From Blautia sp. SC05B48 (GTDB lineage: Bacteria > Bacillota > Clostridia > Lachnospirales > Lachnospiraceae), in NCBI RefSeq assembly GCF_005848555.1, contig NZ_CP040518.1:929001-993000 (forward strand): a DNA stretch of 64,000 nucleotides, read 5' to 3'. The notes beneath the pieces are model-generated. The model was not told where the DNA came from. It worked only from the letters and a program-made list of their open reading frames with translations, and searched no databases. A program made the translations under genes and the position numbers. The stretch's first letter is position 1; each line of letters starts with the position of its first letter. Shown in pieces: positions 1 to 64,000 of this stretch.

Positions 1-240
1 ATTCCAGAAGAAGCTGATAATTTTCCGGACAGTTATCTCTTTTCAGGCGCTCCTCCGTATGTTCCAGTGCCTGCTTCTGAATGTCAAAAGCCAGAACCCG
101 TCCCCTTTTTCCTGCAAGCTGGCTTAACAGAGCCGTGTCATTGCCATTTCCCATTGTTGCATCGATACAAATGTCTCCCGGCATGACCTGCTGCCGTATA
201 AAATGCTGCGTGTATGCAGTGATCTGAAGATTTTTCATTT
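1..240 (-). CDS. mnmM: tRNA 5-aminomethyl-2-thiouridine methyltransferase-like protein, N-terminal part (cut by window edge)
   Basis: The frame starts at the ATG whose complement is at 238-240 and runs off the left edge without a stop, so about 80 N-terminal residues are visible. The motif DATMGNGNDT near residue 27, preceded by GDICI and followed by a Rossmann-type stretch ending VLAFDIQ, is the SAM-binding motif I of the YtqB/MnmM family (formerly called rRNA methylase). Family members methylate the nm5s2U34 wobble base of tRNA. The C-terminal half is outside the window, so length and active site cannot be checked. No strong Shine-Dalgarno is seen apart from an AAAGGA-like stretch just upstream of the start. 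Confidence 0.8.
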
Positions 241-261
241 AAAAATCCTTTCAAAATTCTC

Positions 262-372
262 TTACAGTTCATGATAATACGGACAGATATCCTCATAATG
301 TCCGTCCTTCATATGGAACCCTTTCGAGATCACGCCAAGCTGGATAAATCCAAGTTTCTCATGATGATCTTC
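262..372 (-). pseudogene. C-terminal stump of a GNAT acetyltransferase
   Basis: An open minus-strand frame ends with TAA at 262-264 and encodes about 37 residues, including HEKLGFIQLGVISKGFHMKD and then GHYEDICPYYHEL. HEKLGF is the conserved C-terminal beta-strand/helix motif of phosphinothricin-type GNAT acetyltransferases. There is no start codon or N-terminal acetyl-CoA binding domain. The 5' side runs directly into the 3' end of the Crp/Fnr gene. It is best read as a remnant left after a deletion. Confidence 0.6.
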
Positions 373-373
373 T

Positions 374-1012
374 TTATTTAAGCAGCTCCACATTCCGTCC
401 GTCTCTTCGGATCACACCCTCATCCGAGAGATTTTTGATCTCCCGCATCATGGCACTCCGGTCCACACTTAAATACTGGGCCAGTGCAGTATAGGACATG
501 GGCAGCTTGAATTTCCCGGCATTTTTTTCCGCAGCCAGAGAATGCAGATAGGCTATCAGCTTCTTCCTGGTGGAGGATCGTGAAAGCATGTATATCCGAT
601 CTGTCTGCTGTCCGGAACGAAGGGCCGTCATCTGCAGCAGATTACTGACCATCTGGCTGTGATGATGACAGGCATTTTCACAGCGCTTGATCACATGCTC
701 ATAATCAATAAACAGCACTTTCGTCACGGTAGTGGCACATACATAATAATGCTGGGAATCTGACGAAAGCAGAAACGGTTCGCCAAATACACTGTCCTTA
801 TTCAATTCATCGATGACATACTCATTTCCATCCTCGTCACAGCAGTAGAGAACTGCTCTTCCCTCCTGGATCAGACCGATCTTTTTCATGGAGCTGGAAT
901 ATTCCATTATGGTTTCTCCATTCTGAAAAACTTTCTCCCGGACTTTGAAGCAGACACGCATCCTTTCCTGTTCTTCGGGCAAAATATCCGTAAATAAAGT
1001 GATATGCTCCAT
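374..1012 (-). CDS. Crp/Fnr family transcriptional regulator
   Basis: This 212-residue protein starts at the ATG at 1012, chosen because GGGAGG sits about 7 nt upstream; a longer upstream frame has no comparable site. It has an N-terminal cyclic-nucleotide-like beta-barrel (about residues 10-120, with the GEPFLL core) and a C-terminal winged helix (YTALAQYLSVDRSAMMREI, about 170-190). The FNR-type N-terminal iron-sulfur cysteine set is absent, but there is a Cys-Cys pair at 57-58. It is divergent from the flavo-diiron gene at 1303, with a dyad between them at 1184-1199. A redox, O2 or NO-responsive role in controlling that gene is inferred. The ligand is unknown. Confidence 0.85.
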   Translation of the reverse strand: MEHITLFTDILPEEQERMRVCFKVREKVFQNGETIMEYSSSMKKIGLIQEGRAVLYCCDEDGNEYVIDELNKDSVFGEPFLLSSDSQHYYVCATTVTKVLFIDYEHVIKRCENACHHHSQMVSNLLQMTALRSGQQTDRIYMLSRSSTRKKLIAYLHSLAAEKNAGKFKLPMSYTALAQYLSVDRSAMMREIKNLSDEGVIRRDGRNVELLK

Positions 1013-1183
1013 AAATTTTCCTCCCACCGGCAAAATAATCTTCCGCATATCTGTACTTTTCTCTCTGCATCCAGGACTATGTAAGAGGACTCTCAAAGCA
1101 GATATCCGTATTTTATTTTGCTGCATGTTTCTGATTTTATACCAGCACGAAAAAAATGTAAAGTCTGGAATTTTTTTCTGTTT

Positions 1184-1199
1184 TGTTGTATTTGCAACA
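1184..1199. promoter_or_regulatory. Candidate Crp/Fnr operator between divergent genes
   Basis: The sequence TGTTG-N6-CAACA forms a 16-bp dyad in the 290-bp intergenic region between the Crp/Fnr gene and the flavorubredoxin gene. A second half-like TTGTTG follows at about 1205. Its place and symmetry fit a dimeric Crp-family regulator. The assignment is inference. Confidence 0.4.
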
Positions 1200-1302
1200 G
1201 TTTTTGTTGTCGATTTCTGTTATATTTTTATCAAAGTTAAGAAACAAACAAAACCTGAAGCATATAAATAAATCCACCATAGAAAGAAAAGAGGAATCGC
1301 TC

Positions 1303-3096
1303 ATGAAAATCACAGATACCATCAAATATGTAGGCGTTAATGATCATCAGGTTGACCTTTTTGAAGGCCAGTACAAAGTGCCGAACGGCATGTCCTACAA
1401 CTCCTATGTGATCCTGGACGAAAAAATTGCGGTTATGGATACGGTAGATGCAAATTTTACTCACGAATGGCTTGATAATATCCAGAAAGTTCTGGGTGAC
1501 CGGAAACCGGATTATCTGATCGTACAGCATATGGAACCGGATCATGCAGCCAACATCGCAAACTTCCTGAAGGCTTATCCGGACACCATCGTTGTTTCCA
1601 ACAAAAAAGCCTTCGCCATGATGCAGAATTTCTTTGACCTGGATCTGGAAGGTCATCAGATCATCGTAGATAACGGCGGAACCCTTTCCCTTGGAAAACA
1701 CAATCTGACTTTTGTATTTGCACCGATGGTTCACTGGCCGGAAGTTATGGTCACTTATGACAGCACAGAAAAGGTTCTTTTTTCCGCAGACGGCTTCGGA
1801 AAATTCGGTGCCCTGGATGCAGATGAACCATGGGACGATGAGGCAAGAAGATACTATATCGGCATCGTTGGAAAATATGGTGTGCAGGTGCAGAATCTTC
1901 TGAAAGTAGCCGCAACTCTGGATATCCAGACCATCTGCCCGCTCCACGGACCGGTTCTTACTGAAGATCTTGGACATTATATCAGTCTCTATGATACCTG
2001 GTCTTCCTATACACCGGAGGATGACGGAATCGTGATCGCCTACACTTCCGTTTACGGCCACACAAGAACAGCAGTCGCACAGCTTGCCGATAAATTCCGT
2101 GCCAAAGGATGTCCGCGTGTTCTGATCTATGACCTTGCAAGAGATGATATGTCCCAGGCACTGAGCGATGCTTTCCGTTACTCCAAGCTGGTTCTCGCAA
2201 CCACCACATATAATGCAGGTATCTATCCGTTTATGAACGACTTTATTACCCGTCTGGCAGAGCACAACTTCCAGAACCGCACTGTAGGACTGATTGAAAA
2301 CGGAAGCTGGGCACCGCTGGCAGCGAAGGTCATGAAAGAAATGCTTTCCAAATGCAAAAAGATCAACTGGCTGAATACCACAGTTAAGATCATGTCTGCA
2401 GTAAACGAAGAAAACCGCAGACAGATGGAAGCTATGGCTGATGAGCTCTGCCAGGAATACATTGCAAAAAGCGATGATCTTGCCAACAAAAATGATATGA
2501 CCGCTCTGTTCCGCATCGGTTACGGCCTCTATGTGGTAACCTCCAACGATGGCAAAAAGGACAACGGTCTGATCGTCAATACCGTTACACAGCTTACCGA
2601 CAACCCATATCGCGTGGCTGTCAACATCAACAAGGCAAACTACTCTCACCACGTGATTCAGCAGACCGGTATCATGAACGTAAACTGCCTGTCCACAGAT
2701 GCTCCGTTCTCTGTTTTTGAGCAGTTCGGCTTCCAGTCCGGCAGAAGCACCGATAAATTTGCCGGCCAGAAAGTAAACCACTCCGACAACGGCCTGGTAT
2801 TCCTGGACAAATATATCAATGCTTTCATGTCCCTGAAGGTAGAAAACTATGTGGATCTCGGCACTCACGGAATGTTCATCTGCAGCGTCACAGAGGCCCG
2901 CGTCATGAGCGATCAGGATACCATGACTTACACCTACTACCAGAAACATGTAAAGCCAAAGCCACAGACCGAGGGCAAAAAAGGCTGGGTATGTAAAGTC
3001 TGCGGATACATCTATGAAGGCGATGAACTTCCTGAAGATATCATCTGCCCGCTGTGCAAGCATGGCGCTGTGGATTTTGAGCCGATCGAAGGATAA
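1303..3096 (+). CDS. Flavo-diiron protein with flavin-reductase and rubredoxin modules (A-type flavoprotein)
   Basis: The product is 597 residues, starting at the ATG at 1303 (AGAGGA 7 nt upstream). Four modules are visible. A metallo-beta-lactamase-fold diiron domain covers 1-240, with HMEPDH at 76-81, H144, D163 and H215. A flavodoxin domain begins at about 245 (YTSVYGHTRTA). An FMN-binding flavin-reductase-like domain runs from about 385 to 545. A C-terminal rubredoxin has CKVCGY and CPLCKHGA. Flavo-diiron proteins reduce O2 to water and/or NO to N2O in the cytoplasm. Fusion of the reductase and rubredoxin modules should make the protein largely self-sufficient for electron delivery from NAD(P)H (inference). 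It is probably controlled by the divergent Crp/Fnr regulator and ends at a strong hairpin. Confidence 0.93.
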   Translation: MKITDTIKYVGVNDHQVDLFEGQYKVPNGMSYNSYVILDEKIAVMDTVDANFTHEWLDNIQKVLGDRKPDYLIVQHMEPDHAANIANFLKAYPDTIVVSNKKAFAMMQNFFDLDLEGHQIIVDNGGTLSLGKHNLTFVFAPMVHWPEVMVTYDSTEKVLFSADGFGKFGALDADEPWDDEARRYYIGIVGKYGVQVQNLLKVAATLDIQTICPLHGPVLTEDLGHYISLYDTWSSYTPEDDGIVIAYTSVYGHTRTAVAQLADKFRAKGCPRVLIYDLARDDMSQALSDAFRYSKLVLATTTYNAGIYPFMNDFITRLAEHNFQNRTVGLIENGSWAPLAAKVMKEMLSKCKKINWLNTTVKIMSAVNEENRRQMEAMADELCQEYIAKSDDLANKNDMTALFRIGYGLYVVTSNDGKKDNGLIVNTVTQLTDNPYRVAVNINKANYSHHVIQQTGIMNVNCLSTDAPFSVFEQFGFQSGRSTDKFAGQKVNHSDNGLVFLDKYINAFMSLKVENYVDLGTHGMFICSVTEARVMSDQDTMTYTYYQKHVKPKPQTEGKKGWVCKVCGYIYEGDELPEDIICPLCKHGAVDFEPIEG

Positions 3097-3172
3097 GGCA
3101 AAAATCTGGATCAGCTGATCTTATCCGGTTACAACTCCCTTGTTTTTACAAATTATAAACCTTATAAACTGC

Positions 3173-3203
3173 AAAAGACAGGTCTTTGAATGGCCTGTCT
3201 TTT
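3173..3203. terminator. Bidirectional Rho-independent terminator
   Basis: AAAAGACAGG at 3173-3182 pairs with CCTGTCTTTT from 3193, with a T run on the plus side and A run on the minus side. It lies between the convergent flavo-diiron and glycerate kinase genes. Confidence 0.8.
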
Positions 3204-3229
3204 TGCGGTATCGTTCTCTTCAATATCTT

Positions 3230-4360
3230 TTATTTCATCAGTCTGATAACCTGCTCTGCAGTATCTGCCAGATTCTGCTTTGCATTCTCATTTTTCATGG
3301 CCTCCTCCAGAGTTACCACTCCACGGAGGATCGGGAAAAAGGCATCGATTCCTGCATCGTTGCAGGCTCTTGCGTCACGCTGTACGGCACCTGCAAAGGC
3401 GATCACTTTTTTTCCATATTTCTTTGCAAGCTTTGCAACACCTACCGGCGCTTTTCCCATGGCTGTCTGTCCATCCATGCGTCCCTCACCTGTGATCACA
3501 AAATCCGCGTCTTTGATGTAGTCCTCAAGTTTTGTCTCATCCAGCACGATATTGATCCCGGATTCCAGAACTGCATCGGTAAAGGTCAGGAATGCAAATC
3601 CCATTCCGCCGGCGGCACCTGTTCCCGGATACTTTGGATCTGCTTTCGGAAAACGCTCCTTTGCAAGCTCTGCGTAGGCACCCAGCCACTGATCCATGTC
3701 CTGGATCATCTCCGGTGTAGCACCCTTCTGCGGTCCGTAGATGGCACTGCATCCAAGCTCTCCGCAAAGAGGATTTGTGACATCGCAGGCAACACGGAAT
3801 TTACATTCTGCAAGCTCCGGGATCACATAGGCATCTGTGATCTCTGTGATGTCTTTCAAGCCTCTTGCTCCCGGAAGGACCTGCTTTCCGTCTTTGTCCA
3901 GAAATGCATAGCCAAGTGCCTGAAGCATTCCCACACCACCGTCATTGGTGGCGCTTCCGCCGATACCCACAATAAATCTGCGGCAGCCTTTTTCGATGGC
4001 GTCCCTGATCACCTCACCGACACCGTAGGTTGTGGTATAAAGAGGATTTCTTTTTTCGTCCGGTACCTGCGTGATCCCTGCTGCACCGGCCATTTCGATC
4101 ACTGCAGTCTTTGTGCTTTCGATGATGCCATACTCACAGATCACCGGCTCGCCAAGAGGCCCTGTAACCTTTACATACTCTGTTTTTCCGTTCATTCCTG
4201 CAACAAGGGCTTCCACGGTCCCCTCTCCACCGTCTGCCAGTGGTCTTACCTGAACTTCTGCGTCCGCATCCACACGATGGATACCTTCAGCGGCTGCAAA
4301 GCCTGCCTCCATGGATGTCATACTGCCCTTAAAAGAATCGATCGCTGTTACTACCTTCAT
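3230..4360 (-). CDS. glxK: Glycerate kinase
   Basis: The product is 376 residues, starting at the ATG at 4360 (AGGAGG 7 nt upstream). It begins MKVVTAIDSFKGSMTS and carries ADGGEGTVEAL, GGSATNDGGVGMLQALG and VITGEGRMDGQTAMGK, all signatures of the GarK/GlxK glycerate 2-kinase family. Family length is about 375-385 aa. It phosphorylates D-glycerate to feed glycolysis, commonly from glyoxylate, glucarate or galactarate breakdown. The divergent neighbour is a sugar-diacid-type regulator, which is the standard context for this kinase. No aldolase or tartronate semialdehyde reductase is adjacent. Confidence 0.95.
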   Translation of the reverse strand: MKVVTAIDSFKGSMTSMEAGFAAAEGIHRVDADAEVQVRPLADGGEGTVEALVAGMNGKTEYVKVTGPLGEPVICEYGIIESTKTAVIEMAGAAGITQVPDEKRNPLYTTTYGVGEVIRDAIEKGCRRFIVGIGGSATNDGGVGMLQALGYAFLDKDGKQVLPGARGLKDITEITDAYVIPELAECKFRVACDVTNPLCGELGCSAIYGPQKGATPEMIQDMDQWLGAYAELAKERFPKADPKYPGTGAAGGMGFAFLTFTDAVLESGINIVLDETKLEDYIKDADFVITGEGRMDGQTAMGKAPVGVAKLAKKYGKKVIAFAGAVQRDARACNDAGIDAFFPILRGVVTLEEAMKNENAKQNLADTAEQVIRLMK

Positions 4361-4671
4361 TTTATTTTCCTCCTGTATGATTTTTATGTAAACCTGATAT
4401 CCGTACTCTCCGTTCCATTCAAGCTTGCTTCTGTTTTTAATCATAATAAAATTAAGCATGGATGTATATATTATGTATACTATATTTTTTCTTTATTTTT
4501 TATATTTTTTGTTATAAATAACATACTCAAATTGAATTCATAAACCATATATGATATACTGACCAAAAGAAAGCACCCTGTAGATCCTGTATTCTCATTT
4601 CGTTTACCTGCATAAATATAAAATCAGACCTTCCGTAATATAAATACTATCAGTCTTTCCAGGAGGATTCC
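4361..4671. promoter_or_regulatory. AT-rich divergent promoter region
   Basis: This 311-bp gap separates glycerate kinase from the CdaR-type regulator. It is very AT-rich with several TATA-like stretches (for example around 4465-4515 and 4545-4560). No single convincing -35/-10 pair or dyad was pinned down. It must hold both divergent promoters. Confidence 0.4.
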
Positions 4672-5907
4672 ATGATCACACACATCAGCCACACTCTTGC
4701 CCAGCAGATCGTCAACACGATCAAGGACGTCTGCAGTTACGATATCAATTTTATCAACCCGTCCGGCACCATTATCGCCAGTACAAACTCTGCCAGGATC
4801 GGAACCTATCATGAGATCGGACGGAAAGCTGCTGTAACCGGTACTACCATCGAGGTGGCTGAATCTGACAATTTTACAGGAACACGCCAGGGTATCAACA
4901 TGCCTCTTTACCATGAAGACTGTCTTCTGGCTGTGATTGGCATCACCGGTTCCCCGGAAAAGGTACGCAAGTATGCCTTTCTGGCACAACGTATCACCAG
5001 CCTTCTGATCCGTGAGCAGGAGCTTGGCCAGTACAGCCGGCACCAAGCGGACAAAAAGCAGTTTGTCATCAGCTCTCTTCTCCATGGGGAGACCCAGAAT
5101 CCGGAATATCTTCTGAAATGCCTGAGAGAATTTCAGATCGATCCGGACACGCCCAAACGGCTGATATTGATCCATACGTATCCGGCTGCTTCCGGCAGAA
5201 ATCCTTCCGTAAAGATTGCCCGCAGGATTCCGGAATCCTCAGAAAGTTCTGCTTCCCTGACAGATCCCGAAAATACAACTCTTTCTCCGGAATCCTCTCC
5301 ACAGCCAGAAACTCCTGACTCAGACTCTGGCATCGGATCTGTTCTTTCGGAACATCAGATCCAAATTTTTTTCAAAACCGCCGGGATCACCCTGCACACC
5401 TTCCGCTATCCCGGAGATTATCTTGCTGTTGCAGACAATTCCAATTTTTCTGCTCTTTCCGCAGTGCTTCGTAATTTTGCCCAAAAGCATGCAGACACTC
5501 TGGCCATTGCAGTTGGAAAACCTGTACCTCTGTATCAGCTTGGACTTTCCCTGAATACTGCGGAAACTACCCTGAGGAGCCTTCACCAGCCCCTTACTGA
5601 CAATATCTATACAGAAAATTATGCAGTTTTTGATGATCTCACTCTGGAAATCATTCTCTCTTCTGTGTCTCGGAAAGACCGCGAAGAATTTTTCGTAAAA
5701 ACTATTTATCAGCTTTCCCCGGATGAAAAGGACCTTCTGCGAACTTATTTTTCCCTGGAAATGTCTCTGGCTGATACCGCAGAGAAGCTTTTTCTCCACA
5801 AAAATACTCTTCAATATAAATTAAACCACATTTATAAAAAATGTGGTCTCAATCCCCGGAAATTCCAGGACGCTGTTCTGTTGTATCTGGCACTGGAGCT
5901 GGAATGA
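4672..5907 (+). CDS. CdaR family sugar-diacid-responsive regulator
   Basis: The product is 411 residues with AGGAGG 6 nt before the ATG. Residues 1-135 match the putative sugar diacid recognition domain (HTLAQQIVNTIKDV at the N-terminus, then INMPLYHEDCLLAVIGITG). A low-complexity Ser/Glu-rich linker lies around 170-220. The C-terminus is a PucR/CdaR-type helix-turn-helix (LFLHKNTLQYKLNHIYKKCG). Known family members activate glucarate, galactarate or glycerate genes. Divergence from glycerate kinase makes that gene its likely target. The effector may be glycerate itself (inference). Confidence 0.88.
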   Translation: MITHISHTLAQQIVNTIKDVCSYDINFINPSGTIIASTNSARIGTYHEIGRKAAVTGTTIEVAESDNFTGTRQGINMPLYHEDCLLAVIGITGSPEKVRKYAFLAQRITSLLIREQELGQYSRHQADKKQFVISSLLHGETQNPEYLLKCLREFQIDPDTPKRLILIHTYPAASGRNPSVKIARRIPESSESSASLTDPENTTLSPESSPQPETPDSDSGIGSVLSEHQIQIFFKTAGITLHTFRYPGDYLAVADNSNFSALSAVLRNFAQKHADTLAIAVGKPVPLYQLGLSLNTAETTLRSLHQPLTDNIYTENYAVFDDLTLEIILSSVSRKDREEFFVKTIYQLSPDEKDLLRTYFSLEMSLADTAEKLFLHKNTLQYKLNHIYKKCGLNPRKFQDAVLLYLALELE

Positions 5908-5920
5908 ACCAGCCATTTCA

Positions 5921-6193
5921 CTATCCTTTCACATGAAATCCAAACTCCTCCTCCAGTGGAATCTCCCTCGCTTCAATCCCCTCGATCTCCACAAAGCTCT
6001 GCTGAGAAAGGCGCTCTACCATCTCCCGGATTTCTTCTCTGGTTCCCTGTAATTCCATTTCCACACGATCATCCCAGAGATTCCGTACCCAGCCGGTCAG
6101 TCCCATGGACTGTGCAATATAATAAGAGCGGTAACGAAAGCCTACTCCCTGTACTCTTCCTGAAAAATAAAAATGTTTCCGAATCTTTTCCAT
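5921..6193 (-). CDS. acyP: Acylphosphatase
   Basis: The product is 90 residues; the ATG at 6193 was chosen because GAGGTG lies 4-5 nt upstream and the length then matches the family. It contains GRVQGVGFRYRSYY with the catalytic Arg of the phosphate-binding loop, and GWVRNLWDDRVEMELQG with the catalytic Asn. The enzyme hydrolyses carboxyl-phosphate bonds such as in acetyl phosphate or 1,3-bisphosphoglycerate. It is convergent with the CdaR-type gene and stands alone. Confidence 0.93.
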   Translation of the reverse strand: MEKIRKHFYFSGRVQGVGFRYRSYYIAQSMGLTGWVRNLWDDRVEMELQGTREEIREMVERLSQQSFVEIEGIEAREIPLEEEFGFHVKG

Positions 6194-6331
6194 CTGGCAC
6201 CTCATATTTTCTGTCTTAACTATTCTGTCTCTGTATCTCCACCCGAAAGTCTCCCGCATCCGCCGCAGGAATATCATAACCAGATTATATAATATTTCTT
6301 TATAAATTGTAAAGTTATATCCTTCTGCCTA

Positions 6332-6360
6332 TTGGAAACTATAATCATCTACGTTATAAT
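6332..6360 (+). promoter_or_regulatory. Sigma-A promoter of the nitroreductase
   Basis: TTGGAA at 6332-6337 and TATAAT at 6355-6360 are separated by 17 nt and precede the nitroreductase start by about 80 nt. Confidence 0.6.
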
Positions 6361-6442
6361 AATTTTTATCAGAATAAAAAGAAATTTACTTTCTTTTTCA
6401 GAAAATATTTTCAACAAAATTTAACATCAGGAGGTAATGATC

Positions 6443-6961
6443 ATGAATGAAAGCATCAAAAACCTGTTAGAACGCAGAAGCATCCGCGCCTACAAAAAAG
6501 AACTTGTTCCGAAAGAAACTCTGGATACGATCCTGGAAGCAGGAAAATATTCCCCCAGCGGCATGGGACAGCAGAGCACTCTTATGGTAGTGACACAGGA
6601 TCCGGAGCTGGTTGCAAGGCTTTCCAAAATGAACGCAGCTGTTATGGGCAGCACCTCAGATCCGTTCTACGGCGCCCCAACTGTGATCATTGTCTTTTCC
6701 GACAGCAAAATGGGCACCTGTGTGGAAAACGGAAGTCTTGTGATGGGAAATCTCATGAATGCCGCACATGCTCTCGGCGTGGACTCCTGCTGGATTCACC
6801 GTGCAAGAGAAGTTTTTGACTCCGAGGAGGGAAAAGAGCTGAAGAAGCAGTGGGGTGTTCCAGAGGAATATATCGGCGTGGGCCACTGTGTTCTTGGATA
6901 CCGTGACTGTGAGTATCCAACAGCCAAACCGCGTAAGGATGGTTTTGTAATCCGCGTGTGA
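6443..6961 (+). CDS. Nitroreductase family protein
   Basis: The product is 172 residues. The ATG at 6443 is preferred over 6437 because it gives 8 nt spacing to GGAGG. It carries LLERRSIRAYKKE and AGKYSPSGMGQQS near the N-terminus and GHCVLGY near the C-terminus, the usual FMN-binding landmarks. These NAD(P)H-dependent flavoenzymes reduce nitro, quinone or enone substrates. The substrate here cannot be told. It is monocistronic, convergent with a LysR gene across a large hairpin. Confidence 0.88.
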   Translation: MNESIKNLLERRSIRAYKKELVPKETLDTILEAGKYSPSGMGQQSTLMVVTQDPELVARLSKMNAAVMGSTSDPFYGAPTVIIVFSDSKMGTCVENGSLVMGNLMNAAHALGVDSCWIHRAREVFDSEEGKELKKQWGVPEEYIGVGHCVLGYRDCEYPTAKPRKDGFVIRV

Positions 6962-7010
6962 TCGTCTTGCAAATAAGATTTCCACTGCCAAAAACTTTTA
7001 ATGTAAATAA

Positions 7011-7137
7011 AAAATCTGACAGATTCCTGCATGATACGCATTGCTACGTATCTGAGAATACACAGGGAAACAGCTCTCCGGTATCATAAATACCAGAAGC
7101 TTTTCCCTTCTTCTCCGGCAGTGATCTGTCAGATTTT
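7011..7137. terminator. Long inverted repeat with nested hairpins between convergent genes
   Basis: AAAATCTGACAGAT (7011-7024) pairs perfectly with ATCTGTCAGATTTT (7124-7137). Inside, ATGATAC (7031-7037) pairs with GTATCAT (7081-7087), and GAGA/TCTC arms lie within that. The outer 14-bp arms end in T runs on both strands, so it can serve as a bidirectional terminator. The 99-nt structured interior is unusually large for one, so a small RNA is possible. Confidence 0.5.
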
Positions 7138-7145
7138 ATTTTCTC

Positions 7146-8057
7146 TTATTTCAGTGCTTTATCCTTATATCTGGAAATCTCCTCCAGATATTTTTTTCCA
7201 AGGGCACTGATGTTAACACCCTTTCTGGCAATATAACCGATTGTCATGATCTCATCGGAATCCAGCTTCACAGCACAGTAATCGGAACCATTAAGATCCT
7301 CACAGATAATACCGGAGCATAAGGTGTATCCATTCAGTCCTACCATCAGGTTCAGCATAGTAGCCCTGTCATCGGCTTTGATCAGCCGTTTGTATTCATA
7401 GGTGCTCAAAACCTCCTCCGCAAAATAAAAGGAGTTATTTTCTCCCTGTTCAAAAGACAGACACGGATATTCCTTCAGTTCTTCCAGCGTGATCTTCTCA
7501 CGCTTCGCCAGAGGATGCCCCTTCCACATGTAAACGTAGATCCGACAATTAAGAAGTTCGTGAAACTCCAGACCATACTCGTGAAACATTTTTGCAAGTA
7601 CATTATGGTTAAACTCATTTACGTAGAGGATTCCGATCTCACTCTTGAAATTACGGACATCTTCGATGACCTGATGCGTCTTGGTTTCGTGGACCGCAAA
7701 TTCATACTCATCCATACCAAACTGCTTTACCAGCTCCACGAAGGCATTGACTGCAAAGGTATAATGCTGCATGGAAACACTGAATTTTTTGCGTGACTGT
7801 TCCTTGGAAATATATTTGGCTTCCATCAGTTCGTACTGTTCCACCACCTGCCTTGCATACCCCAGAAATTCTTCGCCTGCAGGCGTTACGGCGATTCCGC
7901 GGTTCGTTCTTCGGAATATCTCAACACCGGTTTCTGCTTCCAGCTCCCGGATTGCCGTGGAAAGACTGGGCTGAGAAATATAAAGGCTTTTTGCTGCCTC
8001 GTTCATAGATCCGGCTTTTGCAATTGCTATGGTATATCTGAGCTGTGCCAGAGTCAT
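7146..8057 (-). CDS. LysR family transcriptional regulator
   Basis: The product is 303 residues. The N-terminal helix-turn-helix (SMNEAAKSLYISQPSLSTAI, about 17-36) and the following REAETG-like wing and TPAGEEFL are classical LysR features. The rest is a periplasmic-binding-like effector domain. The neighbouring genes give no clear target: downstream is a convergent nitroreductase and upstream is the tandem SH3-domain gene in the same direction. The inducer is unknown. Confidence 0.93.
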   Translation of the reverse strand: MTLAQLRYTIAIAKAGSMNEAAKSLYISQPSLSTAIRELEAETGVEIFRRTNRGIAVTPAGEEFLGYARQVVEQYELMEAKYISKEQSRKKFSVSMQHYTFAVNAFVELVKQFGMDEYEFAVHETKTHQVIEDVRNFKSEIGILYVNEFNHNVLAKMFHEYGLEFHELLNCRIYVYMWKGHPLAKREKITLEELKEYPCLSFEQGENNSFYFAEEVLSTYEYKRLIKADDRATMLNLMVGLNGYTLCSGIICEDLNGSDYCAVKLDSDEIMTIGYIARKGVNISALGKKYLEEISRYKDKALK

Positions 8058-8134
8058 CTTTCTGCCTCCCCGTTTCTTGTTCCGGCTCTCTGTTCCTCTT
8101 CAGACAGATCCGGCAACAAGCATCCTTTATCTTT

Positions 8135-9088
8135 TTATTTAAGGTAGTTCTTATCTACATATCCTTCTTTTCCAAGCTTCGGAACATATACATACCAGTA
8201 AGTACTGTCTTTCTTCTCAATGACTTCCACCGTATCTCCGTTATTCAGCTGGGCGATCTCATTGTCCTTGTCATACGCCTTTGCACTGCGCAGAGCCAGA
8301 TATCCGCTTTCCACTTTAACAGTCATGGATGGAGTTGTCGTACCTGAGCCTCCGGTAAGATAGTTCCTGTCAACATAACCTGTCTTATCCAGCTGCGGAA
8401 CATATACATACCAGTACTGATCGTTGCTGGTGTCCTTCACCTGAACCGTGTCACCGGTATTCAGCTGTCCGATCTCATTGCTTTCATTATAGGCTGCCTT
8501 GTTGCGAAGGGCAAGATAACCCGTTTCTACTTTAACTGTCCACAGACCACTGTTGTAGATATACCGGTTATCCACATATCCGGATTTATCAAGCCCCGGA
8601 GCATATACGTACCAGTAAGTAGAATCACTGCTGTCCTTTACAAGAACGGTATCTCCGGTATTCAGGCGTCCGATCTCGTTACTGTCATTGTAAGCTGCGG
8701 TACTTCGAAGAGCCAGATAGCCTTTTTTTACCTTTACTGTCCAGGAATCGTTGGAAGCTGTGGCGTTCTCTGCTATCTGGATATAGTTTTTGTCCAGATA
8801 TCCGGACTTATCCAGTCTTGGCACGTATGCATACCAGTAGGTAGCGTCCTTCCGATTTGTAACTTCCACAAGATCTCCTGTATTCAGCTGTCCGATCTCA
8901 TTGCCTTTGTCAAAAGCCTTCTCACTTCGAAGAGCCAGGTATCCATCTGTGACTTTGACTTTAAAAGTGGTTCCTGCTGCTGCCTTTGCCTCCCGGATCG
9001 TCGCCGGAAAAGCTGCTGCCAGTATAAATGTCAGAAGTACCAGCTTTTTTACTGCCTTTATATTAGACAGAAGAGTTCTTTTTCTCAT
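8135..9088 (-). CDS. Secreted protein with four tandem bacterial SH3-like repeats
   Basis: The product is 317 residues with AGGAGG upstream. The signal peptide (basic MRKR, hydrophobic LVLLTFILAAAFPA, AKA cleavage-like site) ends near residue 36. It is followed by four repeats of about 70 residues, each with GYLALRS, NEIGQLNTGDTV, YWYVYVP and GYVDKNYL cores. Repeats 1 and 2, and 3 and 4, are joined by short linkers. There is no catalytic domain, anchor or LPXTG motif. SH3b repeats usually bind peptidoglycan or proteins at the cell surface. The role here is probably wall binding (inference). Confidence 0.85.
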   Translation of the reverse strand: MRKRTLLSNIKAVKKLVLLTFILAAAFPATIREAKAAAGTTFKVKVTDGYLALRSEKAFDKGNEIGQLNTGDLVEVTNRKDATYWYAYVPRLDKSGYLDKNYIQIAENATASNDSWTVKVKKGYLALRSTAAYNDSNEIGRLNTGDTVLVKDSSDSTYWYVYAPGLDKSGYVDNRYIYNSGLWTVKVETGYLALRNKAAYNESNEIGQLNTGDTVQVKDTSNDQYWYVYVPQLDKTGYVDRNYLTGGSGTTTPSMTVKVESGYLALRSAKAYDKDNEIAQLNNGDTVEVIEKKDSTYWYVYVPKLGKEGYVDKNYLK

Positions 9089-9266
9089 ATTATACGCCTC
9101 CTTTTCTTTTTTGGACCTTTCTCTGATCTGCTGCTCTCTCTGTTTTTTATTTACTGAGCAGACCGCACCGGAATTTATGGTAGTATTATATCATATTTTC
9201 AGCTGATAGCTGTAAGAATCATATCTCTTATCGTAGTCCAAAATATTCTTTTCTGTAATGCAGGTA

Positions 9267-9295
9267 TTGACACTTTTAATTAGTAGTGTTATATT
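9267..9295 (+). promoter_or_regulatory. Promoter of the dnaJ-like gene
   Basis: TTGACA (9267-9272), a 17-nt spacer and TATATT (9290-9295). The spacer end and downstream bases (GTGTTATATTACATGTAGAACA region, 9287-9307) are nearly the same as those before the Hsp20 gene at 18503-18523, which points to shared control. Confidence 0.7.
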
Positions 9296-9299
9296 ACAT

Positions 9300-9453
9300 G
9301 TAGAACAGGATAAAAGTAATGCCCCCGGGATTTTTCCCGGGGAATTTTATACACATACGTTCAATATATGACCGTCCGGGAGATCTGTCCCCCGAGAGGA
9401 CAGATCGATCATCCGGGACGCTGCAGACTATAATATAAGGGAAGGTGAATACC
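9300..9453 (+). promoter_or_regulatory. Structured 5' leader of the dnaJ-like gene
   Basis: The leader of about 150 nt holds two GC-rich hairpins. One is CCCCGGGA-TTTT-TCCCGGGG at 9323-9342. The second is a longer stem with GATCTGTCC (9382-9390) pairing with GGACAGATC (9398-9406), extended outward by CGTCC (9373-9377) and GGACG (9416-9420). Neither covers the ribosome-binding site at about 9440. The first, followed by AATTTTAT, may attenuate transcription. Confidence 0.45.
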
Positions 9454-10533
9454 ATGGCAGTAAAAAAAGATTATTACGATGTTCTGGGCATTGACCGGAA
9501 CGCAGATGAAAAAACAATAAAAAAAGCCTACCGTAAGCTGGCCAAAAAATATCATCCGGATACAAACGCAGGTAATGCAGATGCCGCAGATAAGTTTAAA
9601 GAAGTAAACGAAGCCTACGATGTCTTAAGTGATCCAAAGAAGAAAAAAATGTATGATCAGTTTGGTCATGCCGCGTTTGAGGCAGGAGCTGATCCTGGCG
9701 CCGGTGGATTCGGCGGATTCCAGGGTGGCGGCAATGGCAGCTATCAGGAATTTCATTTTAACGGTGAAAACATGGACGATATTTTTGGTGATATCTTCGG
9801 AAATATGTTCCACGGCAGTCACGGCGAAAGCCGCGGTTTCGGCGGTAATGGCACATATGAGCATTTCACCGGTAACGGTGGCGGCTTTCACAGTGGATTT
9901 GGCGGAAGTGGCTTTCACAGCGGCAACGGCTTCGGCGGATTCCATCAGCAGGATTTTCCGCAAAAAGGCTCTGATGTGAAGGCCAGCATCAACGTTACCT
10001 TTGATGAGGCGGCTTTTGGTGCTGATAAAAGAATTTCTCTGTCCGGTCCGGACGGAAGCTCCGGTGCACCGCAGACACTTCAGATTCATATTCCGGCAGG
10101 TATTGATACCGGCAAGAGTATCCGTCTGAAAGGAAAAGGCATGCCCGGAACCGGCGGCGGCGAGCCTGGTGACCTTCTTCTGAAGGTTACCGTAGGAACA
10201 CGTCCTGGCTATGAACGAAAAGGATCGGATGTTTATACCACCATTTCTATTCCTTACACAACCGCTGTTTTCGGCGGTGAAACCACCGTTCCCACCCTTT
10301 ACGGAAATGTTATCTGTAAGATCAGGGAAGGTATGCAGTCCGGTTCCAAGATCCGCCTGAGAGGAAAAGGCATTGTTTCCATGAAGAACCCTTCCGTCCG
10401 CGGTGATCAGTATGTAACCATTCAGATTCAGGTTCCTCAGAATCTGAATTATTCCGCAAAGGAGAAACTCCATGAATATGCAAAGGCCTGTGGACTGGAA
10501 CGGAGTAATGCCACTGGATCACATGTAGCATAA
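9454..10533 (+). CDS. J-domain co-chaperone of the CbpA type (DnaJ without zinc finger)
   Basis: The product is 359 residues; the ATG at 9454 has AAGG 9 nt upstream. Residues 1-72 form a J domain ([23 protein letters not shown] at about 37-39). A Gly/Phe-rich linker of about 100 residues follows. The C-terminal substrate-binding DnaJ_C domains ([36 protein letters not shown]) have no CxxCxGxG zinc-finger region between them, which makes this a class II J protein. It should stimulate DnaK and hold client proteins. It is monocistronic, with its own heat-shock-like promoter, and ends in a strong terminator. Confidence 0.9.
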
Positions 10534-10543
10534 AAGTTAAAAT

Positions 10544-10596
10544 AAAAGAGTATCACAAAGCTCATCACTATCAATGAGTTCCTGTGATACTCTTTT
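10544..10596 (+). terminator. Rho-independent terminator after the dnaJ-like gene
   Basis: AAAAGAGTATCACA (10544-10557) pairs perfectly with TGTGATACTCTTTT (10583-10596) and is followed by further T residues. Confidence 0.85.
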
Positions 10597-10624
10597 TTGA
10601 TTTTAAAGTAAGACCTGATATAGC

Positions 10625-11716
10625 TTATGACAACGTCATATCTCCATCTTTCACCCATCCGAGCTTACGTACAAACATATTGATCAACGGGCAGAGAACT
10701 GCCGGGAGAATAAAAGAGATCAGGAAAAGTCCTGCCCAGTCCATAGCTGTAACAGCTGTCTTGGTTCCTTCTGCAATATCATTCATCCATCCTGTATACA
10801 CACCGATCTGACCTACAAAACCACAGGTACCCATTCCTGAGGATACAGCAGTTCCGTTCATCTGAAGCCTGAACAAGCAGGTTGCAATAGGTCCTGTGAT
10901 AGCAGATGTTACGATCGGAGCGATCCAGATCCTTGGATTTCTGACAATATTACCCATTTGGAGCATGGAAGTTCCAATTCCCTGAGAGACAAGACCGCCC
11001 CATTTGTTTTCCCTGAAGGACATGACCGCAAAACCTACCATCTGCGCACAGCAACCCGCTACTGCAGCGCCGCCTGCCAGTCCGGTAAGTCCCAGAGCTG
11101 CGCAGATCGCAGCAGAAGAGATCGGCAGCGTCAGTGCGATTCCAACAAATACAGAAACCAGGATTCCCATAAAGAATGGCTGCAGATCTGTTGCCCACAT
11201 GATCACGCTTCCTACTTTCATAGCAGCTTTTCCAAGGGCAGGTGCCCACCATGCGGAAAGACCTACGCCCACACCGATGGTTACAAGAGGCGTTACAAGG
11301 ATATCGATCTTCGTTTCCTTTGAAACTGCTTTACCGATCTCAGCTGCAACAATGGCAACAAACAGCACAGCCAGAGGACCACCTGCTCCGCCAAGTGCGT
11401 TGGAGGCAAATCCAACGGTGATCAGCGAAAACAATACCAGCGGCGGGCAATGCAAGGCGTAACCGATGGCTACTGCCATGGCAGGGCCGCTCATGGCAGA
11501 TGCCAGAGAACCTACTGTGTACTGGGTATCATTGACTGTGGCAACTGCCATAGTCAGAAACGGAATGTGAAACTGTGTGCCAATGGTATTGATGATCGTG
11601 CCGATCAGCAGGGAACAGAAAAGTCCCTGTGCCATGGCTCCCAGTGCATCGATACCATATCTCTTCAGAGATATCTCAATATCCTTCCGTTTCAGAAATG
11701 CTTTGAATTTTTCCAT
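10625..11716 (-). CDS. PTS EIIC-like membrane permease (PF13303 type)
   Basis: The product is 363 residues with roughly 9-10 hydrophobic segments. Features such as ALGAMAQGLFCSLLIGTI near the start, GGAGGPLAVL and the Gly-rich GLTGLAGGAAVAGC match the stand-alone PTS_EIIC_2 family. No EIIA or EIIB domain is fused or adjacent, so phosphotransfer-coupled transport is doubtful and the substrate is unknown. It lies 49 bp downstream of the aldo/keto reductase in the same direction, with a short hairpin (11738-11761) between, so the two may be cotranscribed. Confidence 0.75.
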   Translation of the reverse strand: MEKFKAFLKRKDIEISLKRYGIDALGAMAQGLFCSLLIGTIINTIGTQFHIPFLTMAVATVNDTQYTVGSLASAMSGPAMAVAIGYALHCPPLVLFSLITVGFASNALGGAGGPLAVLFVAIVAAEIGKAVSKETKIDILVTPLVTIGVGVGLSAWWAPALGKAAMKVGSVIMWATDLQPFFMGILVSVFVGIALTLPISSAAICAALGLTGLAGGAAVAGCCAQMVGFAVMSFRENKWGGLVSQGIGTSMLQMGNIVRNPRIWIAPIVTSAITGPIATCLFRLQMNGTAVSSGMGTCGFVGQIGVYTGWMNDIAEGTKTAVTAMDWAGLFLISFILPAVLCPLINMFVRKLGWVKDGDMTLS

Positions 11717-11765
11717 TTTTAAACTCTCTCCTTACCCTGATCCGCTTCCTGCCGGATCAGTTCCT

Positions 11766-12890
11766 TTATTTGCAAAAGGTCTCGCTTACTTTCTCAAGTT
11801 CCTCGCGGATGGAAATATGCTGAGGACATACTTCCTCACACTGTCCGCATTTTACACATTCATCTGCACGCTTTCTGCCATGACTGACTACCAGCCAGTC
11901 TTCCTGATGCGCTGCGGCGGCTTTATTTCCGTACAATGTCAGATAATTCATTGCTGTAAAAGAACCGGAAATTCCGATTTCCATCGGACAGACCTTTGCA
12001 CAGTAGTTACAGGTTGTGCATGGGATCAGAGGAATTTTGCTCATAGCCTCTCTTGCCTTATCAAGAGTCTCCTTCTCACTGTCAGTAAGGCCGTTGAAAT
12101 CTTTCATAAAGGAAAGGTTATCCTCCATCTGTGCAACATTGCTCATTCCGGAAAGTACGGTGATCACGCCTTCCAGATTTGCCGCAAAACGGATCGCCCA
12201 GGATGCTGTAGATGCTTCCGGCTCTGCTTCCTTCAGAAGCTTTTCCACTGCTTCCGGTGGGGTTGCAAGCATGCCGCCTTTTACAGGTTCCATGATAATG
12301 ACCGGTTTTCCATGTTTTCTGGCTACCTCGTAGCAGGCTCTTGACTGGATCGCCGGATTTTCCCAGTCTGCGTAATTGATCTGCAGCTGTACAAATTCCA
12401 TTTCCGGATGTGCAGTGAGAAGTACATCCAGTTCCTCCGGTGTGGAATGGAACGAAAATCCTGCATGTCTGATCAGACCGGCTTCTTTCTGTTCACGGAT
12501 CCAGTCCCATAAGCCGTACTCATCAAAATATTTTGTTCTGTGCTCTCCAAGATTGTGGAGAAGATAAAAGTCGAAATATCCTGCCTTTGTTCTCTCCAGA
12601 GATGTTTTAAACTGTGCAAGAGCTTCATCTCTTGTCTTGCAGTTGATCCAGGCTGCCATCTTGGTGGCTAGCTGATATTTTTCTCTCGGATAACGCTCTA
12701 CCAGTGCTTCGCGGATAGCATCTTCGCTTCCTGCATAAGCCCATGCTGTATCAAAATATGTAAATCCGGCTTCCATAAATTTGTCCACCATGACTTTGGT
12801 CTGCTCCACATCAATCACACCTTCTGATTTCTGCGGAAGTCTCATAAGGCCAAAACCAAGTTTTTTGATCTCTTCGCCTAAATATGCCAT
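11766..12890 (-). CDS. Aldo/keto reductase with C-terminal 4Fe-4S ferredoxin domain
   Basis: The product is 374 residues; the ATG at 12890 is preceded by GGGAG. The N-terminal 280 residues are an AKR barrel: LGFGLMRLP, FDTAWAYAGSE (catalytic Asp and Tyr), a Lys in ATKMAAW and LLHNLGEH with the catalytic His. The C-terminus has two clusters, CTTCNYCAKVCP and CVKCGQCEEVCP. This two-part design is common in anaerobes and suggests electron exchange with ferredoxin as well as, or instead of, NAD(P)H (inference). The substrate is unknown. Confidence 0.92.
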   Translation of the reverse strand: MAYLGEEIKKLGFGLMRLPQKSEGVIDVEQTKVMVDKFMEAGFTYFDTAWAYAGSEDAIREALVERYPREKYQLATKMAAWINCKTRDEALAQFKTSLERTKAGYFDFYLLHNLGEHRTKYFDEYGLWDWIREQKEAGLIRHAGFSFHSTPEELDVLLTAHPEMEFVQLQINYADWENPAIQSRACYEVARKHGKPVIIMEPVKGGMLATPPEAVEKLLKEAEPEASTASWAIRFAANLEGVITVLSGMSNVAQMEDNLSFMKDFNGLTDSEKETLDKAREAMSKIPLIPCTTCNYCAKVCPMEIGISGSFTAMNYLTLYGNKAAAAHQEDWLVVSHGRKRADECVKCGQCEEVCPQHISIREELEKVSETFCK

Positions 12891-13111
12891 ATTTTTTTCT
12901 CCCTTCTTATTCCATTCCGGAAAATTTCCCATATTACTATATCATCTGCTATCGTCTGGTAAACAATATTCCAGACATTGATATTTCCCGGACAGTTATA
13001 TTTTACTACAGCAAAAAAACTGCGTTTCTCCTATTATAATAGTATTTTCTTCAGCAGTAAACCTTTTTCTTTTACAAGTGTCAAGACAGTGGCGCTCTTG
13101 TTGCTGTAAAC

Positions 13112-13157
13112 AAAAAAGCAGCTGCCGCACTTTTCTAACACGACAACTGCCTTTTGT
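13112..13157 (-). terminator. Probable terminator after the YczE-type gene
   Basis: AAAAGCAGCTG near 13111 pairs imperfectly with CAACTGCCTTTT at about 13145-13156, leaving T residues at the 3' side on the minus strand. The rest of the 12891-13158 gap shows no gene. Confidence 0.4.
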
Positions 13158-13158
13158 T

Positions 13159-13794
13159 TTACTGCTTCTGCATCTGTTTATTTTCTTTCCCATAAAGAAA
13201 CGGCCTTGCCACCGTCCGGTTGAAAAACTCGATCAGCGGTCCCATAAAAAATGCAGTGACAAGGGTTCCCACTCCTACAACCGCACCCATAAAAAATCCC
13301 GCCGCAGTTGTGAGCACATCGGTCCCGATCCTGCACATCCGGAAAGGGATCCGGGTTCTTTTATCTAAGATCAGCGCATAGGCATCATAGGCAGAAACAC
13401 CCATATCTGCAGTAAAATACAACGCTGACGCAAAACACATCATCACAACGGCAATGCACATCAGAAGAACTCTTACCCCAAAAGTTCTCTCCGGCAGATA
13501 TTTGTCAAAAAGCTGCATTCCTTTTTCCACGATGATCCCCATAAAAAACAGATTCAGCACAGTTCCAAGTCCAATAAAATGCCGGTCCAGAAAAAACACT
13601 CCCAGCAGCATCAGTGCATTGATGGCAATATAAACATAACTGTATTTTATTCCTGCTAGATTCCACACACCCATGACAAAACAGGAATTGGGATCTGTCC
13701 CAAAATCCGATGCCTTAAAAATGGCCACACTAACCCCGGCCAGTAAAATCCCGGCAAAAGTCATAAAGATTCTTTTTACTGTTAATGAATTCAT
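13159..13794 (-). CDS. YczE/YyaS/YitT-type integral membrane protein
   Basis: The product is 211 residues with five or six transmembrane segments. Features include FKASDFGTDPNSCFVMGVWN after helix 1, LGTVLNLFFMGIIVE, and MGVSAYDAYALIL followed by the second GVGTLVTAFFMGPLIEFFN copy, giving the internal duplication typical of YczE. The family's function is unknown; transport or regulatory roles have been proposed. It is monocistronic and divergent from the AraC gene. Confidence 0.8.
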   Translation of the reverse strand: MNSLTVKRIFMTFAGILLAGVSVAIFKASDFGTDPNSCFVMGVWNLAGIKYSYVYIAINALMLLGVFFLDRHFIGLGTVLNLFFMGIIVEKGMQLFDKYLPERTFGVRVLLMCIAVVMMCFASALYFTADMGVSAYDAYALILDKRTRIPFRMCRIGTDVLTTAAGFFMGAVVGVGTLVTAFFMGPLIEFFNRTVARPFLYGKENKQMQKQ

Positions 13795-13938
13795 TTTTAT
13801 TCTTTACACCTCTGAGCAAATATTTTACACTGATGGTATCGAACTTCAGGAATGCTGTCAAAGCAGAAAATGCTGATCTGCTTTCAGCCCCGAAATATGT
13901 AAAAGTTACATCATATTATGTGGAAAGGCATGATAATC

Positions 13939-14784
13939 ATGGAAGATAAGCAGGTCATGAACCGGAAAACTTCATCAAAAGAACTTCATCTGATTTCCTG
14001 CGGCTGGGAAAAATGTACGCCGGATCAGTCCTACGGCCCAGGGGTGCGCCGCTATTATACCGTACATTTTGTTCTGAAAGGACAGGGCTATTTCTACATC
14101 AATAACCGGAAATATACCCTGAAAGCCGGACAGTGCTTCTTTATCCCGCCAGTTGTCAGCACGCTTTATAAAGCGGAGCCTTCTGATCCCTGGACCTATA
14201 CCTGGATCTGTTTTAACGGTGAAAATGCTGCCGCACTTTCCGAACACTGTCATCTCACCCTGGAAAATCCGGTTCAGCAGCTTACTTCTGTAATTCCCTA
14301 TGCGGAAACGATCTGTGAAATGATGACCCATCCCCAGCTGACACCTTCCAACGAAGCTTATATCCAGAGCAGTCTTTACCGAATCATCGCCATGCTGGAG
14401 GAAGAATTTCATGCTTCCTACACCACCATGGAAGCCAACGATAATTTTTACATTACCCAGGCTGTGGATTACATCAAAAAAAGTCCGTTTCTGGATATCA
14501 CAGTGACAGATGTCGCAGACTACCTCCACATCAGCCGCAGCCACCTTTACGGACTTTTCAAAAAACATCTGGGTACTACTCCTCAGGCCTTTCTGACTTC
14601 AGCCAAGATCATCAATGCCAGGGAGCTTCTGACGATCACAGATATCCCCATTGCCAATATCGCAACTTCCTGCGGTTATCAGAATCCCTTTGCCTTCTCC
14701 CGTGCCTTCAAAAAAGAAACCGGCATGACGCCACGGGAATACCGGGAAAAATATCATCATGCCGAGGATCTTCTGGATTGCTGA
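13939..14784 (+). CDS. AraC family regulator with N-terminal cupin
   Basis: The product is 281 residues. The ATG at 13939 is favoured since GGAAAGG lies about 10 nt upstream; closer upstream ATGs leave too little spacing. The N-terminal half is a sugar-binding cupin (GYFYINNRKYTLKAGQCFFI). The C-terminal half has two HTH motifs (VADYLHISRSHLYGLFKKHL, IANIATSCGYQNPFAFSRAF). It is convergent with the adjacent glycosidase gene, the usual genomic partner of such regulators, so it probably activates that gene in response to an alpha-galactoside (inference). Confidence 0.92.
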   Translation: MEDKQVMNRKTSSKELHLISCGWEKCTPDQSYGPGVRRYYTVHFVLKGQGYFYINNRKYTLKAGQCFFIPPVVSTLYKAEPSDPWTYTWICFNGENAAALSEHCHLTLENPVQQLTSVIPYAETICEMMTHPQLTPSNEAYIQSSLYRIIAMLEEEFHASYTTMEANDNFYITQAVDYIKKSPFLDITVTDVADYLHISRSHLYGLFKKHLGTTPQAFLTSAKIINARELLTITDIPIANIATSCGYQNPFAFSRAFKKETGMTPREYREKYHHAEDLLDC

Positions 14785-14799
14785 ACCACTTTTCCTGAT

Positions 14800-16431
14800 T
14801 TACGGAACAACTACCTTGGCATTGTAGTATTCCACCGCAGCATCCATAGTCGGACCTTCGTTGTCAAACCAGTCATAAGTGATGGTTTCGCCGTTTTCTC
14901 CCCATACCTCCGGGCAGTCGATTTCTTCCCAGTCAAGTGGAACGAAATGTTCTTTCTGTTCTGATGCACGCAACATGATCTGATGCAACTCCTCAAATTC
15001 CTCCGGGTTCAAAACTCCGGGTTTTGCGGATACAAACAGTGGTGTACCGCTCTTTGCAAGAACGTCTGCCCACTGACGATTTTTCTCCCATGGGATCATT
15101 CCGAAAATACCGACACAGTCTGCATCAATATGGTAAAACGTATTGTGCTGCGGAAGACGGAATGCCAGCGTATTTACGCCCATTCGTCTGGTACGCTCCC
15201 AGATACGTCCGCTGGTATCGTCACCGGTCCGGTTCAGATGCATCAGGCCTGCGCCGAGATGTCCGATGGTATTGCAGCCGATGATCACTGCGTTATTGCT
15301 CCGGGAAGCATCATAAATCTCCTGATAAAGCATTTTTACGATTTCTGCGCTGGTTTTGGTCTGATCATAAAAGTGCCATTTCTCCATGGAATTGTCTCTT
15401 AAATTCGCCTCAAATCCCCATTTTCCAAAGAGATCAAAGGTGGAAAAATCATGCTTGATCAGCGTGTATCCCCAATCACAGATCCTCTCGATATCTTTAT
15501 GGATATATGCCAGTGCATCCGGGTGGGACGGATCGAGACAGTCATTATAGGAAATTCTCCACTCATCCGGGATATTCTCATCTTCATTAAGAAGCAGACG
15601 GACCCAGATACCCGGGCGGACACCTTTTTTCTCCAGCTTGTCTGCAAGACCTTTCATATCCGGAAATCTGGCATTGCCTTTTGTCCATGGTCCACCGTTG
15701 TATTCATCCAGGCGATGATGCTCCTGCCAACAGTCATCAATGACCATGAACGGAGAATTTTTTACACCTTCAGTCAGTTTCAGGATATAATCGGTATCAC
15801 TTAAGATCTCCTCTTCAGAGCTGTCACCGTAAGCATAGTACCAGTTATTGCTTCCATACACCGGAAACTCCGGGAAGATCGGATCTGTACACATTTTTTC
15901 ACAGAATTTCTGTGCAGTTTCAAAAGTATCTGCGCCCTCTGCTTCCATGCAGACGATCTGTGCGGCACACAGCTTTCTTCCTTTCAGCTGTACTCCTGTA
16001 TTTCCGCAGCGAACATCCAGAAACAAAGTAATTCCTTTGGTATCCACCTGCCAGCAGCACATAGCAGAGGGACGGACCTTTACGCCAAAGCAGAGAACCT
16101 TCTCAGAAAGCTTCGCCAGAAAATACCATGGCAGATAACGGTTTCCGCTCATTCCATGCCATTCCACATCACCATAGGTACGTTCCCAGGCATCTCCCAG
16201 AAATCTGGCTGATTTCGGGATCTTATAGTTCCATCTCAACTTCACGCATCTCACTGCATCCTCGGATGTGACAAGTATATCTTCATGTTCACCTGCGTCC
16301 TGGAATTCCACAGTAGTTGCACCGGCAGCTACTGTCGTCTGCCCTCCCTGGCACACAAGTCTCTCCTCTTCTGTTTCCACTGTTACATAATCCGGTACCC
16401 CAAGCTTAAAATCTGCATATTTTTTCTGCAT
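14800..16431 (-). CDS. Glycoside hydrolase of clan GH-D (GH36/GH27-like, probable alpha-galactosidase)
   Basis: The product is 543 residues; the ATG at 16431 has AGGAGG 8 nt upstream. The TIM-barrel landmarks of the clan are present: FMVIDDCWQ (Asp-Asp at 232-233), LIKHDFSTFD with the putative nucleophile D328, and NRTGDDTSGR with the putative acid/base D404 or D405. It is shorter than typical 720-residue GH36 enzymes, and its N-terminal beta-sandwich region is small. No signal peptide is seen, so it acts in the cytosol on imported oligosaccharides. Alpha-N-acetylgalactosaminidase activity is an alternative. No transporter is adjacent. Confidence 0.8.
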   Translation of the reverse strand: MQKKYADFKLGVPDYVTVETEEERLVCQGGQTTVAAGATTVEFQDAGEHEDILVTSEDAVRCVKLRWNYKIPKSARFLGDAWERTYGDVEWHGMSGNRYLPWYFLAKLSEKVLCFGVKVRPSAMCCWQVDTKGITLFLDVRCGNTGVQLKGRKLCAAQIVCMEAEGADTFETAQKFCEKMCTDPIFPEFPVYGSNNWYYAYGDSSEEEILSDTDYILKLTEGVKNSPFMVIDDCWQEHHRLDEYNGGPWTKGNARFPDMKGLADKLEKKGVRPGIWVRLLLNEDENIPDEWRISYNDCLDPSHPDALAYIHKDIERICDWGYTLIKHDFSTFDLFGKWGFEANLRDNSMEKWHFYDQTKTSAEIVKMLYQEIYDASRSNNAVIIGCNTIGHLGAGLMHLNRTGDDTSGRIWERTRRMGVNTLAFRLPQHNTFYHIDADCVGIFGMIPWEKNRQWADVLAKSGTPLFVSAKPGVLNPEEFEELHQIMLRASEQKEHFVPLDWEEIDCPEVWGENGETITYDWFDNEGPTMDAAVEYYNAKVVVP

Positions 16432-16604
16432 TATTCTCTCCTCCTGTACTTTTTTATTTACATTTTGCTTTACCTGCATACTCATGAATACTGTCTTTCT
16501 ATCGTCTGTTCAACTCAGAAGAATGTACGAAAAATTTTTTTAATACATTTTGTCTATATGCCTTATTATATTGATTTTTTTGTTTTTTTCTATGCTTTAA
16601 AGTT

Positions 16605-16634
16605 ATTATAACATTGCAGAATGTTCAATCTGCA
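16605..16634 (-). promoter_or_regulatory. Promoter and putative operator of the glycosidase gene
   Basis: A minus-strand TATAAT (complement at 16605-16610) lies next to the dyad TGCAGA-N8-TCTGCA at 16615-16634, which covers the spacer and -35 area. The resulting leader would be about 165 nt. An operator for the neighbouring AraC protein is a reasonable guess. Confidence 0.4.
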
Positions 16635-16683
16635 TAAGCTTTTCAGTCCTTGTCCGATCCGTTTTTTAATATAAGAACGTAAG

Positions 16684-16951
16684 GGCGGAAGTTAGTTTTT
16701 CATTTTACGAACACAAATTCTGGTTGAATGAAAAAGTAACTTCCACCATGTGCTAGTACTGATAAGTAAAGGGATTTCTGCAGAATTAATTTCTACAAGA
16801 TATAGATATTTACACAAAACAAAACTATAATATAAGGAGAAAACACCGTGTTTTTACGGGATTGGAACATCACGAAAGGACCGCTGGCTGTTCTTTGCAA
16901 GGGTAACTTCCACCGGTCTGGAGAATACGATGCCGGAAATGAATGTGATAT
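16684..16951. repeat. Left flank of the IS30 element with a 58-nt palindromic unit
   Basis: GGAAGTTAGTTTTTCATT (16687-16704) pairs perfectly with the complementary arm at 16727-16744, apart from 22 nt of loop. The stretch 16684-16720 recurs in direct orientation at about 18412-18456 on the far side of the transposase. The remaining bases to 16951 hold a GTG-started 34-codon frame (16848-16955) with AAGGAG upstream, probably meaningless, and another GTAACTTCCACC copy at about 16909. Confidence 0.5.
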
Positions 16952-18274
16952 TTAGTGCTTTAACAGCGTGGGTTTTAATATCACCTGATCCGCGGGTATA
17001 TCTTTAAGATCGCAAAGTTCCAATAGTTTTCTGTCTATCAGTAACTGAGCCAGTTTAAATGGGGTACAGCCGTTTAAACTGGCTCTTGCCACGCTATTGA
17101 TATGGTTAGCTATCAGAGTTACCTTGCTCTGGTTCAGTTGTGCGAAGCCGATACCTTTGGGAAGGATATAACGGATAAATTCATGGTTTTTTTCCAACTT
17201 GCCTTTCTGCCAGGACGACATAGGATCACAGTAGAAAACCCGGGATAAACGAGCTGTATCTCCAGGACGTTCAAATATTTCAGGGTCTTTAAAAGAGGAG
17301 CCATTGTCTGTGAGGATGACAGGAAATAACTTGTGGTATAGATCAGCTCCAAGCTGTTCATACAGCCAAAGGAAAACTTCCCTGATATTTTTACGGTTAT
17401 CGGCTTCAAGCAAAAAAATGAGCATAAGGTTACAGTTACGGAATAACATAGTCAGAAGGACTTTCTCAGATTTTCCACCAGCTCCTTCCACAACATCTAA
17501 CTCTACAACATTTGTGTCTGGATATTCTTCAAGATATTTTTCAAAATGATGGTATGTCCTGTTTTCCCGGTAGCCGGTGTTTTCAGGGGCTTTTCTGGTC
17601 TTGCGACGCTTTTTATAGCGTACTTTGCGGGGGAGGTCCAAATTGATAGCAGTAAAATATCCATGATCAATGTAGTTATACAATGTACGGATGGAACAAT
17701 CGATAAGATGTTGATTGGAAGCGTAAATATGAGATAATGGCTGCCCTTTAAGGAGAAAAGGCGAAACCAGTTGATCCAATTGTTCCAGCGATTCAGGAGT
17801 CTGATTGATACCGGAACGGGAAGAAACCTTGATCTCATTATAAAGGTCATGGGCATAATGGGCACGGTAAAAATAGAAGTCATGGGAACAGGTCCGGATC
17901 TGTTTACAGTTATTACAGACGTAAGGTGGTTTTTTAAGTCTGTCACAAAGTATAGGAGTAAAATCACGGCAGTACACGGCGCAGCGTTTGGAACGGCATT
18001 TAAAGCATAATGACTGGCAGGAAAGGCTGCCACATACATTTCTTTTTTCACAGAAATGAAAGAACTGGCATTCTGAGCGTTTCTTCTGTAGGTCGTCCTG
18101 ATAATGAGGAACATGTATGAGATGCCGCCGTATCTCCTTTGAGATGGTAGAGGAATCCTTGTTTAACCTCTGAGCGATCTGTGTAAAGTTTTCGCCAATC
18201 TGTATACCATGTTCGATAGCAGCACGGTCAGCGAGAGTAAGGTGTTTGTGATTCCCAATATTATTAGTAGCCAT
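16952..18274 (-). mobile_element. IS30 family transposase
   Basis: The 440-residue frame appears intact. It has an N-terminal HTH (HLTLADRAAIEHGIQIGENF, then IAQRLNKDSSTISKEIRRH), a cysteine-rich zinc-binding-like segment at about 70-145, and the DDE core: VVELDVVEG, VILTDNGSSF and KGKLEKNHEFIRY. This is a typical Firmicutes IS30 transposase. Element ends are uncertain: GGGCGGAAGTTAG at 16684 and the complement of GGGTGGAACTTAG at 18374-18386 are the best imperfect terminal repeats, giving about 1.7 kb. No clean target-site duplication was identified. Confidence 0.9.
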
Positions 18275-18373
18275 AAGTAAATCCTCCTTTGTAATAAAAA
18301 TGGATCATTTCCGGTGATCGGAGGATATGGGCCAGTGTACCCTGGCATTTGTTATAGGATAGCTTATTGCAGG

Positions 18374-18460
18374 ACTAAGTTCCACCCCTAATTTCAGCAA
18401 AAGAACATAAAGGGCTGAGAGTGGAAATTAGTTTTTCATTTTAGGGAACACAAATTCTTC
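18374..18460. repeat. Right flank of the IS30 element
   Basis: CTAAGTTCCACCC at 18374-18386 is the complement of a candidate terminal repeat. Downstream, from about 18405, lies a near copy of the left flank (GAAATTAGTTTTTCATTTTA and ACACAAATTCT), in direct orientation. It abuts the Hsp20 promoter region. Confidence 0.5.
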
Positions 18461-18468
18461 ACAGTTTT

Positions 18469-18511
18469 TTAGCACTCACCTCTTGACTTTGCTAGTAATA
18501 AGTGTTATATT
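18469..18511 (+). promoter_or_regulatory. Hsp20 promoter with a degenerate CIRCE-like dyad
   Basis: TTGACT (18483-18488), 17 nt and TATATT (18506-18511). TTAGCACTC (18469-18477) equals the left arm of the HrcA-binding CIRCE element. After 9 nt the right arm should be GAGTGCTAA but reads CTTTGCTAG, 5 of 9 matches. Downstream bases ACATATAGAACA match the dnaJ-like promoter region. Confidence 0.55.
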
Positions 18512-18519
18512 ACATATAG

Positions 18520-18675
18520 AACAAGGGAGGAGATAAAAAAAGAACTTCCTGATGTTCAGAGTAAAACCAAACGATCACCACTGCGGAATAACCCGAGGTG
18601 GTAACTATATACCGGCAACAGTTGGATTTCTTGATCCACCGGAACGGCTTTTCAATTTGAAAGGAGAAATGACTT
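18520..18675 (+). promoter_or_regulatory. Structured Hsp20 leader with a possible fourU-type RNA thermometer
   Basis: The leader of about 155 nt ends in CTTTTCA (18648-18654), a three-base loop and TGAAAGG (18658-18664). This 7-bp stem pairs four U residues with the GAAAG/AAGGAG ribosome-binding site (18661-18666), just 9 nt before the ATG. Upstream are weaker stems (ACCAC/GTGGT around 18577-18603; CCGG/CCGG around 18613-18643). Sequestration of the ribosome-binding site by a weak U-rich stem is the hallmark of fourU thermometers. Confidence 0.5.
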
Positions 18676-19128
18676 ATGATGTTCCCGAGTGTATTTGGAG
18701 AAAACTTATTTGATGACTGGATGGATGATTTTGGATTCAGAGATAATTTCTTTAGCGGAAAGAATCCTCTTTATGGCAAACATGCAAAAAATATCATGAA
18801 AACTGATGTACGTGAAACAGATAAAGGCTATGAGCTGGATGTAGATCTTCCAGGATTTAAGAAAGATGAAGTACAGGTACAGCTGAAGGATGGTTATCTT
18901 ACCATCTCCGCTGCCAAGGGTCTTGACAAAGATGAGGAAGACAAGAAAGGCAATTATATCCGCCGTGAACGTTATGCTGGCAGCACAAGCAGGAGTTTCT
19001 ATGTTGGTAATGGTGTAAAAAACGAAGATGTCCATGCAAAATTTGAGAACGGTGTTCTGAGACTTTCTATTCCGAAAAAAGCAGCTGAAGAGATCGAAGC
19101 TGATAAATATGTATCTATTGAAGGCTGA
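18676..19128 (+). CDS. Hsp20/alpha-crystallin family small heat shock protein
   Basis: The product is 150 residues. The alpha-crystallin domain spans about 35-140: MKTDVRETDKGYELDVDLPG, then DEVQVQLKDGYLTISA and FENGVLRLSIPKK. The N-terminus is aromatic-rich (FGENLFDDWMDDFGF), as in class HSP18 of clostridia. It binds unfolding proteins without ATP. It is monocistronic, with a heat-shock promoter, and ends in a perfect 12-bp terminator hairpin. Confidence 0.95.
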   Translation: MMFPSVFGENLFDDWMDDFGFRDNFFSGKNPLYGKHAKNIMKTDVRETDKGYELDVDLPGFKKDEVQVQLKDGYLTISAAKGLDKDEEDKKGNYIRRERYAGSTSRSFYVGNGVKNEDVHAKFENGVLRLSIPKKAAEEIEADKYVSIEG

Positions 19129-19145
19129 CATTGACTCACTCTCAC

Positions 19146-19175
19146 AGGAGGAGAATCCATAGAGATTCTCCTCCT
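19146..19175 (+). terminator. Terminator of the Hsp20 gene
   Basis: AGGAGGAGAATC (19146-19157) pairs perfectly with GATTCTCCTCCT (19164-19175), followed by CTTTTTT. Confidence 0.9.
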
Positions 19176-19370
19176 CTTTTTTATACACAATAATACATAT
19201 GGCACTCTCTTTCCAATTTACTGCATGCTCACAAGTACTTTTACTCTATAGTAATGATCCTATTGTCAAAGCTTTCATGATATTGGATATTTTTTAACAA
19301 ATATACTTGATTTTTCGAATATTTTTTATATATTTTGCATTATATTGTTTTATTTTTTTGAAATCAATGG

Positions 19371-19496
19371 TATAATATGCACAGCTAATCGGATATTTGC
19401 GATCCGCATTTGGTTAATTAAATCTGTTTCGTAATCCTTCAGGATAATTCTCCTGAACAACCACGTAAAACACGATCACGACAGGAGGTTTTTATT
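19371..19496 (+). promoter_or_regulatory. Promoter and leader of the phosphoribosyltransferase gene
   Basis: An extended -10 (TGGTATAAT, TATAAT at 19371-19376) lies in very AT-rich DNA; the -35 is weak. The leader of about 115 nt contains two small hairpins, CGGAT...ATCCG near 19390 and TTCAGGA...TCCTGAA near 19438-19457, before AGGAGG at 19483. No known riboswitch consensus was recognised. Bases 19176-19340 show nothing but AT-rich spacer. Confidence 0.5.
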
Positions 19497-20141
19497 ATGG
19501 ATCAGGACAACATCATAAAAATTTACGCGCGCAATGACAACCGCATACAGCTTAAAATGATTCCGGGACACTTCGTAACATCCCAGTCCCATATCACACA
19601 CTACCTGGATCTCACCACCATGAAATCCAGATGCGCTGAAGCACAGCGTATTGCATCCGCTCTCGCAGCAAATTACGAAGCATCCATTCCGGTAGACACC
19701 ATCGTCTGCATGGACGGACTTGAAGTGATTGGTGCTTATCTCGCCGAAGAACTGACCAAGGCCGGCGTTCTTTCCATGAATGCACACCAGACCATCTACG
19801 TCATCACCCCTGAGTTCAACAGCACCGGACAGATAATCTTCCGCGACAACTATGAACCAATGATCAATGGAAAAAACATTCTCATCCTAAATGGTTCCAT
19901 CACCACCGGATCCACATTGAACCGGGCTATCGAAAGCGTTCTGTACTATGGCGGTAAGATCCGCGGCGTGGCAGCCATCTACAGCAGTGTAGACAGTGTA
20001 GCCACACTCCCTGTACACTCTATCTTCCAGGCCAGAGACATCCCGGACTATCACTCCTACCGCTCTGACAACTGCCCACTGTGCAAAAACCGCCAGAAGA
20101 TCGATGCTATTGTCAGCAGCTACGGATATTCTGTATTATAA
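19497..20141 (+). CDS. Orotate phosphoribosyltransferase-like protein
   Basis: The product is 214 residues with AGGAGG upstream. It has a type I phosphoribosyltransferase PRPP loop variant, ILNGSITTGSTLNRAI (about 126-141), in which the usual acidic pair before TTGST is replaced by Asn-Gly. A C-terminal CPLCKNRQKIDAIVSSYG segment carries a CxxC. Proteins of this kind occur in Lachnospiraceae annotated as orotate phosphoribosyltransferases, separate from the pyrE of the pyrimidine operon. Loss of the acidic residues makes catalysis uncertain; a regulatory or alternative-base role is possible (inference). Confidence 0.7.
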   Translation: MDQDNIIKIYARNDNRIQLKMIPGHFVTSQSHITHYLDLTTMKSRCAEAQRIASALAANYEASIPVDTIVCMDGLEVIGAYLAEELTKAGVLSMNAHQTIYVITPEFNSTGQIIFRDNYEPMINGKNILILNGSITTGSTLNRAIESVLYYGGKIRGVAAIYSSVDSVATLPVHSIFQARDIPDYHSYRSDNCPLCKNRQKIDAIVSSYGYSVL

Positions 20142-20158
20142 AATTCAGATCAGTCAAC

Positions 20159-20194
20159 GAATCCCCCATGGATAGCAAAACCAGTGGGGGATTC
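20159..20194 (+). terminator. Terminator after the phosphoribosyltransferase gene
   Basis: GAATCCCCCA (20159-20168) pairs with TGGGGGATTC (20185-20194), followed by TCTTTATCC. It lies between convergent genes. Confidence 0.8.
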
Positions 20195-20210
20195 TCTTTA
20201 TCCTTTCCAA

Positions 20211-21200
20211 TTATAACTGATATTCTCTGTACATGGCTTCACGCATTTCTTTATCTGTAACAACCTTCTGGATCTCATTGCCACGACCATCAAGTATAAG
20301 CCTGTTGATCAAAACTCTAAGTCGCTCCTCCCCCTGGGCCATTCCCTGAGCCATTCCCTGAGCCATTCCCTGAGCCATTCCCTGAGCCATTCCCTGTTCT
20401 CGCCCCAGTGCTTCAGCCTGTTCTTTAGCTTCCGCCATCAGCCTTGCCCTTTTCTCAGATTCCAGTTCCAGAACATGTCCACCCATAATCTCACCTATTC
20501 CTTTCCGGACTTTCTCCTCATTTCTGAAAATATGATCAGATATCCGAGTTATCAGTCCAATCAGATCACTGAACAGTTCGGACCTTCCAGATTCAGTGAT
20601 CTCTGCTTCCAGTTTACTCCGGATCACTTCATATTCATTCAGTAATTCCTGAAAAAGTTGTGGATCCTCACTCATCTCATGCCCTCTTTTTTCATATCGC
20701 ATGATATAAAAAGGAAGCAGCATAAGAAGACTCTTTTCAAATATCTTATCTTTTGTATAATTCTCTACTTTAATGGCAGGCACTCTGTACAAATGACATC
20801 CTCCATCTGGAAAAACCACATCCACTTCCAGAAAATCCGGCGTATTCCTACTGTTTCTAAGATACAACACACAAGAACGCGGAAACTCCATCCGATACCT
20901 CCGTCCCTGCTTTCTGGCAAACTCAACAGCAGTTGCAAAATCATACTCTATCATCCGTACAGCCATTGTCGTGTCATCCGTACTCTGACATTCTATATGA
21001 TAAATCCGGTTTCCGATCAACAGCCGCGAATCCATAATAATCTCACCATCCACCCGCTGATACTCATTACGCAACTGCACAATCTCCACATCAGCCGGAT
21101 ATGATGTATGAAAAACATCATTGATCAAAGGCACGACCAGAAACGTCATTTTCTCCATCATAGTACGAAAAACATCATCAAAAATCGTATTATCTCTCAA
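20211..21200 (-). CDS. Rpn/PD-(D/E)XK nuclease family protein (PF12784-like)
   Basis: The product is 329 residues. It begins with the family's FDDVFRTMMEKMTFLVVPLI segment and keeps the nuclease core GEIIMDSRLLI (Asp57) plus YHIECQS (Glu70-x-Gln72). The C-terminal region is helical and includes five in-frame GMAQ repeats at about 272-291, encoded by a perfect 12-nt tandem repeat. Such recombination-promoting nuclease-like proteins are often present in many copies in Lachnospiraceae genomes and are annotated as PD-(D/E)XK transposases. No inverted repeats mark it as a mobile element. Confidence 0.82.
   Translation of the reverse strand: MRDNTIFDDVFRTMMEKMTFLVVPLINDVFHTSYPADVEIVQLRNEYQRVDGEIIMDSRLLIGNRIYHIECQSTDDTTMAVRMIEYDFATAVEFARKQGRRYRMEFPRSCVLYLRNSRNTPDFLEVDVVFPDGGCHLYRVPAIKVENYTKDKIFEKSLLMLLPFYIMRYEKRGHEMSEDPQLFQELLNEYEVIRSKLEAEITESGRSELFSDLIGLITRISDHIFRNEEKVRKGIGEIMGGHVLELESEKRARLMAEAKEQAEALGREQGMAQGMAQGMAQGMAQGMAQGEERLRVLINRLILDGRGNEIQKVVTDKEMREAMYREYQL
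20338..20397 (-). repeat. Five tandem 12-nt units inside the Rpn-like gene
   Basis: The unit GCCATTCCCTGA repeats at 20338, 20350, 20362, 20374 and 20386, the last ending in GT. It encodes Gly-Met-Ala-Gln in the minus frame and keeps the frame when units are gained or lost. Confidence 0.9.
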
Positions 21201-21417
21201 ACAATACTCCTTCTGGTATATACAATTATACCATCAATCAAACACTTCAGAAACCCTGTATACAGTTTTTATAAATATTTTTCGAAAAAACGCTTCAGAC
21301 ATTGAAGCAAAAAGAAACCAAATAAATGGCTAGATCTTATAAGATACACAAATCATATCACACATCCCACCACAACACCACAAAAAACCATCTCCAAATT
21401 TCGACACCACCATCCAA

Positions 21418-21542
21418 CGTCCAGCAACGCGCCGACCCTCACAATCTCCCTCCAAGCCACAGGGAATCTCACTCTTCCAAACTACAAGCGTCCAGCAACG
21501 CGCCGACGCTCACAACCTCCCTTCAAACCACAGGGAATCTCA
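21418..21542. repeat. Two 54-nt direct repeats, 71-nt period
   Basis: Copies at 21418-21471 and 21489-21542 differ at about five positions. Each begins CGTCCAGCAACGCGCCGAC and ends CCACAGGGAATCTCA. They lie in non-coding DNA before the large hairpin. The 21201-21417 stretch upstream of them shows no gene. Confidence 0.85.
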
Positions 21543-21628
21543 GCCTTTCCTCCCAGCCATCCAGCGCAGCGCTGATGGCTCATCCAACTCCCGTCAGACC
21601 ACTCTAGCCCTCCCACCATGACCGCACA

Positions 21629-21872
21629 GTGTGAGGTTTGCAGCAGAAGTCCGGGTGCTTTGGAGTGAGCCTTGGTCCATACTTAGCGTCTGAGGTGGTT
21701 CACGGAGAGGTACCCGGCGGCCACAAGCCGCAGGGTAAGGCCCATCTGTCTGAGCCAGGTACGCATCAGCGTACATGGCGAGTTATGGGCCGGCCGCTCC
21801 GTGAGACACCTCAGACGCTTAGTATGACCAGGCGAAACGACGGCACCCGGACTTCTGCTGCAAATCTCACAC
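21629..21872. ncRNA. Large nested hairpin, candidate structured RNA or palindromic repeat element
   Basis: The 244-nt unit is GC-rich within AT-rich surroundings. Its outer stem pairs 21629-21658 with 21843-21872, 29 of 30 positions being Watson-Crick. The second stem pairs 21674-21707 with 21797-21829 with few mismatches. Inside are two hairpins: 21712-21736 (ACCC/GGGT and GCGGC/GCCGC) and 21739-21791 (GGCCCAT/ATGGGCC enclosing GCCA/TGGC and GTACGC-ATCA-GCGTAC). No open frame covers it. I could not match it to a known RNA family. Either strand could be transcribed. Confidence 0.6.
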
Positions 21873-21888
21873 GTCCGTCCGTGTCATC

Positions 21889-21917
21889 TTGCCCCCACCA
21901 AACACCTGTGCTATAAT
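21889..21917 (+). promoter_or_regulatory. Promoter of the DUF4317/HAD pair
   Basis: TTGCCC (21889-21894), 17 nt and TATAAT (21912-21917) lie just after the large hairpin and 33 nt before the DUF4317 start. Confidence 0.55.
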
Positions 21918-21949
21918 CAAATTAATCAAAAAACCGAGGTAAACCACAC

Positions 21950-23164
21950 ATGAACAAAAAAGAAATCGCAGAAATAAAAAAACAATTCACCCCTGACCGC
22001 TGCTCCATCACCCGCATCTGCGGCTGCTACGTAGACGGTGAAAAAAACAAAAAAACCGAACTCAAAGAAGCCTTCTTATCCTTATCAGAGGAAGAAACCT
22101 TCAAATACTTCGATATCTTCCGAAAAACCCTCACCGGCACCATTGGAAAAAACCTCATCAACATGGAATTTCCCTTGGATCAGGAAGACGAAGGCGGAAC
22201 CCAAAACTTCCTCATGAAACTCCGCAAAAGCAAACTCACCGACGACACCCTCACCGAAGCCTTCTACGACAGAATCATAGAAAACTACGACTACGGTGAA
22301 AACTACTACATCATCCTCATCCATGCAGTCTACGACATCCCCGGCAAATCCTCCGACGGCGCCGAAATGTTCGATGCCTCCGATGAGATCTACGACCACA
22401 TCCTCTGCAGCATCTGCCCGGTCAAACTCTCCAAGGCAGGCCTGCATTACAACACAGAGACAAACAACATTGAAGACCGTATCCGGGACTGGCTGGTAGA
22501 AATGCCTGACTGGGGCTTCCTCTTCCCACAGTTCAACGACCGCAGTACCGATATCCACGGACTTCTCTACTACACCAAAAACGCCGAAAATCTCCGCTCC
22601 ACCATGATGGAAGAAGTCTTCGGCTGCACCACACCACTATCTGCCGGAACCCAGCGCGACTCCTTCAATGCTCTGGTGGAAGAAACACTTGGTGATGACT
22701 GTGCCTACGACACAGTCCTTGAGATCCACGAAAAGCTTAACGACCTCATTGAATCCCAGAAGGACGAACCGGAACCTGTTGTCCTCACCAAATCCGAAGT
22801 CAAACGTCTCTTCGAAGAATGCGGCGTAGAAGACGAAAAGCTTCAGAACTTCGATGAACAATATGAGCTTGCTGCAGGAGAAAAATCTGCTCTGGTAGCA
22901 TCCAACATCACCAACACCAGAAAATTCGAGATCAAAACCCCGGATGTGGTGATCCACGTGGCACCGGACCGGGCAGAGCTGGTAGAAACTCGGATCATCG
23001 ACGGCCGCAAATGCCTGGTGATCCCCATGGAAAGTGAAATAGAGCTCAATGGCATCCGTGTCAGCGCACTGAACTCTGTTGAAGATACATCCGCAGAACC
23101 GCTTCCTGTTAATGATATTACTGACATTAATAACAATAACACCGAAGAAGAAATCCCATTTTAA
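21950..23164 (+). CDS. DUF4317 family protein
   Basis: The product is 404 residues and matches the pattern of DUF4317 proteins of Clostridia: KKQFTPDRCSITRICGCYVD at the start and LSLSEEETFKYFDIFRKTL soon after. The predicted protein is acidic, cytosolic and without transmembrane segments. The C-terminal 60 residues are Asn/Glu-rich and poorly ordered. The function of the family is unknown. It is followed after 10 bp by a HAD phosphatase with its own AAGGAG, so the two are likely one operon. The gene uses many A-rich and C-ending codons compared with its neighbours. Confidence 0.75.
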   Translation: MNKKEIAEIKKQFTPDRCSITRICGCYVDGEKNKKTELKEAFLSLSEEETFKYFDIFRKTLTGTIGKNLINMEFPLDQEDEGGTQNFLMKLRKSKLTDDTLTEAFYDRIIENYDYGENYYIILIHAVYDIPGKSSDGAEMFDASDEIYDHILCSICPVKLSKAGLHYNTETNNIEDRIRDWLVEMPDWGFLFPQFNDRSTDIHGLLYYTKNAENLRSTMMEEVFGCTTPLSAGTQRDSFNALVEETLGDDCAYDTVLEIHEKLNDLIESQKDEPEPVVLTKSEVKRLFEECGVEDEKLQNFDEQYELAAGEKSALVASNITNTRKFEIKTPDVVIHVAPDRAELVETRIIDGRKCLVIPMESEIELNGIRVSALNSVEDTSAEPLPVNDITDINNNNTEEEIPF

Positions 23165-23174
23165 AGGAGACCTT

Positions 23175-23972
23175 ATGAACGATAAAAAAATCCTGTTCTT
23201 CGACATAGACGGCACACTGCTTACGTCTCACCCATTCAAGGTTCCGGAGAGCACCAGCCGAGCCCTCACAAAAGCCCATGAAAACGGTCATCTTCTTTTC
23301 ATCAACACCGGCCGCACCAAAGTAATGATGCCTTCTGCACTCTCAGAGCTTCATTTCGATGGCTATATATATGGCTGTGGAACCCACATTTACATGGATA
23401 ACAAATTGCTTTTTTTCCGCACAGTCCCAAATCTTCTGTGCAAGGAAACCGTAGATCTTCTCCGCAAATGTAAAATCGAGGCACTTTTTGAATCCAACAC
23501 TGAGATCCTGTATGATGGCGCATCTCCGGCCCAGTCCGAATTCGGAGTCAAAATGCGAAAAGAAATTCCAATGGTCGACATCACGAAATTCAATCGGGAG
23601 GATGCCTGCACTTACTCCTATGACAAATTCCTGGTACATATGCTTCCGGATTCCAATGTCGAAAAATTCCGCAGCTTTTGTAATGATCATTACACCTATT
23701 TTGATCACGGAGACGGAATCTGGGAAGTCACACAAAAGGGTACCAGCAAAGCCACAGGCATGGAATTTCTCCTGGACCGCCTTTCCATCCCCAAGGAAAA
23801 CTGCTACGCATTCGGAGACAGTCCCAACGACCTTCCCATGCTGAAAGCTGCCGGAGTCAGCGTTGCTATGGGAAATGCTTACGGAGGCATCGAAAAGCAC
23901 TGCACATACCAGACAAGCGCAGTGGACAGGGACGGGATTCTTCACGCATTGGAGCATCTGAATCTGATCTGA
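23175..23972 (+). CDS. HAD superfamily (Cof-like) phosphatase
   Basis: The product is 265 residues; the ATG at 23175 has AAAGGAGA 6 nt upstream. HAD motif I is FFDIDGTLL (Asp9 and Asp11 region), motif II is INTGRT, and motif IV is AFGDSPNDLPML. A type C2 cap lies between them. Cof-type HAD enzymes dephosphorylate sugar phosphates, nucleotides or cofactors. The substrate cannot be inferred. It ends at a perfect 15-bp terminator. Confidence 0.92.
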   Translation: MNDKKILFFDIDGTLLTSHPFKVPESTSRALTKAHENGHLLFINTGRTKVMMPSALSELHFDGYIYGCGTHIYMDNKLLFFRTVPNLLCKETVDLLRKCKIEALFESNTEILYDGASPAQSEFGVKMRKEIPMVDITKFNREDACTYSYDKFLVHMLPDSNVEKFRSFCNDHYTYFDHGDGIWEVTQKGTSKATGMEFLLDRLSIPKENCYAFGDSPNDLPMLKAAGVSVAMGNAYGGIEKHCTYQTSAVDRDGILHALEHLNLI

Positions 23973-24005
23973 TGATCCGTAAAGCAGGCATGAGCATTAC
24001 AAAAA

Positions 24006-24040
24006 ACGAGCCGTGTACGATAAACTCGTACACGGCTCGT
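24006..24040. terminator. Bidirectional terminator
   Basis: ACGAGCCGTGTACGA (24006-24020) pairs perfectly with TCGTACACGGCTCGT (24026-24040) between convergent genes, with A run to the left and TCTTTTC to the right. Confidence 0.9.
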
Positions 24041-24078
24041 TGTCTTTTCTCTTATCATTCCATTGCAAACATTGTATC

Positions 24079-25338
24079 TTATTTCTCAGCTTCCGGTGTA
24101 GCAGCTGCCTCATCTTCTGTACTGTCTGCAGTCTCCTCATCAGCCTTTGCAGAATCTCCCTCTGTCTCCGGTGTCTCGGTCACATCGGTCTGCTCCTCAG
24201 CTGCCGGTGTCTCGGTTGCCTCAGCCTCTGCAGAATCTGCTGTCGGTGTCTCAGTTACATCCGGGTCCGGTGTCGGAGTTGGAGTCTGGATCGTAAAGCT
24301 GTGATTATCTGTGATCTTGATCTTCTTGATCAGTTTTTTCTCTTCTTTGATATCTGCTTTCTTCTTCCATCCATCTGTTGTATCATTATAGAAATCATCC
24401 TTCTTGGTGTTTGTCAGAGACTCTTTCTTACTCTCCGTTGCAGTTTCATCATTCTTGGAATCCAGTCTCACAACATACCATACGGAATCTGTCTTGATGA
24501 TTTCTTCGTTCAGTGCACCCTCATCCAGCTTTCTTAAAGCGGCACGGACCTCATCCGGATAAGTAGTTCCGTTGGCAGCACTGTCATCACCTTCCTCATA
24601 GGCAGGGCATGTTCCGGTTGTTGCAGTCATATCCTCGGAAATCTCATCTCCAAGAGTATTGAAATCTGCAGCCGGATCCTCTTTAACCTTGTCATAGAAC
24701 TTCTGAAGATTCTCTTTATTCTTCTTGATATCATCATCGGAAAGATCATCTCCGCTGACTTTTGCACTTGCATAGCTGAAGGACATCTGCTGATATTCTT
24801 TCTCATCCAGCTTCACGTCCGCTTTGGCTTCAATGGCATCCTTCATCTTCACATCGTATGTCTCAAGCTCGAGGAAAGTCTTCACCATATCTTCATCAAC
24901 CGCAAGCTCTGCAATTGTCTCATCGGAATTGGCAGCCATAAAGTTCTTGGCAGCTTCCTCAAGAGCCTTCTGCTCATCATCTGTAATTTCAACATCATAC
25001 TCGGAAGCGTGTTCTTTCTCCAGACACATCTTCTCAACAGTCTCAACAGATGTTGTTACCGCATTTTCACCGTAAGTCTCATCGGAATCATCATCCATTT
25101 TGGTACTCCAGATAGACATATCGTTTCCGCCGCCAAGATACATCTTGTACATTGCCTCAGCCTGTGCCTGCTGCATACGTGCTGCCAGACTTACAACGCC
25201 AAGCGGGATCTCCTGCTTATTGACTGTCAATGCGATCTTTGTACCATCGAGTTTTTTATTTCCGCAGCCTGCCATCATTCCTGCTGCTGTAACGCAGACA
25301 AGAGCAGTAACTGCCGCTTTCTTTACTGAATTTCTCAT
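24079..25338 (-). CDS. SurA/PrsA-like lipoprotein (putative extracytoplasmic foldase)
   Basis: The product is 419 residues; the ATG at 25338 lies 5 nt after GGAGG. The signal peptide ends in a lipobox, MMAGCGNK. The helical N-terminal SurA_N-like region includes LTVNKQEIPLGVVSLAARMQ. A central segment (about 230-310: DFNTLGDEISEDMTA, LRKLDEGALNEEIIKTDSVW, YVVRLDSK) resembles a parvulin core in position. A C-terminal tail of about 70 residues is rich in Thr, Pro, Glu and Ala. It is probably anchored outside the membrane. Prolyl isomerase activity is inferred from layout only. Confidence 0.7.
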   Translation of the reverse strand: MRNSVKKAAVTALVCVTAAGMMAGCGNKKLDGTKIALTVNKQEIPLGVVSLAARMQQAQAEAMYKMYLGGGNDMSIWSTKMDDDSDETYGENAVTTSVETVEKMCLEKEHASEYDVEITDDEQKALEEAAKNFMAANSDETIAELAVDEDMVKTFLELETYDVKMKDAIEAKADVKLDEKEYQQMSFSYASAKVSGDDLSDDDIKKNKENLQKFYDKVKEDPAADFNTLGDEISEDMTATTGTCPAYEEGDDSAANGTTYPDEVRAALRKLDEGALNEEIIKTDSVWYVVRLDSKNDETATESKKESLTNTKKDDFYNDTTDGWKKKADIKEEKKLIKKIKITDNHSFTIQTPTPTPDPDVTETPTADSAEAEATETPAAEEQTDVTETPETEGDSAKADEETADSTEDEAAATPEAEK

Positions 25339-25460
25339 TTCATCCTCCATCTATCCGTCCATAAGAATCACGGTCCGGCTCTTATTCCATAATACTTGAT
25401 TATAAACGTTTTCACCTTTAAGAGCAAGGAATTTCACGAACTTACACGACATTTCACAAA

Positions 25461-25526
25461 TTATCCACAAGTCTTTCCGGGGAAATATCCGGTATCCACA
25501 AACCGGATGTTTTTTCCCGTGGATAA
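25461..25526. promoter_or_regulatory. Cluster of three DnaA-box-like sites
   Basis: TTATCCACA at 25461-25469 is a perfect consensus box. GTATCCACA at 25492-25500 has one mismatch. CGTGGATAA at 25518-25526 is a minus-strand box with one mismatch. They fall in the gap after mfd. The middle one lies in a CATCCGG/CCGGAT hairpin that may end mfd transcription. Confidence 0.5.
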
Positions 25527-25551
25527 CCCCGAGCCTGCCTGATTCTTCCCT

Positions 25552-28500
25552 TTACTCCAGTGGCTCTGCCAGTTTTGCCAGCTCCCCCGCAAACTTCATC
25601 AGCTCTTCGATCAGCCTTCCCTGTGGTGTCAGGATAAATTTCGGCTCATGATCAGCCTTAAACTGCAAACCTCTCCTGTACTGCGCCATAATAGCCGGGA
25701 TACCTGCAGGATCCAGCTTGGCCTTTTCATAGAGCGTGATCCGGACATCTTTTCCAATCTGCTTGATCTCCGTCACATATCCTTGATGGGCAAGAGCCTT
25801 CAGCCTTGCAATGGCGAGAAGGTTCAGCACAGCTTTTGTCGGCTCTCCAAAACGGTCGATCAGCTCCTCCAGCATATCGTCATACTCCTGCTGGCTTTCA
25901 ATACCGGCAATACGCTTATAAATATCCAGCTTCTGGAACTCGTTACTGATATAGGAATCCGGAATAAACGCATCAATGTTAAGATCAATGGTCGTCTCAA
26001 AATCATCCATAGTCCGGATTCCCTTTGCCTCCTTGACAGCCTCACTGAGCATCTTGCAGTAAAGGTCATAACCAACTGCGTTCATATGCCCGTGCTGCTG
26101 AGCACCAAGAAGATTTCCTGCTCCACGAAGCTCCAGATCCTTCATAGCTATCTTAAAACCGCTTCCAAGGTCTGAATACTCCCTCATGGCGCTGAGCCGT
26201 TTCTCCGCGGTCTCCTGGAGCATCTTGTTTTTGGTATACATCAGGAATGCATAAGCAGTCCTGTTGGAACGTCCTACACGCCCACGTAGCTGATAAAGCT
26301 GGGAAAGGCCATATCTGTCCGAATCATGGATGATCATGGTGTTTACGTTGGAAATATCCAGTCCTGTTTCAATGATGGTGGTAGAAACCAGCACATCCAC
26401 ATCTCCGTTGATAAAATCATACATTACCTGCTCCAGTTCCCTCTGACTCATCTGTCCATGTGCAAAATCCACTCTGGCCTCCGGCACAAGTCTGGATATC
26501 CGAAGGGCTACTTCGGCAATGTCATTGACTCGATTATATACGTAATACACCTGTCCACCCCGGCGAAGCTCCCTGCGGATGGCTTCCCGGACAGTCTCCT
26601 CATCATACTCCATAACGTATGTCTGGATCGGCACACGATCCATCGGCGGCTCTTCCAGAACGCTCATATCACGGATACCGATGAGACTCATATGAAGAGT
26701 TCTCGGAATCGGCGTTGCCGTCAGCGTCAGTACATCCACATCTTTTTTCATCTGCTTGATCTTCTCCTTGTGAGTAACACCGAAGCGCTGCTCCTCATCA
26801 ATGATCAGAAGTCCAAGATTTTTAAATTCCACATCTTTTGAAAGAACTCTGTGGGTGCCGATCACAATATCTACCTGCCCCTTTTTGATCCCTTCGATGG
26901 TCTTTTTCTGCTGGGCAGATGTCCGGAAACGGCAGAGAAGCTCCACCTTCACCGGAAATTCTTTCATACGCTGTACAAAGGTATTGTAATGCTGCTGGGC
27001 AAGAATGGTGGTAGGGACCAGATAAACCACCTGCCGGCTTTCCTGTACTGCCTTAAACGCAGCTCTTAAAGCCACCTCCGTCTTTCCGTAACCAACGTCA
27101 CCACACACAAGACGATCCATGATCCTGGTGCTTTCCATATCTCTCTTGGTATCCTCAATGGCTGCCAGCTGATCCTCTGTCTCCTCATAGGGAAACATCT
27201 CCTCAAATTCCTTCTGCCATACGGTATCCGGTCCGCAGACATACCCCTCTTTCTCCTGGCGTACTGCATAAAGCTCTACCAGCTCTTTTGCGATATTTTT
27301 TACCGCACCCTTAACACGGCTCTTGGTCTTATTCCACTCCTGACCGCCAAGCTTGTTCAGCTTGGGCGTTTTTGCATTTTCGGAGGATCCGGAATATTTC
27401 TGCAAAGCATCCAGCTGGGTTGCCAGGATATAGAGATTACTGCCGCCCCGGTATTCGATCTTGATGTAATCCTTCACAACACGGTCAACCTCTACCTTTT
27501 CGATTCCACGGTAAATACCCAGTCCGTGCTTTTCATGAACAACAAGATCACCAATGGAAAGCTCTGCAAAATCCTGGATCCTGTTTCCGCTGTACTTTTT
27601 CTTTTTTTTGCGCTTTTTCTGCTCTTTGCCGAAAATATCGGTTTCCGTCATCACTGCAAATTTGATCAGCGGATACTGGAAGCCACGTCTTGCGTGACCA
27701 TAGACCACCATGATCTCCCCGGGACTGATGATACGATCCATGTCCTGGCTGTAAAAAGCATTCAGTCCTTCCTCTGAAAGATCCTTTGCCAGACGCTCCG
27801 CCCTGGTCCTGGAACCGGAGAGCAATGCGATCCGGTATCCCTGACTCTTATACTGAAGGAGATCCTTTACCAGAAGTTCAAAGCTGCTGTTATAAGAATC
27901 TACAGACTTCACCGTAAGATCAAATTCCTCATTGATCTTCCATCCGGAACGTCTGGGAGAAAGTGCGGATACAGCCACACAATTCCGTCTGTTCAGCTTC
28001 TTCTGCAGTTCCTGAAAGCCACATAGCCACTGCTCCGGAAGATTTGCCTCGCCTTTTTCCTCTCTGTGCATACGACTCTGACGGTACTCTTCCTCCACAC
28101 CCTCGCCGTTTTCTGCCAGGTGGTTCAGTTCATCCAGAAATACCAGTGTTTTTTCTTCCGGAAAATACTCCAGAAAGGATACCATATCTTCTCCGTCCAT
28201 CTTTTCTGCGGCCGGATAAATCGTAATTTCATCTACATTTTCCAGAGATCTCTGACTTTCCGCATCAAAGCTCCGGATAGAATCCACCTCATCATCCCAC
28301 AGTTCGATACGCCAGGGATTATCCTCTGTCAGCGGATAGATATCAATGATTCCTCCACGCACAGAAAACTGCCCCGGAAGCTCTACCTGACCAGTGCGTT
28401 CATACCCCAGCTCTACCAGCTCTTCCTTCAGCTGATCCAGATCGATCACACTGTCACTTTTAAAATGAAGAAGTCTGCTTCTGATCTTTTCCAGCGGCAT

Positions 28501-28878
28501 CAGGAAATCCATACATCCGTCAATGCTGGTAACAACGGTCACTTCTTCCTGTTCCAGAAGTGCCCGGATCACACGCATCCGCTGCCGGATCAGAAGATTT
28601 CCGTGAATATCTGCCTGAAAAAACAGAAGATCCTTTGCCGGATAAAAATATACATTTTTGTCATAGAATCGGTAATCCTCATAGATTTCCTTTGCGTTGC
28701 GCTCATCATCCGCAAGGATCAGATGATATGGAAAAAGCCCGGAAAGTCCATACATCAGATGGACCTTCTGGGACTCCATGCATCCGGAAACATTAAGAAT
28801 TCCGCAGTTTGCGCCACAGCGCTTTTTTATTCCCTCAAACTCTGCAAGACCCTGCAGAGGATGCAAAAATGCTTCCAT
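25552..28878 (-). CDS. mfd: Transcription-repair coupling factor
   Basis: The product is 1108 residues, close to the usual 1150. It has a UvrB-like N-terminal module (DERNAKEIYEDYRFYD, PAKDLLFFQADIHG), the RNA-polymerase-interacting domain at about 475-545 (SIGDLVVHEKHGLGIYRGIE), and a RecG-like translocase with Walker A GDVGYGKTEVALRA and Walker B LLIIDEEQRFGV. The TRG motif region RGRVGRSNRTAYAFL and the C-terminal TRCF domain are present. Mfd removes RNA polymerase stalled at lesions and recruits UvrA. It follows pth by 7 bp, as in many Firmicutes, so the two are cotranscribed. Confidence 0.98.
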   Translation of the reverse strand: MEAFLHPLQGLAEFEGIKKRCGANCGILNVSGCMESQKVHLMYGLSGLFPYHLILADDERNAKEIYEDYRFYDKNVYFYPAKDLLFFQADIHGNLLIRQRMRVIRALLEQEEVTVVTSIDGCMDFLMPLEKIRSRLLHFKSDSVIDLDQLKEELVELGYERTGQVELPGQFSVRGGIIDIYPLTEDNPWRIELWDDEVDSIRSFDAESQRSLENVDEITIYPAAEKMDGEDMVSFLEYFPEEKTLVFLDELNHLAENGEGVEEEYRQSRMHREEKGEANLPEQWLCGFQELQKKLNRRNCVAVSALSPRRSGWKINEEFDLTVKSVDSYNSSFELLVKDLLQYKSQGYRIALLSGSRTRAERLAKDLSEEGLNAFYSQDMDRIISPGEIMVVYGHARRGFQYPLIKFAVMTETDIFGKEQKKRKKKKKYSGNRIQDFAELSIGDLVVHEKHGLGIYRGIEKVEVDRVVKDYIKIEYRGGSNLYILATQLDALQKYSGSSENAKTPKLNKLGGQEWNKTKSRVKGAVKNIAKELVELYAVRQEKEGYVCGPDTVWQKEFEEMFPYEETEDQLAAIEDTKRDMESTRIMDRLVCGDVGYGKTEVALRAAFKAVQESRQVVYLVPTTILAQQHYNTFVQRMKEFPVKVELLCRFRTSAQQKKTIEGIKKGQVDIVIGTHRVLSKDVEFKNLGLLIIDEEQRFGVTHKEKIKQMKKDVDVLTLTATPIPRTLHMSLIGIRDMSVLEEPPMDRVPIQTYVMEYDEETVREAIRRELRRGGQVYYVYNRVNDIAEVALRISRLVPEARVDFAHGQMSQRELEQVMYDFINGDVDVLVSTTIIETGLDISNVNTMIIHDSDRYGLSQLYQLRGRVGRSNRTAYAFLMYTKNKMLQETAEKRLSAMREYSDLGSGFKIAMKDLELRGAGNLLGAQQHGHMNAVGYDLYCKMLSEAVKEAKGIRTMDDFETTIDLNIDAFIPDSYISNEFQKLDIYKRIAGIESQQEYDDMLEELIDRFGEPTKAVLNLLAIARLKALAHQGYVTEIKQIGKDVRITLYEKAKLDPAGIPAIMAQYRRGLQFKADHEPKFILTPQGRLIEELMKFAGELAKLAEPLE

Positions 28879-28885
28879 ACAAACC

Positions 28886-29464
28886 TCAATTCTTAGGCTT
28901 TTTCCTGTTATATTTATTCATCGCCGCATCTACGCCCTCGGACAGGATCATCTCCACAGCCTCTGCCGCATCATTGATCCCTTCATCCACAAGCTTGCGG
29001 TCACTGTCCGAAAAATGACCCAGCACAAAATCTGCCAGATCCCAGTCTTTCGGTTTTGCACCGACACCAACACGGATGCGGATAAATTTTTCAGTTCCAA
29101 GGCGGCGGATGATATCCTTGATCCCGTTATGTCCGCCCGCACTGCCCTTTTTGCGGATACGAAGCTGCCCAGGCTCCAGATCGATATCATCGTAGATCAC
29201 GATCAGCTCTGTCTCCGGATCGATCTTGAAATAGCCGGACATCTCCTGGATCGGACCGCCGCTTAAATTCATATAGGAAAGCGGTTTCATCAGAATAGCT
29301 TTTTCACCGCCGATGATACCTTTTCCATACATAGCATTAAATTTTACGCCACCCTGCGGGATATTATGCTTCTCCACAAGACAGTCAACGGTGTCAAAGC
29401 CCATGTTGTGGCGTGTAGCCTCATACTGCTTTCCCGGATTTCCCAAACCTGCAATTAAATACAT
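28886..29464 (-). CDS. pth: Peptidyl-tRNA hydrolase
   Basis: The product is 192 residues. MYLIAGLGNPGKQYEATRHN contains the substrate-binding Asn10 and catalytic His of the family. KPLSYMNLSGGP, IVIYDDIDLEPGQLRIR and GSAGGHNGIKDI complete the signature. It releases tRNA from peptidyl-tRNA shed by ribosomes. It lies 7 bp before mfd. Confidence 0.98.
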   Translation of the reverse strand: MYLIAGLGNPGKQYEATRHNMGFDTVDCLVEKHNIPQGGVKFNAMYGKGIIGGEKAILMKPLSYMNLSGGPIQEMSGYFKIDPETELIVIYDDIDLEPGQLRIRKKGSAGGHNGIKDIIRRLGTEKFIRIRVGVGAKPKDWDLADFVLGHFSDSDRKLVDEGINDAAEAVEMILSEGVDAAMNKYNRKKPKN

Positions 29465-29543
29465 AAAAACTCCTCAGCTGTAATCTACCTGTTTCAACGC
29501 CAGGCCTTCTTATGCCTTAAGACATACAAATGCTCTGATCGTA

Positions 29544-30494
29544 TCAGTTGAAATATACCATCTCATCAGCAAGTGGCTCACAAACTTCCACATGCTCTGC
29601 GTAAAGTACGATTCCCTCTCCCTGATATTCCATTCTCTTCTCAAACGCAACCTTCGCAGTAACATCCACCCACTGGCCTTCTGCGATCTTCGGAGCAAAA
29701 GCGCTCTTGCAGATGTAACCAAGGAATGTGGTATCATCTGCACAGCATGTCATGGCTGTTCTTCCGGGAACAAAGAATTTGCTTCCCATTCCACGCGGCT
29801 TCAGGGCACGTGCTTTAAAGTGAACGGTTTTTCCGACATAGCGGTCCGGATGATCCATGGAATCCACAAACCAGATACCATAATCCTCCGGAAGGATATC
29901 GATCACCGGCGCATCAATATCAAATGGCATCTCATCCTCAAAAAGATCACCAAGCTCGCCCTCTTCATCCTCAAAGATGATCTCCGCACGCTGGTTCACC
30001 ACCTTGATGCTTCTTCTGTAAGAAGGAAGCGGATCGTTCTCCTGGCAGCGGTTAAAGATAACCATATCCGCATTGCGGACCATGTCCATAAAAAGGGACT
30101 TCATATTCGCCATATAGACCTGGAATGTGCTTGCATCCACACAGGTGATATGCTGCTCCACGCCCCAGCCTTCCGGTTTTTCCATTTCTTCGAATTTACT
30201 TACCAGCCACATGCCATTATACTCAATGATCACCCGCTCCGGCTGATGCAGGATCTCCATTGCCGCAAGTCGTTCCGGTGTAAGCTCTTCCTCACTGTCA
30301 ATGCTCTCCACAACGGTATTGCACTGTTTCAGTGCTTCCTCATCATATTCTTCCTCACCCTCTTCGCAAAGGATCAGCAGTGTTTTTCCATCGATCTGAA
30401 AGTAATCCTGCTGCAGGGTAAAGCTCAGGAAAGAGGTCTTGCCGCTTTCCAGAAAACCTGTGATCAGATAAACGGGTACTCTGGTCTCTTCCAT
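29544..30494 (-). CDS. COG0523-type GTPase fused to a YcgQ-like (DUF1980/TIGR03943) C-terminal domain
   Basis: The product is 316 residues. The N-terminus is a CobW/COG0523 P-loop domain, with Walker A GFLESGKT at 13-20 and FNRCQEND as a guanine-recognition-like segment. The CxCC metal motif of the family is missing. The last 100 residues (VDSMDHPDRYVGKTVHFKAR, MTCCADDTTFLGYICKS, WVDVTAKV, EHVEVCEP) match the C-terminal domain of YcgQ/TIGR03943 proteins, which normally partner a permease. Fusion of the two is unusual. A metal-trafficking role is inferred from the neighbouring COG0523 genes. Confidence 0.7.
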   Translation of the reverse strand: MEETRVPVYLITGFLESGKTSFLSFTLQQDYFQIDGKTLLILCEEGEEEYDEEALKQCNTVVESIDSEEELTPERLAAMEILHQPERVIIEYNGMWLVSKFEEMEKPEGWGVEQHITCVDASTFQVYMANMKSLFMDMVRNADMVIFNRCQENDPLPSYRRSIKVVNQRAEIIFEDEEGELGDLFEDEMPFDIDAPVIDILPEDYGIWFVDSMDHPDRYVGKTVHFKARALKPRGMGSKFFVPGRTAMTCCADDTTFLGYICKSAFAPKIAEGQWVDVTAKVAFEKRMEYQGEGIVLYAEHVEVCEPLADEMVYFN

Positions 30495-30507
30495 AAATCC
30501 ATCCTGT

Positions 30508-30539
30508 CAGATACTGTACAATTTAATGTACAGTATCTG
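30508..30539 (-). promoter_or_regulatory. Perfect 13-bp inverted repeat just before the fused GTPase gene
   Basis: CAGATACTGTACA (30508-30520) pairs with TGTACAGTATCTG (30527-30539) across 6 nt. It sits 14 nt upstream of the ATG and has no T run after it, so it looks like an operator or a translation-controlling hairpin rather than a terminator. Confidence 0.55.
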
Positions 30540-30616
30540 TTTCCTTTCTGTAACAATCTATATCTGTATTCCGCTTTGGCTTTGCGTCAAAACGGACATT
30601 TATTTTATCATATGCT

Positions 30617-31756
30617 TTATGCGATCCCGAAAAGCTCCTCCAGTGCATGCTCGTCAAGCTTAGAACCGATCACGCACAGACGGCCTGTATATTCCGGTGC
30701 ACCCTCACGGATCTCAGTTTCTTCCGGAACCATATCAAAATAGATCCATGTTCCGTCTTCTGCCGGAAGCATTCCCTTTGCACGGAGGATGATACCGTAT
30801 TTATCAGACTCGGAAAGTGCCTCAAGGATCTTCTCAAGTCCCTCACGTGTATATTTTTTAATAGTCTCACGGCCCCAACTTGTGAAGACCTCATCTGCAT
30901 GATGATGGTGGTGGTCATGTCCACAGCCACACTCTCCGTCGTGGTGATGGTGATGCTCATGCTCTTCATGATCATGGCCGCAGCCGCACTCTCCGTCGTG
31001 GTGATGGTGATGCTCATGCTCTTCATGATCATGTCCGCAGCCACACTCTCCGTCATGGTGGTGATGATGCTCATGTTCTTCATGATCATGTCCGCAGCCA
31101 CACTCTCCGTCGTGGTGATGATGCTCATGCTCTTCCTCAAGCATCTCCTGCTCCAGGGATACCGGATGCTCCATAACCTCTACCAGTTTCTTACCGTCAA
31201 GATTCTCAATCGGAGTCGTGATGATAGCAGCATCCTTATTCAGGCTACGGAGAAGCTCCAGAGACTCCTGAACCTTTTTCTCACTTGCAATATCGGTACG
31301 GCTCATGATGATGGCACCTGCATACTGGATCTGGTTATCAAAGAACTCACCGAAGTTCTTCATATACATTTTGCATTTTTTTGCATCAACAACAGTTGTA
31401 TAGCTGTTCAGTTTAATGTCAACCTCGTCCTGAACACCCTGTACAGCCTTGATAACGTCAGAAAGCTTACCAACTCCTGATGGCTCGATCAGGATCCTGT
31501 CCGGATTGTATTTGGTAACAACCTCTTTCAGGGATGTTCCAAAATCTCCTACCAGAGAGCAGCAGATACATCCGGAATTCATCTCACGGATCTGGATCCC
31601 AGCCTCTTTCAGAAATCCGCCGTCAATACCGATCTCACCGAACTCGTTCTCGATCAGAACTACCTGCTCACCCTGAAATCCGTCCTTCAGAAGCTTTTTG
31701 ATCAGAGTTGTTTTTCCGGCGCCAAGGAAACCGGAGATAATATCAATTTTAACCAT
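30617..31756 (-). CDS. COG0523 metal-chaperone GTPase with His/Cys-rich tandem repeats (ZNG1-like)
   Basis: The product is 379 residues. Walker A is GFLGAGKTT (9-17), the CxCC motif is GCICCS (C63, C65, C66), and ILIEPSGVGKLSDV is the switch-like segment typical of the family. Between the GTPase and C-terminal CobW_C domains lie four copies of a 19-residue unit of the form DGECGCGHDH-EEHEHHHHH (about residues 214-290), an evident zinc or nickel store. COG0523 GTPases of this type hand metal to client enzymes under zinc limitation. The adjacent gene order suggests a dedicated metal-homeostasis unit. Confidence 0.88.
   Translation of the reverse strand: MVKIDIISGFLGAGKTTLIKKLLKDGFQGEQVVLIENEFGEIGIDGGFLKEAGIQIREMNSGCICCSLVGDFGTSLKEVVTKYNPDRILIEPSGVGKLSDVIKAVQGVQDEVDIKLNSYTTVVDAKKCKMYMKNFGEFFDNQIQYAGAIIMSRTDIASEKKVQESLELLRSLNKDAAIITTPIENLDGKKLVEVMEHPVSLEQEMLEEEHEHHHHDGECGCGHDHEEHEHHHHHDGECGCGHDHEEHEHHHHHDGECGCGHDHEEHEHHHHHDGECGCGHDHHHHHADEVFTSWGRETIKKYTREGLEKILEALSESDKYGIILRAKGMLPAEDGTWIYFDMVPEETEIREGAPEYTGRLCVIGSKLDEHALEELFGIA
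30910..31135 (-). repeat. Four 57-nt repeats encoding His/Cys-rich units
   Basis: The period is 57 nt, one 19-residue unit per copy. Copies are nearly identical, the first (N-terminal) having one His less. The four DGECGCG cores lie about 57 nt apart. Confidence 0.85.
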
Positions 31757-31785
31757 TTTGTATACACTCCTTTTAACGTAGTTTG

Positions 31786-31810
31786 ACCAGGAAGTATTAT
31801 ACCCCCTGGT
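31786..31810 (-). promoter_or_regulatory. Promoter with overlapping dyad before the ZNG1-like gene
   Basis: A minus-strand TATAAT (complement 31796-31801, extended by GG) is enclosed by ACCAGG (31786-31791) and CCTGGT (31805-31810), an inverted repeat with 13 nt between arms. A repressor bound there would block the -10. Confidence 0.5.
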
Positions 31811-31926
31811 TGTATCCTGTTATGATCATGATGACAGAGAAAAACTATCTATTTCTGTATCCGCTGTCATTATATCCATTTTTACAAAACAGACATTCAT
31901 ATTCTGCTTTATATTCAGATTAATAG

Positions 31927-31953
31927 AGGGATGTGAAAAGCTCACATCCCTGA
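31927..31953 (-). terminator. Terminator after the 77-aa gene
   Basis: AGGGATGTGA pairs with TCACATCCCT around AAAGC. It separates the 77-aa gene from the ZNG1-like gene, whose own promoter follows. Confidence 0.65.
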
Positions 31954-31968
31954 AAATCGTTCTTCCTA

Positions 31969-32202
31969 TCAGCCGTTGATCATAAAGTTCATAAGCTTGT
32001 CGATATCCTCTTTCTCTGCTGCAACGATCTCAAGTTCCGGAATTTCCCCGGCGGAAAAGATGTTTGCAAGAGATACATACTGGGAAAGCTTGGATTTCAG
32101 GTTCAGTCTGTCTCCCTCTCCTGTTACAAGCTCTACTCTGCCTTTGCAGCTGTCAATTACCTCAAAAAATTTATCGATATCTGTAATATGTGTTACTTTC
32201 AT
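31969..32202 (-). CDS. Small conserved protein of unknown function, 77 aa
   Basis: The ATG at 32202 follows AAAGGAG with 9 nt spacing; longer upstream reading is not supported. The protein (MKVTHITDIDKFFEVIDSCK, KSKLSQYVSLANIF, AAEKEDIDKLMNFMING) has a beta-alpha-beta look and the size of an HPr-like or ferredoxin-like fold. Homologues in Lachnospiraceae are sometimes labelled polyA polymerase, which is clearly wrong for a 77-residue protein. It sits inside the COG0523 cluster, downstream of the DUF3878-like gene. Its function is unknown. Confidence 0.75.
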   Translation of the reverse strand: MKVTHITDIDKFFEVIDSCKGRVELVTGEGDRLNLKSKLSQYVSLANIFSAGEIPELEIVAAEKEDIDKLMNFMING

Positions 32203-32338
32203 TTTAAAAATCTCCTTTCTTATCAAAGGGCTGTTCTTAACTCTTTCCATTAAATTATACCCCAGTGTTTTTAAAAAAGCAATCCCTGCCGGGCAAAAAC
32301 ACTTCACAGATATTCTCTGCGGATATATATATATTTCG

Positions 32339-33451
32339 TCATATTTCTTCAATTTCAACGGTACAGTCTTTTCTTCCTTTGTTCCATTTCATGAGATAAA
32401 CCTTAAATCCCAGAGAATCTCTGGCAATGGTAAACGGTTCTTCTCTGAATACTTCGGATCCGATGCCCTGCTTTTTCAGCTCTGCCTGCTTTGCACTGGC
32501 TTTTTCCGTAAGAACTTTAATTTCTTCGTCAGCTTCTTTTCCAAAAGACCGATCCCCATATCTTGATGACGCTTCCCTCAGCTTTTCGGAAAGGCACATC
32601 GTTACCTGAATGTGTTTTGTACGGTGAAGCATTCCTGCCAGTTTCCGTGCTACCCATTTAAACGGAAGTTTCCGGTAAATTTCAAGCCACCTGACAAAGG
32701 TACGGTCTCCTGCCTGCCTTGCGATCTCTCCCATTACCTCAATTGCCTTTTCCGAGGGAATCCACGGATTTTCCCTGGGAACAATATACTTTTCCGGAAC
32801 AGACGGATAACAGCAGTAATTCAATGGCGGAAATTCCACCAGTACAGAAAGCTTCTCCTCCAGAGCGTTGCAGCTGTCCCCGCCTATATAATCATATTTG
32901 TCGCGGAGGATTGCCAGGCGATATTCCAGCTGCCGTAAATATTCATACCCTTCTATCCAGAAATGACCGATCCGGCTGTAATCGTAGAGATATTTTTCCA
33001 GAGACAGGGTTTCAAAAAACAAAGTCACCACCGAATCATCCTGGTGAACCACAAGGATATATTCTCTGCCCTGCCGGCTTAAATCTGCCAGGATCTCGCC
33101 CTCGTAATCCGGTTTGTATACACCTGTCATACGGGCATTTCCAAAAACAAGAAAGCTTTCTACCGCATCATTCATAAGATACACAAGGCGGATTTCTCCG
33201 TTTTTTACATAAGAATCCACTTTGTATATATTGTCATCGGACTTTTCCGCAATTGCTTCCGAAAAAGCACTCTCTGAAGCTGCTTTCTGATCCTGCGGGC
33301 CTTTCTCATCATTCACTGCCACCAGTTCAAACTGATCTTCTCCAAGCAGCTCTGCAAGCTTCTGAAATGTATCTGGCAGCTCTTCAAATGCCTTCTCTGA
33401 GACATATCTCTCCGGTGCTGTTTTTTCTGCAGTATTATTTCCAGTATCCAT
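32339..33451 (-). CDS. DUF3878-like protein
   Basis: The product is 370 residues. The ATG at 33451 lies 7 nt after GAGGT and overlaps the end of the upstream COG0523 gene by 17 bp, so the two are translationally coupled. No signal peptide, membrane segment or known catalytic motif was seen. Features include EKYLYDYSRIGHFWIEGYEY and FPPLNYCCYPSVPEKYIVPR in the middle and a Lys/Glu-rich C-terminus. It resembles the DUF3878 family by length and pattern (from memory, not searched). Coupling to a COG0523 GTPase makes it a candidate metal-dependent client. Confidence 0.6.
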   Translation of the reverse strand: MDTGNNTAEKTAPERYVSEKAFEELPDTFQKLAELLGEDQFELVAVNDEKGPQDQKAASESAFSEAIAEKSDDNIYKVDSYVKNGEIRLVYLMNDAVESFLVFGNARMTGVYKPDYEGEILADLSRQGREYILVVHQDDSVVTLFFETLSLEKYLYDYSRIGHFWIEGYEYLRQLEYRLAILRDKYDYIGGDSCNALEEKLSVLVEFPPLNYCCYPSVPEKYIVPRENPWIPSEKAIEVMGEIARQAGDRTFVRWLEIYRKLPFKWVARKLAGMLHRTKHIQVTMCLSEKLREASSRYGDRSFGKEADEEIKVLTEKASAKQAELKKQGIGSEVFREEPFTIARDSLGFKVYLMKWNKGRKDCTVEIEEI

Positions 33452-34367
33452 CAATTACCTCTTTATTCAGTTTCTCCCCAATAACGATCATGATCGCCTG
33501 TCCCAGCTTTGCTGGCCGGATGCAGATCTCATGGCGGGTGGCATTCAGCTCCAGCCACTGTCCGTCTTCTTTCTTAAGAAAACCTTTTACGCGGAAAACA
33601 TCTCCGCAGGACGGGTCGTTCAAGATCTTTTCTGCTGTTTCCCGAAGTTCCTCTTCGCTCTTATGAACATTCATAAAAAACAGGGAATCAAATCCACCGC
33701 CTTCTGCATAGGATTCTTTCACATAATCTTCTGCCACATACCTGCAGTTCAAGATCTTTTCCAAATCTTCGTCTGTAAAATCATCCCAGTTTTTATCCAT
33801 GATTTCGCTGTCCAGACGGCGCTTACACTGGATCTGACCAAGTGCACGGTTGAGATGTTCCTTTGTGCTGTGGATCTCTTCCTCTGTAGCTTCCTGACTC
33901 CTGCTCAGAAGTACGCAACCTGCATCTGCCACCTCAGAAGCCAGCAGATAATCCGCTTCCGCAGAAAAATCCTCCGCAAGCTTGGCATCCACAATAGCGA
34001 TCACATTTCCGATCTCATACCACTTATCCAGTGGTTCCTCATGGAGGGCGTCAAAAAACTCATCCACATCAAAGATTCCGGATGGTTCCACGATCACACG
34101 GTCATAACCGCACATTCCCATGGCGATCAGTTTTGTCTTAAATCGACGTCTGTGACAGTCCGCATCACAACCGCCAGAAACCATCTCCAACTCACAGTTG
34201 TCACCCATCAGATCCTGAAGCAGCATCATATCCACATTCACTGCCCCGAAATCATTTTCCAGGATCCCGATGTTCATGCCTTTTTTCAGAAGATAGGAGG
34301 CATATTTTTTTATAAATGTTGTCTTTCCGGATCCGAGAAATCCGGTTATCAGATCGATCTTTATCAT
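33435..34367 (-). CDS. COG0523-type GTPase with altered cysteine motif
   Basis: The product is 310 residues; the ATG at 34367 has AAAGGAAG upstream. Walker A is GFLGSGKTT (8-16), and IVEPSGIFDVDEFFDAL follows in the switch region. The CxCC motif is replaced by GGCDADCHRR, which keeps two cysteines. A C-terminal CobW_C-like domain is present (FRVKGFLKKEDGQWLELNAT). It is first in a coupled pair with the DUF3878-like gene. The metal and client are unknown. Confidence 0.85.
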   Translation of the reverse strand: MIKIDLITGFLGSGKTTFIKKYASYLLKKGMNIGILENDFGAVNVDMMLLQDLMGDNCELEMVSGGCDADCHRRRFKTKLIAMGMCGYDRVIVEPSGIFDVDEFFDALHEEPLDKWYEIGNVIAIVDAKLAEDFSAEADYLLASEVADAGCVLLSRSQEATEEEIHSTKEHLNRALGQIQCKRRLDSEIMDKNWDDFTDEDLEKILNCRYVAEDYVKESYAEGGGFDSLFFMNVHKSEEELRETAEKILNDPSCGDVFRVKGFLKKEDGQWLELNATRHEICIRPAKLGQAIMIVIGEKLNKEVIDGYWK

Positions 34368-34463
34368 ATTTCTTCCTTTACTTATGTTCCAGCCATATTT
34401 CAACAATCTCCTGCCCGACAAATACCGGACTGCTATCAGTATATAATCTTTTTTCCGCAAAGA

Positions 34464-34504
34464 AAAGAGGCGGTCCTGAAAAATCCTCTCAGAACTGCCT
34501 CTTT
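34464..34504 (-). terminator. Terminator of the TRAP transporter operon
   Basis: AAAGAGGCGGT (34464-34474) pairs with ACTGCCTCTTT (34494-34504), allowing one G-T pair, downstream of the TRAP gene on the minus strand. Confidence 0.65.
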
Positions 34505-34540
34505 CCGGCTATTTTATTTTTTTATAAACATATATGAAGA

Positions 34541-37500
34541 TTACTTTGTAAACAGATCTACCAGATCCTGACCATCATCATAGCCCTGTTTTTTCAATTC
34601 CTGAACGAACCAGTCATCTACACCGTCTACTGCTTTCTTAAAGGAGTCGATATCCATGTCCTTTTTCTCTGTGAAGGTCACACCGTTTTTGTCTGCCCAG
34701 CGTGCTTTGATCTCATCATCACTGGAGCGGTTGATGTAACGCTCATATTCAACAGCCTTCTGACCACACTCGTCAACAACAGCCTGCTGCTCCGGTGTCA
34801 GCGCATCATAAATATCCTGGTTGATGCAGAAGAACAGGCAATCATAGATTGCATCCCACATGGAGCAATATGGCTGTACCTCCTGTACACTGGCTGCATC
34901 GATGGCGGGCAACGGATTCTCCTCGCCCTCTACCGTATTCTGCTGAAGTGCCGTGTAGGTCTCGGACCAATTCATATTTGTGGCATCTGCCCCCCATCTC
35001 TTATAACACTCCATAAGAAGATTAGAGCCGGCTACACGAACCTTCAGATTCTTCATATCATCTACAGATTTTACCTCATGCTTGCTGTTTGTCAATTCAC
35101 GGAATCCGTTCTCTGCAATACCCATGCAGTGGAGTCCGTAGCCGTTAAGGATTTCCTTCAGCTTATCTCCAGCCTCTCCGTCAAACTTCGCATCTGCATC
35201 ATCATAGGAATCATAGATGAACGGCAGGGATACCACATTGAAGCGTGGATCAAATGCAGAATAGATCAGATTGGAATGCATGGAGATCTGTACCGGGTCT
35301 CCGTTCATCAATGCCTGGATTCCCTCGGACTGATTTCCGTTTGTCAGCTGATCCGCTGCGTAAATGTTAACCTTGACCTTTCCTCCGGTAGCCTTTTCCA
35401 TGAGTTCACCGAACTTACGTCCTCCGTCAGCCCAGGTGCTTGTCTCTGTTGTGGAGCATGCAAAGTTCCAGGTTGTCTCAGGCCAGTTCAGATCACTGTA
35501 ATCCTCCACGGTATCTACCGAATCCTCTGTAAACAGATCTACAAGATCCTGTGCATCGTCATAGCCTGCACTCTTAAGCTCATTTACAAACCAGTCGTCG
35601 ATTCCGTCTACTGCTTTCTTGAAGGAATCGATATCCATATCCTCTTTCTTCGTAAAAGTCACACCGTTGCTCTTCTCCCAGCGGCTCATGATCTCCTCAT
35701 CGCCGGAACGGTTGATATAACGCTCATACTCAACAGCCTTCTGGCCTGCCTCATCAACAACCTGCTGCTGTTCCGGTGTCAAGCTGTCATAGATATCCTG
35801 GTTGATACAGAAGAACAGACAGTCATAGATCGCATCCCACATAGAGCAGTACGGCTGTACCTCCTGTACACTGGCTGCGTCGATCGCAGGCAGCGGGTTC
35901 TCCTCACCCTCTACCGTATTCTGCTGAAGTGCTGTGTAGGTCTCGGACCAGTTCATATTTGTGGCATCTGCCCCCCATCTCTTATAGCATTCCATGAGAA
36001 GATTGGAACCGGCCACACGAACCTTCAGGTTCTTCATGTCGTCTACTGTTTTTACTTCATGCTTGCTGTTTGTCAGCTCACGGAAACCGTTCTCTGCGAT
36101 TCCCATACAATGAAGTCCGTACTCACCAAGGATCTCTTTCAGCTTTTCTCCGGCCTCACCGTCAAATTTTGCATCTGCGTCATCGTAGGAATCATAGATA
36201 AACGGCAGGGATACTACATTGAATCTCGGGTCAAATGCAGAATAGATCAGATTGGAATGCATGGAGATCTGTACCGGATCTCCGTTCATCAGTGCCTGGA
36301 TTCCCTCGGACTGATTTCCGTTTGTCAGCTGATCTGCTGCATAAATATTAACCTTGACTTTTCCGCCGGTTGCTTTTTCCATAAGCTCACCAAACTTACG
36401 TCCTCCGTCAGCCCAGGTACTTGTTTCGGTTGTAGAGCATGCAAAGTTCCAAGTCATCTCCGGCCAGTCAAGATCACTGTAATCAGCGATGGTATTAAAG
36501 GAATCACTTCCGTCCCCGGAATCCTTGGAACTCTGGCTTTCTGTGTCAGAAGACTGGTCTCCTGTATAGGAGCCCTCTTTTGCAAGAGCCTTCGGAAGAG
36601 CTGTGGAAACAGCCGGAATATAAGTGATGATCAGAAGAACTGCAACGGATGCAGCGATCATCGGCATAACTGCTCTGGATATCTGCTGAAGAGTAACCTC
36701 CAGACCTTTTTTGATCTTGATACTGATGGCAACAAAAAGGTTTACACCTACCGGAGGTGTTACCTGTCCGATCGCAAGGTTAACTGTTGCCATAACACCG
36801 AATGCTACCACATCATAGCCCAGAGCCTTACATACCGGAAGCATGATCGGTACAAAAATGTACATCGCAGAGTTTGCATCAATGAAGCATCCTGCGATCA
36901 GGAAAATGATGTTTACGATCAGAAGGAAGGTAAACTGATTATGTGCAATGCTGGCAAGAAGTTCAGATGCCGCATTTGCAATACCAAACTTGGTACATAC
37001 AAAAGAGAACAGAGAAGCACTCGCTACGATCAGCATGATTCCACCGGTTGTCTTTGCAGAATCCACAAGAATGTCAAACAGATCTTTGAGCTTAACCTCA
37101 CGGTAGATCACCATACCAACAAACAGACCGTAAACAACAGATACGGCTGCAGCTTCAGTTGGTGTAAAGATACCACCGTAAATTCCTCCAAGGATGATAA
37201 CCGGCATCAGGAATCCCCAGAATGCATCTTTAAATGTATCCCAGCGCTCTTTTGCGGAAGCTTTTTCACGGGATGGCTGAATTTTATGTTTCTTTGCCTC
37301 GATCATAACGATGATCACAAGAGCAACACCCATCAGAAGTCCCGGAACGATACCAGCCATAAACATATCTGCAATAGATACGCCTGTGATGGAAGCATAT
37401 ACAACGAATGCGATACTCGGCGGTATGACAATGGCGATGGAACTGGAAGTTGCCATCAATGCCGTGGAAAACGGTGCGGAGAAACCGCCCTGCTCAACCA

Positions 37501-37873
37501 TAGCCGGGATCAGAACTGCTCCAAGTGCCGCAACAGTTGCAGGACCGGAACCGGAGATCGCTCCGAAGAAGCAGGCTACGATAACACATACAATGGCGAT
37601 ACCGCCCTTTTTATGTCCTACGCAGGTATCTACGAAGTTGATCAGTCGTTTTGAAATACCGGCTTTTGCCATAATGTTTCCGGACAGAACAAAGAACGGG
37701 ATAGCAAGAAGCAGGAATTTACTGATTCCGGAGTACATATTTGTAGCTACGATCGTCAGAGATGTGCCGGAATAAAGGATGGCACATACAGATGACAGAC
37801 CTAAGCAGATTGCAATGGGAAGTCCCAGGATCAGGAAAACAAAGAAGGAGATAAATAAGATTGCACTGATCAT
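34541..37873 (-). CDS. TRAP transporter: DctM large permease fused to two tandem DctP binding domains
   Basis: The product is 1110 residues. Residues 1-430 are a DctM permease with about 11-12 hydrophobic segments (GNIMAKAGISKRLINF, GSGPATVAALGAVLIP, GIFTPTEAAAVSVVYG). A Ser/Asp-rich linker (432-464) follows. Two DctP-type domains come next (about 465-791 and 792-1110), each with the conserved LKVRVAGSNLLMECYKRWGA and ALQQNTVEGEENPLPA ligand-site segments. The two copies have a 327-residue (981-nt) period and are above 90 percent identical. A single binding domain fused to DctM is already uncommon; two are rare. Its ATG directly abuts the stop of the DctQ gene. Confidence 0.92.
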   Translation of the reverse strand: MISAILFISFFVFLILGLPIAICLGLSSVCAILYSGTSLTIVATNMYSGISKFLLLAIPFFVLSGNIMAKAGISKRLINFVDTCVGHKKGGIAIVCVIVACFFGAISGSGPATVAALGAVLIPAMVEQGGFSAPFSTALMATSSSIAIVIPPSIAFVVYASITGVSIADMFMAGIVPGLLMGVALVIIVMIEAKKHKIQPSREKASAKERWDTFKDAFWGFLMPVIILGGIYGGIFTPTEAAAVSVVYGLFVGMVIYREVKLKDLFDILVDSAKTTGGIMLIVASASLFSFVCTKFGIANAASELLASIAHNQFTFLLIVNIIFLIAGCFIDANSAMYIFVPIMLPVCKALGYDVVAFGVMATVNLAIGQVTPPVGVNLFVAISIKIKKGLEVTLQQISRAVMPMIAASVAVLLIITYIPAVSTALPKALAKEGSYTGDQSSDTESQSSKDSGDGSDSFNTIADYSDLDWPEMTWNFACSTTETSTWADGGRKFGELMEKATGGKVKVNIYAADQLTNGNQSEGIQALMNGDPVQISMHSNLIYSAFDPRFNVVSLPFIYDSYDDADAKFDGEAGEKLKEILGEYGLHCMGIAENGFRELTNSKHEVKTVDDMKNLKVRVAGSNLLMECYKRWGADATNMNWSETYTALQQNTVEGEENPLPAIDAASVQEVQPYCSMWDAIYDCLFFCINQDIYDSLTPEQQQVVDEAGQKAVEYERYINRSGDEEIMSRWEKSNGVTFTKKEDMDIDSFKKAVDGIDDWFVNELKSAGYDDAQDLVDLFTEDSVDTVEDYSDLNWPETTWNFACSTTETSTWADGGRKFGELMEKATGGKVKVNIYAADQLTNGNQSEGIQALMNGDPVQISMHSNLIYSAFDPRFNVVSLPFIYDSYDDADAKFDGEAGDKLKEILNGYGLHCMGIAENGFRELTNSKHEVKSVDDMKNLKVRVAGSNLLMECYKRWGADATNMNWSETYTALQQNTVEGEENPLPAIDAASVQEVQPYCSMWDAIYDCLFFCINQDIYDALTPEQQAVVDECGQKAVEYERYINRSSDDEIKARWADKNGVTFTEKKDMDIDSFKKAVDGVDDWFVQELKKQGYDDGQDLVDLFTK

Positions 37874-38377
37874 TTATTTGTCCTCCTTTTCATCATCTTT
37901 TTTCAGGCAGAAGTCCAGGCAGTACTCAATAAAATGAAGGATCATACAGCCTGCTCCGATCGGCACGAAGGACCAGAAGATCCACTCCGGCCAGTTCAGT
38001 ACGAAAGTTCTCTTGCCGTTTGCCAGCTGTGTAAGAACTTTGTCCATTCCATACTTAAATAAAATTGCGGAAAAAACAATGCACAGGACCGTGATCAGGA
38101 TCACAGATGGTTTTTCCAGTTTTTTCGGAAGACGGTCCGTAACCAGTGTCAGACTTACCAGTCCTCCCTTTTCACGGCAGGCAAGTGCTGCTGCCAGAAG
38201 TGTGATGAGAACAAACACCGCTACAACAAGCTCTTCTGTAAAAGACCATGAGCGATGGATGACCTTACGGGAAAATACATTTCCCACAGTCAGCACAAGG
38301 ATCAGCAGTGTGGAAATGACCAGTACGATTTTTTCTACTGCTGCAAGTGCGTTCATGAGTTTTTTGTACACTTTCAT
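37874..38377 (-). CDS. TRAP transporter small permease, DctQ type
   Basis: The product is 167 residues with GGGGAAAG upstream. Four transmembrane segments are visible, including VEKIVLVISTLLILVLTVGN and ELVVAVFVLITLLAAALACR, and EWIFWSFVPIGAGCMIL near the end. DctQ proteins pair with DctM to drive Na+-coupled uptake. It is the first gene after the T-box leader and abuts the DctM fusion gene. Confidence 0.92.
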   Translation of the reverse strand: MKVYKKLMNALAAVEKIVLVISTLLILVLTVGNVFSRKVIHRSWSFTEELVVAVFVLITLLAAALACREKGGLVSLTLVTDRLPKKLEKPSVILITVLCIVFSAILFKYGMDKVLTQLANGKRTFVLNWPEWIFWSFVPIGAGCMILHFIEYCLDFCLKKDDEKEDK

Positions 38378-38444
38378 ACTCTTTCCCCTTTTGTATATTT
38401 TTCCGGTTTCAGATCCTTACCCCGTGGTTTAAAATGTTTTTGGA

Positions 38445-38715
38445 TAAAAAAAATCCGTCCCCTTTCAGGGACGGATATAAAATTCCGCAACCACCCTGTT
38501 TCTCCATTGAAACAAGCACGATTCTGCAACGTACCGGCATACGCGACTTCTGTAACGGGAAGCACCCGTGAAAACCTACTTACTTGTCTGAAACTTTCGG
38601 CTTTCCTTCTCAGGGATGATATTCAAGGCAGTTCCGACGCTGCATCACACCAGTCACAGCTCTCTGAAGACGGTTCCTCTGTCTTTACTGATTCCCTTCA
38701 TGGAATTTACTTCTG
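38445..38715 (-). promoter_or_regulatory. T-box leader, probable Ile (AUC) specifier
   Basis: On the minus strand the order is AGAGAG-type stem I bulge, GGTGTGATG loop, specifier loop GAAT-ATC-A (specifier ATC, complement at 38618-38620), then the antiterminator bulge GGGTGGTTGCGG, then a terminator: TCCGTCCC (38454-38461) pairing with GGGACGGA (38468-38475), followed by eight T. The bulge UGGU would pair with an ACCA tRNA end, consistent with the A73 discriminator of tRNA-Ile. Uncharged tRNA would favour read-through into the TRAP genes. Confidence 0.85.
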
Positions 38716-38746
38716 TTATGTGTTAACTCTTTAATGAGCTAAACTA

Positions 38747-38775
38747 ATTCTAACTCTGTTTGTTTTGATAGTCAA
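38747..38775 (-). promoter_or_regulatory. Promoter of the T-box/TRAP operon
   Basis: Minus-strand TTGACT (complement 38770-38775), 17 nt, TAGAAT (complement 38747-38752), 30 nt upstream of the T-box. Confidence 0.7.
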
Positions 38776-38796
38776 GTTTTTTTTTCAAAAACTCCT

Positions 38797-40194
38797 TCAG
38801 GCGTTCTTTCCTTCTCCGGCGAAGTACTCCTTCACAAGCTTTACAACCACACCGGAAAGCAGGAATACTGCGATCAGGTTAGGGATCGCCATCAGACCGT
38901 TGAAGGTCTCTGCGATACTCCAGAGAAGTCCGAGATCAACAGTTGCGCCGATGATCGCTACCAGAGAATACAGTACCATAAAAGGCCTGATAGCTTTTTC
39001 CTTAAAAAGAAACTCCGCACATCTGGCTCCGTAAAGTCCCCATCCAATGATAGTGGAAAATGCGAAGCAGCACATGGCAACTGCTGTAAAGATGGAAACC
39101 CAGTTTCCGTATGTACTGGTAAAACCGCTGATGGTAAGCTCCGCTCCTGCTGCTGCGCCATAACCAACCGGCACCCCGCTGCAGAGGATGACAAGCGCTG
39201 TCAGCGTACAGATCACGATCGTGTCCGTGAATACCTCAAAGATCCCGAAAAATCCCTGTTTTACAGGTTTTCTGGTGTCTGCACAGGCATGTGCGATGGA
39301 ACCGGTACCAAGACCTGCCTCATTGGAAAAAATACCTCTGGAAACACCTTTTTTCATACTCATGAAAAAGCTTCCTACTACGCCGCCTGTCACAGATGCC
39401 GGATTAAATGCGCCTCTGATGATAGCGCTGAAAACACCCGGAACATTTTTCCAGTTGATGATAATTACACCGACGGCAAGAATAATATAAAACAATGCCA
39501 TAAACGGTACCAGCTTTTCTGTAACCTGGCCGATCCTTTTGATTCCGCCAAGCAGGATCATTGCCACAAGAATCGCAAGGATGATCCCCATAACAAGGTT
39601 TACCGTAGAAGTATTGTCTGCAGCGATCACATTGTAATTGATCAGTGCAGAATCAATAGCTGTTGTAATGGTATTAACCTGGGTTGCATTTCCGGTTCCG
39701 AAAACAGTAAGCACACCAAAAGCGGAAAACAGATATGCCAGCCAGTGCCAGTGTTTTTTTAGACCATTCTTAATGTAATACATTGGTCCTCCAACCAGAT
39801 CTCCATTGGCATTGGTTTCGCGGAAATGTACCGCAAGTGTTACTTCTGAAAACTTTGTACACATTCCAAGAAGTGCGGAAATCCACATCCAGAATACGGC
39901 TCCCGGTCCTCCGATGGCAATAGCACCTGCCACACCTGCAATATTTCCCGTTCCCACGGTAGCAGCTAACGCCGTACAAACAGCCTGAAACGGTGTCAGA
40001 CTTCCATCGGAAGCTTCTCTTTTCCGAAGCATACGTCCGATAGTAACCCTGATGGCATAGGGAAATTTCCGAATCTGGAGAAAATTCGTGCGGATACTTA
40101 AATAAAGACCTACACCAATAATACAGATCATCGCAGGAACGCCCCAGATAAAATTGTTTACAGCAGCATTCACTGATTCAATAACAGATAACAT
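38797..40194 (-). CDS. Sodium:alanine symporter (AGCS family)
   Basis: The product is 465 residues with about ten hydrophobic segments. TALAATVGTGNIAGVAGAIA and GPGAVFWMWISALLGMCTKF are the family signature; SNEAGLGTGSIAHACADT is the second conserved block. These secondary carriers import alanine, glycine or glutamine with Na+. It has its own promoter and is not part of the downstream T-box operon, whose promoter lies just after its stop. Confidence 0.95.
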   Translation of the reverse strand: MLSVIESVNAAVNNFIWGVPAMICIIGVGLYLSIRTNFLQIRKFPYAIRVTIGRMLRKREASDGSLTPFQAVCTALAATVGTGNIAGVAGAIAIGGPGAVFWMWISALLGMCTKFSEVTLAVHFRETNANGDLVGGPMYYIKNGLKKHWHWLAYLFSAFGVLTVFGTGNATQVNTITTAIDSALINYNVIAADNTSTVNLVMGIILAILVAMILLGGIKRIGQVTEKLVPFMALFYIILAVGVIIINWKNVPGVFSAIIRGAFNPASVTGGVVGSFFMSMKKGVSRGIFSNEAGLGTGSIAHACADTRKPVKQGFFGIFEVFTDTIVICTLTALVILCSGVPVGYGAAAGAELTISGFTSTYGNWVSIFTAVAMCCFAFSTIIGWGLYGARCAEFLFKEKAIRPFMVLYSLVAIIGATVDLGLLWSIAETFNGLMAIPNLIAVFLLSGVVVKLVKEYFAGEGKNA

Positions 40195-40221
40195 TCTATA
40201 ATCCTTCCCTTATTTAATTTT

Positions 40222-40274
40222 GTCTTTTTGGATTGTACGTTTGTCTGTACAAAAAGACGATTCGTTAGATTATA
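40222..40274 (-). promoter_or_regulatory. Promoter and leader hairpin of the AGCS gene
   Basis: An extended -10, TGATATAAT (TATAAT complement at 40269-40274), is followed by a leader hairpin: GTCTTTTTG (40222-40230) pairs with CAAAAAGAC (40250-40258). Confidence 0.5.
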
Positions 40275-40395
40275 TCACATTTTTTGTCGAATGTATAAGA
40301 GAAAAGCTTTATAATTTTACTATGATAAAGAAAGAAAGTGAATAAAAGCTGCCAATCCTGTTGTTAAATATGTGATATACCTGTAGTAAAAATAC

Positions 40396-41424
40396 TTATC
40401 TGTGATCAATATCATTTTCCGTATCGTCCAGGAATGTAAATATATATCCCCAGTATTTCTCCAGGATCTTACCTCTGCTTCCATAGATCTCATGCTTTGT
40501 TCCGATCATATGGATATAATCACAGCTTGTTTTTCCCTGGCGATTGATCTTTCCGGCAAAATTTTTCAGGGCACGGACAGACACCAGATCTTCCGTCTGG
40601 GCCTGGATGAGCAGCATTGGTGCCGTATATTTTTTCCATCCGTAGAGACGCAGATACCAGCTCATTTCCGCAGAAGCCCAGAGCCAGCCGTAGGATGGAG
40701 ACCAGGTCTGGAGCTCCTTATGTTCTGCACGGAGATTTTTGTATCGCTCGTATCTTGGTTTTGATGTTGCGGAGCTTGTCTCAAAAGAACCGCTGCCATC
40801 GTAAGGCTTTCGGCCAGCTACATATTCCTCATCTTTTCCGAAAATGCATTTCTCCAGAGCTATGCCGGTGGCTGCCGGCCACGGAACATTATCTGTAAGA
40901 GGACGGATCATCGGAGAAGAAAGGATCACCTTGTGAAACCAATCCGGCTCCCAGGCTGCAGCAATACCACCGATGGCACCACCCATGGAATGTGCATACA
41001 GGTTAAGTGACAGATCCGGATGTGCTTTCTTTATGTAGCGGCATGCTTTCAGAAAATCACGGATATATCTTCTCCATGTATCGATGTGGACCAGAGACGG
41101 GTCTGCGGTAAGGCGATAGCTACGGCCATGACCGCAATGCTCCGGAATATATACATGATAGCCTTCCTTAAGAAAATAATAAGCCACTTCATCATATTTC
41201 ACTGCTGATTCTGTGAATCCGTGGCTGATGACTACCACACCTTTAGGCATATCAATATCAGACAGATACTGCAGCATATGGATCTTACCTGTGATCCGTT
41301 TGCTTTCGTTACGAAACGGATAATCCGCACCTGGTACATAAAGTTCCCTTCTGTGTGACAGAAGATATGGCGTTACGATATTTTTCATGGTTTCTTCGTA
41401 TTCATTTTCATGTATGATCTGCAT
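40396..41424 (-). CDS. Alpha/beta hydrolase, lysophospholipase/monoacylglycerol lipase type
   Basis: The product is 342 residues. The ATG at 41424 has GGGAGG about 12 nt upstream; a later ATG at 41388 is possible. Oxyanion segment GVVVISHGFTESAVKYDEVA, nucleophile elbow AHSMGG and the late HEIYG histidine segment match the Serine aminopeptidase S33/YtpA-PldB group. No signal peptide. The likely substrates are lysophospholipids or monoglycerides. It is monocistronic. Confidence 0.85.
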   Translation of the reverse strand: MQIIHENEYEETMKNIVTPYLLSHRRELYVPGADYPFRNESKRITGKIHMLQYLSDIDMPKGVVVISHGFTESAVKYDEVAYYFLKEGYHVYIPEHCGHGRSYRLTADPSLVHIDTWRRYIRDFLKACRYIKKAHPDLSLNLYAHSMGGAIGGIAAAWEPDWFHKVILSSPMIRPLTDNVPWPAATGIALEKCIFGKDEEYVAGRKPYDGSGSFETSSATSKPRYERYKNLRAEHKELQTWSPSYGWLWASAEMSWYLRLYGWKKYTAPMLLIQAQTEDLVSVRALKNFAGKINRQGKTSCDYIHMIGTKHEIYGSRGKILEKYWGYIFTFLDDTENDIDHR

Positions 41425-41582
41425 ATTGGTTAAAAACCTCCCTACTGTATTGCTTTTTTTCTCCCAAACTCTGCTTTCCAAAATCCTTCCATGTTGTTAC
41501 AGCTGTTTTCTTACAGGATAACAGAATTCATTCCTTCAGGCAATCCTTTTTAGACCATTTTGCTCTTTAATTTCTGTTAAAA

Positions 41583-41617
41583 AATGCCCGAACATTTTGA
41601 TATGTACCGGACATTTC
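41583..41617 (-). terminator. Terminator after the second nitroreductase
   Basis: On the minus strand AAATGTCCGG pairs with TTCGGGCATTT with a few mismatches, followed by TTTT. Confidence 0.6.
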
Positions 41618-41626
41618 TTCTATTAT

Positions 41627-42163
41627 TTAATAGAATCTCACAATATCTTCCACATCTTTACGTTTCGGTCTTGCAGGCTCTTCGGCTGCTTTTCCGATGG
41701 CGATCACTGCCACTACCGTTTCTGTTTCCGGAATGGAAAGGATCTCACGGAGTTTGTCTCCGGCACGAAGTCCCATGATCAGGGTTCCATATCCAAGCTC
41801 CTTTGCCTTCAGGATAAGATTCTCGTTCTGAAGTCCCAGATCATAGCAACCCCAGCCGTTTCCGAGCTCATTATCCGGTGTTCCGTCTTTCTGAAATCCG
41901 GCATGGTTATGTACAAAGGTTGTAACGATCAGGGAGGCATTCTCTGCTTTTGCCTGGTTCATTTCCGGCAGACATTCTCTGCTGACCTTCTCCACCATCT
42001 CTTCGGACATTACACAATAATATCTTCCGGTCTGGGAATTTTTCCAGCTGGGTGCTTCCTGAGCTGCCCGGATCACTGCAAGAAGATCTTCTTTTGTGAT
42101 CCTGCTCTCCGGGCTGTATTTACGGATGGTTCTTCTCTCTTCGATCAGTTTCTGAAATTCCAT
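41627..42163 (-). CDS. Nitroreductase family protein
   Basis: The product is 178 residues with GGAGG upstream. LIEERRTIRKYSPE, AAQEAPSWKNSQTGRYY and LGYGTLIMGLRAGDKLREIL are the FMN-binding and dimer-interface landmarks. ETVVAVIAIGKAAEEPARPK is typical of the C-terminus. It differs clearly from the protein at 6443. Role and substrate are unknown. Confidence 0.9.
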   Translation of the reverse strand: MEFQKLIEERRTIRKYSPESRITKEDLLAVIRAAQEAPSWKNSQTGRYYCVMSEEMVEKVSRECLPEMNQAKAENASLIVTTFVHNHAGFQKDGTPDNELGNGWGCYDLGLQNENLILKAKELGYGTLIMGLRAGDKLREILSIPETETVVAVIAIGKAAEEPARPKRKDVEDIVRFY

Positions 42164-42299
42164 ATTTTTCCTCCTTATCTGTCCGGTGCAGGATCTGCTT
42201 CCGGATCCTGCAGTTATTCCGGCACGGATTTATATGTTCACATTTTTTATGGAACTATTTTAACACAATGCCGTATTGAAATCAATTTCGGAGCTCCGG

Positions 42300-42350
42300 C
42301 ATCGTTACTGTTCATTCTGCGACCGTTACTGTTCGCTCCGTTCTCAGTAA
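42300..42350. repeat. Short repeat and hairpin between nitroreductase and EamA genes
   Basis: CGTTACTGTTC occurs twice about 19 nt apart. The second copy forms GTTACTG...CAGTAAC with the stretch near 42345-42351. It lies downstream of the EamA gene and may be its terminator or a small dispersed repeat. Confidence 0.4.
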
Positions 42351-42395
42351 CACACTTCAAAAAATATTGCCTGGGAACAATAACTGCAATACCAC

Positions 42396-43328
42396 TTATG
42401 AAGATTTTTTTTGATTTACCACATAAATTCCCACACAGACAAGAAACAATGCGATGAGACTTCCCATATTAAATGCCTGACGTACCTCTCCCAGAACCAA
42501 TGCAGACAGGATCACACTGAACAAAGGATTTACAAAGCCAAAGATCGCTACCCTGGATACATCGTTCCAGGCAAGCAGCACTGACCACAGTGTATAGGCC
42601 ACCGCAGACACCATTGCCAGATAAAAGATAATCCCGATACCGGCAGCATTTACGCTTCCGAGATGTCCTCCCATCCCTTTTCCGATCAGGAACAGAATGA
42701 TCCCGCCCATGGTAAACTGCGTTCCGCTGAGTACCACCGGAGATATCTTTCTGGAAAAAATATTGATCAGCACCGTGGACATTCCGTAAGAAAACTGCGC
42801 GATCAGAATAAATCCTTCTCCTGTAATCCTAAAACCTGCATCCAGAGAATTTCCCATAAGATTGATCACGACCACGCCTGCAAAACCCAGGATACAGCCA
42901 AGCATCTTTCGCCCGGTCATTTTTTCCTTGTGAAAAACAAGGCAGGACAGCAGGATCGCAATAAAATTCCCAAGACCTGTGATAATAGCGCCTTTTACAC
43001 CGGAGGTATGTGCCACACCTATATAAAAGAAGAAATACTGACATACCGTCTGAGCCATACATACCGGCACCGCATATTTCAAAACAGTCCGATCGGGAAG
43101 CAGAACCTTGCGCTCACGCAAAGATGCAAAGATCAGTACAAGGATTCCTGCCAGTGCAAAACGCACTCCTGCAAAAACGATCTGACTTGCCGTATCTGCA
43201 GAATCCATCTGCATCAGACGGTATCCTGTCTTGATCAGCGGGATCGCACTCCCCCAGAGAAGACAGCAGACGCAGGCAAGCGCTGCCACCACCCAGGTTT
43301 TTTTTAATATTGTTTTTGTTTGTTCCAT
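42396..43328 (-). CDS. EamA/DMT family transporter
   Basis: The product is 310 residues with ten hydrophobic segments in two EamA halves. LLWGSAIPLIKTGYRLMQ opens the first; VSAVAYTLWSVLLAWNDVSR and FGFVNPLFSVILSALVLGE close the second. These carriers export metabolites or amino acids; the substrate is unknown. It starts 4 bp after the HipA-like gene stops, so both are in one transcript with rsmJ. Confidence 0.9.
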   Translation of the reverse strand: MEQTKTILKKTWVVAALACVCCLLWGSAIPLIKTGYRLMQMDSADTASQIVFAGVRFALAGILVLIFASLRERKVLLPDRTVLKYAVPVCMAQTVCQYFFFYIGVAHTSGVKGAIITGLGNFIAILLSCLVFHKEKMTGRKMLGCILGFAGVVVINLMGNSLDAGFRITGEGFILIAQFSYGMSTVLINIFSRKISPVVLSGTQFTMGGIILFLIGKGMGGHLGSVNAAGIGIIFYLAMVSAVAYTLWSVLLAWNDVSRVAIFGFVNPLFSVILSALVLGEVRQAFNMGSLIALFLVCVGIYVVNQKKSS

Positions 43329-43332
43329 TTGT

Positions 43333-44424
43333 TTATTCTCTCTTTCTCAAAACTTCTTCCATCTGACTGATCACAGCTTTTATTTCATTTATTGCACTGA
43401 TACTTACGTCCCGAAAATCAAGCTTTTTCCCCTTTCCGTATAATTCCGCCTCATAAGCGCTGGCTTTCTCTTCATCTTTGTCCTTGTATCGGGCTTTTCC
43501 GATCAGCCAGGCACTGGAATCCGCACAGTCCGGGTATTCCGTATTTCCCCGGATCAGAAAATCCTCTGAAGCTTCCGTCAATGCTGTTTTCAGTTTTTCT
43601 GCTTTATCCAGAAATTCTTCCGTTGTCTGCGGATAATGTTCTTTTATATAGAGGAGATTTTTATGAATACAGGTGGCACTTTTTTCCATTAGTTTCCGTT
43701 CTTCCGGATCTTTGAAATTATCATATTCCCCAGGACGGACTTCCCATCCGCGGATGGATTTGCTTAATTCCATCAGCCAGTACACATGACGGGAAATATC
43801 GTCCGGAAACATAAAATACGTAGAAAATTCATGATCGATCATAGGGGCAAGACTTATGATCACGCCATCTTTATCACAGAGAAATGCTATATTTTCATAA
43901 TGATAATTCTGGTCTCCTTTCAGGACAGAGATCAGTACCTGCATGGCAAGCTGTTCCGCCATTTCCTGATGCTCCTGAAAAAAATCAGCCTCAAAAATAT
44001 CTCTATAATCATAAAACATCTGGCAATAGTTTACATAATTATCTATATCCACCTTTTCATCCGGATATTTCCGAAAAAATTCCAGAAGATTCAAAAGGTT
44101 TTCCCCTTCTTTATATGCCATGGGTACTGTCGTTCCGTAGTCAAGATATTTTTCATTTGCTGCCTCATACCCTTCACAAATGGCCAGTTCATATCTGGGC
44201 GCAGGCATGAAATATTCATTAATGATCATTGACCAGAATACCTCTGCATAAGCATACAGTGGCGTGGAAAATGGTTTGGATTTCGTCAGTGGCTTGAAGA
44301 TCATATTTCCCGGAAATATAGGGAAATGTTTTTCCCCGCTTACCACGCCTACAGCTTCAGCCTTAAGGTTTCCGATTCGATTTTTGTATTGATAGTGTCT
44401 GACTTTATAATACATAGCAGTCAT
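43333..44424 (-). CDS. HipA-like kinase domain protein
   Basis: The product is 363 residues; AAGG lies 9 nt before the ATG at 44424, which overlaps the rsmJ-like gene by 20 bp. A nucleotide-binding-like IFKPLTKSK (43-51), the catalytic-loop-like GDQNYHYEN (170-178) and the metal-binding-like APMIDHEF (193-200) parallel the HipA order of motifs. No HipB-type DNA-binding antitoxin gene is adjacent, and the N-terminal HipA subdomain is absent. It may be a stand-alone protein kinase rather than a toxin. The function is unproven. Confidence 0.6.
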   Translation of the reverse strand: MTAMYYKVRHYQYKNRIGNLKAEAVGVVSGEKHFPIFPGNMIFKPLTKSKPFSTPLYAYAEVFWSMIINEYFMPAPRYELAICEGYEAANEKYLDYGTTVPMAYKEGENLLNLLEFFRKYPDEKVDIDNYVNYCQMFYDYRDIFEADFFQEHQEMAEQLAMQVLISVLKGDQNYHYENIAFLCDKDGVIISLAPMIDHEFSTYFMFPDDISRHVYWLMELSKSIRGWEVRPGEYDNFKDPEERKLMEKSATCIHKNLLYIKEHYPQTTEEFLDKAEKLKTALTEASEDFLIRGNTEYPDCADSSAWLIGKARYKDKDEEKASAYEAELYGKGKKLDFRDVSISAINEIKAVISQMEEVLRKRE

Positions 44425-45184
44425 ATCGTATTGCCTTCCCCTTCAATGTATAAGACGGCTCCCGGCCGGCAAGACATTCACTTTTCAACGGACGCTTGAC
44501 GATGATCTTATCCGGATTTGCTCTGATAGCTGCATCAAAAAGATCCTTTTCCCCGGAACACGGTGGTTCCAGCTTCTGGATCAATTGAAGTTTCTTGTTG
44601 ATCAGGCTGGATTTCTGTCTTGCCGGAAACATGGGATCCAGATAGATCACGTCTACAGGATCAAGAAGCTTTGACATACCTTCTACACTGTTTCCCTCGA
44701 TCACCTTCATACGACCGGCAATATCTTTCAGATCCATATTTTTCCTGGCACGGCGAATGGCATCTTTAAGAAGGACTGCGATTACCGGATTCTGCTCGTA
44801 CAGCGTCACTTCATAGCCCTGGGCTGCCAAAAGAAAGGCATCCTCACCCATTCCTGCCGTAGCATCGATGGCCTTCCTGCCCTCCTTATCTGACTTCACC
44901 GCCTTCACCAGCATCTCATGCTGAAGTCTGCCTCTGGTAACTCTGTGAAGCATCGTCTCCACAAAATCCCCCTGATAGGTCAGCCCGAAACCGGACAGCG
45001 AAACGCCCCTGGAATCAAACCGCACCGTCAGAAAATCTCCCGGCTTATCCTGGAGCTGTGCTCCGGTCTTCCTGCAAAAAGCTTCCGCCATATCTCTCTG
45101 TCCGCCCTTTCCAAGACAGACTGCGATTTTATCATTCATTTCCCGATTCTCTCTTTCATGACTCTTTTTCATAAGCTCTTTCAT
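44405..45184 (-). CDS. rsmJ: 16S rRNA m2G1516 methyltransferase-like protein (RsmJ)
   Basis: The product is up to 259 residues; the true start may be a later ATG (45172 or 45139), since no strong ribosome-binding site marks the first. AIDATAGMGEDAFLLAAQG is motif I, VIYLDPMFPARQKSS is the DPMFP catalytic motif of RsmJ, and TLYEQNPVIAVLLKDAI is motif II. The protein methylates a guanosine of 16S rRNA helix 45 region. It heads a three-gene transcript with the HipA-like and EamA genes. Confidence 0.88.
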   Translation of the reverse strand: MKELMKKSHERENREMNDKIAVCLGKGGQRDMAEAFCRKTGAQLQDKPGDFLTVRFDSRGVSLSGFGLTYQGDFVETMLHRVTRGRLQHEMLVKAVKSDKEGRKAIDATAGMGEDAFLLAAQGYEVTLYEQNPVIAVLLKDAIRRARKNMDLKDIAGRMKVIEGNSVEGMSKLLDPVDVIYLDPMFPARQKSSLINKKLQLIQKLEPPCSGEKDLFDAAIRANPDKIIVKRPLKSECLAGREPSYTLKGKAIRYDCYVL

Positions 45185-45224
45185 TCTACAATTTTACAAA
45201 AGAAATTGCAATTCATCTCAAATA

Positions 45225-45269
45225 AAAGCTGTCGCTTTGCAATCTATTAACCGCTAAAGCGACAGCTTT
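45225..45269 (-). terminator. Perfect 14-bp terminator hairpin
   Basis: AAAGCTGTCGCTTT (45225-45238) pairs with AAAGCGACAGCTTT (45256-45269). It lies between the nucleotidase stop and the rsmJ start and ends nucleotidase transcription. Confidence 0.8.
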
Positions 45270-45285
45270 CTTCTCAGCCGTATAT

Positions 45286-47259
45286 TTATTTTGAATTTTT
45301 CTTTCCTTTTCTGACTTTGATCCTGCGGATCATCCTTCGGATCAGAAATACCACAAGCACAATGATCACTATAAAGATCAGACAAATACCTGCGATCATT
45401 GCCGAAAACTTATTCGGCTGCTTCACCAGATCAATGATATTTCTGCTGTCCTCCACAACCTTACGTCCATGTGTCGTCTCATAATATTCCGGCACATTGG
45501 CAATTCCGTCGCCGTCTGTATCCTCAAAGGACTGCATATATCTTGCGATCGCATCCCAGGCCTTTAATTCCCTGTCACCCTCCATGATCGCCTGATCTTC
45601 CAGATTTTCAATGGGATTCCCATCCCTGTCCTTCGGTTCAAGAGACAGCAGTCCATAGGACATTTTCGTCACAGAACCAAGCATCTGGCCGGTATACAGA
45701 TCTGTCACAACATGATACAGTTTGTCATCCTGGATCTCGATCCGCTCTCCGTCTGCCCTGGTGAGATAACAATCTGTCACCTTATTCAGGATCATCCGAT
45801 GTGGATTGTATGCAAAATTCAACCCACTGCAATATAACCTTGCCGTTGTCATAAAATCCGATACAGAAGCGTCCACCTCCGCTGCCAGCTTCAGCTCCTT
45901 TCCGGTCAGGTATGCACTGATCAGCGGATATCCGGCAACACCGTCCTTTCCGATCCCCAGTGAAAAGGAATTAAAAACATCCTCTACTGTGATATCGCCC
46001 TTTGTGTATGTATCCCGCACGGTTCCGCTTGGAACAACGGCTACATCAACCGGATCACCATCATAATACTCGGAATTCTCCACTGCATATATGTATGCAT
46101 CGGATATGATATCACCAAGATTCAACTCTTCGTGTATCGTGCCCATTTCTTCCAGACTGTTGAATTCAACATCATTTTCAGCAAGAACCTCTTCTCTTGT
46201 ATAGCCAAAATCGGCAAGATAATTCTTATCCACCGTATCCATCAGGGCATCGATCTGTTCCTGTGTCGCCTGGTCCGGTTTTACCTCCTCAGAAACAGGG
46301 ATCAGCTCATAGGATGTCAGCTCCCACCGTCCGTCCTGCTTCTGTGTCAGGGAAAGTGATCCCAGATTTCTTCCGTATTCACCGCAGGATACGATATATG
46401 TGTTCCCATGCTGAATTGCCTCTTTCAGCTCTGAGTGCGTATGTCCGCTGATGATCAGATCGATATCCGGCACCTCTTTTGCAAGGATCTCATCCTCCGA
46501 TTTGTTCTCATCCTCCCAGGTTCCTCCATGGGACACACAGGCGATCATATCCACTTTTTCATTTTTTCTGATCTCTTCTACCGTCTGTTTTACGGCCTCA
46601 ACCGGATCCTTGAACTTTAATTCACAGGTCGGTGCACATTCCAGGGCATCCTTACCGAACACACCGACTACTGCAGCCTTTACATCTCCCTTTTGAACTA
46701 CCACATAATCCTTCACACCGTAGGTTTCAAATGCTGATCGGATCAATTTCTGTCCATCACTTAATCCGGACTGCTCCATGCTGTCCCAGTCCACATTGCA
46801 TACCACCAATGCCGGTACTGTCTCACCGGAATCCTTCGCAGCCTCCAGCATATTTGCCAGTCCCTTTGAACGATAATCATATTCATGATTCCCCAAAGTC
46901 GTCACATCATACCCCAGACATCCCAGCATTCGAAGCTCTGCCGCCTCCGTATCGTATACGGTCTGGATCAGGGTTCCCATGGAAAAATCACCGCCATCCA
47001 GCACCAGGGTGTCCGGATCTTCCTGCTTCTTTTCATCAATCAGGGTTTTGATCCTTGCAAATCCGCCAACCTCTTTTTGTTCTCCATCTACGATGGTTGA
47101 AAAGCTGTTCAAATGCGAATGTGTATCATGGCTGAACAAAACATCGATCTGTTTTGTCTCGGCTGCTTCCACCGGAACATTCCATGTAAAGGGAAGCAGT
47201 AATGTGGCAACAAGCATGATCACCAGAAGCCTTGCTGAAATTTTCGTTCGTGTTTTCAT
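45286..47259 (-). CDS. Membrane-anchored bifunctional UDP-sugar hydrolase/5'-nucleotidase family protein
   Basis: The product is 657 residues. It has a signal peptide (LLVIMLVATLLLPFTWNV), metallophosphatase motifs (FSHDTHSHL, LDGGDFSMGT, TLGNHEYDY, CVSHGGTW, IISGHTHSE), then the 5'-nucleotidase C domain (about 335-530). A DTDGDGIANVPEYYETT calcium-loop-like segment follows at about 573-590. A C-terminal membrane helix with a basic tail (IVIIVLVVFLIRRMIRRIK) anchors it. It should release nucleosides and phosphate from nucleotides outside the cell. It is monocistronic. Confidence 0.93.
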   Translation of the reverse strand: MKTRTKISARLLVIMLVATLLLPFTWNVPVEAAETKQIDVLFSHDTHSHLNSFSTIVDGEQKEVGGFARIKTLIDEKKQEDPDTLVLDGGDFSMGTLIQTVYDTEAAELRMLGCLGYDVTTLGNHEYDYRSKGLANMLEAAKDSGETVPALVVCNVDWDSMEQSGLSDGQKLIRSAFETYGVKDYVVVQKGDVKAAVVGVFGKDALECAPTCELKFKDPVEAVKQTVEEIRKNEKVDMIACVSHGGTWEDENKSEDEILAKEVPDIDLIISGHTHSELKEAIQHGNTYIVSCGEYGRNLGSLSLTQKQDGRWELTSYELIPVSEEVKPDQATQEQIDALMDTVDKNYLADFGYTREEVLAENDVEFNSLEEMGTIHEELNLGDIISDAYIYAVENSEYYDGDPVDVAVVPSGTVRDTYTKGDITVEDVFNSFSLGIGKDGVAGYPLISAYLTGKELKLAAEVDASVSDFMTTARLYCSGLNFAYNPHRMILNKVTDCYLTRADGERIEIQDDKLYHVVTDLYTGQMLGSVTKMSYGLLSLEPKDRDGNPIENLEDQAIMEGDRELKAWDAIARYMQSFEDTDGDGIANVPEYYETTHGRKVVEDSRNIIDLVKQPNKFSAMIAGICLIFIVIIVLVVFLIRRMIRRIKVRKGKKNSK

Positions 47260-47296
47260 AACCCTCTCCTTTTGTGTATAGTTTTCTTATGCCTTT

Positions 47297-47710
47297 TTAC
47301 AAAACCATCAATAATGTTCCCATACCAATCAAAATACATCCGATCAGCGATTTTGCTGTAAATTTCTCGTGTAAAAAAACAAATGCCAGTACCAGCGTGA
47401 TCACAACACTCAGCTTGTCTATCGGCACAACCTTAGATGCATCTCCTATCTGCAAAGCACGATAATAACATAACCATGAGGCACCTGTTGCCAGACCTGA
47501 AAGTATCAGAAACAGCCAGCTTTTTTTACTGATCGCAGTGATTCCACCTTGTGTATTTGTGAGAAAAACCATTCCCCATGCCATGACAAGCGCCACCATC
47601 GTTCGAATCGCTGTTGCAAGATTCGAATTAACACCGGTAATACCTACCTTTGCCAGTATGGATGTCAGCGCCGCAAATACAGCAGACAGCAAGGCAAACA
47701 CAAACCACAT
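47297..47710 (-). CDS. Half-size EamA family membrane protein
   Basis: The product is 137 residues; the ATG at 47710 has GGGGG 6 nt upstream and begins the first helix (MWFVFALLSAVFAALTSILA). Four to five hydrophobic segments make one EamA repeat, ending VFLHEKFTAKSLIGCILIGM. Half-size members must dimerise to form a carrier. It lies 78 bp downstream of the binding-protein-like gene in the same direction. Confidence 0.85.
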   Translation of the reverse strand: MWFVFALLSAVFAALTSILAKVGITGVNSNLATAIRTMVALVMAWGMVFLTNTQGGITAISKKSWLFLILSGLATGASWLCYYRALQIGDASKVVPIDKLSVVITLVLAFVFLHEKFTAKSLIGCILIGMGTLLMVL

Positions 47711-47787
47711 ATTATACCCCCTTCTTGGCCCGCCGCTTAGTGCTCCATACACCTAAAGCGGGGAATACTTATTCTGCATTCATCGTA

Positions 47788-48795
47788 TCATTTTTCTTCT
47801 GATATGTCACTATTAACAATTTCATAAGGCATACTGTACCAGATTTTATCATATTTATCTATAACTCCATTTAAAACAGATTTCATTATCTCATAAATTC
47901 TTGCAGCCTGATCCTCCATATTGTTATCCACAGTTCCATAGATTTCCCCGAGTCGGATCTTCTGATTCATTTCCTGACTGTTATTAATTCCAATAATAAC
48001 CGGAAGTTTCATCTGATGTTTTTTATAATAATCATAGACCCCAAGTGCCATGTCATCATTGTTGCATACGACTGCCTCCGTATTCCGGATCGTCTCTTCA
48101 TCCAGCTTCGCAAATTTTTCCAGGGCAATCTCCCGTTTCCAATCCGCAGTCAGGTTTCCCAGCTGCTTTAACGGCAATTCTCTTCCTGACTCCAAAAATC
48201 CGTTAGTTCTCCGAATCGTATCATAATGAGACTCTTCCCCCTCAATCAATATGTAGTCCAGCTTTCCGTTTTGATTCCGATCCACGCTCTGCTTCTGCTT
48301 ATCCCAAAGCTCCTTCAGCAGCTTTCCCTGTATCTCTCCGGCAGCTTTTCCGTCTGTTCCTACATACCATACATCCTTCACGATCTGAAGATCCTTCTCG
48401 GCAACTTCACGGTTATACAAAATGACAGGGATCTCCTTCTCCTCCGCTTCATTCAACACACTGGCTGCTGATGCAGGCTCTACCAGGTTAACCAACATGA
48501 TATCATACTCCTGCGCATACATATACTGCAGCTGTTTTTCCTGTTTCTTATTTTTCCCATCTGCATTATAGATTTCGTAGGATATTTTCCTTCCTGCAAT
48601 TTCTGTTTTTTCAATCATATCCTGCAAAGTCCGTATATATTTCTCCATAAAGGTATCATTCAGATCATATACCGCAATTCCCATGTGGATATAACAGTCT
48701 TCTCTCTTTGGTAGCTTCCATGCCACGATCAGACCTGCCATCAGCACAAAAAGACCTGCCAGTATAAAATTATATTTTTCAGTTTTCCACTTCAT
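47788..48795 (-). CDS. Membrane-anchored galactose-binding-type (MglB-like) sensor binding protein
   Basis: The product is 335 residues. An N-terminal helix (FILAGLFVLMAGLIVAWKL) tethers it. Family motifs are IAVYDLNDTFMEKYIRTLQ, VDRNQNGKLDYILIEGEESH, corresponding to the MglB calcium loop and ligand strand, and VCNNDDMALGVYDYY. No ABC permease or ATPase gene is nearby. It is last in a unit with a YesM-type kinase and YesN-type regulator, the arrangement of XylFII-LytS-YesN sensor systems. It probably presents sugar to the kinase. Confidence 0.82.
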   Translation of the reverse strand: MKWKTEKYNFILAGLFVLMAGLIVAWKLPKREDCYIHMGIAVYDLNDTFMEKYIRTLQDMIEKTEIAGRKISYEIYNADGKNKKQEKQLQYMYAQEYDIMLVNLVEPASAASVLNEAEEKEIPVILYNREVAEKDLQIVKDVWYVGTDGKAAGEIQGKLLKELWDKQKQSVDRNQNGKLDYILIEGEESHYDTIRRTNGFLESGRELPLKQLGNLTADWKREIALEKFAKLDEETIRNTEAVVCNNDDMALGVYDYYKKHQMKLPVIIGINNSQEMNQKIRLGEIYGTVDNNMEDQAARIYEIMKSVLNGVIDKYDKIWYSMPYEIVNSDISEEK

Positions 48796-48804
48796 CTTCT
48801 CCCT

Positions 48805-49443
48805 CTACCTTACAAGTAATGCATCCAGACTGCCCGCTTCCAGAATTTCCCGATCAAGCTTTAACGGCTGCAGAAAGATACTCTCCATCTTTTTTTTCTT
48901 TCCGTAAGCTTCTATCATCTGCATACATTCATAGCCAAGTCTGTATGTATTTTCCATATAAACCTCTTTCTTACGGCCACTTTTGATCTGTCCCAAAACA
49001 GTTTCACTGATTGGCATACTGTATGTTTCTTCTTCCTGTTCCCTCCGCACAAATGCCGCATAATGCAAAAATGACTCCTTCATTGTATCTGTAAGTGCCA
49101 GTACTTCCTTATATTTGTAACCATTCTGATTTTTTTTCAGATAAAATTCCGGATATACCAGAAGAATTCCCATGCTTCGATTCTGCTTTTCCTCTTTCAC
49201 CAGCTCTGCAAAACTTTTTTCGGACATCTGCTTTTTGTACCAGACATCCAGCTTTATCTGATGGTCATAAGCATAATCCCGGACTCCCTCCTGGACACTG
49301 CTTAAATCTTCCTGTGTGTTTTGTGGCAGGACGATGGTAATTCTGCTTTTTTCTGCCCTATGATTTCGCACTGTCATATACCGAAAGGATATAAGTGCGA
49401 TCAGAACCAGAATCAGAATGATATGTTTTTTCTTACTGCTCAT
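48805..49443 (-). CDS. Membrane-anchored binding-protein-like protein, 212 aa
   Basis: The ATG at 49443 is 6 nt after GGAGG and overlaps the kinase gene end by 11 bp. One N-terminal helix (HIILILVLIALISFRYMTV) is followed by an extracytoplasmic region with RITIVLPQNTQEDLSSVQEG and SMGILLVYPEFY, like one lobe of a periplasmic binding protein. It is too short for two lobes in full, and it lacks the calcium loop of its neighbour. It may be a divergent partner or a degenerated paralogue of the 47788 gene product. The function is unproven. Confidence 0.6.
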   Translation of the reverse strand: MSSKKKHIILILVLIALISFRYMTVRNHRAEKSRITIVLPQNTQEDLSSVQEGVRDYAYDHQIKLDVWYKKQMSEKSFAELVKEEKQNRSMGILLVYPEFYLKKNQNGYKYKEVLALTDTMKESFLHYAAFVRREQEEETYSMPISETVLGQIKSGRKKEVYMENTYRLGYECMQMIEAYGKKKKMESIFLQPLKLDREILEAGSLDALLVR

Positions 49444-51163
49444 CCATTTCCTCCATTTTCGGGATCGTGATCGTGGCAACGGTTCCCTCATCCAGTTCAC
49501 TACTGATCGTAATTCCATAATTTTTTCCATAGATCAGCTGTATCCTCTCATTTACATTGCACACTCCGATTCCGGAACCACGTTTGCTGGATACTACTTT
49601 ATTGTGCATGATATAATCTATTTTTTCCTGTGTCATACCGGGTCCATTATCTGACACATCGATTTTAATATCTCCATTCTTTTCATAGATCCGGATCTCG
49701 ATTTCTCCATCCTCATACATTCCATCCATTCCATGATAAATAGCATTTTCCAGCAATGGCTGAATAGATAGCTTGGGGCAAAAATATTTCAGCAGTTCCG
49801 GATCTGCGTCCACATGAAATTCAAATTTATCCTTGAAACGAATATTCTGAATGGCCAGATAGCTGGAAGCATGTTCCAGTTCTTTTTCCAGAGTGATCAT
49901 ATCTTTTCCCTGACTTAAGGAGATCCGGAAAAATTTAGCCAGAAGAGAGACCATCTCCCCGGCACCATCATATTCTTCACTTCGGATCATCCAAATAATG
50001 GAATCCAGCGTATTATACAAAAAATGAGGATTGATCTGTGACTGCAGAAGCTTCTTCTCCATCTTCTGCTTTTCTCTCTCATTTCTGCGTATCTCTTCCA
50101 TTTGCTCCTGAAGCTTATCCGCCATAATATTAAAATGTATACTTACATTTTTCAGTTCGCCGATTCCTTCCTCTTGTGCTCTGGCATTATAATCGCCTTT
50201 TCCGAATTTTTCCATTGTCCGAAGCAGCCTGTAAATCGGATTTGTAAAATTGTGAAACACAAGAGTATCAAGAAAGATCAGGATCACTCCGATCAGAAGG
50301 AGTATAAACCATACAAGATAATGAAGATTATGGCTTTCCAATACCAGACTGTCCATGGAATTTACAACCACCATATTCCATCCTGTGTAACCGATCTGCT
50401 GACCCTCTATCAGCCACTGCTGACCATCCGCCTTTTCTATCCTATAATTTTTGCAGGACAATGCAGACTCTACGGTCTTTTCTTTATATAATCCGGATGC
50501 GATCTCTTTATCAAAAGGATGATAGAGCATATTCTTCTGATCATCCAGCAAATAGCAATAAGCTGATTTCTGATTTCTGTAATGCGACAGTATCTCATCC
50601 ACAGAATCTGTATAATACTCCATCAGAAGAATTCCTGATCTCATATTTCCATCCTTGATATATTCTACATAACGGCTGATCTCAAATACATAACTATCCT
50701 CCTGAGGACGTACCAGTCTCCGCCGTCCGTAACTGATCGTCTCAATATTCTCCTTTGCCTGTAAAAACCAGGCCATCTCTTTCGCATCCTCTTGTTCTGC
50801 AAATGTCCCTGAATGCCATATACTTTCTCCGTCTATATCGTATAAGGCAAGTCCATACAGACACTTTTCTTCAAGAAATATCTGCTGTTCCATTTCCTCC
50901 GCAAACCTGGCACTGTCCACATCATATTTCTTTATATTCTGATAGTAGATCCTGTTGATCAGTACATTGATATTTTCAATCTGTGTCTCCAGACTCTGCG
51001 CCAGAAAATCCCTTTGCTTTCCTATTTTTTCTATGGCATCCTTCTGAAAATATGTTGAAAAATAGTAGGAAAACAGAAGAATACAGCTGATGATGCAGGC
51101 TGCAATGGAAGCAGACATAACCACCGGAAAAATGATACGGATACTTATCTTTTTATTTTTCAT
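49433..51163 (-). CDS. Sensor histidine kinase, YesM/LytS type
   Basis: The product is 576 residues. It has an N-terminal helix (IIFPVVMSASIAACIISC), a large extracytoplasmic Cache-like region to about 270, a second helix (YLVWFILLLIGVILIFLD), a HAMP segment, the His_kinase domain with QINPHFLYNTLDSIIWMIRS, and an HATPase domain with QPLLENAIYHGMDG and DNGPGMT. It would phosphorylate the regulator encoded 28 bp upstream in the transcript. The two binding-protein-like genes downstream suggest sugar sensing. Confidence 0.95.
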   Translation of the reverse strand: MKNKKISIRIIFPVVMSASIAACIISCILLFSYYFSTYFQKDAIEKIGKQRDFLAQSLETQIENINVLINRIYYQNIKKYDVDSARFAEEMEQQIFLEEKCLYGLALYDIDGESIWHSGTFAEQEDAKEMAWFLQAKENIETISYGRRRLVRPQEDSYVFEISRYVEYIKDGNMRSGILLMEYYTDSVDEILSHYRNQKSAYCYLLDDQKNMLYHPFDKEIASGLYKEKTVESALSCKNYRIEKADGQQWLIEGQQIGYTGWNMVVVNSMDSLVLESHNLHYLVWFILLLIGVILIFLDTLVFHNFTNPIYRLLRTMEKFGKGDYNARAQEEGIGELKNVSIHFNIMADKLQEQMEEIRRNEREKQKMEKKLLQSQINPHFLYNTLDSIIWMIRSEEYDGAGEMVSLLAKFFRISLSQGKDMITLEKELEHASSYLAIQNIRFKDKFEFHVDADPELLKYFCPKLSIQPLLENAIYHGMDGMYEDGEIEIRIYEKNGDIKIDVSDNGPGMTQEKIDYIMHNKVVSSKRGSGIGVCNVNERIQLIYGKNYGITISSELDEGTVATITIPKMEEMDEQ

Positions 51164-51191
51164 TTTCAGCTCCTTGTATATTATTGCCGAT

Positions 51192-52781
51192 CTATGTATC
51201 TGACTGTGCAGATTTTCTGTATTTTACAGGTGAGATTCCACAGTTTTTTTTAAATACGTAGCTGAAATAATTTGGCTCCGGATACCCTACCATCGCTCCG
51301 ATGGTCTGACTCTTATAATCAGTCTGCAAAAGCAGTTTTTTTGCTTCTTCCATACGTCGACTGATCAAATAATTAATGAATGTACCTCCTGTTTCCTGCT
51401 TGAATATTTTCGAAAAATAGGAGGTACTAACATGTAACTCTCCACATATCGACTCCACACTCAGCTCCGGATTCCGGAATTTTTTTTCCACGATCTTCAT
51501 TGCATTTTCTGCCAGAACCACATTGTTGTCAATCTGTTTTTTCTGGATCAGTGATCGTATCAGAAGGCAGTAATTCAAAAGCCAATGATCTAATTCTTCC
51601 CCCGTGCTCAACGAAAGGATCTTCACCGCCATCTTTTTGGATCCCGCAAATTCTGCGTCTGATGTAATCTGGTATTTCTTATAAAATCTGGCAACAGAAA
51701 AAGAAATTTCCAGAATAACGATCTGATATTCATTCAAATTATAGTGACCCTTATGCAGCCATGCGATCAGATCACCGACCTGTTTTTTCAATTCTTCTTC
51801 CGTACAATATGTGATGGATTTTCCGATCATTTCCACCTGAGAGTTCCAGTCCTCTTCCTCCTGCTGCGGCATGATATCGTTATAGTAAGTATAGCTCTCC
51901 TCCGGCAAAACAAGATTATAATCCAATGCTTCTGCTGCCTGAGCATACAACGCCGGCATATCTTTCAGATTCTCTCCGCTGTTGCTGATCCCGCAGGAAA
52001 TCCTCGCTCCGAAAATACGCTGGATCATAACTGCTGTTTCCTGGATACTTCGTGTGATCTTCCCAATCTCATGTCTCTTGCTGCCACCAAGGAGAAATAC
52101 TTCTTTATCGCCCATACCAAATTCATGAACGTGTGCAATTTTTTCCAGTGCTTCCTTCAACGTTTCCTTCATTGACAGTTCGCTGAGAATGTCCTTCTTC
52201 CCTTCTTTTCCCACTTTTACTGCTATAACTGAATACACCTGATCCGAAAGATCCAGTTTCAGATTTTTTATCTGCCGCCTGCATTCCTTCTCCTCCATAA
52301 CCTCTGTCATAAGCCTGGAAAAAAACTGCTGACGCAATAACGGCAAGCTCTGTGTATATGCATTCTCCAGCCGGACACGGTTTATTTTTTCATTATATTC
52401 TTTCTCCAGTTCCTGATACATTTTTATGAGCAGACGTTGCATCTCCTCGTAATCAATGGGTTTCATCACATATTCCGAAACTCCATAACTGATAGCCAGA
52501 CGTGCGTATGTAAAATCATCCCATCCGGAAAACAGGATTACCTTTGTATTCATATAATTTTCATGGATATTCTTTGCCAGCTCCAGACCATCCATGAAAG
52601 GCATTTTTATGTCACTGATCACTAAATCCGGATGAAATTCATCCATCATATCAAGCACTTCTTTTCCATTCTGTGCTGTTCCAACTACAGAGAATCCAAG
52701 GCTCTCCCAGTCTATTCCCTTCTGCATTCCATATAGGATATTCGGTTCATCATCTGCCAAAATAATACTAAATACTCTCAC
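51192..52781 (-). CDS. Response regulator, YesN type (receiver plus AraC HTH)
   Basis: The product is 529 residues. The receiver domain has LADDEPNILYGMQ and the phosphoacceptor in LVISDIKMPFMDGLELA (about Asp56). A middle region of about 250 residues is poorly conserved. The C-terminal AraC domain has ESICGELHVSTSYFSKIFKQ and IGAMVGYPEPNYFSYVFKKN. It is first in the four-gene sensor unit. Likely targets include the adjacent GPH symporter gene (inference). Confidence 0.95.
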   Translation of the reverse strand: MRVFSIILADDEPNILYGMQKGIDWESLGFSVVGTAQNGKEVLDMMDEFHPDLVISDIKMPFMDGLELAKNIHENYMNTKVILFSGWDDFTYARLAISYGVSEYVMKPIDYEEMQRLLIKMYQELEKEYNEKINRVRLENAYTQSLPLLRQQFFSRLMTEVMEEKECRRQIKNLKLDLSDQVYSVIAVKVGKEGKKDILSELSMKETLKEALEKIAHVHEFGMGDKEVFLLGGSKRHEIGKITRSIQETAVMIQRIFGARISCGISNSGENLKDMPALYAQAAEALDYNLVLPEESYTYYNDIMPQQEEEDWNSQVEMIGKSITYCTEEELKKQVGDLIAWLHKGHYNLNEYQIVILEISFSVARFYKKYQITSDAEFAGSKKMAVKILSLSTGEELDHWLLNYCLLIRSLIQKKQIDNNVVLAENAMKIVEKKFRNPELSVESICGELHVSTSYFSKIFKQETGGTFINYLISRRMEEAKKLLLQTDYKSQTIGAMVGYPEPNYFSYVFKKNCGISPVKYRKSAQSDT

Positions 52782-52852
52782 ACTCCATACTCCCTGATGT
52801 TTTACTGTATTTTATGATAGCATATTATCAATATACATAAAATACAAAAAAT

Positions 52853-52886
52853 CCCCTGTTTATTGTTTTCACAATTAAAACAGGGG
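52853..52886 (-). terminator. Terminator after the GPH symporter
   Basis: CCCCTGTTT (52853-52861) pairs with AAACAGGGG (52878-52886); on the minus strand it is followed by ATTTTTTG. Confidence 0.8.
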
Positions 52887-52893
52887 ACTGCTC

Positions 52894-54276
52894 TTATTTC
52901 TCTTCTGAGCCGTTCAGTTTCGCAACAACTTTTTTCATAAATTTATCATCTAATTTATATTTGCTCTTAAATACAACATATGCAAGAATAACTCCGATAG
53001 TCGGCACTACACACATCAGAACACGAATAGAATTCTGTGTTGCAAGTGACTGCACTGTGTTCGGAACATATCCTGTAAGCTCCAGTACAAATCCAATAGC
53101 CAGCGCTGTAAATGCTGCTGTCAATTTTACGATCAGGGTCTGCAGAGAGAATACAACACCCTCGTTTCTGTTTCCGAGAACATATTCTCCATAATCCACA
53201 ACATCCGCAAGGAATACCGTTGCACATCCAAGCTCCAGACCGGTTCCTGTCTTAACAATAATACCAGCAATCGCTGTCAAAACAATATTATTCGGACACA
53301 CAATTCCTACCACCAGAAGAAGAATCAATCCGATCGGTGGCAACACACACGCAAACAAAAACGCCTGCTTTCTGGACAAGATCTTTGTTACCTTCGGGAA
53401 GATCAGAAGTCCTACAACCTCTGCAACAGATGCACTGATCATAAATGCAGATAACATTCCGGCATTGTTGCATACATAACTGAAGTAATAGGTCGCAACT
53501 CCCATGATTGCCTGAATTGCCACATTATATAAAAGAATCAGCAATACTGCCCATCTTAACTGGTCATTTTTTCTGATGACTGTGAAGATGTCTTTAAATT
53601 TCATTTTTTCTTTTTTCTCAACATCATGCTGGATCTTTGGCAGATTCAGTACACATACAGCCATTGTAAAAATAAATGTTGCTGCAATGATCAAAGCAAA
53701 TCTATGATATCCTGTATAATCACCGCCAAGACCTTTGATGATCTGTACTCCAAATCCGGCAATGATCAGTGACTGTCCGATACTTGCAAAAATTCTTGGC
53801 AGTACGGATACTTTTTCACGCTCCTGAGGATCAGATGTAAGATTCGGGATTACTGACCAGTATGGAATGTCCATAATTGTATAGGTCATTCCCCATAATA
53901 CATAAATAACAGATGCAAAAACACAAAGGCTTACGCCTGATAAATGAAAATCTGTAAATACAATTACAAATACAAATGCGTTGATCAACGTTCCGATCAC
54001 CAGCCACGGTACAAATTTGCCAAAACGGCTTCTTGTATTATCAACAACCATTCCCATGAAAAGATCATTAAACGCATCCCAGATCTTTGCCACGAAAAAC
54101 ATGGTTCCGATAAACGCCGGCGCTACTTTAATGATATCTGTAAAATAGATCATGGAAAAAGTTGCTATCATTCCATAGATCAAATCCTTACCCAATGCTC
54201 CAAAAGCAAACGAGTACTTTACTCTTCCAGGAATCTTACCCTGGTAAACCACACTGCTTTTATTGTTATTATCCAT
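52894..54276 (-). CDS. Glycoside-pentoside-hexuronide (GPH):cation symporter
   Basis: The product is 460 residues; the ATG at 54276 is preceded by GAGGAGA. Twelve hydrophobic segments and MelB-type motifs are seen: WDAFNDLFMGMVVDNTRSRF after helix 2 and IMDIPYWSVIPNLT between helices 4 and 5. It imports a disaccharide, xyloside or uronide with Na+ or H+. It stands beside, and in the same direction as, the sugar-sensing two-component unit. Confidence 0.93.
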   Translation of the reverse strand: MDNNNKSSVVYQGKIPGRVKYSFAFGALGKDLIYGMIATFSMIYFTDIIKVAPAFIGTMFFVAKIWDAFNDLFMGMVVDNTRSRFGKFVPWLVIGTLINAFVFVIVFTDFHLSGVSLCVFASVIYVLWGMTYTIMDIPYWSVIPNLTSDPQEREKVSVLPRIFASIGQSLIIAGFGVQIIKGLGGDYTGYHRFALIIAATFIFTMAVCVLNLPKIQHDVEKKEKMKFKDIFTVIRKNDQLRWAVLLILLYNVAIQAIMGVATYYFSYVCNNAGMLSAFMISASVAEVVGLLIFPKVTKILSRKQAFLFACVLPPIGLILLLVVGIVCPNNIVLTAIAGIIVKTGTGLELGCATVFLADVVDYGEYVLGNRNEGVVFSLQTLIVKLTAAFTALAIGFVLELTGYVPNTVQSLATQNSIRVLMCVVPTIGVILAYVVFKSKYKLDDKFMKKVVAKLNGSEEK

Positions 54277-54447
54277 TCCTCTATCTCCTCTTTTATGCCC
54301 TTTCTTTGTACACATTTCTTTACCGTGTGATAGTTTAGCATTTTGGGATGGATATGAACATTTGATATTCTATTCAAAAAATATGATTTTTTGTTTTTAA
54401 CTCTATTTTTCGAACAATTTACTTTTCTTTTGCCTTGCCATCTCTTG

Positions 54448-55695
54448 TCAACATTTTTTTTGAACTTTTGAAGGTCTCTGTTCTTTTCCTGACGTTTCTT
54501 CTATAGCAGCAATTTCCTCCGCCGTATATTCCTCTATTTCTGTCTTTGTTACCTGTTTGATATGCTTTTTTTTCAGGCGCAGATATACGAATTCCCGAAA
54601 AATAGTATAGAACACGGAAAGCAGTGGAATGAAAACAAGCATACCTACAATTCCCATAAGGTTTCCGCCGATCGTAACTGCTGCAAGAACCCAGATTGAC
54701 GGAAGCCCTACGGATTCACCCACAACATGAGGATAGATCAGATTTCCCTCGATCTGCTGCAGCACCAGAAATACTATAATAAATAAAATTGCCTGTTTCG
54801 GATTTACCATAAAGATCAAAAAGCTTCCCACTGCACATCCGATAAAGGCCCCGAAAATCGGAATCAATGCAGTAAACGCAATCAAAACTCCGATCAAAAG
54901 TGCATATGGCATCCTCAAAATACTCAGTATCACCACAAACATGCATCCGAGGATCACAGCTTCCAGACACTGACCTGCAAGAAAATTCGCAAATGTCCGA
55001 TAAGTCAGAGAACAAATTTTAAGAAAAGCATCTGCCTTTTTCTTTGGAAGAAAGGCAAAAAATACTTTTCGGATCTGCACATGCAGCTTCTCCTTCTGAA
55101 AAAGAACATAGCAGGCAAATGAAAATGCAATAAAAAAGGTTGCCAATCCACTGACTATGGAACCCACTGCTGACATTGTGGTATTCATCATATTTCCTGC
55201 ACCATTTCCAAGAAGACTTATTCCCCACTTGATCGCCTGATCCGGATTAAACTGCACCTGATTTACCAGCTTCATGATTTCCTGGTTATTATGGGAAAAT
55301 TCCCGAATCCAGCCTTGCATCTGCGGAATGAAATCAGCGATACTCATCATCAGAGTTCCCATTGTCCGCGTAAGCTGCGGAATCACCCCGAACATTACCA
55401 GTACGATTACACCAACCGCCAATATGATCGTAAGGAGCAGACTTATCGGTCTTGCCAGTTTTCCAACTGTCTTATTTTCTTTTTTTACTCTTCCGAAAAT
55501 TTTCTTTTCCAAAAAGCTCATTGGCACATTTGTTATAAAAGCGATCGCCCCGCCAAGCACAAACGGAAATATAATCCCCCATATTGCTTTTAGCACGCTG
55601 AGCACCACATCGAATTTCCATAGGGCAACTACAAGAAGTGCTGTAAACACAATAAGCTCCCTGATTTTTTTTATAGATATTTTGCTTAAATCCAC
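54448..55695 (-). CDS. AI-2E family membrane protein
   Basis: The product is about 415 residues. A GTG start at 55695 is preferred: GAGAGG lies 7 nt upstream, and the GTG overlaps the TAG of the ATPase gene by one base. An upstream ATG at 55734 has no ribosome-binding site. Seven to eight hydrophobic segments include the family's VLGGAIAFITNVPMSFLEKK and PIFGAFIGCAVGSFLI. The C-terminus is cytosolic, Glu/Lys-rich. Members export small molecules or exchange Na+/H+. Coupling to a Mn-riboswitch ATPase gene hints at an ion-related role. Confidence 0.85.
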   Translation of the reverse strand: MDLSKISIKKIRELIVFTALLVVALWKFDVVLSVLKAIWGIIFPFVLGGAIAFITNVPMSFLEKKIFGRVKKENKTVGKLARPISLLLTIILAVGVIVLVMFGVIPQLTRTMGTLMMSIADFIPQMQGWIREFSHNNQEIMKLVNQVQFNPDQAIKWGISLLGNGAGNMMNTTMSAVGSIVSGLATFFIAFSFACYVLFQKEKLHVQIRKVFFAFLPKKKADAFLKICSLTYRTFANFLAGQCLEAVILGCMFVVILSILRMPYALLIGVLIAFTALIPIFGAFIGCAVGSFLIFMVNPKQAILFIIVFLVLQQIEGNLIYPHVVGESVGLPSIWVLAAVTIGGNLMGIVGMLVFIPLLSVFYTIFREFVYLRLKKKHIKQVTKTEIEEYTAEEIAAIEETSGKEQRPSKVQKKC

Positions 55696-58316
55696 TATTT
55701 TTCCTCTCTTTTTTTCAATTTCATACGTATCCATTTAAGCATCTGAATGATTGGAAGACTTGCAAACGCATACAAATATACACAGCCAAGCTGCATCAGA
55801 TCCAGCGTCTCTACTTTAAACAGGAGATGAAATCCCGGAACCGTCAGTACAACGGTAATGAGTACTGCCCCAAGTGCAAATGCTCCCTGAAGCCATTTAT
55901 TATTAAAGAAACGTTTTGTAAAGATAACCGGATGATCCGATTTGCAGTTGAATCCATGGAACAAACGTGCCAGACAAAGTGTTCCGAAGGCATAGGTACT
56001 GCCAAGCAGTGCACCATTCTGGTTATATCCTGTCAAAAATCCTATCATCGTCATCATACCGATCACCAGGCCTTCCAGACCGATTTTACCAAGAAAATCC
56101 TTTGTCAGTATTGACTCGTCTGCTGATCTTGGTTTCTCATTCATCACCTCACTGCTGTGCGGCTCCACGCCTAATGCGATCGCCGGAAGACTGTCTGTCA
56201 AAAGATTGATAAACAGCAGATGTACCGGTGCAAAGGGAACCGGAAGTCCTGCAAGGGATGCACAAAGAACTGCCAGGATCGCACCAAAGTTTCCTGACAG
56301 AAGAAACTGGATCGCATACTTGATATTCTGATATAAATTTCGTCCATTTTCCACTGCTTTTACAATTGTTGCAAAATTATCATCTGTAAGCACCATTGCT
56401 GCAGCATCCTTTGCGACCTCTGTTCCGGTCACTCCCATTGCAACACCAATATCTGCCTGCTTCAATGCCGGAGCATCATTCACACCATCTCCGGTCATTG
56501 CCACGATCATCCCCTTCTCCTGCCATGCACGGACAATACGGATCTTGTGCTCCGGTGACACTCTTGCATACACAGAAATATTCGGGACAAATTCCCTCAG
56601 CTGCTCATCACTCATATTTTCAATATCAGCGCCCTCGCAAGCCTCCGACAGATCGTGTAAAATTCCGATTCTCTTTGCAATTGCAGCTGCTGTGATCTTA
56701 TGATCTCCAGTGATCATAACCGGCCGGATCCCCGCTTTTATACATTCTGCAACCGCAGCCTTTGATTCTTCCCTCGGCGGATCCATCATAGCGATCAAAC
56801 CAAGAAATACCAGATGGTTCTCATCTTCTGTCGTCAATACATGCTTCTCCGGAATTTCACGATAGGTAAATGCCAGTACCCGTAACCCTTCCATTGAAAA
56901 TTCCTGATTCTGGCGCTGGATCTTTTCTTTATCTGCTTCTGTGATTTCCCGAACTCCGTCCTTTGTCCAAATTCTGTCTGTCAGCTCCAGAAGCCGGTCA
57001 ACCGCACCTTTTACGATCATCCGGTTCTCACCATCAATTCTGTGAAGCGTTGACATCATCTTACGGTCACTGTCAAAGGGAAGCTCTCCTTCTCTTTGAT
57101 AAAGCTTTCTTACACCTGCAGCCTCAATTCCGTACCGGCTGCCCAGATTGATCAATGCCGTTTCCGTCGGATCTCCGATCTCCACTCCATTTTCATTTGT
57201 TGAATCATTACATAAAATGCTGTAGTCCAAAAGACATCTCTGCGCCGGATCTGCTACATCAATTGCATCTGCTGTGATTCTTTTTCCATCAATATAATAA
57301 TCTTCTACTGTCATTTTGTTCTGTGTGAGTGTTCCGGTCTTATCCGAGCAGATAACAGAAACGCTTCCAAGACCTTCCACAGCCTGGAGCTTACGAATGA
57401 TCGCGTGCTCCTTTGCCATCTTCTGTGTTCCGAAAGAAAGGACGATCGTCACGATGGAGCTTAAAGCTTCCGGAATCGCTGCGACTGCAAGTGCTACTGC
57501 AAACATAAATGCACTGCTAATCTTCTCACCGCGGAATACACTGATCGCAAACAGAATTCCGCAAAATATCAGAATCAGAATGGAAAGCTTCTTTCCAAAA
57601 TCATCCAAATTCGCCTGAAGTGGCGTCTGTTTTTCCGAAGTCGATTTCAGAAGTCCCGCAATCTTTCCAACCTCTGTCTGCATTCCTACATTCGTTACAA
57701 CCGCTCTGCCACGCCCATATGTGACAAAGCTTCCGGAAAACAGCATATTTGTCCGATCACCAAGCGGTGCTTCCTCCAAAATAATGTCCATACTCTTTTC
57801 AACCGCAAGACTTTCTCCGGTAAGAGCACTTTCATCGACCTTAAGACTTGCATTTTCAATCAATCTTCCATCCGCAGGGATCATATCACCTGCTTCAAGA
57901 AGGATCACATCTCCTACAACCAGTTCTCTTGCCGGAAGCTGTACCGCCACACCATCACGCAATACTTTTGCCTCCGGACCGGCAAGCTTCTTTAAACTCT
58001 GCAGAGACTGCTCAGCCTTTACGGTCTGCACGGTTCCCAAAATCGCATTGATCGTAATAACGATCACGATAACTGCTGCACTTTCCACATCTCCAAGCAT
58101 ACCGGATATCACTGCCGATGCGATCAGGATCAGCACCAGAAAATCCTTATACTGTTCAAAAAAGATCTGCAAAATACTTTTTTTCTTTCCTTCTGCAAGC
58201 TCATTCCATCCGCACTTCTCTCTGGACCGTCTGACCTGTTCATCGGTAAGCCCTGATTCCCTGCTTTCCACACGCTCGAGAACTTCTTCTGCTGTCTGCT
58301 GATAAATTTCTTTCAT
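55695..58316 (-). CDS. P-type cation-transporting ATPase (Ca2+/Mn2+ type)
   Basis: The product is 873 residues with AAAGGAGG upstream. It has the actuator TGES loop (DESALTGESLAVEK), the phosphorylation site CSDKTGTLTQNKMT, the hinge TGDGVNDAPALKQADIG, and ten membrane segments. Helix 4 carries PEAL (VALAVAAIPEALSSIVTIVL) and helix 6 carries INLLTDSLPAIALG, as in type IIA pumps. Such pumps expel Ca2+ and in some bacteria Mn2+. The yybP-ykoY leader upstream argues for Mn2+ control and probably Mn2+ export. Confidence 0.95.
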   Translation of the reverse strand: MKEIYQQTAEEVLERVESRESGLTDEQVRRSREKCGWNELAEGKKKSILQIFFEQYKDFLVLILIASAVISGMLGDVESAAVIVIVITINAILGTVQTVKAEQSLQSLKKLAGPEAKVLRDGVAVQLPARELVVGDVILLEAGDMIPADGRLIENASLKVDESALTGESLAVEKSMDIILEEAPLGDRTNMLFSGSFVTYGRGRAVVTNVGMQTEVGKIAGLLKSTSEKQTPLQANLDDFGKKLSILILIFCGILFAISVFRGEKISSAFMFAVALAVAAIPEALSSIVTIVLSFGTQKMAKEHAIIRKLQAVEGLGSVSVICSDKTGTLTQNKMTVEDYYIDGKRITADAIDVADPAQRCLLDYSILCNDSTNENGVEIGDPTETALINLGSRYGIEAAGVRKLYQREGELPFDSDRKMMSTLHRIDGENRMIVKGAVDRLLELTDRIWTKDGVREITEADKEKIQRQNQEFSMEGLRVLAFTYREIPEKHVLTTEDENHLVFLGLIAMMDPPREESKAAVAECIKAGIRPVMITGDHKITAAAIAKRIGILHDLSEACEGADIENMSDEQLREFVPNISVYARVSPEHKIRIVRAWQEKGMIVAMTGDGVNDAPALKQADIGVAMGVTGTEVAKDAAAMVLTDDNFATIVKAVENGRNLYQNIKYAIQFLLSGNFGAILAVLCASLAGLPVPFAPVHLLFINLLTDSLPAIALGVEPHSSEVMNEKPRSADESILTKDFLGKIGLEGLVIGMMTMIGFLTGYNQNGALLGSTYAFGTLCLARLFHGFNCKSDHPVIFTKRFFNNKWLQGAFALGAVLITVVLTVPGFHLLFKVETLDLMQLGCVYLYAFASLPIIQMLKWIRMKLKKREEK

Positions 58317-58384
58317 TACCTTTGCCTCCTTTTTTGCAAATATTCACCAACTGTAATTTTTTTATGCAATAAAGGATTTTTTGA

Positions 58385-58530
58385 TAAAATGATATAAAAA
58401 AAGAAACCCTTATTGCATAACAAAAATGCAATAAAAGTCTCACCATTTCCCTGCAGCGCCGGATGTTTCCACCGTACTGACGACACTGCAAACGCAGATT
58501 TCCAAACGTAGGTTACTCCCCTTTATCAGT
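58385..58530 (-). promoter_or_regulatory. yybP-ykoY type Mn2+ riboswitch with terminator
   Basis: On the minus strand the leader begins AAAGGGGAGTAACC, the family's conserved 5' side. GTCGTCAGTACGG, CCGGCGCTGCAGGG and GGTGAGAC follow in the expected order. The expression platform is a terminator: TTATTGCAT pairs with ATGCAATAA, extended by GAGAC/GTTTC, then seven T (about 58390-58440). The ATPase start is 70 nt downstream. In this class Mn2+ binding prevents termination, giving induction of exporters. Confidence 0.85.
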
Positions 58531-58536
58531 TTTAAT

Positions 58537-58564
58537 AGTATAACAGAATCGGTACCTCTGTCAA
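58537..58564 (-). promoter_or_regulatory. Promoter of the riboswitch/ATPase operon
   Basis: Minus-strand TTGACA (complement 58559-58564), 16 nt and TATACT (complement 58537-58542). Confidence 0.7.
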
Positions 58565-58641
58565 GGATAAAAATCAAAGCCCCATGACAAACGCATGAAT
58601 GATTATCTGCCATCAATCCTTTTTTCATCCATTTTTAAACT

Positions 58642-58790
58642 TCAGAGCTGTTGTAAAATATCCGATGATATCATTCCCATAACACGTCTGATCGTATCAT
58701 GGGATGGGATCCCATTCTTTAATTCAATATACCTACGCAGATAATCCTGATAATTTTCCGCCGGTATTTCAACGACCACACCATATGGTA
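58642..58790 (-). pseudogene. ISAs1-type transposase N-terminal fragment
   Basis: The open minus-strand stretch reads IPAENYQDYLRRYIELKNG followed by IPSHDTIRRVMGMISSDILQ and a stop. The N-G-I-P-S-H-D-T block is the signature of ISAs1/H-repeat transposases before their DDE domain. No start or remaining domain is present. It marks an old insertion. The rest of 58791-58975 shows no gene. Confidence 0.65.
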
Positions 58791-58975
58791 ATTAATATTA
58801 CACACAAGTCCTGTAATGTAATAGATTTTCTTTCATACATATAGTATAACATAACGAGTAGAAATGTACGATAAAAAAACAAATATATTTTCAAATAACA
58901 TAAAAAAGATGCGTTGCGATAACTTTTTCATTACCTTAACACATCCTTTCGTATTATTATTTTTTACTACTCTTC

Positions 58976-59749
58976 TTAATGACAGCTATGGCTTCCGCAT
59001 CCATGCTCGCCACATGTATGTCCTTCCCCGTGGCTGTGCTCATGATGAGAACACTTAACATCTGGATTATAATCGAGTGTTTCATTGATAAAAGCTTCTA
59101 CTGCTTCATCCGCATCTCCGGAAACTCCTCCGAAAAGCTTAATGCCGGCTGCCGCTAACGCTGTCTGTGCGCCGCCTCCGATTCCACCACAGATCAAAAC
59201 ATCTGCATTCAATGCTTTAAGAACTCCTGCCAATGCGCCATGTCCGCTTCCATTCGTATCTACTACTTCTGAATGTGTTACTTTTCCTTCCTCTACATCG
59301 TAAATCTTAAATGTCTCTGTGTGTCCAAAGTGCTGGAAAATCTGTCCATTTTCATACGTTACTGCTATTCTCATGATACCTTCTCCTTTTTCCGCTGCAT
59401 ATTTTTGATGAATCTCCTGTTTGTAACATCCTCCAAGTCCACAGTTACTGCTCTGACCATCACAGATTTTGAAATCTCCACCTTCAATTTTAAGCGGATA
59501 TCCATCAATGAGTGCATCTGCTATTTTCTTCCTGGCAATCTCATAAATTCGTTGAACAGTTGTTCTTGCTACTTGCATAGATGCTGCGCACTGCTCCTGA
59601 CTATAACCTTTCTTGTCCAAAAGACGGATGGTTTCATACTCATCTACCGTCAGAACAATAGGTGTTTTTTTCTCAGTATCGTCTGCCGGAAAGAATTCTA
59701 AAACATTGGGGAAATGGCAAACTTTTCTGCATTTTACTGGTCTCGGCAT
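58976..59749 (-). CDS. DUF134 DNA-binding domain fused to a NifX/NifB-type cofactor-binding domain
   Basis: The product is 257 residues; GGAG lies before the ATG at 59749. Residues 1-105 are DUF134 (MPRPVKCRKVCHFP, ETIRLLDKKGYSQEQCAASM with an HTH, TTVQRIYEIARKKIADAL). Residues 124-232 are a dinitrogenase iron-molybdenum cofactor-type domain (IAVTYENGQIFQHFGHTETF, CGGIGGGAQTALAAAGI). The tail is His/Cys-rich (HHEHSHGEGHTCGEHGCGSH). No nif genes are near. It is probably an iron-sulfur or metal-responsive regulator. A palindrome over its own promoter suggests autoregulation. Confidence 0.88.
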   Translation of the reverse strand: MPRPVKCRKVCHFPNVLEFFPADDTEKKTPIVLTVDEYETIRLLDKKGYSQEQCAASMQVARTTVQRIYEIARKKIADALIDGYPLKIEGGDFKICDGQSSNCGLGGCYKQEIHQKYAAEKGEGIMRIAVTYENGQIFQHFGHTETFKIYDVEEGKVTHSEVVDTNGSGHGALAGVLKALNADVLICGGIGGGAQTALAAAGIKLFGGVSGDADEAVEAFINETLDYNPDVKCSHHEHSHGEGHTCGEHGCGSHSCH

Positions 59750-59774
59750 AAACTGCTCCTTTCTTGCTTTTCTT

Positions 59775-59823
59775 ATATGATAGCTCTATAAAAAGCATAT
59801 GTCAATAATATTTTTGACATATG
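59775..59823 (-). promoter_or_regulatory. Promoter and palindromic operator of the DUF134-NifX gene
   Basis: CATATGTCAA (59796-59805) and TTGACATATG (59814-59823) form a perfect 10-bp inverted repeat with 8 nt between. On the minus strand the inner TTGACA of the proximal arm is the -35, followed by 17 nt and TATCAT as -10. Confidence 0.65.
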
Positions 59824-60675
59824 TCCATATGGCTCAGCTAATAGTATTACTTAACCACATCTTTACACTTTTTCATCTTCTGCTTCTGGCAGCGTCCCAA
59901 ATTCCACTTCCCCAAAACAGTTTCCGGGGGCCGGAAACCCGCATAAATCCAGCATTCCCAAAAATCTTTCTTCCCAAAAAGGCCTCCCGGAAATGCCTTT
60001 TTTATTTTTCGCTATGTCCTTTCGCACCCCCTTTTGACACTTTTTTCGTAATTTCATTTGTCAAAACCGGGAAGGCTTTATCCATAAGATATCGAGATAA
60101 TCCGGCTGCAACAGACTATCCTTTTTTATTCTTTTTTCGGACAATCTTTCCGCGCCCCTCTTTTTTTCTGTTCGCTTTTTAAATCTCTTTTTCTTTTTTT
60201 CACAGACCTTTGATGCCTGGTTTTTGACTTAGTTAAGCCTTTTTTAAGGTTTCTTTTGGGTTTCTCTTCTCTTTTTTTATTAAAAAAACCCTGTTCCAGG
60301 ATTTCTCCTGAGACAAGGTTTTTGGTGGTTCTTTTGGGTTTATTTTTCTTCTTTTTGCTCGTGGCGGAAGAAGTTTGGATGAATGGGATGCACTGGTTTT
60401 TGACAAGGGATGTTACGAAAAAAATGTCAAAAGGCAGTGCGAAAAAATATCCAACTTATTCAAACTCGATTTCGGCAACTATATATTGTGTCTAAAAAGA
60501 TGATACATCACCATATTTTGTATAATTATTCTTAATATTCTATGCATTCTTTATCGTTTTGGGACTTTTTGCAAGCATTTTGCAACCGCAATCACTGCGA
60601 ATCACTCTTTAAGCATTTTTCTATGTACTCCCGACACCCAGCTTCTAAAATATAGAACGCACAGCTATTGTCGGT
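59824..60675. other. Non-coding, hairpin-rich stretch
   Basis: About 850 nt with no convincing gene. It holds GTTTCCGG/CCGGAAAC (59920-59938), a bidirectional terminator AAAAAGGC/GCCTTTTT (59976-60002) and an imperfect stem pairing 60287-60301 with 60306-60320, flanked by A and T runs. Between about 60060 and 60350 the plus strand is strongly pyrimidine-rich. Short open frames here lack ribosome-binding sites and domain signals. At 60590-60690 a minus-strand frame continues in a different frame from the DUF4062 debris. Confidence 0.5.
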
Positions 60676-60792
60676 TAAAATCTGCTTACGATTCGTTGTA
60701 ACCATGCTACATCTACTAATGCCTGTCTTTCTTCTTTAAGGTCTTCATATGTAGAGCTGATAAAAATAGAAAACTTCCGTCTATCTCTCATG
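60676..60792 (-). pseudogene. DUF4062 protein, N-terminal fragment
   Basis: A minus-strand ATG at 60792 opens a 38-codon frame reading MRDRRKFSIFISSTYEDLKE then ERQALVDV, the hallmark start of DUF4062 proteins. It then loses frame and stops at 60676-60678. DUF4062 domains head several predicted conflict or signalling proteins. The remaining several hundred residues are gone. Confidence 0.65.
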
Positions 60793-60794
60793 TC

Positions 60795-60923
60795 TATATT
60801 CTCTTCGTTTTGATTATCGACTTACTAATGGTCAAGCTTCCAGTTCCATTAGTTCCATACTTTATATTAAGTATTTTTTCTTCAATTCGTAACTATTCAA
60901 TACCTTCATCATTATGATCAAAA
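60795..60923 (-). pseudogene. P-loop ATPase N-terminal fragment
   Basis: The minus-strand reading gives IFDHNDEGIE, a stop codon, then LRIEEKILNIKYGTNGTG, where a Walker A (GTNGTGKST type) would follow but the Lys codon is missing. It stops again at 60795. This resembles the start of AAA ATPases of defence systems. It is clearly non-functional. It lies directly before the DUF4062 debris on the same strand. Confidence 0.45.
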
Positions 60924-60984
60924 ATCCATGTTTTTCACGGAATTCGCAGTAAAATGCGTATGCCTATTGAACAGTTACTATGCA

Positions 60985-62400
60985 TTACTTAATTAGCGTT
61001 TTATATGAAGCCATTTTCTGTTTTATCATTGTGTCTTTACGCATATTGCTTAATCCCTTAAAGTTTTTTATCAATTCTATCACTTCAGATATCGCAGGGG
61101 ATGTGTTTTTCTCTTCCATTATTTCAATAAGTTGTCGATATTTCTTTTCACAAAGCGAAAATTGTAACATACTTGAAATATGCTCGTTCATAAACGAGAA
61201 TACAGCTATAGTAATTTGTTCTTGATTAAATTGCTTAATCAACTTAATATATATTGGTTCCGCATCATAGCATACACCATTACCATTCGTTATAAATGCA
61301 TCTACTAATGTATACACATATTTATTATCTAGCTGTTTAGGTATTCTATTATTTCCAACCAAACGTTCTAACTGATATGCAAAAGTTGGTTCCTTATAAA
61401 AATTGTTTAATATACTGTTATGTGCCTCATATAACTGATTAATTACAGTATCTAATTCTGTTGTTCTTATTTGCTCAGGTAAATAAGATTGTCCATTAAC
61501 TAATTCTAATAATTCTCGTGCATATTTAGCCTCTTCTCCGTCACCATTTACTGCGAATCTAGCATATTTTATGCCAAAGTCATTTTTTACCTCTTCGTCA
61601 ATTCGATCCCATATAATAGGGAATACTTTTCTTATATTCTCCCTTACAAATTGCTCGGTTTCTCTTCTAGAATATGTTCCAAACAATCCAGCCGAAAGAG
61701 AATTTACTTTTTCCTGCGATAAATTGCAAACAAACGACGTTAATGCCTGTATTTCACTATCACCAAGACTTTTTTCTTTAAGATTTTTTAATAACCGCCC
61801 TATTTCTATAGTAATATTAGAATTAGGCAAGTTAATAACTTCTTTTATGCAAGTTTGAAGCCATGATATTAACTGTAAACCTGTTATCTCAACTTGATTG
61901 GGATGGGCGGCACTAGCCCAATTTCTCATATACTTAATATAATCCAAATGTCTATAACCTATATCAGATATCATATCTATTTCTTTAGCACCTTTAATTA
62001 ATTCACTATCATCTAACTTAACCAAATCTTCAACACCTGATAATCTTTTCCTTTTATCTGATGTTACAGCAACATCATAGAAATATTCAATATCATAAAT
62101 AGCCACACGTTTTCTTAATTGAAAAACTGTTTCATCCCACAAATAATTTAATGCTGCATCAAATAACCCTGAGGATGCAGCTGTTATGAATTTAGATATA
62201 TAAACTGCACCACTAATATCTTCCTGCCTTAGCAAATCTACAACATCTTCAAAATTTCTTATTACACTTTTTCTTTCTGCAATTGGCACCAATATTCCTT
62301 CTGTTGGCAATCCAAAAGAACCCACATACGCCAATAAACTATTTTCATAATTAGATAACGATGTATTTACCTCTTTCGTACTAATAATTTCTTCGCTCAT
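60985..62400 (-). CDS. Protein of unknown function, 471 aa, in AT-rich accessory DNA
   Basis: The ATG at 62400 lies 8 nt after AAAGGA; a longer reading to 62424 is less likely. The protein appears all-helical and cytosolic, with no nucleotide-binding or nuclease motif recognised. A central segment, YRHLDYIKYMRNWASAAHPN, looks like the conserved R-N-x-x-x-H-P block of proteins with a DUF4145- or abi-type HEPN-like helix pair, but this is tentative. Codon use is far more AT-rich than the genes left of 58 kb. It directly follows the broken RloB-like gene in transcription order and may belong to the same defence island. Confidence 0.55.
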   Translation of the reverse strand: MSEEIISTKEVNTSLSNYENSLLAYVGSFGLPTEGILVPIAERKSVIRNFEDVVDLLRQEDISGAVYISKFITAASSGLFDAALNYLWDETVFQLRKRVAIYDIEYFYDVAVTSDKRKRLSGVEDLVKLDDSELIKGAKEIDMISDIGYRHLDYIKYMRNWASAAHPNQVEITGLQLISWLQTCIKEVINLPNSNITIEIGRLLKNLKEKSLGDSEIQALTSFVCNLSQEKVNSLSAGLFGTYSRRETEQFVRENIRKVFPIIWDRIDEEVKNDFGIKYARFAVNGDGEEAKYARELLELVNGQSYLPEQIRTTELDTVINQLYEAHNSILNNFYKEPTFAYQLERLVGNNRIPKQLDNKYVYTLVDAFITNGNGVCYDAEPIYIKLIKQFNQEQITIAVFSFMNEHISSMLQFSLCEKKYRQLIEIMEEKNTSPAISEVIELIKNFKGLSNMRKDTMIKQKMASYKTLIK

Positions 62401-62436
62401 ATTTTCATTCCTTTCATCGATCATAATTAAATTATT

Positions 62437-63071
62437 TTATAAATATCCATTAATCTTCTCAATCCAACTACTGTTATCACTCTCAAATAGCTTTATGAAC
62501 TTTCCAAAATTACTGCTACCAGTAACAGAATCATCCGAATCCAAATCTTTCACTCGTCGACTCATATCTTTGTAATTCTCCGCAGTAACATGCTCCATAA
62601 CTTTCTGAATCTGGTCTGCTCTTCCTTTGTAATTCTCAACTCCGGTTATTTCTTTATCAATGGAGCATTCACTGGTTTTGCTGGAGATTTCAGATTTTCA
62701 TCGGTCCAATGCTTAGATATAATCTGCATCGTACAAGGATTACCAAACATAATCACTTCATCTGCTGCATTATCCACACCATGAAACTCATTAATTTTGC
62801 GTTTAATGTCCTCATACTGCTCATGTGGTTTCTTTTCCGTATCACAGAACACAAGTACAAGTTCATCTGCTCCATTTTAATATCGATCCTGATACCTCGC
62901 TGGAATATTTCCGTTTCCACCGGCATTTACCAATGAGATATCATATTGTTGGTTCCATACTTTTAAATTTTTTAATCGATTTAGATACTCATATTCCTCA
63001 TTACCTTCACAGATAATACAAATTTTATGGTTGTCAAAAAACCTAGGGAGCTTATTTGGCATCGGCATCAT
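62437..63071 (-). pseudogene. RloB-like (AbiLii-type) protein, broken by a stop and a frameshift
   Basis: The ATG at 63071 overlaps the AAA gene end by 20 bp. The reading has ICIICEGNEEYEYLNRLKN (Toprim-like E-G-x-x-E), an in-frame TAA at 62877-62879, then the same frame resumes with LVLVFCDTEKKPHEQYEDIK and PCTMQIISKHWTD. Near 62646 the frame shifts, after which EITGVENYKGRADQIQKVME continues to a stop at 62437. Joined up it would be about 210 residues, the usual length of RloB-type proteins. As read, the full protein cannot be made. Confidence 0.7.
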
Positions 63072-64000
63072 CCCCCTTTACACCACTTTTAATGCTAAGT
63101 AAAGAGTTAATCAATTCTGGATCAGGTAAAGCTCCAAGTGCACCTTTCCTATATTTTTCCATAACATCTGTCGTATCTCGTACTCCCTGCTGTGCAGTAA
63201 AATCAGCAAGAGAATATATATATACACCTTCTTCATCCTTGTGAACAAACCAAATCTGCTCCTTGCGGAACATTCTCTTGCAATCCATAAAATTTATATC
63301 ATGTACTGTAAATATCATCTGTGCACTTGTATTCAATTCATTATTAAACATGGCAACAATCGCTCTGGTGAGCTTAAAATGAATACTGCTGTCCAGCTCA
63401 TCCACGACTAAAATTCTGCCCTGTTCAAGTGCTTCGATTACATAGCTGGCAATAGCAGCAATCTTCTTTGTTCCTGTAGAATCAAACATCATACTTGGTA
63501 CATGGACTCCTTTATAAGTGGATACCAATCTGATTTGATCCATAATGTTCTCCTGAATATCAAGCACTTTCTCATCTGGCTTTTCATCACCTTCACCAGT
63601 TTTCAGCTGTATCTTATCCATATCCACATATTCAAAATTATCCATATATAAATCAGCATTTTTTATGAATTCAACAACCTTTTGCTGCAACTGATTCTTA
63701 TTCTTCAGGAGTTCAATCGTGTGCTGCATAGGTATGTTATTCATATTGATGATATCAATTTTTTCTGCAAATCCGACAAGAATCTGCTTCATCTCGTTGA
63801 TATGTTCAAATTTACTTGTATCTATTACATAACATAGCAAATTATTTTTCGATACAACAGGAATCATAGTCTGCACAGATTCATCAATACATTCATATAT
63901 TTCACTAATTGTATCCTTTTTCAACCAGCAAACTTCTTTTTCATTGTTGTACTGATCTTTGAATATCTCAGAAAATGATTCATATATATATTCTTCTTTT
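63052..64000 (-). CDS. AAA family ATPase, AbiLi-like, C-terminal part (cut by window edge)
   Basis: The open frame continues to the right edge without a start, so only about 315 C-terminal residues are seen. An ABC-type signature-like STGTKKIAAIASYVIEALE is followed by Walker B RILVVDELDSSIH and an H-loop TVHDINFMD, as in AAA_15/AAA_21 ATPases of overcoming-lysogeny and Abi systems. It overlaps a RloB-like gene, which is the AbiL gene order. The N-terminal Walker A lies outside the window. Confidence 0.85.
   Translation of the reverse strand, partial: KEEYIYESFSEIFKDQYNNEKEVCWLKKDTISEIYECIDESVQTMIPVVSKNNLLCYVIDTSKFEHINEMKQILVGFAEKIDIINMNNIPMQHTIELLKNKNQLQQKVVEFIKNADLYMDNFEYVDMDKIQLKTGEGDEKPDEKVLDIQENIMDQIRLVSTYKGVHVPSMMFDSTGTKKIAAIASYVIEALEQGRILVVDELDSSIHFKLTRAIVAMFNNELNTSAQMIFTVHDINFMDCKRMFRKEQIWFVHKDEEGVYIYSLADFTAQQGVRDTTDVMEKYRKGALGALPDPELINSLLSIKSGVKGDDADAK

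Follow-up and report, generated by a model that had tools for sequence, protein, structure and literature searches.

A 244-nt Nested Hairpin of Blautia sp. SC05B48 as a Probable Giant Member of the REP/MITE-like Dispersed Repeats

Introduction

The question raised by this locus is what a nearly perfect nested hairpin of 244 nt represents in an intergenic gap of the Blautia sp. SC05B48 genome (G000). The original prediction, made from the window (the whole stretch of 64,000 nt that was analysed), saw in it a candidate structured RNA that could be an ncRNA, a MITE-like palindromic repeat or a leader of the DUF4317/HAD gene pair. The reading favoured here, to which a probability of about 0.6 is assigned, is that the hairpin is a giant non-autonomous REP/MITE-like dispersed repeat with a selected fold. 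Judging from the comparison of copies, which are scattered through gut Clostridia, the structure is kept by paired mutations as the sequence drifts, and copies appear to come and go between close relatives and not to be bound to a particular gene.

Fold and Surroundings of the Window Hairpin

The hairpin is real as a fold, which contains 99 pairs (96 Watson-Crick and 3 G-T). The folding energy of the 301-nt segment 21600–21900 is −183.9 kcal/mol versus a mean of −107.9 for dinucleotide shuffles (z −15.2), and none of 100 shuffles reached it. The outer arms, 30 nt long, are 97% complementary, and the 29 Watson-Crick pairs plus one G-T pair originally counted were confirmed by eye; the second arms, 33 nt long, are 88% complementary. 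An asymmetric internal loop separates the two long stems, and two inner hairpins close a three-way junction (Table 1). The description of the element as GC-rich in an AT-rich gap also stands, with a GC content of 0.594 in the hairpin, 0.463 and 0.455 in the flanking gap and 0.437 in the whole window. Among frames of at least 80 aa, only a mechanical 92-aa TTG frame crosses the hairpin, in agreement with the reported lack of an ORF.

Rfam 15 gave no match on 21560–21950 at E up to 10, in support of the original prediction. A search of 16 related loci with an E limit of 1 gave rRNA and T-box matches; all others, to miRNA families and BTnc060, were below threshold, and some of them overlap a copy of the family described below. 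The sole Rfam match in the window at gathering score is a T-box leader at 38464–38710 (−).

The promoter-like site announced at 21889 is present at 21889–21917 and starts 17 nt 3' of the hairpin (consensus scan; 0.6 such sites expected in shuffles). The role of a cis-regulatory leader of DUF4317/HAD was rejected on this ground: the hairpin ends at 21872 and does not lie between promoter and start codon, so a transcript from this site would not contain it. Other copies, moreover, have other neighbours. No T-run follows the window hairpin, and no promoter- or terminator-like site was called at the hairpin itself by a scan that does not cover such long stems. A small palindrome and two 59-nt direct repeats, both absent from the original prediction, lie upstream (Table 1).

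Two minus-strand genes of the window are also of note. The gene at 20211–21200 (−) is weakly similar to Rpn recombination-promoting nucleases (24.1 bits, cut-off 52.1) and contains a series of AQGM repeats. By eye, comparable repeats occur in the gene next to the hairpin copy at locus L013 of Blautia massiliensis GD8 (G009). The HTH_38 protein encoded at 16952–18274 (−) is presumably an IS30-type transposase.

Table 1. Features of the window hairpin and its immediate surroundings (window positions).
Feature	Position	Strand	Basis
Whole hairpin, subtype B, boundary CA-G...C-GTCC	21629..21872	+	Fold, arm complementarity, GC
5' arm of outer stem, hypervariable among copies, pairs with 3' arm	21629..21658	+	Arm comparison with 100 other copies
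Outer stem 3' arm	21843..21872	+	Arm complementarity
Conserved core, full-length match of covariance model R2	21659..21842	+	24.6 bits, E 2.1e-5 in the 64-kb search
Basal internal loop 5' side, TTTGGAGTGAGCC; KTYGGAGTRAGCC in five subtype-B sequences	21659..21671	+	Subtype-B alignment
Basal internal loop 3' side, GGCGAAACGAC	21831..21841	+	Subtype-B alignment
Second stem 5' arm, with the CTTAG element of the family	21678..21710	+	Complementarity; R2 alignment
Second stem 3' arm	21794..21826	+	Arm complementarity
Extra hairpin of subtype B, absent from subtype-A folds	21712..21736	+	Folds
Apical hairpin, family-wide tip CTGTYTGAGC (21746-21755) / GCGAGTT (21778-21784)	21739..21791	+	Alignments, fold
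Small palindrome CATCCAGCGCAGCGCTGATGGC	21558..21579	+	Sole match in the 64-kb window at up to 4 substitutions
Two 59-nt direct repeats, 71-nt spacing, start of upstream repeat array	21418..21547	+	Repeat scan
GTCC after hairpin base, boundary in most copies of the genus	21873..21876	+	Boundary comparison
Promoter-like site of DUF4317, outside the element	21889..21917	+	Consensus scan, 3' of hairpin

Closest Copies: Subtype B

With those identified by DNA searches, there are two closely similar copies in this genome (the window hairpin and one at C1:1484017) and four in B. massiliensis GD8, termed subtype B. Matches were found in 2 of 64 genomes of the genus and in 2 of 397 genomes of the taxonomic family, the second of the latter (G451) being a 21-nt match without a hairpin, which was rejected as a copy. 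The 191-nt cores of subtype B align gap-free; the centre is conserved and the ends vary. When the fold of the window copy is applied to five sequences, 15 of 72 pairs show a double-sided change (mean of 6.5 in shuffled and 0–3 in slid controls). A search of phages and plasmids with the window copy gave no match.

The Larger Family and Its Spread

A second large hairpin with the same tip motif adjoins the G009 copy at C4:3059388. Its relatives in G000 constitute subtype A, which shares the architecture and lacks the extra inner hairpin. Two covariance models were built: R1 from eight subtype-A hairpins (52 pairs, 14 with double changes) and R2 from 84 copies, none of them of subtype B. E-values of the model searches are rough.

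When 93 sources were scanned with R1 at E 0.01, the window copy was not among the matches; unfiltered, R1 aligned with it in antisense (15.0 bits) and on the plus strand at the tip only (12.7 bits). With R2, the best match in the window is the hairpin core (Table 1), and the sole other listed match has E 0.33. R2 aligns with four of the five other subtype-B copies from end to end; in the fifth, L013, the match is confined to the tip. The background of R2 was one match at E 0.01 in 400 kb taken from arbitrary places of seven carrier genomes. The link of the window copy to the family thus rests on the R2 match, the common tip and the common boundary.

R1 detects the hairpin family in at least 20 of the 64 Blautia genomes and, within the taxonomic family, in at least 22 of 397 genomes (19 of 334 genera); R2 detects it in at least 41 of 391 genomes (31 of 223 genera) of the class. 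These tallies are lower bounds, since for sets of more than 40 genomes filters were stricter and few candidates were scored per genome (47, 7 and 8 for genus, family and class, respectively). Model matches include antisense matches of the palindromes and were merged by hand, which reduced the 24 rows of G000 to 15 copies of near full length plus 2 partial ones, and the 30 rows of G009 to 20 plus 1, in addition to 2 and 4 copies of subtype B. The option of a MITE-like dispersed palindrome, raised originally, is supported by this scattered multi-copy family. The hundreds of copies with target duplications that had been named as the mark of a MITE contrast with the 17 and 21 copies, partial ones included, that remain besides subtype B after both-strand rows were merged in these two genomes.

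Among side observations, locus L048 (G000 C1:1454783) carries a third hairpin subtype matched by R2 at the tip motif only, and three tandem copies about 235 nt apart occupy 1925–2533 of locus L365 (G643). One subtype-A copy had no match in phages and plasmids, and the strict core pattern had 0 matches in viral contigs. The loose tip pattern, for which chance matches are expected in viral contigs, gave at least 120, and 13 of 100 of these loci match the model at E 0.01. Contigs L330, L292 and L276 of the viral collection contain several family copies each.

Selected Structure and the Folded Strand

Evidence for a structured element, as originally proposed, is provided by compensatory changes. 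For alignment A4, 79 loci with E no higher than 2e-11 were chosen, which gave 84 rows. Across the 83 distinct rows, 94.2% of cells are paired and 49 of 52 pairs have double-sided changes, in 1209 cells. The covariation score is 0.741 versus 0.202 in shuffled and 0.09–0.12 in slid controls; the alignment was fitted to the model, which favours these figures. G-T pairs exceed A-C combinations by 280:84 over all 52 pairs and by 191:62 (p 2e-16) over the 50 that remain once a fixed U-G pair and a poor pair are excluded. This excess identifies the plus strand as the probable folded strand, as expected if it folds as RNA or single-stranded DNA.

Alignment A3 was obtained by dropping 27 of 122 matches (antisense or overlapping), with 95 rows kept, 91 of them distinct. 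In these 91, tip columns 83, 84, 87, 88, 89 and 164, 165, 166 are 98–99% conserved. Of the unpaired positions listed for the tip and the GCGTT/TTTTAGC loop, all are 92–99% conserved apart from one at 87%.

The outer arms were taken from 100 copies, 46 of them from G000, G009 and a third Blautia genome (G044). The remainder came from 37 further genomes, each represented in most cases by its top match. The median length is 28 bp; 71 arms are between 24 and 34 bp, 10 are under 20 bp and 8 reached 45 bp, where the extension was stopped. Pairs in these arms are 93.9% Watson-Crick and 2.5% G-T. In 85 distinct arms of at least 20 bp, the ratio of G-T to A-C is 62:38, a weak bias that the extension rule itself slightly favours. 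The complementarity of the arms may therefore be due in part to template-switch correction and not to selection on RNA.

Unit Boundary and Genomic Setting

Within the genus, CA precedes and GT follows the outer stem in 60 of 75 copies from 20 genomes, and the downstream motif is GTCC in 48 of the 75; the window copy has CA at 21627–21628 and GTCC directly after the hairpin. Outside the genus, the CA...GT boundary was found in 3 of 25 copies, so it is characteristic of the genus. In the three Blautia genomes, 46 subtype-A copies were compared for the small palindrome CATCCAGCGCAGCGCTGATGGC, with as many as 4 substitutions allowed: 19 have it upstream, at most 450 nt away and oriented like the hairpin, 1 has it downstream and none has it inverted.

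Copies are scattered and mostly intergenic, with 7 of 100 overlapping an ORF of at least 250 aa. Of 84 copies with genes called on both sides, 31 lie in convergent, 39 in same-direction and 14 in divergent arrangement (16 further copies had one side called); both figures come from crude ORF calling. The fixed neighbour sought did not emerge, and most flanking proteins are unrelated: the largest real-looking group of similar ones comprises 6 loci in 4 genomes, orthologous loci included. Two bigger groups, with 11 and 17 loci in 3 genomes, seem to consist of low-complexity sequence or of reading frames within the repeat. At 8 of the 11 loci scanned for rRNA (L141, L143, L144, L160, L162, L165, L056 and L076), a complete or partial 16S rRNA gene is present downstream or nearby, the copies being close to the 5' end of the gene or fragment.

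Gain, Loss and Possible Mobility

The gap between the DegV-family and AAA/M41 peptidase genes contains the element in G009. G000 and G044 have a common other sequence there, with a short GC-rich hairpin flanked by A and T tracts; by eye this hairpin resembles a terminator, though the scan did not call it. At a second site, G009 and G044 carry the element and G000 lacks it. At both gain sites, the flanking DNA differs beyond the element; the idea that arms are copied from the target was dropped, as no such copying was seen there by eye. Four sites of G000 are deletion scars that keep pieces of the arms. The d copy (G009 C4:2707790), missing at G000 1477962, represents either gain or loss and was left out of the counts. 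Neither a target-site duplication nor a clean insertion junction or empty site was found among the G009/G000 sites compared, so mobility is deduced indirectly.

The G000 site matching G009 C4:3059388 at first seemed to be an empty target whose flank had been copied into a hairpin arm, that is, an inverted target duplication. The window copy, at another locus, has the same distal arm, CAGYGTGAGG... (a likeness attained by 1 of 1000 shuffles for left arms and by 34 of 1000 for right arms). For this reason the duplication was rejected, and the site is better read as a probable deletion scar between GTCC repeats. Between copies, cores 98% identical occur with arms 60% identical (50% when shuffled), as would be expected from exchange between copies. 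Between loci L148 and L151, one pair of the orthologous outer arms has changed with full compensation and one position without, although G000 has lost the core.

Y1 transposase genes gave 50 matches in 9 of 12 genomes. A family copy is present within 1.5 kb at 2 of 30 fetched Y1 loci, one with the Y1 element apparently inside a hairpin and the other with a 144-aa Y1 gene 0.6 kb away; neither has hairpins flanking the Y1 gene in REPtron-like fashion, and a REP-associated tyrosine transposase (RAYT) as general mobiliser in the genus was set aside. At L205 (G000 C1:3119338), by eye, a Y1-transposase element has seemingly split a family hairpin, with halves on both sides.

Discussion

A single odd hairpin thus becomes a family with strong covariation, about 17–21 copies in two Blautia genomes, members in several families of the class and no Rfam 15 match. 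In the genus, the unit consists of CA, a variable complementary outer stem, a conserved core, the returning outer stem and GT(CC), in some copies with same-orientation palindromes upstream. The element could spread in trans: an enzyme would recognise the folded single strand, probably plus-strand ssDNA, at the invariant internal loops and the hairpin base. Copies that have landed and are transcribed could stabilise RNA or work like terminators at the ends of genes. Several points weaken this explanation: a functional RNA would account just as well for the invariant internal loops and the strand bias, the CA...GT boundary is not kept outside the genus, no target-site duplication or clean empty site was found among the sites compared, no autonomous partner emerged from the 30 fetched Y1 loci, and 7 of 100 copies overlap a long ORF.

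The main rival is a family of structured ncRNAs that function in trans or within 3' UTRs, have multiplied by duplication and bind a protein or ligand through the two invariant loops. We regard it as rather unlikely, even with the near-invariant unpaired tip positions (98–99%) between freely changing stems, the strand-specific G-T excess and the spread over 31 of 223 genera of the class. Against it stand the patchy occurrence (20 of 64 genomes of the genus), the deletion scars and differences in presence between sister species, the absence of a recurrent neighbour beyond 6 loci and the window hairpin without a called promoter- or terminator-like site of its own. A large bidirectional transcription terminator or chromosome-structure site, without mobility, would suit the common convergent gaps (31 of 84) and the site where the element replaces the short GC-rich hairpin with A and T tracts of two relatives. 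It is very improbable, given the missing T-run and uncalled terminator-like site at the window hairpin (long stems being outside the scan), the divergent and upstream-of-rRNA copies and the conserved internal loops, which termination does not need.

Mobilisation as a giant REP, with the folded strand cut by a RAYT, has a single suggestive case. In G488, a RAYT gene (81.7 bits, NCBIfam cut-off 80) has a family hairpin on either side, at distances of about 230 and 500 nt, and 5 copies are found in this 18 kb versus 0 in 100 kb elsewhere in the genome. On the minus strand, in addition, GGAC precedes the window hairpin where REPs carry their tag (GTAG or GTGG in the passages compared of PMC8266576 and PMC6006769). 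However, the G488 gene is surrounded by its own canonical GTAG-tagged palindromes, GTAG is missing at the base of the window hairpin, and the two Y1 loci of the genus near copies are the exceptions described above, which makes this mechanism improbable.

For the dispersed repeat with a selected fold, a bolder formulation may be put forward tentatively, at less than even odds. It would be a Clostridia-wide element folding on one strand, in which two invariant loop motifs (GCGTT/TTTTAGC and CTGTYTGAGC/GCGAGTT) could be the recognition signal of an ssDNA- or RNA-processing machine and which in Blautia would be carried along at the end of an ordered array of palindromes: a possible new class of structure-defined mobile repeat, free in sequence, with only fold and loops inherited. 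The question of the recogniser becomes testable with the search model, the boundary, the assignment of the folded strand and the pair of invariant loop motifs obtained here.

Comparison with Known Systems

In the literature searched, mostly outside subscription journals, no paper was recognised as describing this hairpin family. The main text of PMC8040213 reports palindromic candidate RNAs of the human microbiome, 20 of 250 of which are not predicted to form terminators. These candidates resemble the family in coming from human-associated bacteria, and their structures were found on both strands; the main text, to which the comparison applies, names no Blautia or Lachnospiraceae, and the two sets may overlap.

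REP elements are similar to the family as extragenic palindromes with an unpaired base tag, variable stems and many copies. According to the passages compared of PMC3733652, they are mainly located between convergent or same-direction genes, the pattern seen for the family; the words Firmicutes, Clostridi- and Blautia do not occur in that paper. REPs measure 20–40 bp versus 210–245 bp for the family, and two conserved internal loops, present in the family, are not described in the passages compared (PMC3733652, PMC8266576, PMC6006769). Their 5' tags, GTAG or CGTC in these passages, differ from CA...GTCC. The GTAG that characterises REPs and REPtrons is absent from the hairpin base in the window sequence. 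The CGTC type, described in PMC3733652 with 5' CGTC, a stem of 8–9 bp and a 3' CCA tail, differs from the CA-hairpin-GTCC order and the median outer stem of 28 bp.

MITEs are defined by conserved terminal inverted repeats. Here the arms vary more than the core between non-orthologous copies, and in subtype B the pattern is reversed, the centre being kept and the ends varying. ERIC/IRU elements (PMC2267715; see also PMC2759123 and PMC2229807) are dispersed, non-autonomous long stem-loops of about 127 bp, and copies in Yersinia are reported to act as RNA hairpins. The family resembles these and other MITE-like repeats in being dispersed, non-autonomous and built as long stem-loops. ERIC is, however, an enterobacterial sequence family, whereas the family described here conserves structure and loops and is free in sequence; neither conserved terminal inverted repeats nor target-site duplications were found among the copies and sites compared.
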